A DNA stretch of 46,798 nucleotides from Acrasis kona. Taxonomy: Eukaryota > Heterolobosea > Eutetramitea > Acrasida > Acrasidae. The notes under the pieces are model-generated. The model ran no database searches. It worked only from the letters and a program-made list of their open reading frames with translations, and had not been told where the DNA came from. Positions 1 through 46,798 of the stretch are shown one piece after another (the stretch's first letter is position 1; each line of letters opens with the position of its first letter). The DNA lies in the NCBI GenBank assembly GCA_026419775.2, contig JAOPGA020001148.1, positions 1 through 46,798 on the forward strand, read 5' to 3'. The position numbers and the translations under genes are program-made.

Positions 1-2
1 TC

Positions 3-1259
3 ACCGATCCTCAATCTAATAACATCATCCATACTAGGGCACTACAAATCCCACCATGCGAAAGTTCCACACACGCCGAAATTATTGGAGCCATCATTGT
101 TATTAAAGCACTCCCTGTCAATTCAAAGGTATGTATATTTATTGACAATCAAAATGCAGTACGGATGAATCAATCATCTGAGAGGACTGGACACCTGTCA
201 AAGACCTTCCACTACCTGGCGACATTTAAAGGCATTGACGCGTCAATCAATTGGATCAAAGGACATAGTGGAGACAGAGATAACGACCTGGCCGATGCCA
301 ATGCTGATGTTGGACGCACATCTGGCACCCCTATTATCCTCACCCGTACTATCATCATGGCGCACTCCCCCCAATTTGTAATAATCCACGGTACCCACAA
401 CATCAACCCCAACATTCCTCGGTTGGTCAGAGAATACTACCTTTCCAACATCTCCCCAGAATCATCCAACTCTACTGTCTACGACCTCCCCACCCACACT
501 GAAGCCCCTCACGGTATTTCAAACATGATATGGAACACTATGTGCCCCAACCGTCCTGCCCTTTCCCTACTTCGAGCACGTTGTGATCAATTCTACAACA
601 GAGACCTAAAAAGTGGAGCGCTTCTGAAATGTAGTTTATGTGGCCAGGATGCTGATCTTAAGCACCTTGTTCTCGAGTGCAGATATGTTGATATTGCCAT
701 TGCGGAACTAAAACAAGATATAAATAAAGTCCTAAACGATCATTTTCTGAATGATCACAAAATCTCTCTCTCTTGGAACAATATCGACTCTCCTAGTAAT
801 ATCCGCACCAACCACCTCGTCATTGACCTACGTGGTTTCTTCTCTAACTCCTGTTACACCCACATCCGCTCTGCCCTTAATAAAATCTACCTGAACGACC
901 GAGATAAATCCAATTATGAAGCTACCTCAATCATAAGAAACATACTTTCCCTTCTTGGGAGACACATATTCGCCCGTACCAGACACATCCAGTACCCGGT
1001 CCAAATTGTAAACGACAATTCGATTGGCGCGCCATTTAACGGTCTGTGCGATATCTTTCCCCCCATTGGGAAAGTGCAGGAATCAGCTTATGTGTCAAAC
1101 CCACCCACCCACCTTTATTGTGATTTCGTCTGTATTACCCACCCAATGTGTGCTGATAGTAAATATAAAAAACCGGGCCTGCGGCCAGCTTCTTTACTTC
1201 TATTTAAAGACTTCGTTGAAGATACTGCACTTTTGCCAATTCTTCAACAACATATTTGA
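3..1259 (+). CDS. Non-LTR retrotransposon polyprotein, 3' end: RNase H plus C-terminal zinc knuckle (5' partial)
   Basis: The frame is open from base 3, so the start lies left of the window. The visible protein begins inside an RNase H fold. It has an AE pair in a helix (about residue 26), FIDNQNAV carrying the next catalytic Asp, and INWIKGHSGDRDNDLAD, which matches the closing WxxGHxGxxxN..AD block of LINE-type RNases H. The first catalytic Asp should lie outside the window. About 110 residues later a knuckle of form C-X2-C-X7-H-X4-C (CSLCGQDADLKHLVLEC) follows, as in the tail of many plant, protist and arthropod LINE ORF2 proteins. The reverse transcriptase and endonuclease would be upstream. 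The visible part has no internal stop, so the copy may be recent. No poly-A tail is obvious after the stop at 1259. Confidence 0.82.
   Translation, partial: TDPQSNNIIHTRALQIPPCESSTHAEIIGAIIVIKALPVNSKVCIFIDNQNAVRMNQSSERTGHLSKTFHYLATFKGIDASINWIKGHSGDRDNDLADANADVGRTSGTPIILTRTIIMAHSPQFVIIHGTHNINPNIPRLVREYYLSNISPESSNSTVYDLPTHTEAPHGISNMIWNTMCPNRPALSLLRARCDQFYNRDLKSGALLKCSLCGQDADLKHLVLECRYVDIAIAELKQDINKVLNDHFLNDHKISLSWNNIDSPSNIRTNHLVIDLRGFFSNSCYTHIRSALNKIYLNDRDKSNYEATSIIRNILSLLGRHIFARTRHIQYPVQIVNDNSIGAPFNGLCDIFPPIGKVQESAYVSNPPTHLYCDFVCITHPMCADSKYKKPGLRPASLLLFKDFVEDTALLPILQQHI
1068..1087 (+). repeat. 20-bp inverted repeat, left arm
   Basis: This 20-mer, which begins GGGAAAGTGCAGG and lies inside the retrotransposon ORF, recurs as an exact reverse complement at 1813-1832. 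Both copies adjoin a CCAC-rich tract, but the tract has the same plus-strand orientation at both places, so it is not part of the palindrome. Confidence 0.85.
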
Positions 1260-1410
1260 ATATGTATATTGAGCCGTTGACAGAAATGCAAAAATTACAA
1301 AAGTTGGGTTACTACGCAAAAATACGTATTTAGTATGTTTTCGGTACTCATCGTTGTTAGGTTGGTTTGGAACTTGAGGCGCGGATTCAAGATTACAGAT
1401 AACTGAAGCA

Positions 1411-1776
1411 ATGAAGCAACAAACTACTTTATCATTCAAAAGTGGACAATTTAAATTATCCAATGAGAAGCCTACTTTCAGTGCTACTTTCTACTTCCCA
1501 AAGCCTTCAAATCCATACCAAGAATATGTCAATGCTTATTGCTATTTGACAATGACTAAAGCTAATTCCAACTCCTTTAGAAAACAAGACTTGGAGGTCG
1601 CTGCTAAAGCGATGTATAAAGACCTAGACGAGTTGACGGCAAAGGACAAGAGAAACAAGTTGTTACTTTTAACAGATGCATTAAAAAAACTTCAATACAA
1701 ACTTTTTGTATTTGAAAACACCTTAGACCCACCCCAAAACACTGATTTTTTACCGACACCCACCCCCCTATACTGA
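1411..1776 (+). CDS. Orphan ORF between the retrotransposon end and an inverted-repeat arm
   Basis: This is a 121-residue ORF that I do not recognise with confidence. It starts MKQQTTLSFKSGQF and has a basic, helical middle (about residues 35-95) whose spacing of Pro, Tyr, Trp-like and Lys residues faintly recalls an HMG box. It ends in a Pro-rich tail encoded by a CCCACC-rich tract. The tract and the imperfect duplication of ACTGATTTTTTA at 1740-1780 suggest that the 3' part is repeat-derived. It lies between the LINE stop (1259) and the inverted-repeat arm at 1813. It could belong to a mobile element or be a small host gene truncated by one. No intron is evident. Confidence 0.35.
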   Translation: MKQQTTLSFKSGQFKLSNEKPTFSATFYFPKPSNPYQEYVNAYCYLTMTKANSNSFRKQDLEVAAKAMYKDLDELTAKDKRNKLLLLTDALKKLQYKLFVFENTLDPPQNTDFLPTPTPLY

Positions 1777-1812
1777 TTTTTTAAAAATTTTTACCCACCC
1801 ACCCACACGTTG

Positions 1813-1832
1813 GCTGATTCCTGCACTTTCCC
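1813..1832 (-). repeat. 20-bp inverted repeat, right arm
   Basis: This is the exact reverse complement of 1068-1087, and it follows an ACCCACCCACCC tract at 1790-1805. The two arms enclose 725 bp that include the retrotransposon ORF tail and the orphan ORF. Confidence 0.85.
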
Positions 1833-1978
1833 TTTACAATCGAGGTTGGACTTTGTTGCTTTAGCGGAGAACTGCACTCCGGAATGACGGTGGATGCCTG
1901 ACATGTGTTACATTATTATAATGAATATCCTTATTTGGAGTCCTTTCAAGTACCGAACACTTTTCAAAAAGCAATAAA

Positions 1979-4342
1979 ATGAGGTTCCTACTGTTTCTGT
2001 TGGTCCTCTGTATTGTTCTAGTGGCCACATATCAAGCCGAGGCTTCCTCCGAAACCGCAAAGAATATCTCACCAGCAAGAACCACTGCACCCCCAAAACC
2101 ACGTGCAAATCAAAAACCAAAAAATAGTGGTAAAATCAACCGAGCCCCCAACACATTAAGATCAGGGGCCAAGAAGAATGCAGAAAATGCAGGAAAACCA
2201 GGAAGAAATTTTACAAAAGGTGACAACAAAAACAAATCACAAAAGCCCAAAGGAAAGAAACAAGGCGGAAGCAAGAGAAACAGTAGAGAAGGCAAGAATG
2301 GCCATAGGACAAATAACAGAGGCAAACAATCTCGTCAGCCCAAAGGTAGATCCAACCGTGGTCTTCTTAGTCGTAAAAACAAGGATAGAATTAATTCGCG
2401 TTTAGAGAATGCTGTGAAGAATAACATTCGCAAAAACAAGAACAGAGCTAAAAAGAATAACAAAAGAGGAAACAACAAAAGCAAGCGCAATAATAAAAAT
2501 AGGGCAGGTAGAAAATCTAACAAAAAATCTAGTAGGAAGTCCAACAGAAAGTCTAACAGAAGAAATAAGGGCAACAAAAGAGGAAGGATCAACAAAGGCA
2601 GGCGCAACAACAAAAACAGAAGGGTCAATAGAAGCAACCGAAGGAACAATGGAAACAAGGCCAACAAGAATAAAAGAAGCAAACGTAACAAACAAGGACG
2701 CAGAAACAAAAATAGGCGCAATAACAAAAGAAATACAAGAAGCAACAGAAGCAGAGGTAACAGAAAAGGACGCAACAACAGAGTCAATAGAAGAAATAAA
2801 AACAACAATAAAAGAAAGAACAACAATAAAAGAAGCAAAAATGGAAGCAGACGTAACAACAAAAACGAAAGAAATAACAAGAATACTAGAAACATTTTAA
2901 ACAAACTTCGAAAAACATGGAACAACAAAATAAACAAGCTTAAAGGGAACAAGAGAAACCAAACCAACAACAAATCAAAAAACAATCGTCGCTCAAAGAA
3001 CAATAACAATCAAATCAAAAGAAATCCAAACAAGAACAAGGAAACCAGCGCCAAGGCAATCAAGAACGCTTCAGACAAATTAAAAAACGCACTCAATTTC
3101 CTTTCAAATAAAGGTGGTCTCAAAAAGACGATCGGCGCCCTCCGAAACATGTTAGAGGCCGCACAAAATTCCAACAAAAAAAACGTCATCAAATCCTCAA
3201 TGAAACATCTCAAATCCAATCTCAAGAGCCAATTAAAACATCTAGTCGATCGCGATTTGGAAAAGACTTTGAGAAAATTTCATCTTCCAAAAGGAATGAA
3301 CAACATTGCCACAAAAGCACTAAACGCAGCCGTCAACGTAGGTTACAAATCTTTCAAATCAAAGAGCGACCAACTAAGGAAAAGTGCCTTAAAAACAGCC
3401 AATGGACTACTCAAAGCAGGATTCCCAAGAGATATCGTCGAAAAATCAACACAAAGGCTATTAAAAGAAGGCGTCAAAAGAGCAAAAGACCAAGTTAAAC
3501 AAGAAGCAAAAAGCGCTGCGAAAAAGGCCATCGAAACCTCTGCAAAAGCAGAAAGAGAAAAGAGAATCAAAGAAAGTGGTCCAAATCTCGAAAATTTGTT
3601 AGTTAGTCAGCAGGAAAGAGACAAGGCGAGAGACATCAAGAAGAAGATCGAGAGCAGTTATGATGAAATGGTCAAGAAGGCAGGAAAGAAGGCTGTCGAT
3701 AAAATGTTGAATAAAATCAGTAAGCAAGTGGCTAATAAAGGAGGAAAAGTGGTGGGCGATCAATTATCAAAGTTGGTCACTAGCCAAGTGCTTAAAACAG
3801 TTGGAAGTACAGTTGGTAAGGCGCTGAGCGGAGCCGTAGGTGGTCTTGTCGGTGGTTTGCAAGACATCATCACTGCTAAAAGTCCTCAAGAGAAGGGCAT
3901 TGCTGCAGCAAAGGCTGTCATCGGAGGTATCGCAAGCGCACTACCTCCTCCACTTGGTCTAATTGCTAATGGCATCATGATGTTGATTCCTAATCGCGTC
4001 AGCACCGATAATACCTACATTGTAAACCAATCAAATAAGGACCTAAAAACAACCATGACTTACAATGGAGGTAAGGGCAACGAAGGTTTCAAGAATAGAA
4101 ATATCAAAGCAAGAGGTGGAAAGGACCACGATGAGTATCGTTACGCCGGTATGTATGGTGTTCAGAGCGTGAATGTAGAGATGGAGAGAGAAGGAAGAAA
4201 AGCCACTGTCACAGTACCTAGCGATACATCCATACTTGTAAAGGACGGTCAGAATGGTAAAATCGACGTGTTCACCAGCAAGTATGGTGCATTGAGATCT
4301 GCTGACGAGAAGATTGGAACTTTTGATTTTGATCAAATATAA
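1979..4342 (+). CDS. Secreted polycationic Asn/Arg/Lys-rich protein with a glycine-zipper and beta-rich C-terminus
   Basis: The protein has 787 residues and an N-terminal signal peptide (hydrophobic core about residues 3-17, likely cut near QAEASS). Residues about 35-350 are almost only Asn, Arg, Lys, Ser and Gly in short KNNK/RNNK/NRRNK words. A helical Lys-rich segment follows (about 350-600) with little sequence complexity. Near 610-690 come repeated small-residue runs such as GKALSGAVGGLVGGL and then a hydrophobic stretch GGIASALPPPLGLIANG. The last 100 residues look beta-rich and well folded. I recognise no family. The layout suggests an extracellular polycation (surface matrix, prey-binding or antimicrobial) whose C-terminal module could contact membranes, but that role is inference. 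The start at 1979 is the only ATG giving a signal peptide, in an AT-rich context. The stop lies 13 bp from the stop of the convergent NUP58 gene. Confidence 0.75.
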   Translation: MRFLLFLLVLCIVLVATYQAEASSETAKNISPARTTAPPKPRANQKPKNSGKINRAPNTLRSGAKKNAENAGKPGRNFTKGDNKNKSQKPKGKKQGGSKRNSREGKNGHRTNNRGKQSRQPKGRSNRGLLSRKNKDRINSRLENAVKNNIRKNKNRAKKNNKRGNNKSKRNNKNRAGRKSNKKSSRKSNRKSNRRNKGNKRGRINKGRRNNKNRRVNRSNRRNNGNKANKNKRSKRNKQGRRNKNRRNNKRNTRSNRSRGNRKGRNNRVNRRNKNNNKRKNNNKRSKNGSRRNNKNERNNKNTRNILNKLRKTWNNKINKLKGNKRNQTNNKSKNNRRSKNNNNQIKRNPNKNKETSAKAIKNASDKLKNALNFLSNKGGLKKTIGALRNMLEAAQNSNKKNVIKSSMKHLKSNLKSQLKHLVDRDLEKTLRKFHLPKGMNNIATKALNAAVNVGYKSFKSKSDQLRKSALKTANGLLKAGFPRDIVEKSTQRLLKEGVKRAKDQVKQEAKSAAKKAIETSAKAEREKRIKESGPNLENLLVSQQERDKARDIKKKIESSYDEMVKKAGKKAVDKMLNKISKQVANKGGKVVGDQLSKLVTSQVLKTVGSTVGKALSGAVGGLVGGLQDIITAKSPQEKGIAAAKAVIGGIASALPPPLGLIANGIMMLIPNRVSTDNTYIVNQSNKDLKTTMTYNGGKGNEGFKNRNIKARGGKDHDEYRYAGMYGVQSVNVEMEREGRKATVTVPSDTSILVKDGQNGKIDVFTSKYGALRSADEKIGTFDFDQI

Positions 4343-4355
4343 ATTAAATAATTAT

Positions 4356-5920
4356 TTATTTAACATTTCTTCTCTTTGTTGGAGGATTCGACAAATTAGG
4401 AGCAGAGTGTTCTGACCGACCGCTGTCCAAATTAGATACAGGAGTGGTTGCAGTAGCAGTGGTTCCAAATCCACCAAAACCAAATGGTTGAGTGCTTGTA
4501 ACCGGCGGAGCAGTATTGGCGGCAGTCGGAGTGGTTGCGGTGGTTCCAAAACTAAATCCACCACTTGGTGTCGTTCCTGTAGTGGTCGGCTGCGCTCCAA
4601 AGTTAAATCCACCCGTAGATGTTGATGCGGTGGTGGTTGATGTATTGTTGGTTGATGGTGTTCCAAAACTAAATCCTGATGTTGATGGAGCAGTAGTGGT
4701 TGTGCTTGGAGTGGTGCTTGTTCCAAAATTAAATCCTGATGACGATGATGTATTATTGTTTTGTGTTCCAAAGTTAAATCCTGAGGTGTTGTTGTTGTTG
4801 TTGTTGTTTTGTGTTCCAAAACTAAATCCTGACTGGACAGGTTGTGAGGGGTTGTTCTGAGCAGGTTGTGGTTGTTGTGTATTCTCTGGTTGCATCCCTG
4901 GAATGATCTATTTGAAATGTTTTTTGGTAATGATGAACGAAGGTACTTACAATGTTTTGTTTGATGGTGAGTCTGCTTCCATTTCCAAGCATTTTCTTGA
5001 TCCTGTCGGTTGAGAATATGTCTTCTTCAGTGGTAGCGCTTGTTGGTTTGGAAGCTTCAAAAATGTGATTAAGGTTGTAACTGCTTGTGAAGAATTTTTG
5101 AAAGTTTTCGCGAAGGTCGTTGGCTTGTTCATGGAGAGTTGCCACTTGTGCTGAAATGCTCAGGAGAAGTTCTTGTTGACTCTTGAGTGTTTCTTGAAGG
5201 ACTTTTGATGTTGAGTGACGATTGATGAAAAATGAATTACCAAGACCAGGAGAGTTCATCCTCTCTAGTTCATTACGTGATAGCGTAGCACCAAGTTCTT
5301 CAATTTGATGCCATAGTTCTTGCATTCTGGAATCCAAGTTCTTGGCCACGCGATGAAAGTACCTATTATGTATGTGTCAAATGAATGTTTTTTTAATACT
5401 AGTACTTACATGGAGCGATAATTCATGTCGCCTAAAAAATGCGTTGATCTTATTTTACCAAAATTAGTTTGTATGGATTCAATGTTTTGTGCTTCTTCCT
5501 TGACCTGATTGCTAATTTTACCAACCGCGTCAATGTCGCGTTTGAGATTATACAGGACACTAGCATATTTCTGATTCTGGTTAATAACAAGGTTACACAG
5601 CAACAATAACAAACTCTTTCTAATTTCGTCAAGTCTTTTTTGATTGTGTCAAGGTTTGTTGAGGTGGGTTTGTTGTCCACAAGATCAGCTAATTCTCTTC
5701 TGTTTTGTCTTTTGATGGAGTCAAACTGTTCATACTGTTGCTGTAATGCCTCTGGAAGGCTCTCAAACACTGTTCTAAAGTCAACATTTTGATAGTTTGC
5801 ATTTTGCTGTAAATTAGGTTGGGTTTGTGTATTGGTTTGGTTTCCAAAGCCTCCAAAGTTTCCGAATGAAAAAGGCGCGCTTGTTTGAGATGTGTTTGTG
5901 TTGCCAAACGTGAAGCTCAT
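4356..5920 (-). CDS. NUP58: Nucleoporin NUP58-like (FG nucleoporin, central channel)
   Basis: There are four exons: 5920-5615, 5576-5410, 5362-4951 and 4907-4356, giving 478 residues. Introns of 38, 47 and 43 bp have GTTTGT or GTAAGT starts and AG ends, and all junctions stay in frame. Layout: short N-terminal FG segment (MSFTFGNTNT), a coiled-coil core (about residues 40-295), then a C-terminal FG domain with FSFGT/FNFGT repeats spaced by Asn- and Thr-rich linkers. It ends in a basic PPTKRRNVK. The core segment YFHRVAKNLDSRMQELWHQ plus the following IEEL, and the later HEQANDLRENFQKFF, match the vertebrate NUP58 coiled coil in order and spacing. NUP58 pairs with NUP54 and NUP62 in the transport channel. 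NUP62 is the main alternative, but the YF..QIEEL block favours NUP58. The start at 5920 was chosen over an upstream in-frame codon because MSFTFG begins the FG region. Confidence 0.78.
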
Positions 5921-6087
5921 TGTTAAACTAATTACAAAATATACGTCAACCAAAGTATCAAAACAAAAACTTACTTTTGATTCTTTAGTGACTATCAAGA
6001 ATTTGTACGTTAAATTCCTAATAACAATATGTTGATTTAATGTTAAGGTTGGGATTCTGGTGTTGCTCTAAGAAATATATTGTAAAT
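5921..6087. promoter_or_regulatory. Shared upstream region of NUP58 (-) and dynein light chain (+)
   Basis: These 167 bp separate two divergent start codons (5920 on minus, 6088 on plus). The region must hold both promoters. I see no TATA-like or repeated motif beyond general AT-richness. Confidence 0.5.
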
Positions 6088-6444
6088 ATGGAAGTTAGAG
6101 AGGGGTTTGGAGTTGGTCTTAGCCAAGATCAAAAGAAGTACATGTATAATCTTATAAGGGAAACACTAATAAATAAATCTTATGGAGGTGTTGATAGTAC
6201 AAAAGAAGAACACTACACACAAAGAGCTTTTCACATCGGAAGAACATTCAATAACCACTATGGCGGTGTTTGGTCGTGCATTTGTGGAGAAATTATTAAT
6301 GACAACCTTGACTTTAGCTTCTCCCTTAGCGCAGTTCGGTTTCAGAGTGTGGTGGTGCATAAAAAGCACTTCTTTTATGTTGGTCAAATCTACGATCCTT
6401 TGGCAGCCATATCAAATACAGATTCGGAATGGAATTTAAAGTGA
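6088..6444 (+). CDS. Divergent dynein light chain (LC8/DYNLL family)
   Basis: The protein has 118 residues and no intron. The segment AFHIGRTFNNHYGGVWSCIC followed by GEIIN, and later HKKHFFYVGQI, align in order with the LC8 blocks '[21 protein letters not shown]' and 'HFIYFYLGQVAILLF', so the beta-strand exchange core is recognisable. It is longer than canonical LC8 (about 89 residues) because of an N-terminal extension and an insert. This suggests an axonemal or outer-arm LC8-like paralogue rather than the ubiquitous cytoplasmic hub. An in-frame ATG at 6040 would add 16 residues. I prefer 6088, which sits in an AAAT-ATG context and yields the more LC8-like N-terminus. The stop lies 23 bp from that of the convergent small membrane protein. 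Confidence 0.7.
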   Translation: MEVREGFGVGLSQDQKKYMYNLIRETLINKSYGGVDSTKEEHYTQRAFHIGRTFNNHYGGVWSCICGEIINDNLDFSFSLSAVRFQSVVVHKKHFFYVGQIYDPLAAISNTDSEWNLK

Positions 6445-6467
6445 TACTTGTAAATCTGTATTTATTT

Positions 6468-6734
6468 CTATTCCTCTTTAGGTTTCCCTTCCTGTTCCTT
6501 CTTTATGTTCTTCTTGTTCTTAATTCCCTTCTCACCATAATAATATTCGTATAAAGTATAGATTATGAATGGTATAATCAACAGAGGAAATGATATAAAA
6601 CAAAGTAGCACGCCAAGTAAAGATCTCACCCAGAACGTATCGAATACTGTGTCAGTCTTCACTTTTGGGTAGTCATCAATCCAATGGTGTATCTTTTTTG
6701 CCTTCTCAACAACCAAATTCACGAGGCCGGACAT
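6468..6734 (-). CDS. Small membrane protein, 88 residues
   Basis: It has a short soluble N-terminus (MSGLVNLVVEKAKKIHHWID), a roughly 30-residue hydrophobic stretch from about 47 to 77 (RSLLGVLLCFISFPLLIIPF followed by IIYTLYEYY), and a strongly basic Lys/Glu tail. The hydrophobic stretch could be one long membrane helix or a re-entrant hairpin. The basic tail predicts a cytosolic C-terminus. I recognise no family; an ER or mitochondrial outer membrane subunit is possible. The start was taken at 6734 rather than at an upstream in-frame codon, because the longer form would overlap the divergent hyccin-like start at 6761. Confidence 0.6.
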   Translation of the reverse strand: MSGLVNLVVEKAKKIHHWIDDYPKVKTDTVFDTFWVRSLLGVLLCFISFPLLIIPFIIYTLYEYYYGEKGIKNKKNIKKEQEGKPKEE

Positions 6735-6760
6735 GTTTTTTTTGTGGATTGTAATCAAAA
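6735..6760. promoter_or_regulatory. 26-bp divergent intergenic region
   Basis: Only 26 T-rich/A-rich bases separate the start codons of the small membrane protein (6734, minus) and the hyccin-like gene (6761, plus). At least one promoter or 5' UTR must therefore extend into the neighbouring coding sequence. Confidence 0.55.
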
Positions 6761-7962
6761 ATGGAAGTTGATGCACTCAGGAGGCTGGCAACCTATAAAG
6801 GCCAGAATGTAGATACCAACACAATATCAGTGTGCGTGGGCCAAGTTAGCGCTGACGCCTCGATATTCCAAAAAGTTGACTCCTTTATCTTGAGCGGTAG
6901 GAGGAGTGCCGGTGATGTGGAGGAGGACTACATTATAACTTTGTTGGAATGGTACAAGTCTAATATAACAGGTACTGTTGTACTACTTTTGAGGCACGTT
7001 CCCTCCTGCATTTCTGCATTCCTAAACAATAAAGAAGATTCATTAGGTAACGAACCATACTGAGAATTTTGGCTTACATTTAAGTGTCGGCAATTTTACT
7101 TTGCGTGTATAATGTTGAAGTTTCAAAGAGAATTAACCTGCGCAGCTTAGAAGGATCAATTTCTTTATTAAAGTCTCTGGACAATGTTAGAACAATATAC
7201 AACATTGGAGATCCATCAACACAAAGACAAGTACAAGCACCATTAACTGCTGTAAGAACCGATTGATGTAGTAACTAACAATTATAGAGGTCTCTAGACG
7301 CCGCCAACCGAGTCCCAACAACAAGTCACTTGGATGTGATTCCCAAAGAACAGTTAGAAAGCTATACATTTGAAACTGAGGTACGCCCTAGAGTAATCCA
7401 CGTGTGCATGCAAGTATTTAATAATCATTTGGATTTATACTCTGGAGACGTACTTCTTAGTGCAGCCCAGATCATACAATCGTAAGTCATCGATTAAACG
7501 CATTCTAACGCATTTAGAGTAACCATAAGTGGAATGCCATACCAGACCCCCACATTTGACAAAGTAGTAGCATACACTGCAAACCAGATACAGAAGCCGT
7601 TACAAAAAGTTGTGGTTGACCTCAAGACCAATGCCATTTCCTTCGTTCCGTTAGAGCCTAATGAGATAATCGAGCAGGTCAAACCAACACATTTGCACAT
7701 GTTTACCGAGACTGGCATGTTGGCATGTGAGCCCTTGACTAAGAAAAGGTTTTTGTTACAAGAATCAATTCTGTTGGAGTTTGCACATACTATGAGATAC
7801 ATGGCTTTCAACTTGAGGACAAGACCACTTGCACTGGACATTGACGCATCAAAGATTGGAGCCGTCATTGTGGAAGCTCTCTACTCTCTACATGCAAGAG
7901 GAACCTATCAATGTTACGAAAAAGTTATTCTACATACACAAAGTGTGCTTCAACAATTATAA
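6761..7962 (+). CDS. Hyccin (FAM126)-like subunit of the plasma-membrane PI4-kinase complex
   Basis: There are four exons: 6761-7046, 7085-7251, 7288-7481 and 7518-7962, giving 363 residues. Introns of 38, 36 and 36 bp keep the frame. The join at 7046/7085 creates LVSAILLCVYNVEVSK, which matches the hyccin block 'CIEALLLGVYNLEIVD'. Later LLSAAQIIQSVTISGMP matches the helix ending in 'CGYP'. The C-terminal helix ending ARGTYQCYEKVILHTQSVLQ resembles the end of the hyccin helical domain. Hyccin scaffolds PI4KIII-alpha with TTC7 at the plasma membrane to make PI4P. The similarity is by eye, so another all-helical scaffold cannot be excluded. The last ~150 bp of the CDS plus the 3' UTR are duplicated at 12851-13035, downstream of an inserted island. 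Confidence 0.5.
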
Positions 7963-8033
7963 ATGTTTTTATTTTTATCAAAATGTGAATGTTCTGCACA
8001 ATTTCAATCTGGTGTTCTCTGTTATAATAGCTC
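7806..8033 (+). repeat. Left copy of the host duplication flanking the RHS island
   Basis: This copy holds the hyccin-like exon 4 end and 3' UTR, followed by a shortened relic of the C-terminus of the two-TM gene. It matches 12851-13133 with long near-identical stretches: about 7850-7995 against 12889-13035 differs at only a few positions. It lacks about 60 bp present in the right copy after GTTCTGC. Confidence 0.85.
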
Positions 8034-10350
8034 TAATATGTCAACCTTTAATTTCTTTGGACAAAAGAAGTCTAAATACTCTTCAAATTTGTAAATATTA
8101 ATTTCAGAACTCATTTTCAAACGTTTGAAAATCATCATATTTGTTTCTCCAATAAAATCGTCCAACCCTTCATTATTTAAAAGGACCACTGTAATATTTT
8201 TCTTGATTGTAGTTCGTTTCATTTTTTGATTGTATAAAACAGTATTGGTTGCTCTTATGTACTTTTCATCGACTTGATTTGTATTGGTTGTACCCTTCAA
8301 CTTATCATACATACTATCTGAGTTGAGTCTCATAAATGTTACATAGATATGTATCTTGTCTTGTTCTCCAAACAACTTGCTTACCAAGTTTAATTCTTCA
8401 TCTATTTCTGCAACCAGCAGATTGTCCCCTCTATTTCGATCCTGAATCCAAATAACAGAAGTATTGCCAGAGTTATCTTTCAATTTAATCATGCGGTCGA
8501 ACGAGTTTGAACATTTGGTTACTGGCTCAATAACACAATTATATGGTAGATATTCGAAATAACTAGAAAAGTCTGAAGTATGTATGGCCCCTGCATATAT
8601 GTTTCCTTTGAAACTTTTGATCTCGGCCAACTTTGGTTCTTTCGCAGTAATTCCGTCAAATTGAAAAACTACGGCTTCAGGTTTTACAAAAGCACAGTCA
8701 CCTAAAGTAGAACCTTTTAGGAAAGGAAACAAATCACAATATCTGCTATGATTAGAGCAATATGTCAACCTCAAGGTTATTGCTCTTTTGCAAACAAACT
8801 CCCAAAGATCACCATTTCCAGTCTCAAGAGGGAGGAGGAACTCCGACTTGAGTTGGCAATCCTTAAACATCATCGAAGCAAAGTGCATGGTATAGTAGGA
8901 TGCCACTAATTTTACTGCTCCTGTACCACTGCTTTTATCAACACTAAGACCCATAAAATTCGCTACGTCTGCAATACCCATCCTCGCCTGTAAATCGTCA
9001 AATCCTGCAGTTGAGGCTCGAAGTGTTGCATTGTCATCAGTAAGAAGTTTGAATACTGCCATAGTGAGGAGCATGTTATAAACACGAAGAAGCTTTGGTG
9101 ACCTATAAATATTAATACGATCTGAGGGGGTTACTAAAAGCCGCAGTCCTGGTATTTGAAACTCTTCAATTTGAGTCTTCTCGCAGTAACGCTTCAAGCT
9201 TTCAAGCGTTGGTGGCACGCTGTCATACGATGTTCTACTATTGATGAACCCGAACACAACATGGTGGACTTGTATTGGTATTCCCTGAGTGTATTTCAAC
9301 ACTTCCTCAACAAACCTATCAATTCCTTCTTCTAAGCAATTTTGAAGTAGAGGATGTCCTGTACGGACAGCAGTCTGAAGTATTATCTGCTTCAATACTG
9401 ATTTGGTGAACGGTGGAAAATCAATGGTTGCAATTAGGCCAGGGGATTGCGCAGAGTACCTATCGAACAAATTTCCCCCAAGCATACTTAGGATTGGAGA
9501 TCTACCCGACAAATAAAACATCATTCCGCCTGTTGACATCATCGCGTTTAGAGCATCCCAAATTTTGTATGTTGTTGTAACGAGACCATCGCTGATTATT
9601 TCCGACAGATCCTTTTTTGCTTCTCCTCTCATCTTAATCTGGCGAGAACGGTCAATTAAATGGATGAGCAAGTCTATCTCATCCATGTGTATGAATATGA
9701 TTTCCTTCTTCTTCATATTCAAAATGTACTCTGCAAGTTTATATAGTTTAAAGTATCTTTGGTAATATTGTCTTAGCTTTGCTTCCTCTGAAATTTTACT
9801 CTCCTCTTGTTTTAACCAATCCGAAAATTGTTCTTCATTGACCGAAAATTTTCTGAGTATAATGTGAAATACAATATCAGACTCACTTCGGCCCCTGACA
9901 TCTTCCTCTGACATCAAGTCGAAGAGTATGTCCGCACAAAACGTTTTCTCTGGATCGCAAATCAATTTCGCAAATCGTTTGGCTTCAATTGTGTTGAAAT
10001 GGCTCTTTCCGTTTTTCTCCTCATCCAGCATGGCGCTTACAGAACTTGTCATATTCGCTCCAAACCTATAAATCTTAGAGGCTGGTCAAAAAAAAATACC
10101 TTGTCTTTCCCACACCATACATTTGGCCAGCACAGCACAGACGTAATGAGCGAAAGGTCTCTCTACTTGACACATTCCATCTTATTAGTCCTCTTCGAAA
10201 ATTGTTATAATTCGATTGAAAGGTCTCCAACATCCTTATGTACAGGCCAGGATGAATGTGGTAGTTTAACTTATTTTCATAAAGTGTGAAGGTTTTACTC
10301 TCGATCTCTTCAAATTCATCATGACTTTCATTATTTTTTAAAACATGCAT
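8022..10350 (-). CDS. RHS/Crinkler-type protein: P-loop NTPase plus PD-(D/E)XK-like nuclease
   Basis: There are two exons, 10350-10100 and 10065-8022, with a 34-bp intron (GTATTT...TTATAG). The protein has 764 residues. Splicing rebuilds the P-loop region AGQMYGVGKT (about 74-83). Walker B is IIFIHMDEID (about 207-216). A middle helical part follows, with a sensor-like YLSGRSPIL. The C-terminal part has the order expected of RHS/CRN nucleases: helix Glu in GDLWEFV, Asp in FQFDG (about 553), then E-x-K in LAEIKS (about 567). Families of this layout are retrotransposon hot-spot proteins of trypanosomes and Crinkler proteins of oomycetes, fungi and protists, proposed to act in conflict with transposons or other cells. 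No ubiquitin-like header is visible, so the N-terminus may be lost or short. Its last codons and stop lie in duplicated host sequence. The gene itself looks intact. Confidence 0.72.
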
Positions 10351-10389
10351 CCGTGAATGTAGACTAGGGCTCCCACCAAAAGTAATTGT

Positions 10390-10454
10390 TCTGGAATTTT
10401 GTTTTGTTTTGCTAAGTCTAAGTCTGGAATTTTTATTGTTTTGCTAAGTTTAAA
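10390..10454. repeat. Imperfect tandem duplication, two ~33-bp units
   Basis: Units 10390-10422 and 10423-10454 both begin TCTGGAATTTT and end in GTTTTGCTAAGT plus TCTAAG or TTTAAA. They lie just upstream of the RHS-like gene's first codon and before a TTCCGTTCCGTTC run. Confidence 0.8.
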
Positions 10455-10547
10455 TTCTAAATAATTTTGTTTGTTCCGTTCCGTTCAAAAGGCGAACAAT
10501 CAGACCAAATGAAGATCCGACCGAATACTCATAATTCTCACATATGA

Positions 10548-11045
10548 TCACAAATCCTTCTCGTCTTTCAAAATCTTACCAATCTTTTTGGATAGAATGT
10601 CCTTGGTGTCCCCGCTCACCCAGTGGAATCTCACAAGCTCAACGTAGCCGGAGACTGATGTCTCTTCCAATATTGTGTTGATGAAGAGACTTTACAGCTT
10701 CCGAGGGATCTCACCTTCGAACATCTCTTTGTAGGCCTTTGGAGAGAAGCTGAAGATTGTTTCTAGAGCAGGGTGACTCGCTTCATTTCTTTTCCCTTTA
10801 GCTTTGACCTCGCAAGATGTCAAATCAAGCTAATGTCTATCTCCGTGGCATGAGTATTCTTCAAAAGTGTTGCTGGTGGTAATATTTACTTCCTTCCATG
10901 GCTTTCCGATTGCGCTTGATGGCATAGTCATTGCTAAAATGTTCAATCGTACCACTATTCTTGTCATCATGGATTTCTTTGTTCACGTTGGAGATGTATC
11001 AGTCTATCTCGTTGTCCTTCATTGTCATTGTTCTGTTTTTAGACT
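10548..11045 (-). pseudogene. Decayed nuclease-like gene fragment (RHS/Crinkler-like?)
   Basis: On the minus strand this stretch reads as protein-like sequence broken by stops and frame changes. Upstream (10890-11045) are charged residues ending near YAIKRNRKAMEG. Around 10800-10840 an acidic strand, ATEIDISL, is followed in another frame by LTSCEVKAKGKRNE. A segment ALETIFSFSPKAYKEMFEGE then meets an in-frame TAA near 10690, and coding-like sequence continues to a TGA at 10548. Asp followed by E-x-K (CEVKAK) is the signature of a PD-(D/E)XK nuclease, as in its intact neighbour, though the two are not obviously close paralogues. At least one stop and one or two frameshifts make it a relic. 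Base composition is higher in GC than its surroundings. Confidence 0.5.
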
Positions 11046-11101
11046 GACTTTTTTTGACTTTCTCTGATTTTGCATATCTTTACAATAGGAATTGCACTAT
11101 G

Positions 11102-11164
11102 AAATAAATAATAAATAAATAATAAATAATAAATAAATAATAAATAAATAATAAATAAATATTC
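11102..11164. repeat. AAAT/AATAA microsatellite
   Basis: An uninterrupted run of AATAAAT-type units about 60 bp long lies between the decayed nuclease fragment and the 1.3-kb inverted-repeat unit. Confidence 0.9.
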
Positions 11165-11212
11165 ATTCATCTAAGAGAACACATACTCTCGTCACGTTCA
11201 TCTCAAAAGACC

Positions 11213-11233
11213 CGTGATTTTTAAAGTACTACT
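11213..11233 (+). repeat. 21-bp inverted repeat, left arm (19/21 match)
   Basis: CGTGATTTTTAAAGTACTAC plus T. Its imperfect reverse complement lies at 12503-12523. A local GTGATTT...AAATCAC hairpin (11214-11240) overlaps this arm. Confidence 0.6.
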
Positions 11234-11393
11234 AAATCACAAAATTCTGCTACTTTTGAAGTTATAAATTACTGCTTCGGAGTTGGTTAAAAAGTAGTAC
11301 NAAAAGTACCAAAATAAACTGCGATTGATTAAATTANGAAGTTCAATTAGTAGAGGTGACNCAATATCNATTCAAATGAATGATGTCGTTATG

Positions 11394-12299
11394 CTACGAA
11401 AAGTGTGTCACGCGGATGAAAAAGTAAGATTGGATGTAGAAGAGGAACTTTCCGGAGCAAATACTGCTACTTTTCTTGTACTTTTGGGCATTGATTTCAC
11501 TGTTTTGTAGAGGCAAGCGGACTAGTACTCCGAAGAAGCAACTGTGACTCTTTAATACATTATAAATCAACGATTTATTGCACTTAACAGAGTTTTGCTT
11601 TTTTTTTTTATAAAAAGAATCTTCGAGATCATCATCATCTACTCCACTGTAATCAATACAGAATACGGAGTCCGATTGTTGTTTGATCTGTTCTCTTAAT
11701 TTGATAAAATGAATTATTGGGTGGTCGTGAGGTGCTATTCCCAATTCTTCTTTCATAAAATCATGCGGATCAAATTGGCTTTGGCACCTCAGACTGCAAT
11801 GCTAATATGGTATGTGGTAATTGATTATTGACTCCGATATAGTTAAAATGACCTCTTTGTCATGTAAGTCCTTTGTGCTTTTGACTCTTTTTTCTGAACT
11901 GATAATTGCTAATCGCCGCAAAGGCATGTTTTCAACGTGTCCTTGTTTATGTAAATGGTTTTGTACGTCAGTAAGAGATGCGAATTTTTCTGTTGTTGTT
12001 AATACCTTTCCGCTATTATCCGGTATGTCTTTCGTGAAGAAAACTAGAAACTCCTCGGCACCTCCTTCTGTTTGTCTGTGTACAGGAAAAATGCTTTTTT
12101 TATGAAGAGACTCATTGTCGTCTGTGTAGTGTATGTCTATGACCTTATTAGTTTTTTCTTGAGACCAAGTAATGTTTGTTGACGCCAAAATTGGGGAACA
12201 TCCATGCTGGACAAATGTTGTGGGATTATCATTCTTGTTTGTCTCATACCGCGAATGGTCCCACTTGGCAACAAAACCAAAGACAACCTTGGCGTTCAT
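11394..12299 (-). pseudogene. Broken or unrecognised two-part gene inside the inverted-repeat unit
   Basis: The upstream frame (12299-11802) gives 165 residues starting MNAKVVFGFVAKWDHSRYET. The downstream frame (about 11790-11394) reads LRCQSQFDPHDFMKEELGI and then DHPIIHFIKLREQIKQQ, with an acidic DDDDLED stretch. The two could be joined by a 54-bp intron with a poor 5' site (GTCATT) ending at ATATTAG near 11805, or separated by a frameshift. I recognise no domain. The downstream part degrades into low-complexity sequence and runs towards four ambiguous bases at 11301-11369. It is either a young orphan gene of the island or a decayed element gene. Confidence 0.35.
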
Positions 12300-12850
12300 T
12301 TCACTGAAGTATATTCAATGTAAGGTTAGACCTCAACCGACATTTGAAAACTTATGGATGATCCATAATTTTGTAAAGATAATTGTAACGAGATCCATTA
12401 CGAAAAAACGTTGATGGTCCAATTAATGCAATTTCAATAATTCAGCCGGCGTTGCAAGACTTCATCAAAGAATTTTTAACATTGTGATGCCGCTATATAT
12501 CTAGTACTACTTTCAAAATCACGTGATTCTTCTTGTGCAAAATTTAAACAAAACAGAAAAATCTACATCTCAAAAGGTGAGTCGATCAGACAGCGAGAAC
12601 TCTTTTCTGGTGCAAGCTTTTATCTTCAAATATAATGCACATGTTGTTGATTGGTATGCACCTTGTCCTAGTGATTTGTTACATTGTGTAAATCTTTCGA
12701 TGCTCTGGCAGATTCTGCTGCGTATGAATGTTCATCCAATGGTGTTCAGTTAATGCTACTACGAGTTGATGTGCTGGGCGAACGATTAAATGAGACCAAT
12801 TGTATTCCAATTTGCTTCGGCTCCATTCTCCACAATTGATGCGAACACAA
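12300..12850. other. Intergenic part of the island, no convincing gene
   Basis: A 76-residue plus-strand ORF at 12523-12753 (MILLVQNLNKTEKST...) has no recognisable motif, and its start lies in the inverted-repeat arm. The rest has no coding character. The right end of the island meets the duplicated host sequence at about 12851. Confidence 0.5.
12503..12523 (-). repeat. 21-bp inverted repeat, right arm
   Basis: AGTACTACTTTCAAAATCAC plus G on the plus strand; reverse-complemented it matches 11213-11233 at 19 of 21 positions. The arms bound about 1.3 kb. I could not find a clear target-site duplication outside them. Confidence 0.6.
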
Positions 12851-13133
12851 TTTCAACTCGAGGACAAGACCACTTACACTGGCATCAAAGATAGGAGCCA
12901 TCATTGTGGAAGCTCTCTACTCTCTACATGCAAGAGGAACCTATCAATGTTACGAAAAAGTTATTCTACATACACAAAGTGTGCTTCAACAATTATAAAT
13001 GTTTTTATATTTTATCAAAATGTGAATGTTCTGCGCTATATCCAAAGAATGGGAACTTTTTGGTATCTCTCAAGGGACCAGATGCTGCGATTTCAATCTG
13101 GTGCCTAATGTTCTCTGTCCTAACAGCTCTTCG
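12851..13133 (+). repeat. Right copy of the host duplication (hyccin-like 3' fragment plus end of the two-TM gene)
   Basis: It carries a 5'-truncated copy of hyccin-like exon 4 (with a 9-bp in-frame deletion after CACTGG), the intact 3' UTR, and the genuine C-terminal coding end of the two-TM gene on the minus strand. Compare 7806-8033. Confidence 0.85.
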
Positions 13134-13454
13134 TTCAAACATCCTGTAAATTTGATGAAATAAAATTATCACTAGCACAACAAGGAAATATAAACATGTA
13201 AGTGCAACCGCTGACCAAAAGGAGCTGTTAATGTTTGGTTTGTTGTCGTTGTTCATGTCACGAAGCCACAATCCACCCATTACAAGCCAAGCTATTACAC
13301 ATGCCACAGAAAAGAGAATACAAAGGTTTCTGAAGATTCTGAAGATTCCAAACGGAAACACAAATTCTGGTTCGTCTGGTTGCTCCTCATGAGATACTAC
13401 TGGTTGTACGGATAAAGTGACAGCATCTGCAGTCCCGTTGTCTTGTTGTTCCAT
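13005..13454 (-). CDS. Two-TM membrane protein, 149 residues
   Basis: An acidic, Gln-rich cytosolic-type N-terminus (about residues 1-40) is followed by two hydrophobic helices: LCILFSVACVIAWLVMGGLW (about 45-64) and WSAVALTCLYFLVVLVIILF (about 81-100). A short loop containing NNDNKPNIN joins them. The C-terminal tail after the second helix is basic and then amphipathic (FERRAVRTENIRHQIEIA). This is a hairpin membrane protein of unknown family. A relic of its C-terminal coding sequence occurs at about 7995-8033 beside the hyccin-like gene. This implies the two genes were convergent neighbours before the island separated them. Confidence 0.6.
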   Translation of the reverse strand: MEQQDNGTADAVTLSVQPVVSHEEQPDEPEFVFPFGIFRIFRNLCILFSVACVIAWLVMGGLWLRDMNNDNKPNINSSFWSAVALTCLYFLVVLVIILFHQIYRMFERRAVRTENIRHQIEIAASGPLRDTKKFPFFGYSAEHSHFDKI

Positions 13455-13607
13455 GTCGTGATATTTTTGTAAACAGTCGGGATGTCGGAGGAGGTTAAGT
13501 AGATTGTTGCTTTGGAAATGGAAGTGAATCTTGACGATTTAATGAAACAGGGTTTTTAGAATTGAAAGTAGACAAAGCATCCGTGTAACATTAATGATTG
13601 TAATAAT

Positions 13608-14654
13608 TTATTCACTACAAACAATACTTGTATCAGAAAAGTTATCAACTCTCCTCACTCCATTAACACTACCCAGCGTCGTAACAACGTCCTGAAAAGA
13701 AAGTTTTTCGTCCCACAAACCAACAATCATATCAATCAACTCCTGAGAATATTGCAATTTTTTCCCTTGATTCTGCTCCATGATGAATTTTTTTATTTGT
13801 GCTCCAATATATTTTTGTTGGCAAATGGTGTCAGCCGAGCACAAAGTTACTAATTGTAGTAAAGTAGCACCGAATGATCCAATCGTAGACAAACCAATAT
13901 AACAATCATCATCAAACCTTGCTCCCCGATAACTGCCATCAATCGAAAGATATCTCGCGCATCTAGTGGCTACACAAAAATTACCATCTTCTTTAATGTA
14001 AATATATTGAGGTGTCGGTTTATGTGGAGGCGCAATTCCATTCATTTGCATTTTCAAATAAGATTGAGCTGCTTGTAGGGCTACCTTACGGACGATTTGT
14101 TCGTCTACCTGATTTTTATCTGCACCGTAACGGTCGGGAATGTACGTATTTGCTAAATTGGGGAGGCGTGGTACTATGATGCAGTAGCAATCCTTATAAT
14201 ATTTTTCTTGTGGGACAAAATGCTTAATCACTTGAATGACACCGTCACTGTTCAAGGATTGAATGTTTTCGCACTTGATGAATGAGAATGGAAGTGATTT
14301 TCAATATGTTACCTCGATGTCTACATCAATAACTTGATTTTCAAGAATAATCACTACCTGAGTACCATCGGTAGCGGTTCCTGCGTATGTGGTGTTCTCA
14401 TAGCTGATTAAACTTTCGTGTATTAGATACTCCGAACCGATTTTACGGTCCATTCTTTCGTAAGGTTGTAGCTGATCAGGTACGCACACTTCGTTGTAAT
14501 TTTTCTTTTTCTCTTCTCTTTCTAAGCATGATTCGCACTGCCAATATCCTTCATTACCCAACATCCCCTCTTCATTTCCGCAGCTAATAGATTCTCCTCT
14601 CCCATACCCGAAGGTTGTTCTACAAAAGTAATGATTATTCGTTCGGTAATGCAT
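13608..14654 (-). CDS. Pseudokinase with a Cys-rich N-terminal segment
   Basis: There are two exons, 14654-14313 and 14273-13608, with a 39-bp intron (GTAACA...ATCAAG). The protein has 335 residues. The N-terminal ~60 residues contain CGNEEGMLGNEGYWQCESC, a possible small zinc site. After that the chain follows the protein-kinase order: a glycine-loop-like LIHESLISYENTTYAGTATD, a beta3-like GTQVVIIL lacking the Lys, an alphaC-like region, then SDGVIQVIKHFVPQEKYYKD, which is the 'HPxIVxxxxxFxxxxYxxIV' block. A catalytic-loop-position segment GIAPPHKPTPQYIYIKEDG lacks HRD, and the following strand lacks DFG. It should be unable to phosphorylate, and an allosteric or scaffolding role is inference. 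Upstream in-frame ATGs are not joined by any good intron, so 14654 is used as the start. Confidence 0.55.
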
Positions 14655-15132
14655 TGTTTGTTCTTTAATTTCAAGACTGGTAGTTTTTTGTTCTTGAACA
14701 TGCGAAGTTGTCTGAATGCTTTACAACTTACACGAACTTCGTCTTCCACCGAACTTCATTTTCCACCCTGTTATTAATATTTTGTTACAAAATCACGTTT
14801 ACATACATTTAGCAAATTAGATGTTAACAGCAAATGTATAAAAACATGGTAAACTATCTATAATATACTCTGTACTGCTTTTATTTCGATAATACCTTGT
14901 GTTTATGAAGTTTTTAGATAAATTTTTGCTTGTCGTTGATGCCTGCCGTTGAGTGTAACATTGACGAAGTGTGCTGTTAGATTTATTATAACACATTTAC
15001 ATGAAATTAGTTCCTTCTACTCCGCTCTAATTCGAAAAGGGATTATTAATGGCACTTCCTCAATCGGCGACTCAGCATGTCCAAATTTGTGTTTTGTCAG
15101 TCATTGTCAATATTATTGATTGTTTTTCAAAA
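14655..15132. promoter_or_regulatory. Divergent intergenic region, pseudokinase / RGS receptor
   Basis: About 480 bp lie between the divergent start codons. A short plus-strand ORF beginning at 15049 is in frame with the receptor and could be its true N-terminus. The rest is AT-rich with no RNA gene or repeat that I can see. Confidence 0.4.
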
Positions 15133-17273
15133 ATGAACCAACAGTTGGTCCAACACCCTTCGTTTATCAATTCCAACACAAGTAGTCATGAAGACACCTT
15201 TTCAGACTATGATACATTCTCCAGTATCAATTCGGATAGGGCCAAAGCGATCAAGCTGAAGAGGGTTGTTCAAATTTTCAAGAAGGGGTATGAAGCAAGA
15301 AATCAAAAGTGGTGTACCATAAGACTCAAAACGTTGTTCATATTGGGGTCATTGTTTATCGTCCTAATAGTGATTTTCTGCTCTGTTGTCTTTGGGGCAT
15401 TTCCCGTACAGTAAGTACAACAGTTAGTAGAAGACTAACATGATTTAGATATGTGAATATAGAGAGTGGAGATGTTAACAAGGTCGTCTCTTCTGTGATA
15501 TCATTTTTATCAGTTCAATCAAGAGCCTTGCGCGTACTCTCTATCAACAACGCAAACGCAGGATACAGCTATGACTTCATGATGGAATTGAGGACGACAA
15601 ACAACACATCTAAAGCAATTCAAGATTTTATCGATGGTTCGTATTCGGAGGCTACATTTACGGATTACTTCAATGTGGCCGCGTACTACTACTCAAATGG
15701 TACACAAATCTTCCAAGCAGGATTCGACCTGGTCACAAAGAAAACAGTAGAGCTGCCAGAGAGTATGAACCAATTACGCCCAGATGTTGACTTATTCGCC
15801 AAGAACATGAATGATTCACAAACAAATCAAGTCGGTTTTATAACATCTACAAATGGAGACATTTTATATGCCATGTCAAGACCAATTTCAAGAGATGGTG
15901 TCAATATAGATGGGTTTATGATATTTGGATATTTATATAGTACACTAACCATTTCACAAATTGCAGATGCTACTTCCTCATGCATTACAATGATGCCATG
16001 GGACGACCCAATTTCTCTACAGTACCTAAGCATGCTTTCTGGTGTCAACCCTACAATCCCCTCGGATACAGTTGTTAATTGGGATTTTGATTTTATCAAT
16101 CCGACACTAATGGACACCCAGAACCTACAATATCGCATGTGCTCAAAAAATATAGACATTGATTATAGTAACAAGCTAGGCTTGAGGGTTATGACTTTTC
16201 TTGTAATGAAGGGTGTTTATCAGAACCAAATCTTTTTTTTCCGAATTGATTATCAAAGGTCTAATATGATTCTTGGTATGAGTCTTATTTCCGTTGCTTT
16301 TGCTATTCTCTTTTGTTGTATTGTTGTTACTGTCGTCATCATCCTGACCCTCATTGATGTGAGTGTGTTGCGGAGGATTGCAAAACTAAAACTAAAAATA
16401 GAAGAGATTACAAAATCTCAAGACACTCATGCAAGGCTACAAATAAAATCGAATGATGAATTTGGTGTTCTTGCAAAGTGTATAGATGTGCTACTAAAGA
16501 AAATGGACGACACCAATAAAAATTTAGTAAATCAGTTCGACATTGCACTTGCGAGCGAGATGAGAAGTAAGGCTGTCATGAAAACAATTAAAGATTTTAT
16601 TGTGTGTGTTGATATCTATGGAAATATTCAAGATTCAAATCCAGCCTTTAATAGAAGATTCTTAGAAAAGCACAATGCTAGTAAATCAAATATTGAAGTC
16701 AACATCTCAAACTTCTTGAAGCATCCCATTGAGAAACTTGTTGAATTAAGCCAGACAGGTCAATCTGAAGATAGCTCTCTTGTAACTAGATTTGGAGAGG
16801 TCATACCGGTTACTGTATTTGTATCTTCAACTAAGCTTGAGGGCAATGTCACCATTGATGCGTTAGTTGTTGTACTTCGAACGACCAGTCCGCACGAAAC
16901 TCGTCAAGAAATAAAAGAGAGTGATGACTTTGAAAAACTAAATGACGATCCTGTGCGCAAAGCCCACTTTTTGAATTTTTGTAAAAACGAATGCTCCACT
17001 GAAAACATAATGTTTTTGAATGATGTCGATGTGTATAAAAGAATAAAGAACTCTGCTGAAAGGTTTAAAAAGCAAACAGAGATTATAAGTAGATACCTAC
17101 AACCATTGAAACTAAATTTATCTGCTTATGCCACACAAGTTGTGCTCCCTATAGTACTTGCTGGGTACGCACAAGTCGATCTGTTTGATAAGCTCGCAGA
17201 AATTGTTAAAGTTTTGATTGTAACTGACACCTATTCTCGTTTTACTAAACTAGAGAGAACTGGAAAGCTATAA
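15133..17273 (+). CDS. Sensor receptor: CHASE4-like ectodomain, TM, HAMP, PAS, RGS
   Basis: There are two exons, 15133-15410 and 15449-17273, with a 38-bp intron (GTAAGT, GACTAAC branch). The protein has 700 residues. Order: basic cytosolic head, TM1 (about 67-90, LFILGSLFIVLIVIFCSVVF), an extracellular ~270-residue region with CHASE4-like features (YSYDFMMELRTTNN..., later VAAYYYSNGTQIFQAGFD), and TM2 (about 366-397). A HAMP-like linker then ends near NDEFGVLAKCIDVLLKKMDD. Next is a PAS domain (about 470-580, FIVCVDIYGNIQDSNPAF). The C-terminal RGS domain (about 590-700) carries FLNFCKNECSTENIMFLNDV and LIVTDTYSRFTKL, matching the 'FxxFxxxExSxENIxFxxxx' and 'MxxDSYxRFLxS' blocks. It likely couples an extracellular ligand to acceleration of G-alpha GTP hydrolysis. 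The start could instead be 15049, adding 28 residues. Confidence 0.78.
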
Positions 17274-17673
17274 TAAATGTGATTATTGTCTTATTGGAGC
17301 ATTACTCGATTTCGAGCAGTAAACATCCTTATATGAGATTCACTTCAGCATTTTACGTCTCTTATCTAAAAGTGTGGGGTAGTATTTGTACGAGTTTGTA
17401 CAGCAATTTAAATTAGAGTAACGCGCGGTCAAAGTGTCATTACACCACGTAATCTGTGCATGTTATTTTTTGCGTTCGACGTGCAGGACGTTTTTGCTCT
17501 TTTGAATTACCAATTCTGCATTCACCTACTCTAGAGAGATATTTGCCTCTTATTATTAATATCAGTTGCAATCCCAATGTAATACGCTCTTACTTTTGCA
17601 ATTGTGCTCATAAATAGTTCTGGATTATCTCTGTTACATTGCGCTTGACCGGGTTGAGTAATTACTTGTAGTG
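17274..17673. other. Intergenic region, 400 bp
   Basis: This is the 3' flank of the receptor and the upstream region of the BBOF1-like gene. A short hairpin ATTAC-ACCAC-GTAAT lies near 17438-17453. I see no ORF, tRNA or repeat. Confidence 0.4.
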
Positions 17674-19605
17674 ATGTCCAACATAAAGGCACCCAAGCTT
17701 AAAAATGTGGTCAAGGATATGGTTGCGGCTAATAAAAGCATCGAAGATGATGACGTAGATGTGATAGGGGATGCAGTGCAAGAGTTCTCGTGAGTTACAT
17801 AGTTTAATTTGTTGTAATTCTGCGAAGTGTGGATGCCAAGTTAAAAAAGCTTCAACAGTATACAATTTGGTTCGAGGAAGTAAAATCGGAAAACAACCAA
17901 ATTCGTGCCGAAATCAAAAAAAAGGATGAAGCTCACGTACATTCATAATCAAATCATACACGATTCTAATAACATTAGAACAAAATAACAAACAGCCTCC
18001 AAACAGATTTAGAGTTGAAACAAAAAGCGATAATAATGTATCAAAAACAGCTGCTTGAAGAGAAAGATCGTTTGAACGAGTTACAGAAGCACAAAAGTGC
18101 CGAACAAGATGTTATCAAACACAGTACATCATTTTGCTTCTAATTTACTAAACTCTTTACGAAAGCTTATGAATCAAAAATACAAACTCTAATCGAAACA
18201 AATTCAAGACTATCGAGGCAGTCTTCGGAACTCGAAAAGGCACGGGTATGTTTTATAATTTTTTACTTTTTGTTGACCAATCCCAGAAAACCAAACAATC
18301 GCTTCAAGAAACGTTATTGGCCAAAGATGCCGAAATGAAACAAGTTAGGGAAGGATTTACAGATGAATTGAACAAAGTAAAAGCACAGTTTTTGAATGAA
18401 AAGGCTCGTCAGTTAAAAGAAGAGGAGGGTTTAAAACAGAGACTTGAAGATGAAATTCACGAACGTGCCATGCAGTTGTTGCCTAGAAAGAGCAAGGACA
18501 TCCACCAACAGAACAAAGACATCGAAACTCAAGTAAGTCAATTTTTTTAAAAAAGTTTATGTATTCCCATCAAGCTCACCAATTTCCAAAAAGATGTAAA
18601 CACAATCAGTTCTCTAAAAGACAAATTAGTCGAAGAGAATAAGAGATTGAAGAAAGAACACTTGTTAACTAGTGCCAACATAAAGGAATACGCATCGGAA
18701 AATGTTACATTATCCAAAGATGTAAGTTTAATAAAGCACCCGTGACTTACAATGTTAGATTAGAGAAATGAAGAGTAAAATTAAAGAACTCAAGGAAACA
18801 ATAGCAAATGTCAAAGTAATACAAGTAGAAGAAATAGAACAAGCTGAAAAAAAGTTCATCGAGGAGGAAGCGGGATATAACAAACAAATTACCGAACTTC
18901 AAAACCTCATTCACGTGCGAACGCGCGAACTACTTCATTTGAAAAAGATTGCTGAGAACATATTAGAACAAAGAACGGAGCTCGAAATGTACTTCACTGA
19001 GGCATTAGGTCAAGTTAAAGCAGAAAAAGCAGAGAGGTCGAGGAGGGAAGAGCTAAACAATATAGGAGAGGTAAGTTTTAATTTGTTCTACTTGTCTATA
19101 ATGTTAGCTACCATCCATAACTAATCGAAATTCTACATCGGGGAAAACATTCGCTATGGATGAAACAGCATCTCAATTTGGACACAGTACAGCCAGGGCG
19201 CCAAAACAATTACACTCGTCTCCTCAACTAAGTTGGCCAGAAAAGGAAAGAGTTCTTACAATTTTATTCAACAAAATCAATGGTTACAAAACACCAGTTC
19301 AAGAAAGTTCTTTGCATCAGCCTATGGTCACAGTTCATAATCCTTACCTACCGCCTGTAATTGGCGACACTATCAAGAATAGACAAACACAAGATCGATA
19401 TAAGAGCATGATGATGAGCTCAAAGTTTATTAACGCTAATCTCAATAAGGACAAGCCCAATGCTAATAATGAGCAAATTGAAGATACAATAGAGAAGCAT
19501 AATCCATCAAGCACTACTTTTGTCACAGATACCCAGTTCGATAATATAGATGACAACTATGAAGAGGATTACGATTATGAATATGATGGACAGGAATCTC
19601 CATAA
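17674..19605 (+). CDS. Coiled-coil ciliary protein, BBOF1 (CCDC176)-like
   Basis: There are eight exons: 17674-17789, 17828-17936, 17979-18123, 18166-18245, 18287-18532, 18575-18721, 18759-19070 and 19108-19605, giving 550 residues. All seven introns are 37-42 bp. Residues about 35-385 form one long charged coiled coil with EEVKSENNQIRAEI, QKQLLEEKDRLNELQKH and similar heptads. The C-terminal region opens with LSWPEKERVLTILFNKING, which resembles the conserved W-EKERVLR-LFAK-NG block of basal body-orientation factor 1 (DUF4515 family). An acidic Tyr-rich tail (EEDYDYEYDGQ) follows. BBOF1 acts at basal bodies and axonemes in motile ciliated cells. The assignment rests on the C-terminal block and overall layout, so another ciliary coiled-coil protein is possible. 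This is the most intron-rich gene in the window. Confidence 0.6.
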
Positions 19606-19738
19606 CTCCTGTACAGTATTTAAGGAGGGATGGTTGTAAATTCATAATTGTTTTGTAATTGAGTGTAGAGAAATAATGTAGACAAGGAGAAATAACATAA
19701 GAGGTGATGTAAAATCAATTTATTATACTATATCTATT

Positions 19739-21038
19739 TTATTGTCTACCGGCTAAGGTGCGACTTCTTCTGACGCAAGCACATCTGTCTCCTCCGGGTG
19801 CAGATGAAAGTCCGGCATTGAACCAATGAACATATCCAGGTGGACATGTCCAGCAACCTCTGTTGTTGTCTGGAACACAAGCACATCTATCGCCACCAGG
19901 TGCAGAGGAAAGTCCAGCATCATACCAGTGGATTTGACCAGCAGGGCATGTCCAGCAATTTGGTGCTCTGGTAGTTGTTGGTGCACTAGTAGTTGTCGCT
20001 CCTGGTGCTCTAGTTGTTGTTGATGCTACAGTTGTAGTTGTAACAGAACCAACATTAACCAATGTCAAATAGAAGGAGCTTGGAACTACTTCACGACCAT
20101 TCAATTCAACACCACAGTTGTTGTTGTTATCAAAGAATGGAGACACATTTGGACTGACTTGTCTGTTACAAAAGTTTGGATTAGAAGCATCATTGACTGT
20201 GCTTGTAGAAAGAACGAATGTGACTACATTTTTTCTTGCACTACGGGCGGCATAGATTGCGGCGGTAACGTCGATCTGTCTTGACAATCTGCAACCACTT
20301 CCATCTTGTAAGAAGGTGCTGTTTCCAATGATATTTGATTGAAGGTTGTTGGTGCAGCTGGATGATGATTCAACAAGGTCGTAGCTTGGGTTGGCCGATG
20401 CTACAAAAGATACAATTCTGTTGGCGTTAGCGCATCTTGTTGATCTGATATCCAAAATTGCATAAGATCTGCCTGGTGTCAATGATCCGACGTCTGATAG
20501 AGAGAAACTGAAAATAATGGATGGTCTTCCTTGCCCGACTTGGTTGTATGTTCTGCTGTGACTGCATGACGTACCTCCTGGTGAGCTGAAGAAGCTTACA
20601 TCCCTGTTGTTTTTCACAACGATGGAATTTGGTGGGTTTGTAATAGTTGGTGTGTTTGTTGTGGGTGCAGATGTTGGTGCTCTAGTGGTTGTTGTTCCTG
20701 GTGTTCTAGTGGTTGTTGGTGCACTACTTTGAACGCAAGCACATCTGTCTCCTCCGGGTGCAGATGAAAGTCCGGCATTGAACCAATGAACATATCCAGG
20801 TGGACATGTCCAGCAACCTCTGTTGTTGTCTGGAACACAAGCGCATCTATCGCCACCAGGTGCAGAGGAAAGTCCGGCATCGTACCACTTGTCAGGATTA
20901 GATCGAATACAATAAAAGCAATTGGCTTACGTGGATTTGACCAGATGGGCACGTCCAACAAGGAGTGTTTGCAGATGCTGCGAAAGCTGAGGCTACAAAA
21001 GCCATGAGTGATATTGTGATGATCAGTTTTTTGTTCAT
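19739..21038 (-). CDS. Secreted protein with paired Cys/Trp cassettes at both ends
   Basis: There are two exons, 21038-20931 and 20887-19739, with a 43-bp intron. The protein has 418 residues. A signal peptide (MNKKLIITISLMAFVASAFA) is followed by two tandem cassettes of form CWTCP-G-(I/V)HW--AGLSSAPGGDRCACV. Then come a Thr/Pro linker, a ~190-residue central domain (about 130-320) with six or more Cys, a second Thr/Ala linker, and a second cassette pair. It ends in RRSRTLAGRQ. I do not recognise the central domain. A wall, cyst-coat or carbohydrate-binding secreted protein is plausible because linkers like these are usually O-glycosylated. The cassette DNA is almost identical at the two ends, and the intron interrupts only the N-terminal one. 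Confidence 0.72.
19773..19927. repeat. 155-bp direct repeat, copy 1
   Basis: It matches 20733-20887 at 152 of 155 positions, with differences at 19883, 19916 and 19922. It encodes the C-terminal cassette pair of the secreted protein. Confidence 0.9.
20733..20887. repeat. 155-bp direct repeat, copy 2
   Basis: This is the partner of 19773-19927, exactly 960 bp away. It encodes the N-terminal cassette pair and ends precisely at the 3' splice site of the gene's only intron (20888-20930). Confidence 0.9.
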
Positions 21039-21422
21039 TTTGATTGTTGTATTTTTTTGCTTCACATATCCTGCTTTTATACTTTGCCGTACTATTTTTA
21101 TCAGTTATTATTATCTCGAACTTGCTCTTTATGTTGTGGAACGTAATGAAAAATAGACAATTTCCTATAGGCAATGTCAAATGTCCAATTATATATTTAG
21201 AGTATCAAAATAGTTACAACAAGGATCAAAATCTTTGACTTTGTCAAAATAGCCCGCGGGACTTGTAATATTTTCAACAAATGGTGCTCCCTTACTTTAT
21301 AACTTAATTTTGACGAAACTTCAGTGTTGATATCATTCATAAGGATAACTATATACTCGTGTTAGGAATCAAACCAAGAGGAATGTGATCACCAAGAGTA
21401 CTAAGCCAGAGGTATTGAACTA
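21039..21422. other. Intergenic region with a weak Pol III-like box arrangement
   Basis: This is the upstream region of the secreted-cassette gene. On the minus strand near 21366-21409 it holds TGGCTTAGTAC (A-box-like) and, 33 bp on, GGTTTGATTCC (B-box-like). The spacing is too short for a tRNA and no cloverleaf can be drawn, so I do not call an RNA gene. Confidence 0.25.
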
Positions 21423-21638
21423 TTATAAGTTTATCAGGAGAGCAGCTAAATCATCAACAGATGGACGATGACTTATTATAAATAACAATTTTAATTTTAC
21501 TTTTTTGTATCTCCGAATGTGTCCCGTGTCGATGCGGGAGCTTAGCATAATTAATGACAGTGCTTTTGTACCTTTTTGTTGTTTAATCTTACAAACATCT
21601 GGATGATTTTTAACTCGGGACACTAATTTGTTAATCAT
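21423..21638 (-). CDS. Doubtful small gene or 3' exon
   Basis: A 71-residue minus-strand ORF begins MINKLVSRVKNHPDVCKIKQ. The frame stays open upstream to a TTATAG that could be a 3' splice site (about 21667), and a coding-like upstream stretch reading ELEEVILQ ends at a possible GTATCT donor (near 21728). This suggests the last two exons of a small gene, but no start codon was found before the PIN4 stop at 21805. The tail RPSVDDLAALL faintly resembles an RPEL-type actin-binding motif. This is a low-confidence call. Confidence 0.25.
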   Translation of the reverse strand: MINKLVSRVKNHPDVCKIKQQKGTKALSLIMLSSRIDTGHIRRYKKVKLKLLFIISHRPSVDDLAALLINL

Positions 21639-21804
21639 CTCATCTTCCCTAGTCGTTCTTCTGATCTATAATTTGTTTATGTTTTTATACTCTGTAGGAA
21701 AGTTATGTGCCCGTCAGAGCAGATACCTGTAAGATAACTTCTTCAAGCTCTTAAGGGAATAAGATCATTCATTCACAATTGTTTAATTTAAATTTTACAG
21801 TTTA

Positions 21805-22308
21805 TTAGTTTCTGCGACCAGTTACTAAAACAATGTGATATCCATGTCTATTGGTTTTAATAAAAATTAGTTAATTGTAGTAACATACTGTGTTTTGAAT
21901 GGAGTTGAACAGTTTCCTGGCTCTGTTCCAAAAGCAATGTCTTGGAATGCACCCACCATCTTTCCTCTTGGGAACCATCCAAGATCTCCTCCTTTCTTTC
22001 CACTACTACATTCAGAGTACTCCATGGCCAATTTTCCAAACTCTGATTCTGGCACCTTGCTGTCATTGCTTAGCCATCCCTGAAAGACCGTTAATCGGCT
22101 TAAGATGATTTTGTACCTCGTTGAGTTTATTTTGGACTTCAAGGATCTTGGATTGTTTTTCACATAGAATGTGTCTTGCCTTCACTTCTTTGCATGTTCC
22201 GAGTCCACCCTTTCCACCTTTTGATCCTTTCTCCTCTTTGTCTCCTCCTTTTCCTTTGTCTCCCTTTGCAGCAGGCTTTTTGGTTGTCGTCTTCGAATCC
22301 TTTCCCAT
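21805..22308 (-). CDS. PIN4: Parvulin-type peptidyl-prolyl isomerase PIN4 (Par14)
   Basis: There are three exons, 22308-22117, 22079-21889 and 21847-21805, giving 141 residues. Introns are 37 and 41 bp. A Lys/Gly-rich disordered head (MGKDSKTTTKKPAAKGDKGK...) precedes the parvulin domain: VKARHILCEKQSKILEV, then GWLSNDSKVPESEFGKLAM, KKGGDLGWFPRGKMVGAFQD, and, created by the last splice, QHGYHIVLVTGR. These match the RHILCEK, GGDLGW..RG.MVG.FQ and K..GYHI blocks of human PIN4 (131 residues). PIN4 isomerises prolyl bonds during ribosome biogenesis and chromatin-related processes. The start at 22308 is preferred to an upstream in-frame codon because the basic head begins there, as in the family. 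Confidence 0.92.
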
Positions 22309-22481
22309 TGTAATGTTAGTCAATAGAAACTTATGACAGAAGCAGATATCAGAGCATGCAAACAAGGTTTTAATAAAGTAATATTAGGAAGATATTGATT
22401 GGATGTAAAAGAATAGGATGTAGTGTACATAAAAGAAAAGAATTTAATTGAAATAATTGTTTGTCAGAAGATTAATAACAG

Positions 22482-22946
22482 TTACTTTTCCTAAACAAAG
22501 ATTAATACTCCATATTGTCACATATCCTTACTTTAACAACAATAACTGTTTCTCCAGTTCCTGATACTGATGGAATGTCTGATAATGACATTGGGTTAGG
22601 GACCGACTTGTCATTAATATACATATCTTGGTTGTCGAAGGGAATACCGTGTTCCCTCTCAACCAATACCTTTAACCATTCAATTGGACGACCAAGGTTG
22701 ACCTGCTTGTGTTATTGCGTGATATATATAGCGGAGTATTACTTGATGTTTCTTCGCCTCTCCATTAGGTAGTTTGAACACTACTGTGATTTCATCACCT
22801 AAAAGTTTCTCCTCCTGTGCATCTTTCTGTTTTTTACCCTCAGATCCTAGACCTGAAATGGATGAAAGTGAGGCGATTCCTTTTGGCTTGGGCTTCTCCT
22901 GCTCAACTTGATCGTAGTCATCATAGTCACTGTCGCTATCGCTCAT
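22482..22946 (-). CDS. Ubiquitin-like-fold small protein
   Basis: The preferred model has three exons: 22946-22743, 22705-22532 and 22490-22482 (128 residues). Introns are 37 bp (its 3' site could shift by 3) and 41 bp. An acidic disordered head (MSDSDSDYDDYDQVEQE) and Ser-rich linker lead to a C-terminal domain. It reads ITVVFKLPNGEAKKHQ, then GRPIEWLKVLVEREHGIPFD, then DMYINDKSVPNPMSLSDI and ETVIVVK. That strand-helix-strand order is typical of a beta-grasp (ubiquitin-like) fold; there is no C-terminal GG. If the last intron is retained, translation would end at 22502 after a further RICDNMEY. I do not recognise the specific family. The gene reads in the same direction as PIN4, about 170 bp upstream of it. 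Confidence 0.6.
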
Positions 22947-23060
22947 CTTTTCTTTATAATTGAAAGGTTGACCAGTCAACTATACAATCATACAAAGAGA
23001 ATAATTTGACGAAGGGTCCTGTTGGATTTAAAAAGAAAGTACTTGAACAACGATATTTAT

Positions 23061-24392
23061 TTACAAACCATCAAATTTATCATGATTCATTTGTACAGAG
23101 CAGGTTGGACCCAAAGCCACTGACTCAACCTCACCATTTGCTAGATGCCCCAAAGAACCATCAAAATTAAAATCAACTCCAATTTTCAACCTTCGACCCG
23201 TTCTGATGGCCGGAATACCCTGAGATATCAAGTTGCCTAACCAAAACTTCTCACTTTCGACAGGATTATTTTCTGGAGTGATGACCTTACGAACAATTTT
23301 GCGTGTGGTCAAGTCGTTGTACACAATAAATCTTTTATTATTAAAAACTTGGACGAACAAATACTGATCTGCAAAAGAGATTCTATCGGACTCAAAAAAC
23401 AATACCTCCCCATGGACCAAACTTTCTATACACCCTTTCATTAAAACAGGAGTTTCGGATTGTGGAATCAATCTTGTGAAATTAGTCCAATCATAGACCA
23501 ACATTCCTTCATGTAAAACATTGACTCTATCTGACGAGTAGATTCTTGCTAATGTTACGGCGCTGTATTCCAAATTAACTTGTGCCTGATCTCTCACTAT
23601 GGAAAGTAATTCATGTGCAAATTTTGGTTGTGCATGCTTTTTGACTACGTCTTCAATGTCTTCTTGTAAATCTTTGTTAACGACTGAAATACTCAATAGT
23701 TTGAGGTGTTGTGTATAGAGAGGAATTGGTTCGGTAATTATCAATCTGGACCTGTATCCGATCTCTTGTGAATACGGATGCATGCAGCATCGTTCACTTT
23801 TATATGATGTGCGTAGGTTCTCGACGCTAGAATCAAAAGATAGTGTAATTGACTCATTGTTGATTTTCTCTGGGTATGTTGAGGCTATGATTCCCTCGTC
23901 ACTTGAATCAACTATCATTGTTGATAAAATTTTAGTCAAGTCGTTGATGGATTTAATAACAATGTAGTACTTCGGAACAGAGACTTGCTCTTCAAGGTGG
24001 CTTTTTGTTTCTTTGCTCATATATCTGGATTGGAGGAGATTGATGTAGTGAAACCTCAGATGCTGAAAGGGTTTCCACTTCTGCACTTCTACAGATTTAG
24101 CCTTATCTATGAGGTAATTACAGAGGAGTAAAACTTTTGAGACTACTTCTTTAAGTAGAGTATTATTGCCCTGAATATCATTGATCGATAACCCTCCGCT
24201 CAATGTAAAATCTGTACTTTCGTGGTGTTGATATGCTGTGTAGTTAAACCCAATTATCGAGTGTAAATCATCTTTCTCCCATAGTGGATCGATGTTCGTG
24301 TCTGATTTAATGGATCTTTGATTGGATTTGTGAAGAGAAGGCGAGCCAAACGTAACAAGTACGAGTATAATTGCTAATAGTAGTCTCAACAT
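23061..24392 (-). CDS. Secreted or lumenal orphan protein, 443 residues
   Basis: This is a single-exon gene. The signal peptide core is MLRLLLAIILVLVTFGSPS (cut probably near residue 17-19). The mature chain has no further membrane segment and four or more N-glycosylation sequons (NYT, NNT, NES, NFT). Cysteines are sparse, with a CC pair in ERCCMHPY. The C-terminus contains IGVDFNFDGSLGHLANGEVE. The Asp/Asn-rich IGVDFNFDGSLG could form a calcium loop. I recognise no family. Its start codon is 75 bp from that of the divergent DUF3147-like gene, so the two may be co-regulated. Confidence 0.65.
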   Translation of the reverse strand: MLRLLLAIILVLVTFGSPSLHKSNQRSIKSDTNIDPLWEKDDLHSIIGFNYTAYQHHESTDFTLSGGLSINDIQGNNTLLKEVVSKVLLLCNYLIDKAKSVEVQKWKPFQHLRFHYINLLQSRYMSKETKSHLEEQVSVPKYYIVIKSINDLTKILSTMIVDSSDEGIIASTYPEKINNESITLSFDSSVENLRTSYKSERCCMHPYSQEIGYRSRLIITEPIPLYTQHLKLLSISVVNKDLQEDIEDVVKKHAQPKFAHELLSIVRDQAQVNLEYSAVTLARIYSSDRVNVLHEGMLVYDWTNFTRLIPQSETPVLMKGCIESLVHGEVLFFESDRISFADQYLFVQVFNNKRFIVYNDLTTRKIVRKVITPENNPVESEKFWLGNLISQGIPAIRTGRRLKIGVDFNFDGSLGHLANGEVESVALGPTCSVQMNHDKFDGL

Positions 24393-24467
24393 TGTCTAAT
24401 GTTTATAGTTTCGCCGAAGTCAGTTGCATCAATTATTTATACTCATTTTTTGTAAAGTTCATCATTC
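24393..24467. promoter_or_regulatory. 75-bp divergent intergenic region
   Basis: This is the shared upstream sequence of the secreted orphan (-) and the DUF3147-like gene (+). TATTTATACTC near 24434 could serve as a TATA-like element. Nothing else stands out. Confidence 0.35.
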
Positions 24468-25614
24468 ATGACCGATGCGTCCGATATATTTGGGTCTGTG
24501 TGGTTTAACGCGGCTTTGGCTGCTTTTCTTGCTGGCGCGGTAACGATATTAGTGTAAAGCTTACTTCTTATTTGCAACTAATATTGTAGTACACTTTCGA
24601 TAGAAAAGCTTGGATCCATTGGACCAGTGATCGCTTCTACCCCTACAACAATTATTTTCTCGTGTATTGGATATGCGATTGAAATCAACAAAAAGAAGGA
24701 TACTTTAACTAATGTCGAAATTCAAAACAAATTAACAAGTTCTTTATTTGTAGTACCGATTGGCATGACTTTAAATGCTTTCGTTCTATTAGCATATAAA
24801 TTTGGTAAGTCGTCTTTCAACCTCGACGCTAATCTGACTGAAATCAGCACCATCAAAATTGCCGAGTGCTTGGGGCATTAAAGTAAAGTTACCTCTTGTT
24901 ACAATAGTTAGCGTTCTATGCTGGTTAGGACTTGCTGCAGCTGTCATCTCTTTTGTAAGATTTGTATTAACCGATCCCATCAAATTCCCACATCATGAAG
25001 GTCTAATTGTAATGGGGTCATTGTGTGTTGCTATCATGTATACTTTGGGTATCATTTTTTGTTGGATACCTCCACCACCTTCTAATAAAAGAAAGCCAGT
25101 AAAATGGTATGTACTTTTGATGAGAGGTTTCTTATCGGCTGCTTGTATTGGTGTGTCAATTTTGATTAGTAAAACAGATCCTCTTGTTGCTGGCGTTGCC
25201 GGTGTATTTCCGGCAATCTTCTTGACAACAATGGTGTCTTTATGGGTGTCACAAGGAGAAGAGATCTTGTCGAGATCTGCCGCTTCTATGATCTTAGGTA
25301 GTACATCCGTGTGTATTTTTGCTATCGTTGCCAATTTTACTCTTTATAACATCAATATACCAGTGTCAATTCTGATTTCATATGTATCCTCGATTCTTAC
25401 GAGTTCTATTCCTGCACACTTCTTTATTCAGTGGAGATTGAAAAAATGTTACCCTGATTTTAATAAGAGTACATCTGGAGATCTTCAAGTTGTTGTTGAA
25501 GATGGTCAAACAATGTCTCAGGATGTTCATATGGAAGATATTTTAGAGCATAAGGAAGACAACAAGGAGGATGGTGAACCACATTTGATACCCTCTGAAT
25601 ATCGAAGTACATAA
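24468..25614 (+). CDS. Multi-pass membrane protein, DUF3147-like
   Basis: There are three exons, 24468-24553, 24590-24804 and 24848-25614, giving 355 residues. Introns are 36 and 43 bp, with ACTAAT/GCTAAT branch-like sites. There are two halves of about four hydrophobic helices each. The first carries GSIGPVIASTPTTIIFSCIG. The second carries a matching VAGVAGVFPAIFLTTMVSLW. The paired G-x-x-(A/S)-x-x-P-(T/A) elements suggest an internal duplication, as in DUF3147 membrane proteins of fungi and protists. The last ~60 residues are hydrophilic and acidic, probably cytosolic. Function is unknown; a transporter fold is likely from the inverted-duplicate layout. An unspliced reading at the second intron would stop at 24881. 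Confidence 0.55.
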
Positions 25615-25761
25615 AAAATAATAAAGTAGAAATTATCAATGAATAATGTCAGAAGAATATCCAGCGGATAAAGCCGCAGATCAGATTGCCTTACAATATC
25701 CGACTGGTTAAATATAGATGACACTTTAAAGATAGATTCACAATATTTATAAACCAACACA

Positions 25762-25935
25762 ATGTTCAGATCTGTATCAGAGGTACCTGACAGTGGCTTC
25801 GAGGATAGTTTAATGAAGAGAGCAAAAAAAACAGATGAAGCTTTGGCTTTAGTGAAGAATGACATTCAGCGGGATTGGGAAATGTGGTCTACAGAAAGAG
25901 CAGATATCCGTTTGTACAACAAAAAGTCATTATAA
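25762..25935 (+). CDS. Possible 57-residue protein
   Basis: The short ORF starts MFRSVSEVPDSGFEDSLMKR and continues as a charged helix (KTDEALALVKNDIQRDWEMW) with two Trp. A 21-residue ORF beginning MSEEYPADKAAD lies upstream (about 25648), and I could not join it in frame through any GT-AG intron. The composition is protein-like, and the ORF lies 148 bp after the stop of the DUF3147-like gene on the same strand. It could be a small independent gene or the visible exon of one. Confidence 0.35.
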   Translation: MFRSVSEVPDSGFEDSLMKRAKKTDEALALVKNDIQRDWEMWSTERADIRLYNKKSL

Positions 25936-26200
25936 TAAGTCTTGTAAATATTAAATATGAGTTTTCAAAAGAAGAACAAGAAAAACCTTTACACAAACTA
26001 CCTCAATCCAATCATTAGTTATTTTATTTTAACGAAGTTTTTTGTTTGTCATCTACACAGTACCTTGTTTTTGCTGTAACTTTGGGTTCTATCGATGATG
26101 TATTTGACCATTTGTTTGGACCCTTCTAGGGTTAAATTTTCCGCTAATCCACAGTTGATTGCTTACAATTTAGTGACTGTTACGGATTACAGAAACAACA

Positions 26201-29200
26201 ATGGATCCTAAACAGGATCTTACTATGTCTAAGGAGCAACGTTACAGTAGCAATGGTGATGAAAAGGCCGTAAACGAGAATGATACCACAATCGAAATGG
26301 AACCAAAGTTCCGTACTCCTTCTCCGAATCCTACCATGTTGATAAACGGAAGCCCAAAAGATAAATATTACACTGCGCTATCCAAATCTCCTAGAATTCC
26401 TTCGACCAACACATCACCATCCTCGCAAACTCTCTTATTTCAGTCTCCGCAAAGACATTTAGCAAGAGACAATGTAGTATTGGATTCATCGGTTGTTGTA
26501 CTAGAGCAAGAGTACAACGCTTTAAAAACTAACTTGGAGAAACTTGAGGATAGATTGAGGACTTCAAGATTCATGTCGCACGAGCTACCAGTACACCTAA
26601 ACACATCATTGTCACCGTTATCACCATTATCTCCAAAGTCTGGATCTGTTTCTCCTTTAAAAGACGATTTATACCAATCCATGAAAAAGGAAAACGAAGT
26701 ATTGAGGAAGAGCGAGAGGACTGGAAGACAGCTTTGTGCAGAGCTATCTAAAATCAATAGCCAACAAGAAGAGAGGATTAGACGTCTTGAACATCAGCAC
26801 AACGTAACCTTGAATAGTAGTATTGTAGACGAAGCAGCTCTTCGTAACACATCTACTACAGTTAGAGAGCTCTTAGAAAATAGAACGAAGCTAGAGACTA
26901 GAATCAGAGACTTGGAACGAGAAGTCAAGAGACTTACAAGTCAAACTGCCTATGATTCTAGTCATAACTCCGAAAGACTGTCGCTAGAAATAGCAACACT
27001 CCGCGAGCAATCAAAAGAGCTTAGCAGATTTAAACAAAGTCACGACAACCTGGAGGAAAAATGCAGAACCTTGAAGACCTTACATGTAGACGCACAATCG
27101 AACATTCTAGAGTTGACATCTGCTTTAAATTCTATGAAGTTGAGATATGACGAATCTATTTCAAGAACTAAAGAATTAGAATCTCACTTCAACAACACCG
27201 TATCTTCCTCAAAAGAACTTCATATCAAGGTTGACTTGTTACAATCACAAATCAAAGACCTTGAGGAGGGTAGAAGAGCACTAAGCTTAGAGAATAGACG
27301 ACTAATTGAACAAATCGAAAAAGAATCACATGATGGAACCATTCGTATTGAGGAGCATAAAAAGCACCACAAAGAAATTGAGGAGGGTTTGAAGAATAAT
27401 CTTAGTTTGGAAATTTCTAACAAAGAGAATATTGAAAGAAGGGTCAGAGAACTTCAAACAAAATTATTATCAATCGAGTCCGAAAATAAATTATTAAAAG
27501 AGGACAATGCAACTTTGAGAGAAGAACACAAGCAATCATCAATCTACCAACATGAAATTGCTGAAAAAAACCGTAACATTAATGTAGAAGCGGTGACCCT
27601 AAGGTACGAGTATGAGCAAACTAAAGAGCAATTAGAAAAGATAAATAGGGAACTCCACGATGCAAAATCTGCCCGTGTTAATCTAGAGGCAGAAGTTCAA
27701 CATTCAAGAGAAACATTTAACGCACTAAAGCAATCTCTTGATGGCTCTGAGGACAGAAACGTCATTCTCAATGATAAAATAAATGCCCTCCAAAAGCAAA
27801 TTGCTGATTTCAAATCAAGAGAGGATGTTCACGAACGTAATTCCATTCAAGCACAACATTTGAGCAAAAAAGTTTCTGCCCTCACAGAAGAAAAGGACAG
27901 AGCTGAAAGATCAAGTCATGAAATTGAAGAAAGGTTCAACAAACTAAGAGTCGAACTAAAAGTAGCGCACAGTCGCATTTTAGAGTACGAAGAAAAGAAT
28001 GGGTTGAATGAGTCAACCATGGAGGCCGAACTCGATGTTCTAAGGAGCGAAATTGAAAAATTAAAACACTCAAATGCATCATTAAAACAAAGCGCCGATA
28101 AGAGCAACGGAGAGGTAAAGTACCTCAAACAAGAAAATCAATCACTTTCCGATCGCATAGCCGACGTTAATGCAAAATTCCGCAACACTACCGAACAACA
28201 TCAACAACTTTTAGAGAGAGCTCTATTAGCGGATGCCAAGCAAGAACACATTGAAGAGTTACGTTCCAAGTTTGAAGGCATCATGAAGGAGAGAGAAGAA
28301 TTATTAAAAAGAAATAGAGAATTAGAATCACTAAACAGGTCCCTTCACGAAAAGACTGAATCTCTCAAAAATGACATTCAAACCGAAACATCAACCAATA
28401 GAGACTTACAGTCCCAGTTACGTTCCATCAAAGAGGAGTCAACCCAATTAAATAAAGAAGCCGAAGTCAACCAGACGCAAGCCCAAACCCTACACATTCA
28501 AAACGGAGTGTTGACGCAACAAAAAGAACAAATTGAAAATGAATTATTTTCCGAGAGGGATCGCAATGATCGTTTGATTAGTGAAATTGGAGAATACCGA
28601 TCCTTATACGAACGTTTAAAAACAGACGTTGAGGGATACAAGACACAAATCACAATGGAAAACATGAACAACAATACGAAAATACAAGAACTGAGACAAG
28701 AAATTGAAGTAGGTAGAGAGGAAAGAAATGCGCTTCGTTCAGAAAGAACCGAACAAGATAAAAAAATAATGCAAATCACAGAATACAAAAACGAAGCGGA
28801 ACGATTAAAAAAACAATTAGAAAAGGAATTAAAAGACTATAAAATGAAAATGGAAAACATGTCGCATGACCTCACTACCAGTCAAGAAGAAGTTTTGAAA
28901 CTTTCACATTCCGTATTACACATTAAACAATTAGAACAACGAAATGAGCACGCTCGCATGGAAAAGGAAAAATGTGAAGAATTAATCAATCAATTACAAA
29001 ATGAATTACATTTATCGAGTGTTTCCTTAGCAATGAGCCAACAAAAATACGAAGCCATCCTACAAGATAAAGAATCAGTCGATAAGAAAATTCAATACAA
29101 TGAACATTGGAGTCTCAAAAAAATCGAAAAATTACAATCAGACATTCGAACGTACCAAGTCGAATTGGAAAATGTAATTCGCGATAAGAACAGAATTGAA

Positions 29201-31782
29201 GAATCTTACAAATCAGAATGTAACGTTAAGAATTCGCACCTCGAACGAATCGATGTGTTGGAGAGACAAAAAAGAGAATTGAACGATTTGAACGTAAAAA
29301 TGAATCTTGACCTGAGGGAATCTTATCAACAAAAACATGATGAATTCATTTTGCAAATTGAAATGATGAATCGAGATGGAGATCAATTGAGAGAAGATTT
29401 GAAAAATAATACCAACGAACGCGATCGATTGTTGAAACAAAAGAGACAAGTCGAACAAAATAATAGAGATTTACAAGAAGAGCTGAATTCGTGTAAATTG
29501 GAATTGAAGATGTCATCTAAAAATGGATTCGATTTTCAATCCAAAATTGAAAATTTGGAATCTAGATTGGCAGATGCATCCAATCAGATTCAAATTCATT
29601 TACAATCCAATCGAACTATCGCCGTAGAACGAGACGAAATCATCAAGAAGTACAAAAAGCAGGAGCGCGACATTTCGTCCATTCAATCAGAAATCACATC
29701 TCTTCATGATTTGTTACAACGAGAGAGAAATTTACATTCGGAAAAGATTTTGGAATTGGAAACAAGATTGGAACAATCAAATGTCGAATACTCGACGTTA
29801 CAAGTAGAGAGAGATTTGTTGCAACAAACCATTTCTAGAATACAAGAATCGACCAATAGAGAGCACACCCACTTTACAATTCTTCAACGAGAAATCAACG
29901 ACCACAAGTCGACCATTTCCGCTCTAGAGAACGAATTACAAAAATCAGATGATAAAATTAGAATCTTAATTTCCGAAAAGGAAGTACTATACGTAGACAT
30001 CGATAAGAAATCGCAGGAACAAAACAAGTGTTTGGAAAAGATTCAATTCTTGATCAAAAATCAAGTAAGTTTATTTTTAGAAAACACTCGTTACAATAAA
30101 TCCAAAAATAGACGGACCAAGAGGTCAAATCAAGCAGAGCACAAGAAGAGAACGCAAGACTCAAGGCCTTCATGAGACAATACGACATGAACCACGAAGA
30201 AAGCTCTCGAAGAGAATCTCAACTCGAATTCGAACTCGCATGCGAACGAGAGCGAATCACCAGTTTAGAAAATCAAATTTCTAATTCATGTCGAGCCATG
30301 AACGACCTTAGAGGAGCACACGGCGATCCGTTATCGCTCGACGGAGAAATAGCAGGAGTGTCGGAATTTGTTAGAGATTTACTACAAATCCAATCTGCAA
30401 GTGTGAACCAAATGCATCAACATTTGAAAAATAAGGTAGGCTATTACAATCATCAATCCTCTTCAAATATATTCAATTCGGAAAATGTAACAGGAAATTC
30501 TATTAAGGGGTATGGAGAAGAACATGTCCGTAGAGAAGCAACGGGCACTGGAAATGCAACAAGTCCACACCAATCGATTCAACGACGTGATGGAATCGAC
30601 CAAGGAATTGATGAATTTTGAAAATGGTGAGTAAATTAATTTGGAGATGTGTGTAAAATCTTGATAGGCATGTATGATCATTTGATTAGCATTTTGAAAA
30701 ATCAAATGTTCAAGTACAAGAATGAAGTAGATGGATTATTGATGAGATTTGAAAATAATCATGATGATGATGATCGAGATGGAAATTGGATTGTTCAATT
30801 TGGAATCTCGTTGAACGAATGCGAGCATTTACAAAATGTGTTGATACAAGCGATCGAAGAGAGACAAGCACTTGCTAGATCAGGAAGTGATTATCATATC
30901 AAGTGCATAAAGAATCAAGGATTGTTGATGGATTTGAAAAACGAATTACAAGAATTACAAGACAAGATGGATGTGAATCACCGAAAAATGAAACATTTGA
31001 AAATGATTCATGGGCACTTGAATAGAGATGTGAATCACTTGTTGGATGATTTGGAACATTTGGCATCAAGTTGCATCTCATCACCAAATTCGTCCATGAT
31101 TGAATTCGATCAATTATTTGCATCACTTGAATTTAGATTACAATTTACAAGTCAATTATCTGATCCTGATGTGAAGGAAAGAGTGAGGAGATTACAAGTG
31201 ATTGATTCTGAATTAGCCAAACAATTCAAAAATAGAAAAGATTTAAAATTAGAAAGATACTATCAGTATATTGGTGATACTTTAAAAAATTGTAATAAAG
31301 ATTGTAATGTTGATGATGTTTTGTTTGAACACATAAAGAGGCTAATCAATGAACTCTCTGTTCGTAATGATTTACATCAGAATAAAGTTGACCAGTGCAC
31401 ATCAGAACAAGTCAGGACTCAATTAGAACTATCGCAAGATAAACAATTTGAACAAGACATTATCGATGAGATTGTGAAGAGCGAACAAAAGTATAAAATG
31501 CATTTTCAAGATGTTGTGAAAGCCACTGAGAAGAGAGACCAAATGTTTGACATCATCATGAGTCAACGCCCAGGAAGGAACAAGGAGTCTGATTTGAACG
31601 AACAGGAAAAGGCTAGTATCGATGAGATCGTGAGATCAGAGTTAAAGGAAGCACGTATCCGCGTATCTTCATACGAACAAAGATGCATTTCTGTCCAAGA
31701 TGAATTAGAGCACATCAAGTCAGAACTTTATCAAGCACAATCATTATTGGGTCAATTACTTGAACAACAAGAAAATCATTAA
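26201..31782 (+). CDS. Giant coiled-coil protein, 1811 residues (centrosomal/rootletin type)
   Basis: There are four exons: 26201-30064, 30112-30435, 30494-30626 and 30668-31782. Introns are 47, 58 and 41 bp. The first ~115 residues are disordered and rich in Ser-Pro sites (FRTPSPNPTMLI, SLSPLSPLSPKSGSV), candidates for proline-directed kinases. Residues from about 85 to the C-terminus are almost unbroken heptad repeats rich in Glu, Lys, Arg, Gln and Leu, with no motor, GTPase or membrane segment. Length and layout match rootletin, CEP-type or Golgi tether proteins, and I cannot tell which. Splicing at 30436-30493 restores a coiled-coil frame (GMEKNMSVEKQRALEMQQ), whereas reading through gives non-helical sequence and stops at 30621, so the intron is well supported. 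The stop is 32 bp from that of the convergent RRM gene. Confidence 0.75.
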
Positions 31783-31814
31783 ATGTACTTTTATTTGATA
31801 CAAAGTGTTATTTA

Positions 31815-32580
31815 TCATTGTTGTTGTGGTTCAAGTTGAGGATCCGAAGCGCTCCAGTTTTGATTATTATAAAAGTTTTCAAACCCTACGCCTTGCGCTC
31901 CATTTTCTTGTATTCCTTGTTGAGGGTCTCCGACTTGATGATACTGTTGTTGTTGAGCATAGTAGTAATGATAGTATGGATTGTTTGGCTGTTGATAAAA
32001 TTGATATTGTGGCGGGAGAAATTGTTGTTGTTGAGGGTCATAAACATGTGCTGGGTTATATTGTGGGTTGGGGATGTGAGGCTGCGAAAAGTGCTGGGGA
32101 TATGTTTGATAATTTTGATAAATGTGAGGTGGTCCTTGTGGCATCCCTCCTCTTGGTTGGTTGTGGTTGGCTCTTGGAGCTTGCTGGCTATTTGGCGCAT
32201 CTCCCCGTGTTCCACCTCTGTATGCGTCGCCGACATTCATCTTGATAACATTAGTATATGATGAGAAGGTTACTTACCGTCTTGTTCATTAACGTTACGA
32301 AGCCCTCTTGTTTGGCCTTCTCCGAACCTTCTGCGTCCGCAAAAGTTACAAACCCATATCCTTTACTCTGGTTAAAGTTGAACTTGTCCCTTATAATTTT
32401 AACTTCTGCGACCTCCCCGTATTTGGAGAAGCACTCTTTTAAATTTTCTTCTGTTGCCTATAGTAATGTTGGTTTATTCATAAACAAATTACGCACCTTC
32501 CAGCTTATACCCCCAACGAATAATGTATTAGGTTTGTGTTGGATTTGTGTTTGTGGTGATTGTTGCGGCGGCGAGCTCAT
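31815..32580 (-). CDS. RRM RNA-binding protein, DAZ/boule-like
   Basis: There are three exons, 32580-32497, 32457-32278 and 32240-31815, giving 229 residues. Introns are 39 and 37 bp. There is one RRM (about 18-100): RNP2 is TLFVGGISWK and RNP1 is SKGYGFVTF, with the helix ATEENLKECFSKYGEVAEVK between them. After RNP1 the sequence ends in LMNKTMNVGDAYRGG. The arrangement 'FVGGI...SKGYGFV.F...LN(V/L)G.A.R' recalls DAZ/boule and related translation regulators. The C-terminal half is a Pro/Gln/Tyr/Asn-rich low-complexity tail that could support condensates or protein contacts. A Musashi/hnRNP-type protein is the alternative. The start begins a short Pro/Gln head, MSSPPQQSPQTQ. Confidence 0.72.
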
Positions 32581-32909
32581 TGTATTATTGTTCAAAAAAA
32601 GATCGCTTAGGTGATCGAGGATGTTTGTGATCTATATCTGCCGATCGTAGGATTGAGACTGAGAACGGGGATAATGTTTGATCACCCAGTGGATTAGGTT
32701 GCCTCTTACAAATTAATATAACGATTGTTATAAAAGTGCGACCATTTTTCAAAGGGTAAATCAATGGTTATAACAACCGCCAAACTAGGAATATTACGGG
32801 CGCTACATTTAGATCGCTAATATCCAATGCAAGAGCTTTGACACTTGTGCAAGAATTCTCGATATGTTTAAGCAGAGGTAAGGAAGAAATCTTGTAATGA
32901 AAAATCAAA
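32581..32909. promoter_or_regulatory. Divergent promoter region with clustered GATC words
   Basis: These 329 bp lie between the RRM gene start (-) and the adenylate-kinase-like start (+). GATC occurs six times, five of them within about 80 bp (32600-32680), often as GATCG or CGATC. This cluster could be a binding-site array. No ORF or RNA gene is evident. Confidence 0.3.
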
Positions 32910-34397
32910 ATGCATCGAACAAGATGCTACTTGGTGAGGAATATTGCCAACAAGTTGTTGTTTAATTACGGACTTTCGAAACCACATTTCAGTCAATTCA
33001 GGCGGTATACAAATGACGCGAGTGCGAGACAGACCGCGATGCCAGCAAACCCGAACGAACCTATACCAATCAATGTTGGCCAGGACTCAACTACAATAAT
33101 ATCTTCTCCACTACCCCAATCCATCAACATTCCTGAAGGAACGACAGCGACCATAATTACAACACACCAAGAGCCTACAACCAATCCTCAACAAGTGGTG
33201 GTCACGACGCAGCCAAATTCCGATGCAACCTTAGATAAAGAATTGGAAATTAAGGATCCCGCATTAATTTTCGACCAGGTTATGAAGAAACTAGAAGATA
33301 AGTTCGGGAAAGAAAAGTTACATTTTCCGAAAGAGATTTACTTCATCTTGGGAGCACCAGGTGCTGGCAAAGGTACCATGAACAAGTACATTATGCGGGA
33401 GAGAGGCATAATAGCAAAACCTGTTGTGACGAGCGACTTACTAGAGACGCCAGAGATGAAAAAGTTAAAAGATGAAGGTTACTTGATTTCGGACAGGCAA
33501 GTCATTGAATTAGTCTTTGCGAAGTTGTTGGAACCCATTTATGAAAATGGTGCTATTGTAGATGGATTTATAAGAACAGTTGTCCAAGCACATTGTGTTT
33601 CATTCTTGTATGATTACATGTTACAATTATGTAAAGAGATGCGCGACACTCCGTACGCTGCAAAATTTCGTAGGCCAGTCTTCCGTATAACTGTTTTGTT
33701 TGTTGATGAACAAGTTTCTGTTTTAAGACAAATATCTCGAGGTAAGCAAGTAGCAGAAAACAATCGCATCAGAAGAGAGACTGGTATTGGTACGCTTCTT
33801 GAGGAGAGGGCAACTGATGTAAGTCCAGAGGCTGCTAAAAAAAGATACAAGTTTTTCCGTGACAATATTTATGAAAGTGTGAAATTGTTGAAAGAAAAGT
33901 TTGATTACAATTTTATTGATGCAAGTGGAGACATTGCACAAGTTGCCAAGAATGTTATCGCAGAGTACGCTTACCAAAGCAGTATAGAGCTCGGTAAGGA
34001 GACCTTTGACATGATTACAAACATACCTCCTGCCGAAGACGTAATTTTACATGCCAGACAACAATTAGTGAAGAGACTAGATGGATATCAACAAAGACAT
34101 TACGAACTTTTCAAGGAAGTACTCAAAATTATACAAGAAGAATTTTTACATATTATTAAAAGACAGGCCTTGAGTGGTGTGGCTATTATTAGAAGCGAAA
34201 ATGAGATCTTCAACGACCCAATGGCTTTGAACATGGTTCTGGACGTATTGACTGAGAGGGGTTATCAGGTGATTTTGGATTACGAAAGAAAGTTGATACC
34301 AGTTAAAATGGATCCAGCTACTTTTGAAATAATATGCACTCCAAAGAGACTGTTCCACTTTGAGATACAATTCTCTCGACCCAAGATCAGGAATTAA
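32910..34397 (+). CDS. Mitochondrial adenylate-kinase-like protein with a C-terminal extension
   Basis: The protein has 495 residues in a single exon. The Arg-rich N-terminus (MHRTRCYLVRNIANKLLF) looks like a mitochondrial targeting peptide, followed by a Thr/Pro linker to about residue 105. The kinase core begins KEIYFILGAPGAGKGTMNKY (P-loop 148-156). It has VTSDLLETPEM as the NMP-binding region, GAIVDGFIRT where adenylate kinases have DGFPRT, and a lid region near RQISRGKQVAENN. The last ~140 residues (about 355-495) are an extra alpha/beta region not found in ordinary adenylate kinases. The same kind of extended layout occurs in some plant organellar adenylate-kinase family proteins. Pro-to-Ile in DGFPRT may alter AMP binding. 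Activity on AMP is likely but unproven. Confidence 0.7.
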   Translation: MHRTRCYLVRNIANKLLFNYGLSKPHFSQFRRYTNDASARQTAMPANPNEPIPINVGQDSTTIISSPLPQSINIPEGTTATIITTHQEPTTNPQQVVVTTQPNSDATLDKELEIKDPALIFDQVMKKLEDKFGKEKLHFPKEIYFILGAPGAGKGTMNKYIMRERGIIAKPVVTSDLLETPEMKKLKDEGYLISDRQVIELVFAKLLEPIYENGAIVDGFIRTVVQAHCVSFLYDYMLQLCKEMRDTPYAAKFRRPVFRITVLFVDEQVSVLRQISRGKQVAENNRIRRETGIGTLLEERATDVSPEAAKKRYKFFRDNIYESVKLLKEKFDYNFIDASGDIAQVAKNVIAEYAYQSSIELGKETFDMITNIPPAEDVILHARQQLVKRLDGYQQRHYELFKEVLKIIQEEFLHIIKRQALSGVAIIRSENEIFNDPMALNMVLDVLTERGYQVILDYERKLIPVKMDPATFEIICTPKRLFHFEIQFSRPKIRN

Positions 34398-34509
34398 TTT
34401 ATTTTGTAATATTGAATAAAAGACAGTATAATAACAAGAACTTGTTTCCTTCCAAATAATCTTGCGAAAGATTTGAGATTAGAACGACAAGATAATTAAA
34501 AGTGTACAT

Positions 34510-36892
34510 TTATAATTTATAATTATCCGACGCGTCATGATTATTTGCTTTCCGTATATAATCTTGAAAAGGTGTGTAAAAGAAGAAACGATCATAAGTA
34601 TCCAACAAGTTCTCCACAACGCTCCTCATGATGTCTTCGAACAAATTCTGAGGTAATGGATTTAAATGTGGATCTTGTTTATAGGCCTCAGCAGCAGTTA
34701 GTACGGGCTCTATTCGTCGCTTGTCCAAGTTAACTTGAAACTCTGAATTAGCCAGCAAGTACAAATTAATGATTAATCTTGCATGAATTGCCCTCTGTTC
34801 TACATCTTCAAAAATTTGGTACCTCTTTACTTCGTCATAAATCATCACGTTCTATCATTGTAACAACATTTCAAAAATAAATAATTACCTCCAATGAGAA
34901 TTCCTTACATGCAAAATCACGCATCAAGTCATGAGTGCGAGGATGTCCCATCAATAAATGTATGGTCTCCTCTGAACTCTCGAAACTAAATCCAGAAAAG
35001 GCCTGCCAAGTGTTAATATATACATTGTAATCAAGTCAACTAACTTCTATCGGTGTGTACATGTTTTGTTGAGCACTCATCTGTGCCACTCTAGAGAATC
35101 GTATAGCGGCCATATGTAGCACGCCAGGTAACGCCACCAAACCAAGTATGTCCCAGAAAATAAATTGTAAAATATACAGGGTCAAATGTACATTCACAAG
35201 TGTTTTTTGTCTGTTAATCTCGCTGGTGAGCTGATACGTTTGCAAAACGAAACGAATCACAGCATAATTAAAAATAGCAACGCCCATCATGTAGTTTTCC
35301 AAACGGAACATGAGGGGATCGTCGTCGAACAGAATATTTTTAATTGTTAGCATCAAAGTGCTGCTTTTTTGTTTATTAAAACACATGTACAACAAATCAA
35401 TACTACTCATTGTAATCATGGTCAACCCAACAAGCAAAATCAACACAATTTGAAAATAAAACGCAATGTCCGTGAATTTACACTGTCCTTGATAGGCAGC
35501 TGACTGAGACACACAAACCGCATATACAGCCAATACAACCACTGCAATGGCGATGCCTTTGAATAACTTTGTGGAAGTCAACTTCAAAATTCTATACATG
35601 ACGTTGGTTAATGCATTAGGTTCTTCGACAACTCCACGCACGGGTCCATTTTGTGTTTGTAAGTAAAGTAATTTATTCGTCCTTCTCTTTGAATAAAAGT
35701 GATAAAATGTAATTAGTATTCCTACAACGTTCAAAATCAAAAATGGATTAATCACATAAATGGTAAGGTAACATTCAATTTGTGAATAAGCGTTCGATAC
35801 GTCCAATAAGTGCATTCCTGCTATCCAACTTGAAGGTACCGATTGTGTTTCTTCGATTAAAATGCTCAAAATCTTCCACGTCAGGAACGAGTAGGGTATG
35901 AATCCACGAGAGATCATAAAGTTGCTACCTCTATTAAGGATGCAAAGAATGAGCAGTATGATGCTTGCGCCGACCACTAACGCTCTAATTAAAGTCAATA
36001 AAATGAAAACTAATAATTCGTTGGGTTGATCGGGTGCCACATTGAAGAATACATATGGTTTGGTGTCATTTCTTGTGGGTTCTGGTGTCCCTGTGAATGT
36101 AGGTGTGGGCGTATGTTGATCTGATGGGACGGGTGTCGTTGGAGTCGTTGGCGAAGGTGTTGTTGGTGAAGGTGTTGAGGGAGATGGCGAAGTGGGTCCC
36201 GTTGGTGATGGTGTTGGGGAACCGACTGGTGGTGGTGATGATGGGTTCGGTGTAGTGATCGGCTCCGATGAAGTTGGTATTGGTGATGGTGTCGGGCTGG
36301 AGGGTGATTCACCACACGAATATGTAATTGACAGGTATGAAGGTTTTCCCGACTCTGACGAAGGGACTGTAATCACGTTAGTCGATACAAAAGAAGCCAT
36401 AAACCCCCATTCTGTGTCTCCGCTAGCGTATGATGCTGATATGGATGAAGTAAGATCCACGGGTGCTGGTGGATCTAATTTTGTACCGGTATTGTCATAA
36501 AATTTAATTCCCCCTATAACCACAACTTCTGTTCTTGGTCTTGTGTCGTACGTTACTGTGTATAAATCCCATACAGGCTCCGAATATATTATTTTTGTAA
36601 TGCTCACTGTTACTGCACCTGTGAATGGTATGTCTGTTGCACTAGAGATGCTTGCAGGAAACTGTAATGTTGCTTTTGAAATTGTACACCCAGTTGGTAT
36701 ATTATTTAGTGGATATGCGTACAGTCCAAATCTTCCTGTGCCTAGCACTATACTTCCTGCCCCCGCAAAGTTTTCTTTTGCATTCGCCGTTAAGATAGCC
36801 ACGTTCTTCGATACAAATGATGTTGTTGTTAATGTGAGTGAGTGTGTGGCCAATGCTACAAGTAGGCACAGCACTACCCGTGGTCTGGTCAT
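34510..36892 (-). CDS. G-protein receptor-like protein: DNRLRE-like ectodomain, PTS linker, 7TM, RGS
   Basis: There are three exons, 36892-35045, 35002-34889 and 34851-34510, giving 767 residues. Introns are 42 bp (GTTAGT donor) and 37 bp. A signal peptide (MTRPRVVLCLLVALATHSL) precedes an ectodomain (about 25-195) with VAILTANAKENFAGAGSIVL and a later TGCTISKATLQF, the pattern of DNRLRE/CBM96-type beta-sandwich modules. A Pro/Thr/Ser linker follows (about 200-275). Seven hydrophobic helices come next (about 285-600). Splicing reveals a C-terminal RGS domain: DLMRDFACKEFSLENVMIYD and YKR-like YDEVKRYQIF. It should sense an extracellular, possibly glycan, ligand and speed G-alpha GTP hydrolysis. 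Plants have a 7TM-RGS protein without such an ectodomain. Left unspliced, the ORF would stop at 35036 and lose the RGS domain. Confidence 0.78.
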
Positions 36893-36987
36893 TCTTGGGT
36901 GTCAAATGTCTGTTCAATAAAAATAGACTACATTAGAAGTGAACAAAAAACATACCATAAATATTACATACAACTGAAAACAAATTA

Positions 36988-37181
36988 ATGTCGTTGAGCA
37001 TCCGAGGGCTCATAATTGATTTGCTACATCATGTTGGTTTGACCCAGGATTTGTTAGTGGAGCGATTCATGTCATCTCGTCTGTCATTTTGGACGTGAGA
37101 GAACTTCAATTTGACTAATATCCCACGTCGTTATCTAGACACAATGGCACAAATCATAACAAGACCAAATTTATGAAATAA
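36988..37181 (+). CDS. Possible 49-residue two-exon microprotein
   Basis: The exons would be 36988-37094 and 37139-37181, with a 44-bp intron (GTGAGA donor, GACTAAT branch, TTATCTAG acceptor). The peptide starts MSLSIRGLIIDLLHHVGLTQ, continues with two predicted amphipathic helices and has a basic tail ending KTKFMK. The splice signals are typical for this genome, which is the main support. Without the intron it ends at 37098 with 36 residues. I recognise no family. It fills an otherwise empty gap and is convergent with the BTB gene, 39 bp between stops. Confidence 0.3.
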
Positions 37182-37220
37182 AGTAAAATCTTTTAATTCA
37201 ACTGTACAATAAATGTGTGA

Positions 37221-37979
37221 TTAGTAGCTCACAAATGACTTCCTTCTTGCAAAAGGTTTGGTGCTTTGATGTATTTTGGATTTGGTTTGTACAATGACCT
37301 GCTCCATGTGCTTAATCTCAACGACCTTGGTTGTGCTGTGACCTAAAAATTCTATTCTTGCAATGGATCCTGAAGCGCTTCTAACCGTTCCCATGCAACC
37401 TCTGTATGTCCCTGTAATGATCTTCACAAATTTACCTGTCCAAGAGGATGGACTGGGAGTGACGTTTTGTTCAATGTTTTGTAATTTTGGTTTTGCTGCT
37501 ACTTGTGAGCTAAACATTGCATCTATGTGGTCAGAAAGAGCGGATATGCCATAAAAGTGTGCCTCTCTTGCAATTCCCCTTAATACATCCTTGTTTGTGG
37601 AGTCAGGTAGGATAAATACGTTCAGGTCTCCGCAGCAGCGTAAGTAGTTGAGAATGTACCTAAAATGTTCCCCACTCCGGTCGATGAATATGTTACCGTT
37701 CTTGTCTTTGGACAGACTGAACTGGCTATTGATCATCACGCACAACATGTGCTGTTCTCCGTCAACTGGAAGATTCTTTGTTAGGGTATCTCTTGTTGTG
37801 GTGTAAATGCAACCACCAACGTTGAGTCCAATAACTTCGCTGAAAGGAGATAAGACGCTCATTATTTTCTGCTGCTGTTTGTATAGTGCTTTCTCCGCTT
37901 CAATGGCATTTTGTTGGCGGTGTATTTCTTCTGTTAGTTCTTCTAATAAAAGGGATAGTGCGAGTGTGTTTTTTCTCAT
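37221..37979 (-). CDS. BTB (T1/KCTD-type) protein with a KOW-like C-terminal module
   Basis: The protein has 252 residues in a single exon. A short coiled coil (about 5-40, LLEELTEEIHRQQNAIEAEK) precedes a T1-type BTB domain (about 45-155): EVIGLNVGGCIYTTTRDTL, GNIFIDRSGEHFRYILNYLR, then ILPDSTNKDVLRGIAREAHF plus YGI. These are the KCTD/potassium-channel T1 blocks. A C-terminal module (about 183-230) reads GKFVKIITGTYRGCMGTVRS and then ARIEFLGHSTTKVVEI, which fits a KOW/SH3-like barrel. KCTD proteins act as oligomeric adaptors, often for CUL3 ligases. A T1-KOW combination is unusual to my knowledge. The start was taken at the first Met. Confidence 0.75.
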   Translation of the reverse strand: MRKNTLALSLLLEELTEEIHRQQNAIEAEKALYKQQQKIMSVLSPFSEVIGLNVGGCIYTTTRDTLTKNLPVDGEQHMLCVMINSQFSLSKDKNGNIFIDRSGEHFRYILNYLRCCGDLNVFILPDSTNKDVLRGIAREAHFYGISALSDHIDAMFSSQVAAKPKLQNIEQNVTPSPSSWTGKFVKIITGTYRGCMGTVRSASGSIARIEFLGHSTTKVVEIKHMEQVIVQTKSKIHQSTKPFARRKSFVSY

Positions 37980-38408
37980 TTTTGAAAATCATATATTAAA
38001 CTACATCCTTTTATAATCGTGATGACGGTCAGTGATGTGACCATGAGTGATGCAATTATATTTTTGTAAAGGATTTTGTAGTTTTAACAAAGTTTTATTG
38101 TAGAATAGCGTCACCTTAAATTGCTTCAATACTAATATTGGTTACATATACCAGCTCGCAAAGTAGAAGTAAATGGAATGGCAACTTTGCGCTTAAAGTT
38201 ATACAAATTATTTAAAGGTTGTTTTTGATAATATTTTTAAAACAAACGAATAGTAAACACTTTACGAATTATTTTAATTGATTAATTTGAAGGGTCTTCA
38301 AACAGCACCTACTTTAAAACTACAAACAAGTCCAAAAATCTAAATTCGGATTCGACAAAACTCCCATTATTCAGAATCAATTGACGATTGCATACAGGTT
38401 TATTAAAC
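37980..38408. other. Intergenic region, 429 bp
   Basis: This is AT-rich sequence between the BTB gene start (-) and the stop of the cullin-like gene (-). No ORF, tRNA or repeat stands out. Confidence 0.4.
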
Positions 38409-39602
38409 TTATTTAAAAAACTTCATTCTATCTCTTGGAGATGAAAATTTATTATTTACATTCAAAATCCTACCATCTATTTGTAGCAAATTAGATGTAC
38501 GGTGTTCTTTACTGTATAATCTGCACAAATTTCTAGTTTGTTTGACAATATCAGATATGCTAAGTCCTGTTTTATGTGAGAGCTGAACAAAGCTATATCC
38601 GTTACTGTCAGCTTCATTGAAGCTCAACAGGATACATGCCTGTGCTCCATTTACTACAAATTCATAATTTTTATCATAATATTCAGAAGTAAGATGCATT
38701 GATCCAGATCCTAATTGCCATATCACACTACCATTATGTTTATATTTTTTTATAAACTCTTCATATGACTTGATGCTGTTTAGCAGACAATCATCTGTAA
38801 ACACGCATTGTCGGAGGCAAGTATAGTTTAAAGAATAAAAGTGCTTCATTAACCTCACATTAAATTGCTCTATTTTGGAGTCATTTTGTAAGTTGCCAAC
38901 ATCCAGATCGTGATTGTACTCTATCATTAGCAAATCACTCATTTTAACATCATGTACCATACTATCCACTGTTGCAAGTGGGTCCACGCCAAAATGCAAT
39001 GTTAGTATTGTAAGTACTTCTTGTAATGCAGCAATATAATTCTTTGAGGAGTAGTGATTAGATAGTGAGGACAAGATAAGATTTTCAATACTAATAATGC
39101 AGGAGAGAATTGTTTGAAGAGGGCAGAATGACAACAGGGAACACATATCGATAAGGTTTTGTTTTACAGCCTCTAGATCTGCAGCATGTTCTTCAAGAAG
39201 CTTTGAAATAAAAGTACACACATACGAAGACATATCCTCATCCCAATCATTGACAATTTCTCTATATGCATCATTTAATGCATTGATAAGACTATTCGAC
39301 AAAATACATTCACCTGCCTCTGGCATTGATTCAGTCATTCTATCATAATACAACATAATATTGATCAAGATCTCGATATGATGCGTTACGTTTTGATTTC
39401 TACAAATATTTACCACCTCACGCTTCATTGTATCACAAAATAAAAGCAAGATTTTATCTGATTCTCCTCCGTTATGGGTAATTGTAGAATACCTTCTCCT
39501 GAAATTCAATATCGCCGTCGACACATCCTCTCTCATCTCTACCTTGAACGCTCCTATAATATCCTTGGTTTCTATCTGCATGGTTGTCCTTTCAATCTTC
39601 AA
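38409..39602 (-). CDS. Truncated, divergent cullin-like protein
   Basis: The protein has 397 residues in a single exon. The C-terminal half follows the cullin homology order: EQFNVRLMKHFYSLNYTCLR, then GSVIWQLGSGSMHLTSEYYD, then YEFVVNGAQACILLSFNEAD (cullin 'L.W....G...L......YEL.VS..Q..ILLLFN'), QLSHKTGLSISDIVKQTRNL, and a terminal ILNVNNKFSSPRDRMKFFK matching the 'VN..F..K..RIKI' strand. True cullins (about 700-800 residues) continue into a winged-helix domain with the neddylation Lys, and begin with three cullin repeats. Both are missing here, leaving a short helical N-terminus. RBX1 binding and NEDD8 activation are therefore doubtful. Its start is 64 bp downstream of the LYS1 stop on the same strand. 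Confidence 0.6.
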   Translation of the reverse strand: MKIERTTMQIETKDIIGAFKVEMREDVSTAILNFRRRYSTITHNGGESDKILLLFCDTMKREVVNICRNQNVTHHIEILINIMLYYDRMTESMPEAGECILSNSLINALNDAYREIVNDWDEDMSSYVCTFISKLLEEHAADLEAVKQNLIDMCSLLSFCPLQTILSCIISIENLILSSLSNHYSSKNYIAALQEVLTILTLHFGVDPLATVDSMVHDVKMSDLLMIEYNHDLDVGNLQNDSKIEQFNVRLMKHFYSLNYTCLRQCVFTDDCLLNSIKSYEEFIKKYKHNGSVIWQLGSGSMHLTSEYYDKNYEFVVNGAQACILLSFNEADSNGYSFVQLSHKTGLSISDIVKQTRNLCRLYSKEHRTSNLLQIDGRILNVNNKFSSPRDRMKFFK

Positions 39603-39666
39603 CTCTTACAAAAAAACCTCAGATTTCACAACCCAACAACACATTTTAAAACAAGCAATGATTTAT

Positions 39667-40842
39667 TTAAGCGCTTTTATACTCTTGTACCTTCTCCGAA
39701 AACAATTTCCTTGACCTCAACCACACTCTTTGGTTCTCGTCTGACTCTTGAGGTTGTGACTCTGTTGAGAAGTCCACTCTGCTCAAGTCAACTAAATGTC
39801 TTGATAGTTGTGAAGAGAAATCTTGTGAACTCTCTCTTGGTGTCAAGGAAGGCAAATGGTCGATGGCAATAACGTCCAATGGCTTACGATCTGCACTGCC
39901 GCTCAATACATTTCTGCTTGGCTTATCAAAAGTAGTGATGGCATTATTGATGGGGAATGGATTATGAGGGTTGCTAACGTCACAGCTGACATCCACGAAC
40001 ACTGTTAATCTTCTTGTTCCATTCTTGTCTCCTTCTTCAATCATGTCCTTGTTGATGAACGGAACAACCTCACCAGATAGGTAAATGTCGTTGACAAGAA
40101 TGTCCACATCATTGATCATTTGTGGGAATGGTCCTCCAACTTTGGTTTCATTAATATCCCACTCAAGGAGATTTTCACCCTCTACACCTGCAAGTTTGGC
40201 CATGTCTACAGATCCTTTTCCGCACCTTCCTAAAGCTCCAAGTACCATTACTTTGGGTGTGCCTGCTTCTTTTAATAGTTTTCTTACGTGATCCACAAGA
40301 TCGTCCTTATGGTTGAATGGATGTAACTGCCCGGTGGGTCTGTTGAGCTTTTGGTTGGCCCAAACAATCAAACCCACTGCCATTCCTGCAAAACCGGCTG
40401 CGACTCCAAAAGCGGCAATTCTTCTACCGTTGTCAAAGTTCAAAAACTCCAAATCTAGCAGCTCTCCATCTCCATCGACAAACCTCTTCATGGTGTCCTT
40501 CCAGTCACCTTGTCTCTTGTAACAATGTGCGAAATAAATGTGTCTTTGGTTAAGGGGGAATAATGCGGTACCATCCAAAGGTGGAAGCTCTTTTAGCCCT
40601 AACACAAAAGTATTTGGGTCCTTTTTTGCCGCAGGGGCGTTGTTGATCCAAGCATTACTATCGACCAACTTACACCCAACTTTCTCGTACTCTGCATCCT
40701 CAAAAATACGGGTGCTTGATCTTTCTACCGTGATTTCGATGTTATTTTCTGATATAAGTCTAGCAGCGTCTTGTGGGGCTAATGCAGTTCTTTTTTCAAA
40801 CTCCTTTACTTCATCTCTCAACCACAAGTGTACCTTAGACAT
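39667..40842 (-). CDS. LYS1: Saccharopine dehydrogenase (NAD+, L-lysine-forming)
   Basis: The protein has 391 residues in a single exon. Family blocks in order: LRDEVKEFEKRTALAPQDAA (about 8-27), VLGLKELP (80-87), HIYFAHCYKRQGDWKDTMKR (101-120, holding the active-site His and Lys region), RIAAFGVAAGFAGMAVGL, the dinucleotide-binding VMVLGALGRCGKGSVDMA (198-215), and FVDVSCDVSNPHNPFPINNA. It ends with LPSLTPRESSQDFSSQL and a ~35-residue tail near the length of yeast Lys1 (373). It is a stand-alone enzyme, not the bifunctional LKR/SDH fusion used for lysine breakdown in animals and plants. This is the enzyme that completes the alpha-aminoadipate route to lysine. There is no targeting peptide, so it is probably cytosolic or, with a hidden C-terminal signal, peroxisomal (the terminal KSA is not a clear PTS1). 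Confidence 0.92.
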   Translation of the reverse strand: MSKVHLWLRDEVKEFEKRTALAPQDAARLISENNIEITVERSSTRIFEDAEYEKVGCKLVDSNAWINNAPAAKKDPNTFVLGLKELPPLDGTALFPLNQRHIYFAHCYKRQGDWKDTMKRFVDGDGELLDLEFLNFDNGRRIAAFGVAAGFAGMAVGLIVWANQKLNRPTGQLHPFNHKDDLVDHVRKLLKEAGTPKVMVLGALGRCGKGSVDMAKLAGVEGENLLEWDINETKVGGPFPQMINDVDILVNDIYLSGEVVPFINKDMIEEGDKNGTRRLTVFVDVSCDVSNPHNPFPINNAITTFDKPSRNVLSGSADRKPLDVIAIDHLPSLTPRESSQDFSSQLSRHLVDLSRVDFSTESQPQESDENQRVWLRSRKLFSEKVQEYKSA

Positions 40843-41107
40843 TTTGAACGTTCGAGTTTACAATTGGCCAATCTAATTTTGGTATTGGTATCAATGCATA
40901 TGGTGGGTCTAGTTTACGTTATCACTTCAAGTTGTTAGAAATACTCTGTTTGCAAAAGATACTGATTAATGAGAACTAACGATTTCTAAGAAGTACCCAA
41001 ATTGATGGAAATTATCATTGTAGTTGACTTCCAACAAAAACTCGATGAATATCTTCAATAAATAGGTTGATTGAATTCCGAGAGAATTAAAACCATAAAA
41101 ACAACAA

Positions 41108-42157
41108 ATGCCAAGAAAGTCAAAGGTCATCGAAGAAGAGGTTGAGGAAGAGGCCGAAGAGCAAGAAGAAGAGGAAGCCACAGACCAAGAAATTGTTGGG
41201 CCTAAACTTATACAAGAATTAGAACAGCATGGAATCAGTGCTTCAGACGTTAAAAAGATGCTTGCGGGTGGTTTCAATACCGTAGAGAGCGTCGCATTCG
41301 CACCAAAGAAACAAATCATCACAGTGAAGGGAATTTCAGAAGCAAAGGCAGAGAAAATCATTGAAGTGGCCAAAAAGTTAGTGCCAATGAGCTTTGTGAC
41401 AGCAACAGAAATGAACCAACAAAGGTCCAAAATCATCAAGATCACCTCTGGAAGTACCGAGGTTGATAAGCTACTAGGCGGAGGCATAGAGTCAAACTCT
41501 CTAACTGAAATTTTCGGAGAGTTTAGGACCGGTAAGACACAGATTTGCCACACAATGTGCGTTACCTGCCAACTACCACTCAGTCAAGGAGGAGGATGCG
41601 GAAAAGCACTTTACATTGATACAGAAGGTACATTCAGACCAGAAAAAATTACCCCTATCGCAGAACGTTTTGGGCTCAATCCCCCAGACGTACTTGACAA
41701 CATTTCTTGTGCAAGGGCCATGAATAGCGACCACCAAGAGCAACTACTAGTACAAGCCGCAGCCATGATGGCAGAACAAAGATATGCCCTAGTTGTAGTC
41801 GACTCCTGCACAGCCTTGTTCAGAACAGATTTTTCAGGACGTGGAGAGTTATCCGCGAGACAAATCAAACTAGCTCAATTCTTAAGAACATTATCAAGGA
41901 TTGCAGCAGAGTTCAACGTGGCAGTCGTCATGACCAATCAAGTCGTGGCCCAAGTGGATGGTGGTATGACGTTCGTAGCCGATCCCAAGAAACCCATAGG
42001 AGGTAACATTATGGCACATGCAGCGACGACGAGACTTTCATTGAGGAAGGGTAGGGGAGATACCAGAGTGTGTAAAGTTTATGATTCGCCAAGTTTACCT
42101 GAAAATGAGGCAACGTTCGGTATATACAATGATGGAATTTCGGACGCAAGAGATTAA
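41108..42157 (+). CDS. RAD51: RAD51 recombinase
   Basis: The protein has 349 residues in a single exon. A very acidic head (about 9-25) precedes the helix-hairpin-helix DNA-binding domain (about 30-92). The ATPase core carries Walker A GEFRTGKT (137-144), [11 protein letters not shown] (169-179), Walker B LVVVD (228-232), and [19 protein letters not shown]. The stretch [20 protein letters not shown] and PIGGNI follow the RAD51 rather than the DMC1 pattern, which lacks the QVDG segment. It forms filaments on single-stranded DNA for strand exchange in homologous repair. The start at 41108 gives the expected length. It is divergent from LYS1, with 265 bp between starts. Confidence 0.95.
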
Positions 42158-42221
42158 GAATGTAACTAACAACATGTGTGTAATAAATAGATAAAGTTAT
42201 TATTAAAGTTGACTGTCTGTT

Positions 42222-43172
42222 TCAGTTTGAAAGACCTCTTGATACAAGTTCGTAGAATAAGAATGTGACTGCATTGACTGGATAGGCCCTCAATAATGTT
42301 GGTACTAAACCCTTCCAAAGTGTTCCCTTCTTGTAGCAATCTACGTAGTATTGTCTCATGGTTTTCCTCTGAATGTGTCTGTTCTCGTCTGCTTGCATAA
42401 CTGACTTGATGACGTCTGTAGGATAACTCAATGCCCAGGCAGTCGTGCCTGCAATTCCACCGCTCATTAATAACATGTATACGCTTTCGTCTCCCCGCTC
42501 AATGTTGTGTTGAGATCTGTACATGCGCTTGCACTTTTCGTAAACCGCAAAATACAGTCCATTGAAATACAATTCTCGAACGAGAGTGGCGCTGAAACCT
42601 GAGAACAGCCCTCTTATCATGCCGTTTTGAGTTTTATAAACATGCTGAGCACAGTCCCAAAAACCCCTTTGGCCTGGAAGCAACTCATTTAATTTGTTTG
42701 TGTTGACCTGTAACCTTATTTTTATTAACTCGGTTGGTTGTACGATGGGGCTAATGCATAACCCAGCCAAAGCACCAGATCCAAAATCAAGTGCATATTC
42801 AGGTAAGTTCAAGTTTTTCAAAAGTGGCCGCAATAAACCACCGTATATTCCGAATAACACGCAATTGTTCGCCATTTCACCAATCAATGGCGCTGTCACA
42901 CCGCGATATAAACTCCAAAACCCTTCGTTTTGAACTGTCCCCTTGAAGATTGATGTAAACGATAGTTTTTGACGAGATGACGTATTTCGGTTCATTAGAT
43001 GTGAAAGGTCTTTTGATGATTCGTTATTCGTAATCGAAGAATGAACTTGTAATCTTACACGCACCGTGTCCCAAGGATGTCCCACTAAAACTCCTGCCAT
43101 ACCTCCAATACTACCCGCTGCACATTCACTAATGGCGTGGTAAAGAAATGACCCCTGTTTCGGTTCCGACAT
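42222..43172 (-). CDS. Mitochondrial carrier family (SLC25) protein
   Basis: The protein has 316 residues in a single exon and three tandem ~100-residue repeats, each with the carrier signature: HPWDTVRVRLQ (32-42), QPTELIKIRLQ (second repeat) and YPTDVIKSVMQ (third repeat). Loops such as GFWSLYRGVTAPLIG and LWKGLVPTLLRAYPVNAVTF are typical of the amino-acid/carnitine subgroup (carnitine-acylcarnitine and ornithine/basic amino-acid carriers). The exact substrate cannot be read from sequence by eye. It sits in the inner mitochondrial membrane. Its stop is 64 bp from the RAD51 stop (convergent). Confidence 0.9.
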   Translation of the reverse strand: MSEPKQGSFLYHAISECAAGSIGGMAGVLVGHPWDTVRVRLQVHSSITNNESSKDLSHLMNRNTSSRQKLSFTSIFKGTVQNEGFWSLYRGVTAPLIGEMANNCVLFGIYGGLLRPLLKNLNLPEYALDFGSGALAGLCISPIVQPTELIKIRLQVNTNKLNELLPGQRGFWDCAQHVYKTQNGMIRGLFSGFSATLVRELYFNGLYFAVYEKCKRMYRSQHNIERGDESVYMLLMSGGIAGTTAWALSYPTDVIKSVMQADENRHIQRKTMRQYYVDCYKKGTLWKGLVPTLLRAYPVNAVTFLFYELVSRGLSN

Positions 43173-43296
43173 ATTGTGTTAACTGGTTAGTGATAAGGTT
43201 GTGAAACATTTACAATGACAATAACAACTTCAGAGTGTAATTTAGATAAGAGCATGAGTGAGGATTTGTGAAAGCAAATAAACAGATACTTGTTTT

Positions 43297-44302
43297 TTAA
43301 TCTACTTCATCTACAACTTCACTACTACATGGTAGATTTTCCTCTTTCTCGCTAACTTCCTCAACTTGGTTTATATGGTTCAAATCAGACTCCACCACAG
43401 GTGGTGATATATCTTTGTCATCAGAATCAGAATCAGAATCAGATAGTTCTGTTGGAAAGGTATCATGATATGTATCGACCACATCTGTCCCTCTGCTTTC
43501 CTTTTTTAATCGTGCCTCTCTTAGTAGATCTTCTAAAGCCTCGAAATTTCTTCTTTCTTTTTCTCTAATCTCTTGAGCTATTTTTTCACGCTCCTTCCTT
43601 TCCTCTTCTACACCACCTCTCCCCCAAGCCTCCGCTGTTCTCCTTTCTTCTTCAAATACTGGCATGTTATCTAGATACGTTAATTCTTTGCATGTTATTA
43701 TAAGGCGTCTTCTGTAGTTTGGTATTTTATTTACAACAGGATTCTTTTCAAGTCTTAAAACGCGGAGATTGGGCATCAAGGAAAAGACTTTTTCTACAAT
43801 TTCAGGATCTAAGATCTTGTTGCTTGATAGATCCACAACTGATAAGGATGGGCATCTTGTCAACCCTATTAAATCTTCAGTTGTCTTGATTTGATTGTCA
43901 TTTATTGTCAAAGTCTTCAAATTTTCAAGCTCATCAAGACCCTCGACTTTATCAATAAAGTTTTCACTAACATTGAGTTGATCCAAAAAACTCAAATGAG
44001 ATAAATTTTCTATTTTATCGATGCAGTTTTTGTGTAAATAAAGAGCACGCAGCTCAGTTAACTTTTCCAAGTTTTCTATTTTTGTGATCGCTGATTGATG
44101 TGAGTTGTTACTTTTAAATATTCTTACCGTTCCCCTCAAGCCATAATACTTTTAATCCAACATATTCGTCCAGCGATTCGATTTTGGTAATTCCTTTAAA
44201 GTGCAAGTAAAGTTTATCGTTTAGATGTGGTGTGCTGTACAGTCCTTTTTGTCTGCATATTTCTTTTATATATCTTGGGGTTAGTTGTACACTCTCCGTC
44301 AT
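43297..44302 (-). CDS. DNAAF1: Dynein axonemal assembly factor 1 (LRRC50/ODA7)
   Basis: There are two exons, 44302-44128 and 43297-44090, with a 37-bp intron. The protein has 322 residues. The head LTPRYIKEICRQKGLYSTPH plus LNDKLYLHFKG matches DNAAF1 '[31 protein letters not shown]'. Six SDS22-type leucine-rich repeats follow (LKVLWLEGNAITKIENLEKL, LRALYLHKNCIDKIENL, and so on). The cap is IPNYRRRLIITCKELTYLDN and then FEEERRTAEAWGRGG, a diagnostic DNAAF1 stretch. A charged helix and acidic tail end the protein, shorter than in vertebrates. It is a cytoplasmic factor for preassembly of axonemal dynein arms, so the organism builds motile cilia. The start at 44302 (MTESVQLTP) is preferred to a non-ATG extension. 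Confidence 0.93.
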
Positions 44303-44787
44303 TATCAAGTATTATTTTTGGCGGGTTGATAAACCAAAAATAACGTGGTGATAAATGACGGGCTGACGTTCGTTTTGAGCTTGCATTGACTTGTCGTAAC
44401 GCTCGTAGGTGACGTTAACTGTTGTATTTAATGCAGAACACTCCTTTGATAACCAATGTCGATATAAATTGGACTATAGCAGAAGATGAAATGCTCAAAA
44501 TCATATATATAATGATTCAGTCTGAATGTTGTGCACTCTGAATTTTGTATATAAGCGTTTAATAGATAATCCCTAGCAATAAATTTAATTTCCAAGTAGT
44601 ATTTTTTGAGGAAAAAAGGTGAGAAAAGAGAATTACACGGAAATTATGACAAAAAGTTTATTCAAAGATAATTGACGGTGGTCCAACGAATATTATTTCA
44701 GAATATGCAAAGGTGAACAACGATAATTTCTTCAACTTTTTTAATAAAAAATTGGTATTTGGTAGGCATCTGCCCTCTCTACTGTAT
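44303..44787. other. Intergenic region, 485 bp
   Basis: This is the upstream region of DNAAF1 and the far end of the transposase relic. On the minus strand a few relic codons (RQMPTKYQF) continue past the relic's last stop. I see no RNA gene or clear terminal repeat. Confidence 0.35.
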
Positions 44788-46010
44788 TCATATCTGTTTG
44801 TGTACGGTACAGCATTGGTTTAGTAAGAACAACGAATAGAGCCGATTTTCTTCAGCTTTGAAGTGTTTTCGATCAGAGAAAGGCCTAAAGTGACAACCGA
44901 ACTCATGTGGCAACTTGACAATTACACTTTCCGAAACTGTGTCTAGTTGATTGCTTAAAATTGATTCCTTTTTGCACATGTGTTTAATTGCTGTATTAAA
45001 TACTCCTGAGACCCAAAATGTATGCATGAGATCTATGGTGCTGCATTTTATGTAGTCAAATCCATCAATGATTGAGAAAATAGAGCGACGTTTGACGCCA
45101 TTGCAAGGAAATCCGTTTCTTAGTGCATCGTTAGAGTCCATCTCATTACTCTCTCTTGACAGTCCCAACAGACTTTGGAATTATTTTGTTCGTTCTTCTT
45201 CTTACCAATCACAACTGATTTTCCTTGGCAATATCCTAAATAACACCCATTGATAGCACTCCAAGTTTGAAGTATGGAGAATATCATTGAAATAGAAGAA
45301 TAAAACATCTTTGTTTTTTCGGCACCATGATAGCATGATGGACAACGTTCTTGGTCACTAACTATCTTCGTCCATGTATGGCCCTGACAATTACTGCATG
45401 TACTAAACTCAAACACTGGAATTCCAAACTCATACATATGTTTTTTGATTGTTGCAATCTTCAATGGCACGTCTGCTCTAAGTGAGGCAATGAAAAGCAG
45501 AATTGAATCCATCACTGCATCAGCGAGTCGATGTTTTGTTTGTATGGCGAGAAGAAACAATACTAAATGTATCATTAAAACATCTCCAAAATGCTGTTAA
45601 ATGTTGTTGTGGTTTGTATGATTTAANTGCTTCATGAAAAAAATTGTTCCAATGGTGTTGGTAATCTCGAGGGTTATATCCAGCATTTCGTTCGGCGCTG
45701 TCATCGCACTCAGAGTACTCGTCTTCAGAGTCTGAATCACTCATGTCAACGTATTCTCTAATTTCTTCTTCGTCTGATTCACTTGTCCAATCATGGTAAG
45801 ATTCTTGGGCAGCCGAGTCCACATCACCAACATCCTCATCCTCAACATTTACGTCGACATTAGGTTCTTCGTTGCTTTTTACATCCTCCTCAAAGATCCT
45901 TTTCTTATGACGAAAAAAAGTACTCCGTCCAACTTCGGTATTTGTGATAGGGCTGATATGTTTCCATATTTTGTAATAAAAGTTCCAAGAACATTCTTAG
46001 TTGACGTCCA
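44788..46010 (-). pseudogene. Relic of a tnp2/Plavaka-type DNA transposon transposase
   Basis: Three minus-strand frames follow each other. About 46010-45540 is an acidic N-terminal part reading LDGVLFFRHKKR, later SESDEEEIREYVDM, with an ambiguous base at 45627. Then 45560-45130 has FEFSTCSNCQGHTWT, QERCPSCYHGAEK and CWDC, a zinc-binding part with FYSSISMIFSIL. Then 45168-44788 has SIFSIIDGFDYIKCSTIDLM plus H and LPHEFGCHFRPFSDRKHFKA. The last two match the D-MH block and the 'lPxEfxRxpRxLxDxxxWKAxE' block of tnp2/DUF4218-type transposases. The central catalytic stretch is missing and the frames shift twice, so the copy should be inactive. Introns could explain one shift, but no clean splice was found. 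Confidence 0.6.
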
Positions 46011-46079
46011 GAAATCTGTCGACCGAAAAAACACTATAAAGCATGTGAGACAACTTTGTTAGTAAGGTAACCTTAAAAA

Positions 46080-46798
46080 ATGGCAACAAAAATTGACACT
46101 GCAGCAACCAACGAGGATAGCGAAGGAAATGAAACTTCATATTCAGAGAACCCACTCTGTGAGATCTATCAGCTCCTAATTCTATCCAACTTTTCCATTT
46201 CCCTACCACTCCTATCACAGCCACTTTATGGCGTTATCCTTGAAGTCTTGAAATACGCACCAGGAAAATCACTACATGACGTCAGAAGAGAGTTGAGCGG
46301 CGCATTCTCGGACGTCACAGAGAAAATCAAGAAATATAAGGACGAGGAAATAACGAATGTATCTGAGAAGTCGCAGAAATTCCATATTTCTAACTTTGAC
46401 AGGATTCCACAAGTTGTACTTTGCCTTCAACATTTCTAACACGGAGTCAGCAATTGAGAGAATCGAAGACAGCCTACTGTCTGCTATTAATTCGTTCGCA
46501 AACAGGAAGAGCAAGGTGGGAAGGCCGATTGGATCACATAACAAACAGAAGAAGGAACAAACTCCAAAAGCGAAGGCACCAAAAAAGGCGAAAGCAAATG
46601 CATTCAAGCGCAAAGCTGAGGAAGAACCAAAAGAGGCCCCTGTTAAAAAGGCAAAGAAATCAGAGGGCAAGACCCCAGATAAGGATGCGAAGAAATCATC
46701 GAAAAGCAAACAAGCAGACCCACCACAGAAGGCAAATTCAAAAAAGAAAGCGCCTGAAGAAAAGGAAGACGAAGTTGAGAAGGAGACCGAGAAAAGAG
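46080..46798 (+). CDS. Lys-rich chromatin-type protein with an AT-hook (3' partial)
   Basis: A two-exon model gives 46080-46358 and 46414 to the window edge, with a 55-bp intron (GTATCT donor). A nearer AG at 46402 would fit the branch site TTCTAAC better but breaks the frame. The N-terminus (MATKIDTAATNEDSEGNET) leads to a helical region (CEIYQLLILSNFSISLPLLS), then AIERIEDSLLSAINSFANRK. RKSKVGRPIGSHNK, an AT-hook core (GRP flanked by basic residues), follows. The rest is a KKAKAPAKK-like basic tail. It could be a linker-histone-like or DEK-like chromatin protein. The product runs off the right edge. Confidence 0.5.

Follow-up and report, generated by a model that had tools for sequence, protein, structure and literature searches.

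In Acrasis kona, about 4.8 kb of repeat-rich DNA (8035–12850) lies between two convergent genes, a hyccin gene and a two-TM gene, that once nearly touched each other. Some 290 bases from their meeting point stand on both sides of this island, and for this reason each gene still appears complete. The best explanation, to which we give a probability of roughly 0.55, is the capture of a DNA fragment at a staggered break with filled-in overhangs. Positions refer to the window, the whole stretch of 46,798 nucleotides that was analysed (contig JAOPGA020001148.1, C577), and the assembly searched is the window's own (37.35 Mb, 1021 contigs). Since this is smaller than the genome estimate of 44.02 Mb in the accessible text of the A. 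kona genome paper (PMC11589745), the absences reported below hold for the assembly only, and a further copy of the junction is possible outside it.

Table 1. Features of the flanking genes, the junction copies and the island (window positions)
Feature	Position	Strand	Remarks
Hyccin (FAM126-like) gene	6761..7962	+	Spliced model of four exons, introns of 38, 36 and 36 bp; stop 7960–7962
Left junction copy	7806..8034		Hyccin 3′ end intact; two-TM C-terminus altered (without 52 + 7 bp of the right copy)
Substitution-free core, left copy	7865..7997		One 1-bp gap; 7865–7972 exactly identical; counterpart 12901–13034
RHS-like putative P-loop NTPase gene	8022..10350	-	First-exon start ATG at 10350; predicted 34-bp intron 10066–10099; stop 8022–8024
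Stop and last codons of the RHS-like frame	8022..8034	-	Inside the two-TM relic
Mostly single-copy stretch	10351..11208		10340–11215 has 10 short dispersed-repeat matches besides itself
DNA-transposon-like composite	11209..12523		Inverted repeats 11213–11237/12499–12523; left end common to dispersed copies; four single N bases
165-aa frame, multicopy family	11802..12299	-	13 matches including itself
Dispersed-repeat piece	12524..12836		Search with 12500–12850: 14 matches including itself
Short stretch at the right junction	12837..12850		Matchless elsewhere in the 12500–12850 search
Right junction copy	12851..13130		Hyccin 3′ fragment, 9 bp shorter and with 4 substitutions relative to left; two-TM C-terminus intact
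Two-TM gene, 149 aa	13005..13454	-	Stop 13005–13007; single place in the assembly (two-TM protein search)

The duplicated junction and its genes

Local alignment has shown that 7806–8034 and 12851–13130 are direct copies of one convergent junction with a core spacing of 5036, and that they differ by 9 substitutions and four gaps over 220 aligned positions, so that the long host duplication proposed by the sequence-only reading to bound the island is real. The near-identical stretch picked out in that reading (7850–7995 and 12889–13035) is correctly placed but too narrow. Alignment and reading frames agree with its description, in which a two-TM relic accompanies the whole hyccin gene on the left and a hyccin 3′ fragment accompanies the whole two-TM gene on the right, and the block that it put at about 4.8 kb runs from 8035 to 12850. 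The gaps amount to 9 bp in the right copy and to 52, 7 and 1 bp in the left; filling them gives an ancestral unit of 289 bp from either side (280 + 9 on the right, 229 + 52 + 7 + 1 on the left). Since such an equality holds for any alignment of this kind, it sizes the unit but does not prove it. In the right copy, 6 bp separate the hyccin stop codon (12996–12998) from the two-TM stop codon on the minus strand.

In each copy the half needed by the adjoining gene is intact, and the other half has changes in its island-side part. Thus, the relic frames of the left copy read RAIITENTR and AEHSHFDK, whereas the two-TM gene reads RAVRTENIR and AEHSHFDK. All 9 substitutions and every gap but the 1-bp one fall outside the 133-nt run at 7865–7997, and so every substitution sits at a place where coding requires only a single copy of the pair. 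A run as long as this core has a probability of 0.0018 on the assumption of uniform substitutions. The substitution-free stretch reaches 35 nt past the hyccin stop codon and 104 nt past that of the two-TM gene. Its exactly identical part of 108 bp is the longest exact repeat in 5001–15000, compared with at most 19 bp in 100 mononucleotide shuffles. The 10-mer ACAATTTCAA occurs on the plus strand of the window only at 7998 and 12847. A DNA search of the assembly with 7806–8033 found two places only, and hence neither a third copy of the junction nor an empty site. Protein P0003 aligns with the N-terminal part only, and so the hyccin substitutions could not be polarised.

The product of 6761–7962 belongs to the Hyccin family (Pfam PF09790, E = 5e-11, 42.7 bits against a cut-off of 25) and is identical across all 363 aa to an NCBI A. 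kona protein, which is labelled there as glycerol-3-phosphate acyltransferase. Since Hyccin is the only Pfam match, this label is probably a misannotation. The two-TM protein has weak Pfam matches, all below the cut-off, the top one being Anoctamin (E = 0.0011). A further local direct repeat of the window lies at 19757–20887 (171 bp, 95% identity, starts 961 bp apart).

The RHS-like gene and the rest of the island

The RHS-like frame is 88% identical to the A. kona paralogue P0001, but the match ends at 8040, whereas P0001 continues for another 119 residues. The island frame ends instead in ILELL and a stop codon, with its last codons in the two-TM relic, and so a gene truncated by the event has gained its stop codon from a host relic. 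Between the end of the P0001 match and the left junction copy (8034) lie 5 bp (8035–8039) that are assigned to neither. The frame of 676 aa has 14 matches in the genome, itself included; those on contigs C800, C477, C977 and C818 show 82–92% protein identity, and the remaining nine 22–28%. The paralogues on C800 and C477 extend to the ends of their contigs. Within the assembly, the island copy alone matches the middle part of P0001 at more than 30% identity. The dN/dS of the RHS-like frame, 0.58 over 397 codons with C800 and 0.48 over 318 codons with C477, indicates no more than weak constraint.

The RHS/Crinkler identity proposed by the sequence-only reading remains a motif-only label and is not confirmed. 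GQMYGVGKT and FIHMDEID are presumably P-loop-like and Walker-B-like motifs, respectively; the predicted intron directly follows the former, and intron-like stretches at this position vary in length among the paralogues. The candidate nuclease motif D..ExK of the island copy is G..QxK in P0001. No RHS/CRN family is among the above-threshold Pfam matches of the island frame, its first exon, P0001 or the paralogue pieces, and NCBIfam gave no above-threshold match for the island frame. A genome search with PF07999 (Pfam RHSP) found 0 of 1, but all 14 controls were silent as well, which makes this result uninformative. No PDB match at E ≤ 1 was found for the protein, and its AlphaFold2 model, with a mean pLDDT of 37.5, is unusable. 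Protein searches that scored just the 7993 and 7992 candidates with the most words in common matched A. kona P0001 alone, and the island protein is missing from the annotated proteins that the first of them found. Literature searches with a limited set of wordings returned nothing on RHS genes in Acrasis, and the accessible text of the A. kona genome paper (PMC11589745) contains neither of the terms Crinkler and retrotranspos.

Of the 36 matches of P0001, 25 are to its C-terminal tail, 21 of them at 29–54% identity. A C-terminal stretch of 82–121 residues recurs at four loci, L057–L060 (C222, C523, C722 and C447), at 82–98% identity behind different upstream sequence, and a GT..AG intron-like stretch common to these copies adjoins it. 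The tail has the appearance of an exon that was shuffled between genes; by eye it looks SAM-like, but P0001 gave no Pfam family. The C977 and C818 copies (L039 and L040) are truncated RHS-like fragments within segmental duplications of 5–7 kb and about 96% identity. Upstream of the C800 gene, at 1170–3286 of locus L037, lies an element flanked by 171-bp inverted repeats (97.7% identity), and the end motif of the island transposon is found also at position 4052 of this locus.

Most of the block outside the RHS-like gene matches dispersed repeats or a transposon, and about 0.85 kb is largely single-copy. Six of the eight aligned copies of the transposon-like element have a terminal CCCGTGA. The 12 other matches of the 165-aa frame are equally divided between longer open frames (171–324 aa) and shorter ones, and none of six open frames of the transposon and repeat copies carries an above-cut-off Pfam family. 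Nine of the 11 compared copies of the dispersed repeat reach 12822–12836 and none matches further, which places the right junction 14–28 bp beyond the last position common to the nine. The right junction reads TTTCAA and some repeat copies read ATTCAAA, in an uncertain alignment. Together with the bases at 8035–8039, this TTTCAA is weakly compatible with end joining. The block as a whole has 42 matches in the assembly including itself, of which the self-match alone covers it fully; the second copy that would mark a transposable unit was not found in this search, and no inverted repeat of at least 20 nt pairs the two block ends. Neither junction is an element end, and the insert is without transposon ends of its own. 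With the P0001 match lost on reaching the left junction, and the dispersed-repeat piece ending just short of the right one, the island resembles a composite fragment that was captured rather than an element with its own ends. For the same two reasons, the suggestion that the junction shows how an RHS gene arrives is not supported. Elsewhere in the window, 165–1259 resembles a fragment of a non-LTR retrotransposon, with weak Pfam matches to RNase H and zf-RVT, both below the cut-off.

Proposed origin of the insertion

At the start, the hyccin and two-TM genes would have been adjacent and convergent, with 6 bp between their stop codons. The junction would then have been opened by a staggered double-strand break whose two cuts were offset by about 289 bp, fill-in of both overhangs would have retained 289 bp at each end, and a pre-existing composite of a truncated RHS-like gene with transposon and repeat pieces would have been end-joined between the copies. 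The unneeded island-side part of each copy would have changed later. We infer the staggered break, the fill-in and a single event, as well as the direction of change. A direct duplication of the pre-insertion sequence is present at both junctions, as an insertion of this kind requires, and the insertion may have been tolerated because the duplication left both genes their coding ends and some original downstream sequence. The separation of gene-side from island-side stretches by the substitutions and the gaps, and the cut that the left junction makes in the RHS-like gene 119 residues short of the P0001 end, also argue for a staggered break. Against a staggered break alone stands the 133-nt core, which simple decay does not explain and which would need gene conversion, constraint on overlapping or shared 3′ ends, or a recombination event; these are not separable.

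Insertion between the convergent genes with duplication of their junction, as offered by the sequence-only reading, thus fits the sequence best, and the unequal exchange that it named as well belongs to a distinctly unlikely two-step history. There, a tandem duplication of about 289 bp came first and the island entered later at the copy boundary, or was trapped by unequal exchange. Tandem duplications are common and the end structure would be identical, but the second event must hit the copy boundary exactly, and no further junction copy was found in the assembly. An assembly artefact is also unlikely. Junctions from different loci, for example from a translocation or a haplotype, could conceivably have been joined through the multicopy repeats of the island, because four of the five N bases of the window lie in the transposon part (11301–11369) and a 65-bp piece (11447–11511) matches six other places at 91–98%. 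The C800 and C477 paralogues end with their contigs, and the 454 and Illumina reads were assembled with MIRA and SSPACE, with overlapping contigs combined at the end, as the accessible text of PMC11589745 describes. However, longer copies of the transposon end (11211–11451) are just 79–87% identical, the complementary differences between the junction copies are unexpected for an accidental duplicate, and the duplicated breakpoint would remain to be explained.

The core is identical and divergence is confined to the island side, and on a circle of 5036 bp the island-side halves add up to a single altered junction of 220 bp. There is, therefore, an improbable alternative in which the island, together with an older altered junction, lay on a 5-kb circle that was integrated by a single crossover with the intact junction in the common core; however, an earlier insertion or capture is needed to place a junction on the circle, and no other junction copy was found in the assembly. 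A transposable unit that generates about 289 bp of target duplication is a very improbable reading of the island: the block does have direct repeats on either side, but its left end lies within a gene, its ends are not paired by an inverted repeat of at least 20 nt, and the whole block has no second copy in the assembly. The left junction cuts through the RHS-like gene, and no ends belonging to the block were seen; a self-mobile RHS element was rejected on these grounds, which also corrects the view of an RHS-like gene that brought about its own insertion.

When the flanks are joined in the core by computation, the hyccin end is restored, the two-TM frame is whole and a 5036-bp circle is freed. 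Since such joining restores both genes, the insertion is reversible in principle. It is doubtful, and at most a long shot, that the locus is a reversible switch whose 108-bp identical core is kept uniform by recombination, so that a crossover yields the circle and both genes exactly, and that filled, empty and circular forms may coexist in culture.

Comparison with known systems

Capture at a staggered break would be an ordinary mechanism with an instructive example: in a heterolobosean amoeba the trace of a DNA capture can still be read, and it shows how, where convergent genes nearly overlap, an insertion can be survived thanks to a long target duplication. Like the Crinkler-RHS-type (CR) proteins in the accessible text of PMC5289972, the island protein has P-loop-like and Walker-B-like motifs, is multicopy and has transposon pieces nearby. 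Unlike them, it is without a family profile match, and its D..ExK is not kept in P0001; of the CR-type P-loop NTPase and REase-superfamily nuclease it has candidate motifs alone, with the unusable model and the empty PDB search noted above. The likeness to repair duplication by chromosomal DNA capture, as far as the accessible part of PMC2671141 covers it, lies in copied DNA at breaks and in microhomology or filler at the ends; however, the target site duplications there are 4–21 nt, and the A. kona duplication of about 289 is far longer, which counts against a staggered break. In rice, insertions of 10–1000 bp, some of them tandem or partly tandem duplications, have been put down to asymmetrical nicks by the authors (Vaughn and Bennetzen 2014, as described in the review PMC7407515). 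The A. kona junction resembles these in having a duplication at the insertion, with offset nicks as the attributed cause, but its copies are separated by 4.8 kb of composite DNA.
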